Shown here piece by piece: positions 1 to 9,350 of a stretch of 9,350 bases of DNA. The stretch's first letter is position 1. Each line of letters opens with the position of its first letter. Source of the DNA: Burkholderiales bacterium (lineage in GTDB: Bacteria > Pseudomonadota > Gammaproteobacteria > Burkholderiales > Burkholderiaceae_C); contig SYDB01000091.1 in assembly GCA_005786815.1 (NCBI GenBank), positions 1-9,350 on the forward strand, read 5' to 3'. The position numbers and the translations under genes are program-made. The notes under the pieces are model-generated. The model did not search any database, was not told where the DNA came from, and worked only from the letters and a program-made list of their open reading frames with translations.

Positions 1-1
1 A

Positions 2-229
2 TCTGACTTTAAAGACAGTGTCGATCATCGGCGTTACAACGGTGCTGCCTTGCTGGGGCTCAACGGCATTGTGTTTAAAAGCCACGGATCCGCTGACGAG
101 CTCGCTTTCGAGATGGCTTTGAACCGCGCGTATGATGCGGCACACCACAACTTGCTCGAACGCGTTCGTGAACGAAGTGCCCACGCTGCACCCTTACTAG
201 ACGTGCCACCGGCCACCGTTTCGGACTGA
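2..229 (+). CDS. plsX: Phosphate acyltransferase PlsX, C-terminal 75 residues (5' end outside window)
   Basis: PlsX makes acyl-phosphate from acyl-ACP and inorganic phosphate, the first step toward lysophosphatidic acid via PlsY; it is a peripheral cytoplasmic enzyme at the membrane. Only the C-terminus is present, reading in frame from base 2 to the TGA at 227-229. The recognisable part is the segment [20 protein letters not shown], which matches the conserved C-terminal block of the PlsX family, followed by an alpha-helical tail with an [13 protein letters not shown] stretch. It lies 11 bases before fabH, the usual plsX-fabH arrangement, so it is probably cotranscribed with the fab genes. 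The catalytic body cannot be assessed because it is upstream of the window. The identification rests on this block plus the neighbour. Confidence 0.9.
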
Positions 230-240
230 GCCCTCCCTAG

Positions 241-1242
241 ATGACCCGTTTTTCTCGTATTACTGGCACCGGAAGCTATCTTCCGCCCCGCCGGTTAAGC
301 AATGCGGATTTGGTTGCAGAACTAGCCGCCTTGGGTGTTGAATCTTCCGACGATTGGATTGTCGAGCGCACTGGCATCAAGGCTCGCCACTTTGCTGCCC
401 CAGATGTAATGAGCAGCGACTTGGCCTTCGAAGCCTGCAAAAACGCCTTGCTTGCCGCTGACCGTCAACCCCAAGATATTGATCTCATCATCGTAGCGAC
501 GTCTACGCCTGACATGGTGTTTCCGTCGACGGCTTGCATCTTGCAGCACAAATTAGCCCAAATCAACGAAGACGCCGCGGATATTGCTGGCGCCGCTGCA
601 TTTGACGTGCAGGCTGTGTGCACAGGATTTATTTACGCCTTGACCGTGGCCGACGCCATGATTCGCGCGGGTAACGCGACCCGCGCTTTGGTGGTCGGGT
701 CGGAAATTTTTTCACGTTTGCTAGATTTCAAAGACCGCACCACTTGCGTCTTATTTGGCGACGGTGCGGGCGCGGTGGTATTGGAAGCGTCTGAGACCCC
801 TGGCATTTTGTCCACCGACATCCACGCCAACGGCAAACACGTGGGCATTTTGTGTGTCCCCGGACACGTCAGCAATGGCAATGTGTTGGGCGACCCTTTG
901 CTCAAGATGGATGGACAGGCAGTCTTTAAATTGGCGGTCGGTTTGCTGGAAGACGCGGCCCACGCCGTGTTGAACAAAGCGGGCGTGCAAGAGTCCGAGA
1001 TCGATTGGTTGATTCCCCACCAAGCCAATATCCGCATCATTCAAAGCACTGCGAAAAAGCTCAAGCTCTCGATGGACAAAGTCGTGTTGACCGTGCAAGA
1101 CCATGGCAATACCTCGGCGGCTTCGATTCCCTTGGCGCTAGACAAAGCGGTTCGCGCCGGCCAAGTCAAGCCCAACCAAACACTCATGCTTGAAGGCGTG
1201 GGCGGTGGCTTCACGTGGGGCGCTGTTTTACTCAAGTTGTAA
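241..1242 (+). CDS. fabH: Beta-ketoacyl-ACP synthase III (FabH)
   Basis: FabH condenses acetyl-CoA (or another short acyl-CoA) with malonyl-ACP to start fatty-acid chains in the cytoplasm. The protein is 333 residues. The thiolase-fold triad is complete: Cys127 in the AVCTGF motif, His260 in IPHQAN and Asn290 in HGNTSAAS; the C-terminal GGGFTWGA signature is at 321-328. The N-terminal GTGSYLP and DWIVERTGI motifs are also present. Family length is about 317-330; the extra residues lie near 29-36 and in an acidic segment around 105-118 just before the catalytic cysteine. An in-frame TAG at 238-240 directly precedes ATG 241, so no earlier start is possible; no good Shine-Dalgarno is seen. It is 11 bases after plsX and 6 bases before fabD, consistent with one operon. 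Confidence 0.96.
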
Positions 1243-1248
1243 ATCCGT

Positions 1249-2199
1249 ATGAAACCATTTGCAATTGTATTTCCAGGCCAAGGCTCGCAATCCGTCGGTA
1301 TGTTGGACGCATGGGGCGATCACCCCGTAGTCAAGCAAACCTTACAAGAAGCCTCTGACGCTTTGGGCGAAAACATCGGCCAACTTATTCGCGAAGGCCC
1401 CAAAGAAGCACTCGGCTTGACGACCAATACGCAACCCGTGATGTTGGTGTCAGCCATCGCGGCCTATCGCGTATGGTTGTCTGAGGGTGGCGCGCAACCG
1501 TCAGTTGTCGCGGGCCATTCGCTGGGTGAGTACTCTGCCTTGGTAGCGGCTGGCGCGTTGACACTTGCGCAAGCTGTGCCATTGGTGCGATTTCGTGCCC
1601 AAGCCATGCAAGACGCCGTGCCAGTCGGTACAGGTGCGATGGCTGCTATTTTGGGAATGGATGCGCAACAAGTGATTACTGGTTGCGCCCAAGCGCAAGC
1701 CACATTCGCGGCGGGTTCTGGTGAAGTTGTAGAGGCCGTGAACTTCAATGACCCTGCGCAAACTGTGATTGCCGGTAGTAAGCCTGCTGTTGAAAAAGCT
1801 TGTGAAATGCTCAAAGCCGCAGGCGCAAAACGCGCTTTGCCTTTGCCTGTGTCGGCACCTTTTCACTCCAGTTTGATGTTGCCTGCCGCGCAACGTTTGA
1901 AAGAAAAGCTTGCCGCCACGCCCATCGCTACTCCCGCTATTGCAGTGGTTAACAACATCGATGTTGCGGTGCAAACAGACCCCGACGCAATCCGCGAGGC
2001 TTTGTACCGCCAAGCCTTTGGCCCCGTGCGGTGGGTCGAATGCGTCTCCACTATCAAAGCCCGCGGTGTGCACACCTTGATCGAATGCGGCCCGGGCAAA
2101 GTGCTTGCTGGCTTGACCAAGCGCATTGACGCTGAACTCACCGGATTGCCTTTGTTTGACCCTGCCTCGCTGGCAGAAGTGAAAACGGCTTTGGCTTGA
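1249..2199 (+). CDS. fabD: Malonyl-CoA:ACP transacylase (FabD)
   Basis: FabD moves the malonyl group from malonyl-CoA to holo-ACP, supplying the extender unit for FabH and FabF. The 316-residue protein has the usual family length (about 310). It opens with the FPGQGSQ motif (8-14). The nucleophile is Ser91 in GHSLGEYSAL, the carboxylate-binding arginine is probably Arg116, the catalytic histidine is His206 in APFHSSLM, and Gln255 matches the conserved active-site glutamine. GPGKVL (281-286) is the typical C-terminal motif. The start is ATG 1249, six bases after the fabH stop, with no clear ribosome-binding site, suggesting translational coupling to fabH. No anomaly is visible. Confidence 0.97.
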   Translation: MKPFAIVFPGQGSQSVGMLDAWGDHPVVKQTLQEASDALGENIGQLIREGPKEALGLTTNTQPVMLVSAIAAYRVWLSEGGAQPSVVAGHSLGEYSALVAAGALTLAQAVPLVRFRAQAMQDAVPVGTGAMAAILGMDAQQVITGCAQAQATFAAGSGEVVEAVNFNDPAQTVIAGSKPAVEKACEMLKAAGAKRALPLPVSAPFHSSLMLPAAQRLKEKLAATPIATPAIAVVNNIDVAVQTDPDAIREALYRQAFGPVRWVECVSTIKARGVHTLIECGPGKVLAGLTKRIDAELTGLPLFDPASLAEVKTALA

Positions 2200-2294
2200 T
2201 TTCCTTAGTTGCAAATCGGTCAAAGGGCGCTAAAACAATTGCTGAAAAGAATTCGTACGAAACGTAAACCCTCTTTGAATACATAAGTCCAAAA

Positions 2295-3038
2295 ATGAAA
2301 GAAACCACCCCCCATATTGCCCTAGTCACTGGCGCCTCGCGTGGCATTGGTGCGGCGATCGCTTTAGAACTGGCGCACCAGGGTTTTGTCGTCATTGGCA
2401 CTGCGACCACAGACGAGGGTGCTACCAAAATTTCCAACGCCTTGTCTGCTCACGCGAAATGCCGTGGCGTGAACCTGAACGTGAACGACGCAGCGGCAGT
2501 AGACGCCTTGGTCGAGCAAATCACCACCGAGCACAAAGCCTTGCATGTGTTGGTCAACAACGCTGGCATTACCCGTGATACCTTGGCCATGCGGATGAAA
2601 GATGACGATTGGGACGCTGTGCTTGACACCAATCTCAAAGCTGTTTTCCGTCTATCGCGTGCCGTCATGCGGCCCATGATGAAACAGCGCTATGGCCGCA
2701 TCATCAGTATTACCAGTGTGGTCGGCGCTTCTGGCAATGCAGGCCAAGCCAACTATGCCGCTGCCAAAGCCGGCGTGGCCGGCATGACCCGTGCGCTCGC
2801 GCGCGAGTTGGGCAGTCGAAACATCACCGTCAACTGTGTGGCGCCGGGTTTTATCGAAACCGATATGACTGCCGCCTTGGCTGAAGAACAGCAAAAAGCC
2901 CTTTTGGGGCAAATTCCCTTGGGTCATCTTGGAAAGCCTGCCGATGTCGCCCATGCGGTGGCCTTTTTGGCGAGCGACAAAGCCGGCTACGTCACAGGGC
3001 AGGAATTGCACGTCAATGGTGGCATGTTTATGGCCTAA
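2295..3038 (+). CDS. fabG: 3-oxoacyl-[ACP] reductase (FabG)
   Basis: FabG is an NADPH-dependent short-chain dehydrogenase that reduces beta-ketoacyl-ACP to beta-hydroxyacyl-ACP in each elongation round. The 247-residue protein shows the Rossmann glycine motif TGASRGIG (12-19), NNAG (88-91) and the catalytic Ser141, Tyr154, Lys158 (YAAAK). The cofactor and tetramer features near the C-terminus (GYVTGQELHVNGG) are typical. ATG 2295 is chosen because an in-frame stop at 2265-2267 lies upstream with no ATG, GTG or TTG between. The 95-base gap after fabD is the largest inside the cluster; it contains no terminator-like hairpin that I can see and only a weak promoter-like pair, so the gene may be read from upstream. 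Position in the cluster separates it from the many other SDR enzymes. Confidence 0.96.
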   Translation: MKETTPHIALVTGASRGIGAAIALELAHQGFVVIGTATTDEGATKISNALSAHAKCRGVNLNVNDAAAVDALVEQITTEHKALHVLVNNAGITRDTLAMRMKDDDWDAVLDTNLKAVFRLSRAVMRPMMKQRYGRIISITSVVGASGNAGQANYAAAKAGVAGMTRALARELGSRNITVNCVAPGFIETDMTAALAEEQQKALLGQIPLGHLGKPADVAHAVAFLASDKAGYVTGQELHVNGGMFMA

Positions 3039-3042
3039 ATTT

Positions 3043-3361
<319 letters not shown>

Positions 3362-3378
3362 ATCACAGGAAATTTTGC

Positions 3379-4623
3379 ATGAGCCGTCGTCGCGTCGTCG
3401 TGACCGGTCTGGGCTGTATCAGCCCCGTGGGCAACACGGTGGCTGAGGCCTGGGCCAATCTTTTAGCAGGAAAGTCCGGCATTGCGGCGATTACACGGTT
3501 CGACGCCTCGGGCTTGAACTGCCACTTCGCAGGCGAAGTCAAAAACTTCGACATCGATTCCTACATCTCTCCCAAAGATGCGCGAGCGATGGACAGCTTT
3601 ATCCATTACGGAATCGCCGCGGCAGTGCAAGCGGTGCAAGATGCCGGTCTGCCCACGGGCGATGCCCAAGGCGAAGAAGAATCCACCCGCGTTGGCGTGC
3701 TGATCGGCTCAGGTATTGGTGGCTTGCCACTGATCGAGAGCATGCACAACGAAATGCTGGCCAAAGGCCCGCGACGCATTTCTCCATTTTTCGTTCCTGC
3801 TTCCATCATCAACATGATCTCTGGCCATGTATCGATGCGCTTTGGTTTCAAAGGGCCCAATCTTGCAGTTGTCACTGCCTGTACCACGGGTTTGCATGCG
3901 ATTGGTGAAGCTGGACGACACATTGAATACGGCGATGCCGATGTCATGATCGCTGGCGGCGCAGAAGGTTGCATTTCGCCTTTGGGGGTTGGCGGCTTTG
4001 CCTCCATGCGCGCCTTGTCTACCCGCAATGACGACCCTACCACTGCTTCACGCCCTTGGGACAAAGACCGCGATGGTTTTGTTTTGGGCGAGGGAGCTGG
4101 CGTTGTGGTGTTGGAAGAATACGAGTATGCCAAAAAACGTGGCGCCAAAATTTACGCCGAACTCGCCGGATACGGCATGAGTGGCGATGCAGGTCACATG
4201 ACGGCGCCCAATATGGATGGTCCACGTCGTGCGATGGTCAATGCCTTGCGCAATGCCCACGTCAACGCAGACCAAGTGGACTACCTCAATGCCCACGGAA
4301 CTTCGACTCCCCTCGGCGATATTAACGAGACCAACGCCATCAAAGCTGCTTTGGGTGATCACGCCAAGAAGTTAACGGTCAGTTCTACCAAGTCTATGAC
4401 TGGACATCTGTTGGGTGGTGCGGGGGGTATCGAGAGTGTATTTACCGTGATGGCCCTACACGAGCAAAAAGTTCCACCCACGATTAACCTCCATAACCAA
4501 GACCCTGAGTGCGATCTGGACTATTGCGCCAACACTGCGCGCGATATGAAAATAAATGTGGCCCTGAAAAACAACTTTGGCTTTGGTGGTACCAACGGCG
4601 CTCTGCTTTTCAAGCGCGTTTAA
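3379..4623 (+). CDS. fabF: Beta-ketoacyl-ACP synthase II (FabF)
   Basis: FabF performs the elongation condensation of acyl-ACP with malonyl-ACP, and in related bacteria is important for the C16:1 to C18:1 step. The protein is 414 residues, against about 413 in E. coli. The Cys-His-His active site is complete: Cys168 in VVTACTTG, His306 in NAHGTST and His343 in KSMTGHLLG, with the conserved Lys338. The gating phenylalanine is Phe402 in [10 protein letters not shown]. An AGGA at 3367-3370 precedes ATG 3379 by eight bases. It is the last gene of the fab cluster; a terminator-like hairpin follows. No truncation or odd composition is seen. Confidence 0.97.
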
Positions 4624-4636
4624 TTTCCCCGCCTTG

Positions 4637-4683
4637 CAAAGCGCCCCCTTGGCCTCATCTGTCGGTGGGGCTTTGTAGTTTTT
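4637..4683 (+). terminator. Probable intrinsic terminator after fabF
   Basis: CAAAGC (4637-4642) pairs with GCTTTG (4670-4675). After a bulged G at 4643, CCC (4644-4646) pairs with GGG (4667-4669). A run of five T follows at 4679-4683, three bases beyond the stem. The loop is large (about 20 bases), so efficiency may be moderate. It lies between fabF and the protease gene and would close the fab transcript. Confidence 0.55.
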
Positions 4684-4698
4684 GATGACAAATTTTGG

Positions 4699-6183
4699 AT
4701 GCTGAAGATGACTATGAATAATTCTTTTTTTCGTGTAGTGCTTGTGAGTTGTTTAACTTTGGCCATGGGCGCGGCTGGTTTTCCAACATTTGTGCAAGCG
4801 CAAACTACAGCGCAGTCGGTTCGCGAATTGCCTGACTTCACCGATTTGGTTGAACAGGTCGGCCCTTCTGTTGTCAACATTCGCACCTTAGAAAAAGTTG
4901 CGGTGCGTGACGCACAAGCGGGCTCACCCGACGAAGAAATGCAAGAGTTGTTCCGCCGTTTTTTTGGTGTGCCTATGCCTGCACCCAATGGACCGCGTCA
5001 GCAACGACCCAACCGTCAGCAACCTGAACAAGAGCAACCCAGAGGCGTTGGTTCTGGTTTTATCTTGTCAGCCGACGGTTTTGTCATGACCAATGCCCAT
5101 GTGGTGGAGGGCGCGGATCAAGTTTTGGTGACACTGCCAGATAAGCGCGAATTCAAGGCCCGCATTGTTGGCACCGACAAACGCAGCGATGTGGCTGTGT
5201 TAAAGGTTGAAACCACTGGATTACCTGCGGTGCGCATTGGCGATGTTTCGCGCCTCAAGGTCGGCGAATGGGTCATGGCAATTGGCTCACCTTTTGGGCT
5301 TGATAACTCAGTGACCGCTGGCATCGTGAGTGCAAAGCAACGCGACACGGGTGACTATTTGCCATTCATCCAAACTGACGTAGCGATCAATCCGGGCAAC
5401 TCAGGCGGGCCGCTGATCAATATGCGTGGTGAGGTAGTTGGCATCAACAGCCAAATTTATTCGCGCTCTGGTGGATTCATGGGTATCTCGTTTGCCATTC
5501 CGATTGACGAAGCCATTCGTGTGAGCGAGCAACTTCGCACTACCGGGCGTGTTCAACGCGGCCGTCTTGGCGTACAAATTGACCAAGTGAGCAAAGAAGT
5601 TGCCGAATCCTTAGGACTTGTAAAAACGCAAGGCGCTTTGGTGCGCGGCGTCGAGCAAGGCTCACCTGCTGAAAAAGCTGGATTGGAGCCAGGCGACATC
5701 ATCTTGAAATTTGATGGCAAGCCCATCGATAAATCATCTGACTTGCCGCGCATGGTGGGCAGCACCAAACCCGGAACAAAGAGCACTATCCAAGTCTGGC
5801 GCCGCGGTAGTTTGGTCGATAAGCAAATCACAGTAGGTGAGTTCGAGCCAGAGGCCCCAGCCAAAAAAGCTGCAGCGCCTGCTGAAAAGCCAGCAACATC
5901 CAGCGCTGCAAAATTCTTGGGCTTGACGATTAGTGACCTCACTGACGCCCAGAAGAAAGAACTAAAAGTCAAAGGTGGTGTTCGAGTAGACGCTTCTACG
6001 GAGGCCGCCGCTCGCGCTGGCATTCAAGAAGGTGACGTGATCTTGGCTTTGGCCAATACCGAAACGCCATCGGTTCAGGTGCTTGAAGCGCTGGTGGCTA
6101 AGGTTGATCGGGCCAAGCCCGTGAGTTTGCTGATCCGACGCGGGGAGTGGGCGCAATATGTCGTCATCCGACCACCCCGCTAA
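4699..6183 (+). CDS. mucD: DegP/DegQ-type periplasmic serine protease (MucD/HtrA)
   Basis: This HtrA-family protease degrades misfolded envelope proteins in the periplasm. The 494-residue protein starts with a signal peptide: hydrophobic stretch about 10-30, likely cleavage after VQA at 34. The trypsin-like domain carries His134 (TNAHVV), Asp164 (SDVAVLKV) and Ser235 (NPGNSGGPL), a complete triad. PDZ1 spans about 285-380, an Ala/Pro/Lys-rich linker 383-402 and PDZ2 about 403-492, the DegP/DegQ layout. Three in-frame ATGs are possible (4699, 4708, 4714); a GAAG at 4704-4707 suits ATG 4714, which still leaves a good signal peptide, so the true start may be 15 bases later. In related bacteria mucD follows rpoE and the anti-sigma genes; here it directly follows fabF. 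Confidence 0.93.
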   Translation: MLKMTMNNSFFRVVLVSCLTLAMGAAGFPTFVQAQTTAQSVRELPDFTDLVEQVGPSVVNIRTLEKVAVRDAQAGSPDEEMQELFRRFFGVPMPAPNGPRQQRPNRQQPEQEQPRGVGSGFILSADGFVMTNAHVVEGADQVLVTLPDKREFKARIVGTDKRSDVAVLKVETTGLPAVRIGDVSRLKVGEWVMAIGSPFGLDNSVTAGIVSAKQRDTGDYLPFIQTDVAINPGNSGGPLINMRGEVVGINSQIYSRSGGFMGISFAIPIDEAIRVSEQLRTTGRVQRGRLGVQIDQVSKEVAESLGLVKTQGALVRGVEQGSPAEKAGLEPGDIILKFDGKPIDKSSDLPRMVGSTKPGTKSTIQVWRRGSLVDKQITVGEFEPEAPAKKAAAPAEKPATSSAAKFLGLTISDLTDAQKKELKVKGGVRVDASTEAAARAGIQEGDVILALANTETPSVQVLEALVAKVDRAKPVSLLIRRGEWAQYVVIRPPR

Positions 6184-6231
6184 AGCCTTAAACCGCACTG
6201 GGGTGTGAGGTTGTTGCTTAAAAATCAGGGT

Positions 6232-6262
6232 GGGCAGATAAATTTTTTCTGCTTTTCTGTCC
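6232..6262 (+). terminator. Weak terminator-like hairpin after mucD
   Basis: GCAGA (6234-6238) can pair with TCTGC (6248-6252), followed by TTTT at 6253-6256. An alternative fold pairs GGGCAGA (6232-6238) with TCTGTCC (6256-6262), including one G-U pair. Both stems are short, so this is a tentative 3' end for mucD, 50-80 bases after its stop. Confidence 0.3.
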
Positions 6263-6328
6263 GCAGTTTGAATAGTTGGTAAGCGCTCACAAAATATTTC
6301 ATCACTATTTATTAATATATAAAAATCT

Positions 6329-6346
6329 TATTTTTGACTATTTTTG
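6329..6346 (+). repeat. Tandem TATTTTTG repeats in the AT-rich block
   Basis: The 8-mer TATTTTTG occurs at 6329-6336 and again at 6339-6346, a 10-bp period close to one helical turn. A related ACTATTT occurs at 6304-6310. Such T-rich phased repeats resemble the AT-rich 13-mers of an E. coli-type DNA unwinding element, or could simply be bent, low-melting DNA. Confidence 0.5.
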
Positions 6347-6349
6347 TTA

Positions 6350-6362
6350 TATCAAACCATTT
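6350..6362 (+). promoter_or_regulatory. IHF-like site
   Basis: TATCAAACCATTT fits the IHF consensus WATCAANNNNTTR at all fixed positions except the last base. It lies between the AT-rich block and the first DnaA-like box, where E. coli oriC and DARS-type loci also carry an IHF site. A single degenerate match in AT-rich DNA is weak evidence by itself. Confidence 0.3.
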
Positions 6363-6373
6363 AAAATCCATGA

Positions 6374-6399
6374 TGTGGAATAACTCGGGTTCTTCCACA
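6374..6399. repeat. Inverted repeat TGTGGAA / TTCCACA
   Basis: TGTGGAA at 6374-6380 and TTCCACA at 6393-6399 form a perfect 7-bp inverted repeat separated by 12 bases. Each arm carries the TGTGG/CCACA core of a DnaA box; the left one continues AATAA, a consensus box with one extra base. The right arm is the first box of the phased forward group. Confidence 0.55.
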
Positions 6400-6421
6400 G
6401 GTGCTCCACAGTTCACCCACA
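6391..6421 (+). repeat. Three degenerate DnaA-like boxes at 11-bp period
   Basis: TCTTCCACA (6391-6399), TGCTCCACA (6402-6410) and TCACCCACA (6413-6421) each differ from the consensus TTATCCACA at two positions and repeat every 11 bases. Low-affinity boxes phased at about one helical turn are how DnaA-ATP filaments load at origins. The repeat itself is directly visible; DnaA binding is inference. Confidence 0.55.
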
Positions 6422-6448
6422 GCTTAGTCCAAAAACCTATAAAGAAAT

Positions 6449-6468
6449 TGTTGATAAACTGTGGATAA
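6449..6468 (-). repeat. Two tandem DnaA boxes, one perfect consensus
   Basis: On the minus strand TTATCCACA (plus-strand TGTGGATAA, 6460-6468) matches the DnaA consensus perfectly. The neighbouring TTATCAACA (plus-strand TGTTGATAA, 6449-6457) has one mismatch. They are 11 bases apart start to start, with a 2-base spacer, and face the forward group at 6391-6421. A further partial core TGTGG lies at 6474-6478. Confidence 0.65.
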
Positions 6469-6483
6469 ATTCCTGTGGCGCAT

Positions 6484-6633
6484 ATGCAACGTGTCCTTTT
6501 TTGGCCATTGCTGGGTTGGTGTTTTGGCTTTTTTGCCTACAATGAATCTCCAACTATCGCAGTTGCCATTGCTTGTTGGTTCTGGGCGCGTCAGCATCTG
6601 ACGCGCCCTTTTTTCATGTCTTCATCCCTTTGA
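6484..6633 (+). CDS. Possible 49-residue hydrophobic small protein or leader ORF
   Basis: An open frame from ATG 6484 to TGA 6631-6633 encodes 49 residues with two hydrophobic stretches, about 4-19 (LFWPLLGWCFGFFAY region) and 24-34 (TIAVAIACWFW), then a basic segment ARQHLTR. This could be a two-helix small membrane protein with the positive part in the cytoplasm. I recognise no family. Against it: no Shine-Dalgarno is visible, the T-rich DNA naturally reads as Phe and Leu, and its 3' third is the arm of a perfect terminator. Its stop is 26 bases before the lepA ATG, so if translated it could act as a leader peptide whose ribosome disrupts that terminator. Confidence 0.25.
   Translation: MQRVLFWPLLGWCFGFFAYNESPTIAVAIACWFWARQHLTRPFFMSSSL
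6516..6543 (+). promoter_or_regulatory. Possible sigma-70 promoter before lepA
   Basis: TACAAT (6538-6543) is a five-of-six match to the minus-10 consensus, with TTGGTG (6516-6521) 16 bases upstream as a poor minus-35 (three of six). Transcription would start near 6550, some 34 bases before the terminator stem. It is the best promoter-like pair I see between mucD and lepA, but the minus-35 is weak. Confidence 0.4.
6550..6614 (+). ncRNA. Candidate short RNA or lepA leader RNA
   Basis: A transcript from the promoter-like pair at 6516-6543 ending at the terminator would be about 65 bases. It can fold as CAACT (6551-6555) with AGTTG (6561-6565) around a 5-base loop, or alternatively CCAAC (6550-6554) with GTTGG (6575-6579), followed by the terminator stem. 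Two mutually exclusive upstream stems are what a switchable leader would have. I recognise no known RNA family, and the start site is inferred. It overlaps the 49-codon frame, and both interpretations cannot use the same start of transcription. Confidence 0.35.
6584..6614 (+). terminator. Strong intrinsic terminator 45 bases before lepA
   Basis: GGGCGCGTCAG (6584-6594) pairs perfectly with CTGACGCGCCC (6598-6608), an 11-bp GC-rich stem with a 3-base loop, followed at once by six T (6609-6614). This is the best terminator in the window. It leaves only 45 bases before ATG 6660, with no promoter-like pair in them, so lepA transcription probably passes through it. Confidence 0.88.
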
Positions 6634-6640
6634 ATTCAAT

Positions 6641-6650
6641 CACTTAAGTG
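6641..6650. repeat. 10-bp palindrome just upstream of lepA
   Basis: CACTTAAGTG is a perfect 10-bp palindrome whose last base is nine bases before the lepA ATG, where a ribosome-binding site would be expected. It has no hairpin loop, so any role would be as DNA. It may be chance. Confidence 0.3.
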
Positions 6651-6659
6651 CTCCCGTTG

Positions 6660-8468
6660 ATGAATCACATCAGAAACTTCTCCATCATTGCGCACATCGA
6701 CCATGGCAAATCGACGCTCGCCGACCGCATTATTCAGCGTTGCGGCGGACTCGAAGACCGAGAAATGGAGGCGCAGGTTCTCGACTCGATGGACATCGAA
6801 AAAGAGCGTGGGATAACCATCAAAGCGCAGACAGCTGCGCTGCAATACAAAGCGAAAGACGGACAGATTTACAACCTCAATTTGATCGACACACCAGGTC
6901 ACGTCGACTTTTCTTATGAAGTCTCGCGTTCTTTGTCTGCATGCGAAGGCGCATTGTTAGTGGTGGACGCCAGCCAAGGTGTCGAAGCACAAACCGTTGC
7001 CAATTGCTACACCGCCCTAGACTTGGGCGTTGAGGTTCTGCCAGTGCTCAACAAAATGGATTTGCCACAAGCCGATCCAGACAACGCCAAAGCAGAAATT
7101 GAAGATGTCATCGGCATAGACGCCACCGACGCGATTCCTTGTTCTGCCAAAACGGGCATGGGCATTGAAGAAATTCTGGAAGCCGTAGTCGCCAAAATTC
7201 CGCCGCCACAAGGCAACCCAGACGCGCCCTTGCGCGCCATGATCATTGACAGTTGGTTCGATACCTATGTGGGTGTAGTCATGTTGGTGCGCGTTGTCGA
7301 CGGGCGTTTGGGCAAAGGCGAGCGCTTCAAGATGATGGCTTCGCACGCGGTCTACAACGCAGACAACCTCGGCGTTTTTACCCCTGCCAACCAACCGCGC
7401 GAATCGCTGGAAGCAGGGCAAGTCGGCTACATCATTGCCGGTATCAAAGAACTGCAAGCCGCCAAGGTGGGTGACACCATCACCATAGAGAAAAAGCTAC
7501 CCAATAACCTCGGCCCTGCCGAAAAAGCCTTGCCCGGTTTCAAAGAAATCCAGCCGCAAGTTTTTGCTGGTCTCTATCCAACGGAAGCCAATCAATACGA
7601 CGCTTTGCGCGATGCATTGGAAAAACTCAAACTCAACGATGCGTCCTTACATTACGAGCCTGAAGTCTCGCAAGCCTTGGGGTTTGGATTCCGCTGCGGT
7701 TTCCTCGGCCTTTTGCACATGGAAATCGTGCAAGAACGGTTGGAGCGTGAGTTTGACCAAGACTTGATCACCACGGCACCGAGCGTGGTGTATCAAGTTG
7801 TCAAGCCCGATGGCGAGGTGGTATTGGTGGAAAACCCCGCCAAGATGCCTGACCAAGGCAAGATGCAAGAGATCCGTGAGCCTATTGTCACCGTGCATTT
7901 GTATATGCCGCAAGAGTATGTGGGTGCGGTAATGACGCTTGCCAACCAAAAGCGCGGCGTGCAACTCAATATGGCGTATCACGGCCGACAAGTGATGTTG
8001 ACCTACGACATGCCTTTGGGCGAGATCGTGCTTGATTTCTTTGACAAACTCAAATCAGTGAGCCGTGGTTATGCGTCGATGGACTACGAGTTCAAAGAAT
8101 TTCGTGCGTCCGACGTGGTCAAGGTCGACATTTTGTTGAATGGCGAGAAAGTCGACGCTTTATCGATCATCGTGCACCGCACCCAATCGCAATACCGTGG
8201 TCGTGCTGTCGTGGCCAAAATGCGCGAGATCATCAGCCGTCAGATGTTCGATGTGGCAATTCAAGCGGCGATCGGTGCCAACATCATCGCCCGCGAAACG
8301 ATCAAGGCTTTGCGCAAGAACGTACTGGCAAAATGCTACGGTGGTGATATCTCGCGTAAGCGCAAGCTCTTAGAGAAACAAAAAGCAGGTAAAAAACGTA
8401 TGAAACAAATCGGCTCTGTCGAGGTGCCCCAAGAGGCTTTCTTAGCAATTCTGCAGGTAGACGACTAA
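6660..8468 (+). CDS. lepA: Elongation factor 4 (LepA), ribosome-associated GTPase
   Basis: LepA is a translational GTPase related to EF-G that acts on the ribosome; proposed roles are back-translocation, rescue of stalled ribosomes and 30S assembly. From ATG 6660 the protein is 602 residues (E. coli 599). G motifs are intact: AHIDHGKST (11-19), Thr53 in [15 protein letters not shown] (77-81), NKMD (131-134) and SAK (162-164). Domain II, the EF-G III/V-like domains and the LepA-specific C-terminus ending [22 protein letters not shown] follow. ATG 6660 gives [18 protein letters not shown], the family's usual start; an in-frame GTG at 6648 would add four residues. No clear ribosome-binding site precedes either. 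It overlaps lepB by one base, so the two are translationally linked. Confidence 0.97.
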
Positions 8469-9350
8469 TGCCAACGCTCACCGCATTTGTTCTGGCTGCC
8501 TTCGTTGGTTACGCCGGCACTTGGTACCTTGGTATGTTGGAAGGCAGTTTTGCTTTCCTGATGTTGATGGCCACCATCGTCACGGGTATTTACTGGTTGG
8601 CAGAGCAGTTTTACTTTTTGCCACAACGTCGCCAAGCTGCGGAGCGTCTTGAGTTGGATGCTGCAAAACGCCGCGCTGAACTAGACAAACTTGGCATTGC
8701 CAAAAACGACGTCGATGTCACCCAAGCCAAAGAACGTCTCATCATGCAGCCGTGGTGGTTGGACTGGACGGCAGGACTGTTTCCCGTCATCGCTGTGGTG
8801 TTTATTTTGCGCTCTTTTTTATTCGAGCCCTTCAAAATTCCATCGGGTTCCATGATTCCCACTTTATGGGTGGGCGATTTGATTTTGGTGAACAAGTTCC
8901 ACTATGGCGTGCGCTTGCCAGTGATCAATCTCAAAATCACAGACGGTAATCCGGTCGAGCGCGGAGACGTCATGGTGTTTCGTTATCCACCCAAGCCGAA
9001 CTTGGACTACATCAAGCGCGTTATTGGTTTGCCTGGTGATGAAGTTGCGTATCTCAATAAGCAACTCACTATCAATGGACAGCCTGTACCCAAAACACCA
9101 TTGCCCGATTTCTTTGAAGAAGACAGTCTGCGTTATATCAAACAGTTTGAAGAACGCATTCCTTTGGAGGACAAACCAGAAGCCAGGGTGACATCTATGC
9201 GTTTACACCGTTTGCTCAATGACGCGGACCGTCCTGCTTTTGTTCCCGGTGCAGACGAGTTCGTTTTCAAAGACAACTGCCGCTACACCGTTGAAGGGGT
9301 GACCTGTAAGGTTCCTGCTGGCCACTACTTCATGATGGGTGACAACCGCG
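8468..9350 (+). CDS. lepB: Signal peptidase I (LepB), 3' end outside window
   Basis: LepB is the inner-membrane protease that removes signal peptides from exported proteins and is normally essential. ATG 8468 overlaps the lepA stop (TAATG), with AGG at 8455-8457 as a possible binding site. The frame is open for 294 residues to the window edge. Hydrophobic helices lie at about 4-22, 28-46 and 101-119. The catalytic dyad is present: Ser128 in IPSGSMIPT and Lys183 in DYIKRVIGLPGDE. The C-terminal box begins as FMMGDNR and is cut off. Cys271 and Cys280 could form a periplasmic disulfide. Compared with E. coli LepB there is an extra N-terminal helix of about 22 residues, which I believe is normal in Comamonadaceae-type proteins. 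An Arg/Ala/Glu-rich cytoplasmic loop (about 53-93) separates the helices. Confidence 0.95.
   Translation, partial: MPTLTAFVLAAFVGYAGTWYLGMLEGSFAFLMLMATIVTGIYWLAEQFYFLPQRRQAAERLELDAAKRRAELDKLGIAKNDVDVTQAKERLIMQPWWLDWTAGLFPVIAVVFILRSFLFEPFKIPSGSMIPTLWVGDLILVNKFHYGVRLPVINLKITDGNPVERGDVMVFRYPPKPNLDYIKRVIGLPGDEVAYLNKQLTINGQPVPKTPLPDFFEEDSLRYIKQFEERIPLEDKPEARVTSMRLHRLLNDADRPAFVPGADEFVFKDNCRYTVEGVTCKVPAGHYFMMGDNR

Follow-up and report, generated by a model that had tools for sequence, protein, structure and literature searches.

In Escherichia coli, 15 of 16 DnaA ChIP regions are reported to contain a double DnaA box with a 2–3-bp gap, DnaA is described as binding such box pairs in vivo, and at the double-box promoters of nrdA, polA, purH and nrdD two tandem boxes lie 2–3 bp apart upstream of the gene (PMC11317965). 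The same organism carries non-coding DnaA-box clusters away from oriC, namely datA, DARS1 and DARS2 (PMC5742627, PMC4245941). Regulatory RNAs have been described in this context too. Thus, arrA of Bacillus subtilis, a cis-antisense RNA of dnaA that exceeds 1000 nt in vitro, has its promoter by DnaA sites, responds to DnaA and is repressed by it in vitro (PMC12112137), and CcnA of Caulobacter is a cell-cycle non-coding RNA with weak DnaA boxes, located at the origin and thought to be controlled by CtrA (PMC8959179). The locus analysed here is a cluster of DnaA-type boxes between mucD and lepA. On balance, though with some reserve, we regard it as a regulatory region upstream of a predicted small-RNA gene whose output DnaA is predicted to set.

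The window, that is, the whole 9,350-nucleotide stretch analysed, is one entire contig of a draft genome of 1.29 Mb (249 contigs, 59% complete). In it, a 476-bp intergenic region separates a gene for a DegP-like protease (4699–6183, plus strand), which we take to be mucD, as did the preliminary description, from lepA (6660–8468, plus strand). This synteny is conserved; lepA lies downstream in all 57 loci checked, the window's own among them. On its other side mucD adjoins fabF without an intervening gene (4624–4698); in many relatives, rpoE and rse/muc genes presumably stand between the two.

Every box claimed in the preliminary description was recovered by motif scan at its coordinates. Three weak boxes in tandem, with two mismatches each and an 11-bp period, occupy the plus strand (6391–6399, 6402–6410 and 6413–6421). 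They face, on the minus strand, a perfect box TTATCCACA (6460–6468) and, 11 bp from it, a box with one mismatch, TTATCAACA (6449–6457). The latter two make up a tandem double box with a 2-bp gap, TTATCCACA-GT-TTATCAACA (6449–6468, minus strand), which is the most conserved DnaA-type feature of the element by motif scan and conservation, and whose gap is that of double-box DnaA-regulated promoters, with tandem boxes 2–3 bp apart. For a further weak DnaA-like box, TATTCCACA (6374–6382, minus strand, two mismatches), no family-wide peak was seen at the corresponding position of 108 loci. The claimed AT-rich block adjoining the boxes is likewise present (6291–6365, no strand, 87% A+T by composition). 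At its position in the 108 loci the A+T content has a median of 0.60 and a range of 0.35–0.87; the block is not conserved in relatives and is probably not a functional unwinding element.

The box cluster is real and beyond chance. Six boxes with at most two mismatches fall within 95 bp; when the intergenic region was shuffled 2000 times with dinucleotides preserved, no shuffle matched this, and a tandem pair with at most one mismatch in each box was likewise reached by 0 of 2000. The information resides in the clustering and conservation of the boxes and not in plain counts. TTATNCACA at up to one mismatch is found 8 times in the whole window against 5.9 expected, an ordinary number, and in the draft genome the perfect 9-mer, with 11 sites, is not overrepresented relative to its reversed control, which has 14. 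Elsewhere in the window, a single TTATTCACA box, an exact match to TTATNCACA, sits directly upstream of acpP (3096–3104).

An alignment of 42 sequences, comprising the window and 41 relatives that we picked, shows the boxes to be the outer part of a composite element. The opposing tandem boxes come first and a palindrome second; TTTTTGCC-TACAAT follows, then a hairpin whose loop is GCAGTTGCCA, a GC-rich terminator and its T run, and finally lepA. The conserved −10, hairpin and terminator had been passed over in the preliminary description, and the boxes stand at a nearly fixed distance from them. The predicted −10 hexamer TACAAT (6538–6543, plus strand) is recognized by alignment conservation; a consensus promoter scan of the region returned no promoter and no sigma-70-like −35.

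Distances were measured from the −10 hexamer in 108 distinct loci and in 155 anchor placements of 153 loci (L019 and L363 being anchored twice). Both are non-random samples, drawn from the best MucD relatives, a relatives search, the best matches of the RNA model described below and 20 chosen distant loci (45–67 bits), with genome copies merged if their upstream sequence was identical and loci with short upstream sequence or without the anchor pattern dropped. In the 108 loci, minus-strand boxes peak at −90 and −79. Both have at most two mismatches in 94, and the remainder of these upstream sequences, 47,354 strand positions in all, contains no such tandem pair. Among the 155 placements, 131 have the pair (at most two mismatches per box) at −92 to −87, 122 of these at −90 or −89. 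The position of the pair relative to the promoter is thus conserved and nearly fixed, and the question of whether the boxes are kept alongside mucD and lepA, raised in the preliminary description, is answered positively. The 24 placements that fail include six Variovorax loci and six box-free loci. In the former (L027, L029, L052, L068, L076 and L083) the distal box is intact and the proximal one degenerate; the latter (L040, L050, L067, L372, L379 and L380) retain the RNA. A plus-strand tandem, CCACA-N6-CCACA, lies between −150 and −100 in 86 of the 108 loci. Of the 20 distant loci examined, 19 could be anchored; the minus pair passes in 12 of them and a plus pair starting at −115 to −117 is found in 11.

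Between the boxes and the promoter lies the imperfect palindrome TGTGGC-N5-TGCAACG (6474–6491, no strand, from the alignment), the usual family form of which is TGTTGC-N5-TGCAACG; it is a putative site of a second regulator. Its GCAAC half-site is present in 134 placements and absent in 21; in 130 of the 134 the distance from its end to the −10 is 46 or 47 bp. Among the anchored distant loci, 17 of 19 have it at −46 or −47. The boxes also occur without the palindrome, in a few loci such as L221, L222 and L074. The spacer between palindrome and promoter is nearly constant in length and mostly unconserved in sequence. Likewise, the distance from the boxes to the promoter is held to a few bp across the family while the spacer sequence drifts.

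Downstream of the promoter, folding and a covariance model predict a small RNA of ~65 nt (6550–6614, plus strand). It consists of a hairpin (6550–6579) with the loop GCAGTTGCCA at 6559–6568 and an intrinsic terminator (6584–6614) with a stem at 6584–6608 and a T run at 6609–6614, both predicted folds on the plus strand; the T run ends 45 bp upstream of the lepA ATG. The combination expected of a small RNA, a conserved structured RNA with an intrinsic terminator, is therefore seen. The fold z-score lies between −5.1 and −6.0 in all four sequences folded, that of the window being −5.1. The covariance model matches 221 of 250 family genomes, in 97 of 108 genera, under strict filters, although some of the weakest of the 221 matches may be chance. 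Among 300 genomes of the order, the ten same-family genomes listed score 46–97 bits, 23 genomes of other families score 23.6–32.1 bits, which we take as terminator-like chance matches, and 247 give no match. Most of the 20 more distant loci (45–67 bits) have a different inner stem and the same loop. As judged by eye, a complementary 5-bp outer stem is present in all 26 sequences of an alignment that spans the divergent group (A2), and in L379 it is kept through a double change from C-G to U-A. Covariation is thin, with two-sided change in 2 of 16 pairs, because the RNA is nearly invariant; the stem evidence is taken from alignments, since counts from anchored loci are partly forced by the search expression.

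The small RNA has no match in Rfam near any gathering score. A match to the AsrC family at the lepA start, on the other strand, scores 23 bits where the cut-off is 111, and the remaining Rfam matches of the region are at chance level. A short leader peptide was also considered and rejected: the frame from an ATG overlapping the −10 is not conserved and contains indels, extending over 9 codons in 30 of 75 sequences, over 19 codons in 17, and in another 28 meeting no stop before the stretch ends. The predicted small RNA is not protein-coding. Between the terminator and lepA, a conserved AATTCAATCACTTAA block (6630–6650) may be a lepA promoter or translation leader.

The double box also stands out at the genome scale. 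Exact double boxes occur in 7 of 16 genomes, once each and always at the mucD–lepA locus, while the reversed-pattern control gives 0. With up to one mismatch, 21 sites were found in 16 genomes and none for the reversed control. Fifteen of these lie at the mucD–lepA locus, a single one per genome in every genome except G350, three lie at dnaA (G033, G403 and G264) and three elsewhere (G095, G416 and G319); all 11 exact sites of this second scan are at the mucD–lepA locus. Both genome sets were chosen by us, with 7 genomes in common and 9 differing, and both scans covered the 2-bp gap only.

Several other explanations of the cluster have to be weighed. The preliminary description had proposed that it may be the chromosomal oriC in an unexpected position, as suggested by an AT-rich block beside opposing tandem boxes. 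The DnaA-type cluster survives from that proposal, through its clustering and conservation, and the identity as oriC does not, given the GC skew of relatives. The matter is judged from relatives because the window's own draft genome (249 contigs, 59% complete) has no match to the DnaA C-terminal domain. Skew was computed on sampled stretches of two single-contig genomes (G403 and G137) and two drafts (G033 and G011); in all four it keeps its sign at the locus and changes at or near dnaA. In G403, from the same genus (single contig, 2.594 Mb), sign changes fall around dnaA, which is located at 1.2 kb, and near 1.35 Mb. All nine samples between 0 and 1.21 Mb have positive skew; those between 1.50 and 2.46 Mb are negative, apart from one of +0.004 at 1.98 Mb. 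The mucD–lepA locus, at 2.025 Mb, is inside one replichore. The skew is close to zero around it (the value at 1.98 Mb, and −0.004 at 2.01–2.03 Mb) and reaches −0.061 and −0.053 further out on the two sides. In G137 (4.14 Mb, one contig) the first 12 kb are negative, 0.2–2.0 Mb positive and 2.3–4.0 Mb negative, with dnaA at 1.1 kb and the locus at 1.007 Mb. For G033, the two flanks of dnaA differ, one having negative skew and the other zero to positive values, and both sides of the locus are positive. In G011 all nine samples of the locus-bearing contig are negative, and the dnaA contig changes sign at 55–74 kb, about 17–37 kb from dnaA. The near-zero values around the locus in G403, the negative first 12 kb of G137 and the offset of the G011 sign change from dnaA count against the rejection of an origin here. 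For G061 and G292 the sampled skew was too noisy to decide. Within the window itself, the local cumulative skew near 6300 is at a maximum, not a minimum. The locus typically lies mid-replichore, at a median of 0.52 of the ori–ter distance (range 0.30–1.00) in 31 of 32 single-contig genomes with dnaA located; G352 was left out, as the position of its RNA match was not listed, and genome sizes were rounded for 21 of the 31. With dnaA taken as the origin, all 31 genomes have the locus oriented co-directionally with the fork, G516, at the opposite pole, being ambiguous, so the earlier caution about head-on transcription falls away. The relatives also offer a better origin candidate, the dnaA–dnaN gap, which is likely their oriC. 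In 20 relatives (regions L144–L163) this gap has its own cluster of up to about five boxes with similar spacing; a tandem minus pair 11 bp apart, the second box with two mismatches, lies at the dnaA start in 13 of the 20, and a plus-strand box comes after the minus pair. The genome-wide scan for perfect boxes that the preliminary description had in mind did yield 11 places in the window's genome; none has a BLAST match to the relatives' dnaA regions, hence the genome's own origin is probably not among them. Two further kinds of origin were tried and dropped: 6184–6660 has no match in plasmids, and 6530–6660 has none in phages. Judged from the relatives, the locus is very probably not the origin, and with the AT-rich block unconserved in the 108 loci we find the oriC reading of the window scarcely credible. 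A box cluster beside AT-rich DNA is insufficient ground for calling an origin.

The main rival is a titration, inactivation or reactivation role, in which a datA- or DARS-like locus would sit beside the small-RNA gene by chance and would influence DnaA itself instead of transcription. Double boxes that are strong, nearly unique and opposed by weaker tandem boxes would suit such a locus, as would the mid-replichore position, although shared synteny explains that position equally well. In addition, datA, DARS1 and DARS2 are themselves double-box ChIP peaks in E. coli (PMC11317965), and the exact IHF consensus occurs in 19 of 153 loci against 1 of 153 shuffles. Of the 22 IHF matches, however, 15 overlap the box pair itself, the window has no exact consensus, and searching the 153 loci for that consensus revealed no conserved IHF site apart from the boxes. 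The DARS core comparison, made against DARS2, shows that its arrangement of one box closely facing a pair is absent, the nearest facing boxes being 27 bp apart here and 5 bp in E. coli DARS2. That core is described as limited to E. coli-related gamma-proteobacteria (PMC4245941), whereas a review from the same field places it in beta- or gamma-proteobacteria (PMC5742627). A fixed distance to the −10 hexamer would be needless for a locus of this kind, and we consider this rival unlikely. Still less probable is that promoter, hairpin and terminator form a leader or attenuator of the lepA operon, with DnaA controlling lepA. The invariable presence of lepA downstream and the closeness of the T run to its ATG speak for this arrangement. 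The predicted structures, with a strong terminator and no competing fold, speak against it, as do the invariant loop, for which no attenuator role is apparent, and the spacing of the proximal box, whose position varies from about −182 to −245 relative to lepA while hardly shifting relative to the −10. Finally, the motif might belong to another protein and merely resemble DnaA boxes, which seems most improbable. In its favour, the conserved palindrome alongside presumably binds some other factor. Yet a tandem pair of this kind occurs at dnaA in 3 of the 16 genomes, a minus pair with the 11-bp spacing marks the dnaA start in most of the 20 relatives, and in the 94 selected pairs, which were pre-selected at two mismatches or fewer per box, positions 7–9 are invariant and position 5 takes all four bases, being free as in the DnaA consensus.

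In the preferred reading, a DnaA-controlled small-RNA promoter, DnaA would bind cooperatively at the double box, some 90 bp upstream of the start, as a dimer or a larger filament, and a second protein on the palindrome would sit next to it. Together they would recruit RNA polymerase to a promoter without a good −35. How much RNA is made would then depend on the level of DnaA or on its nucleotide state, and hence on the replication cycle, and the RNA would act in trans on mRNAs through its conserved loop, GCAGUUGCCA. DnaA also acts as a repressor. Activation is the preferred sign of control here because of the weak −35 and the upstream position of the boxes. The box-free loci retain the RNA, as one would expect were the boxes to serve the RNA and not the reverse. 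As 24 of the 155 placements fail the box test, these loci included, DnaA would be dispensable for the RNA, and DnaA control, if real, can apparently be lost. The fixed distance between boxes and promoter could also serve a larger nucleoprotein complex.

The partners of the RNA were sought by predicted pairing. The dnaA 5′ region was compared with 60 random windows in each of 14 genomes. In 11 of these, between 23 and 60 windows paired equally well or better; in G017, G010 and G011 the number was 2, 4 and 9, respectively. By prediction, dnaA is thus no clear target. The loop has 18–32 complementary sites per genome in four genomes, the RNA gene included, against 4–14 for the reversed control; the sites are so numerous and unspecific that none can be singled out as a target. 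Among the matches listed, loci are given for 30 of the 92.

More tentatively, and at somewhat less than even chances, we propose a family-wide wiring in which DnaA would read the replication state at the chromosome's best tandem double box, typically mid-replichore, and the small RNA would broadcast that state to mRNAs via one nearly invariant loop. If true, replication status would be tied to post-transcriptional control through a small circuit. What calls for attention in any case is that the best 2-bp-gap double box lies beside a predicted small-RNA promoter, and not at the origin, in 15 of the 16 genomes scanned, and that the predicted small RNA is retained in most genera of a large family. 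Searches of open-licence PMC text, judged by titles and the openings of abstracts, yielded no description of this small RNA or of its control by DnaA, and, as far as these searches go, no such cell-cycle RNA circuit has been described in beta-proteobacteria. A 2012 study in Genome Research reportedly dealt with toxic DNA fragments with DnaA sites and with a beta-proteobacterial toxic RNA.

Set against the known systems, the locus most resembles the E. coli double-box promoters in its two closely spaced tandem boxes upstream of a gene, and differs in that a predicted small RNA would be controlled here, as opposed to a protein gene, and in having a second, opposing tandem array and a palindrome (PMC11317965). 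With E. coli datA, DARS1 and DARS2 it shares a non-coding box cluster away from oriC, here without the DARS2 core spacing and a separate conserved IHF site, and with the boxes tied to a promoter (PMC5742627, PMC4245941). CcnA is alike as a non-coding RNA accompanied by DnaA boxes, and unlike the predicted RNA it is encoded at the origin, with CtrA as its supposed regulator (PMC8959179). The likeness to arrA is that of a regulatory RNA with a promoter by DnaA sites; the RNA predicted here differs in being ~65 nt long, far from dnaA, from another phylum and without predicted pairing to dnaA (PMC12112137). Since arrA is known as a DnaA-responsive RNA, the kind itself is not new. What would be new, if true, is a family-wide small RNA that is encoded away from dnaA and carries a double DnaA box.
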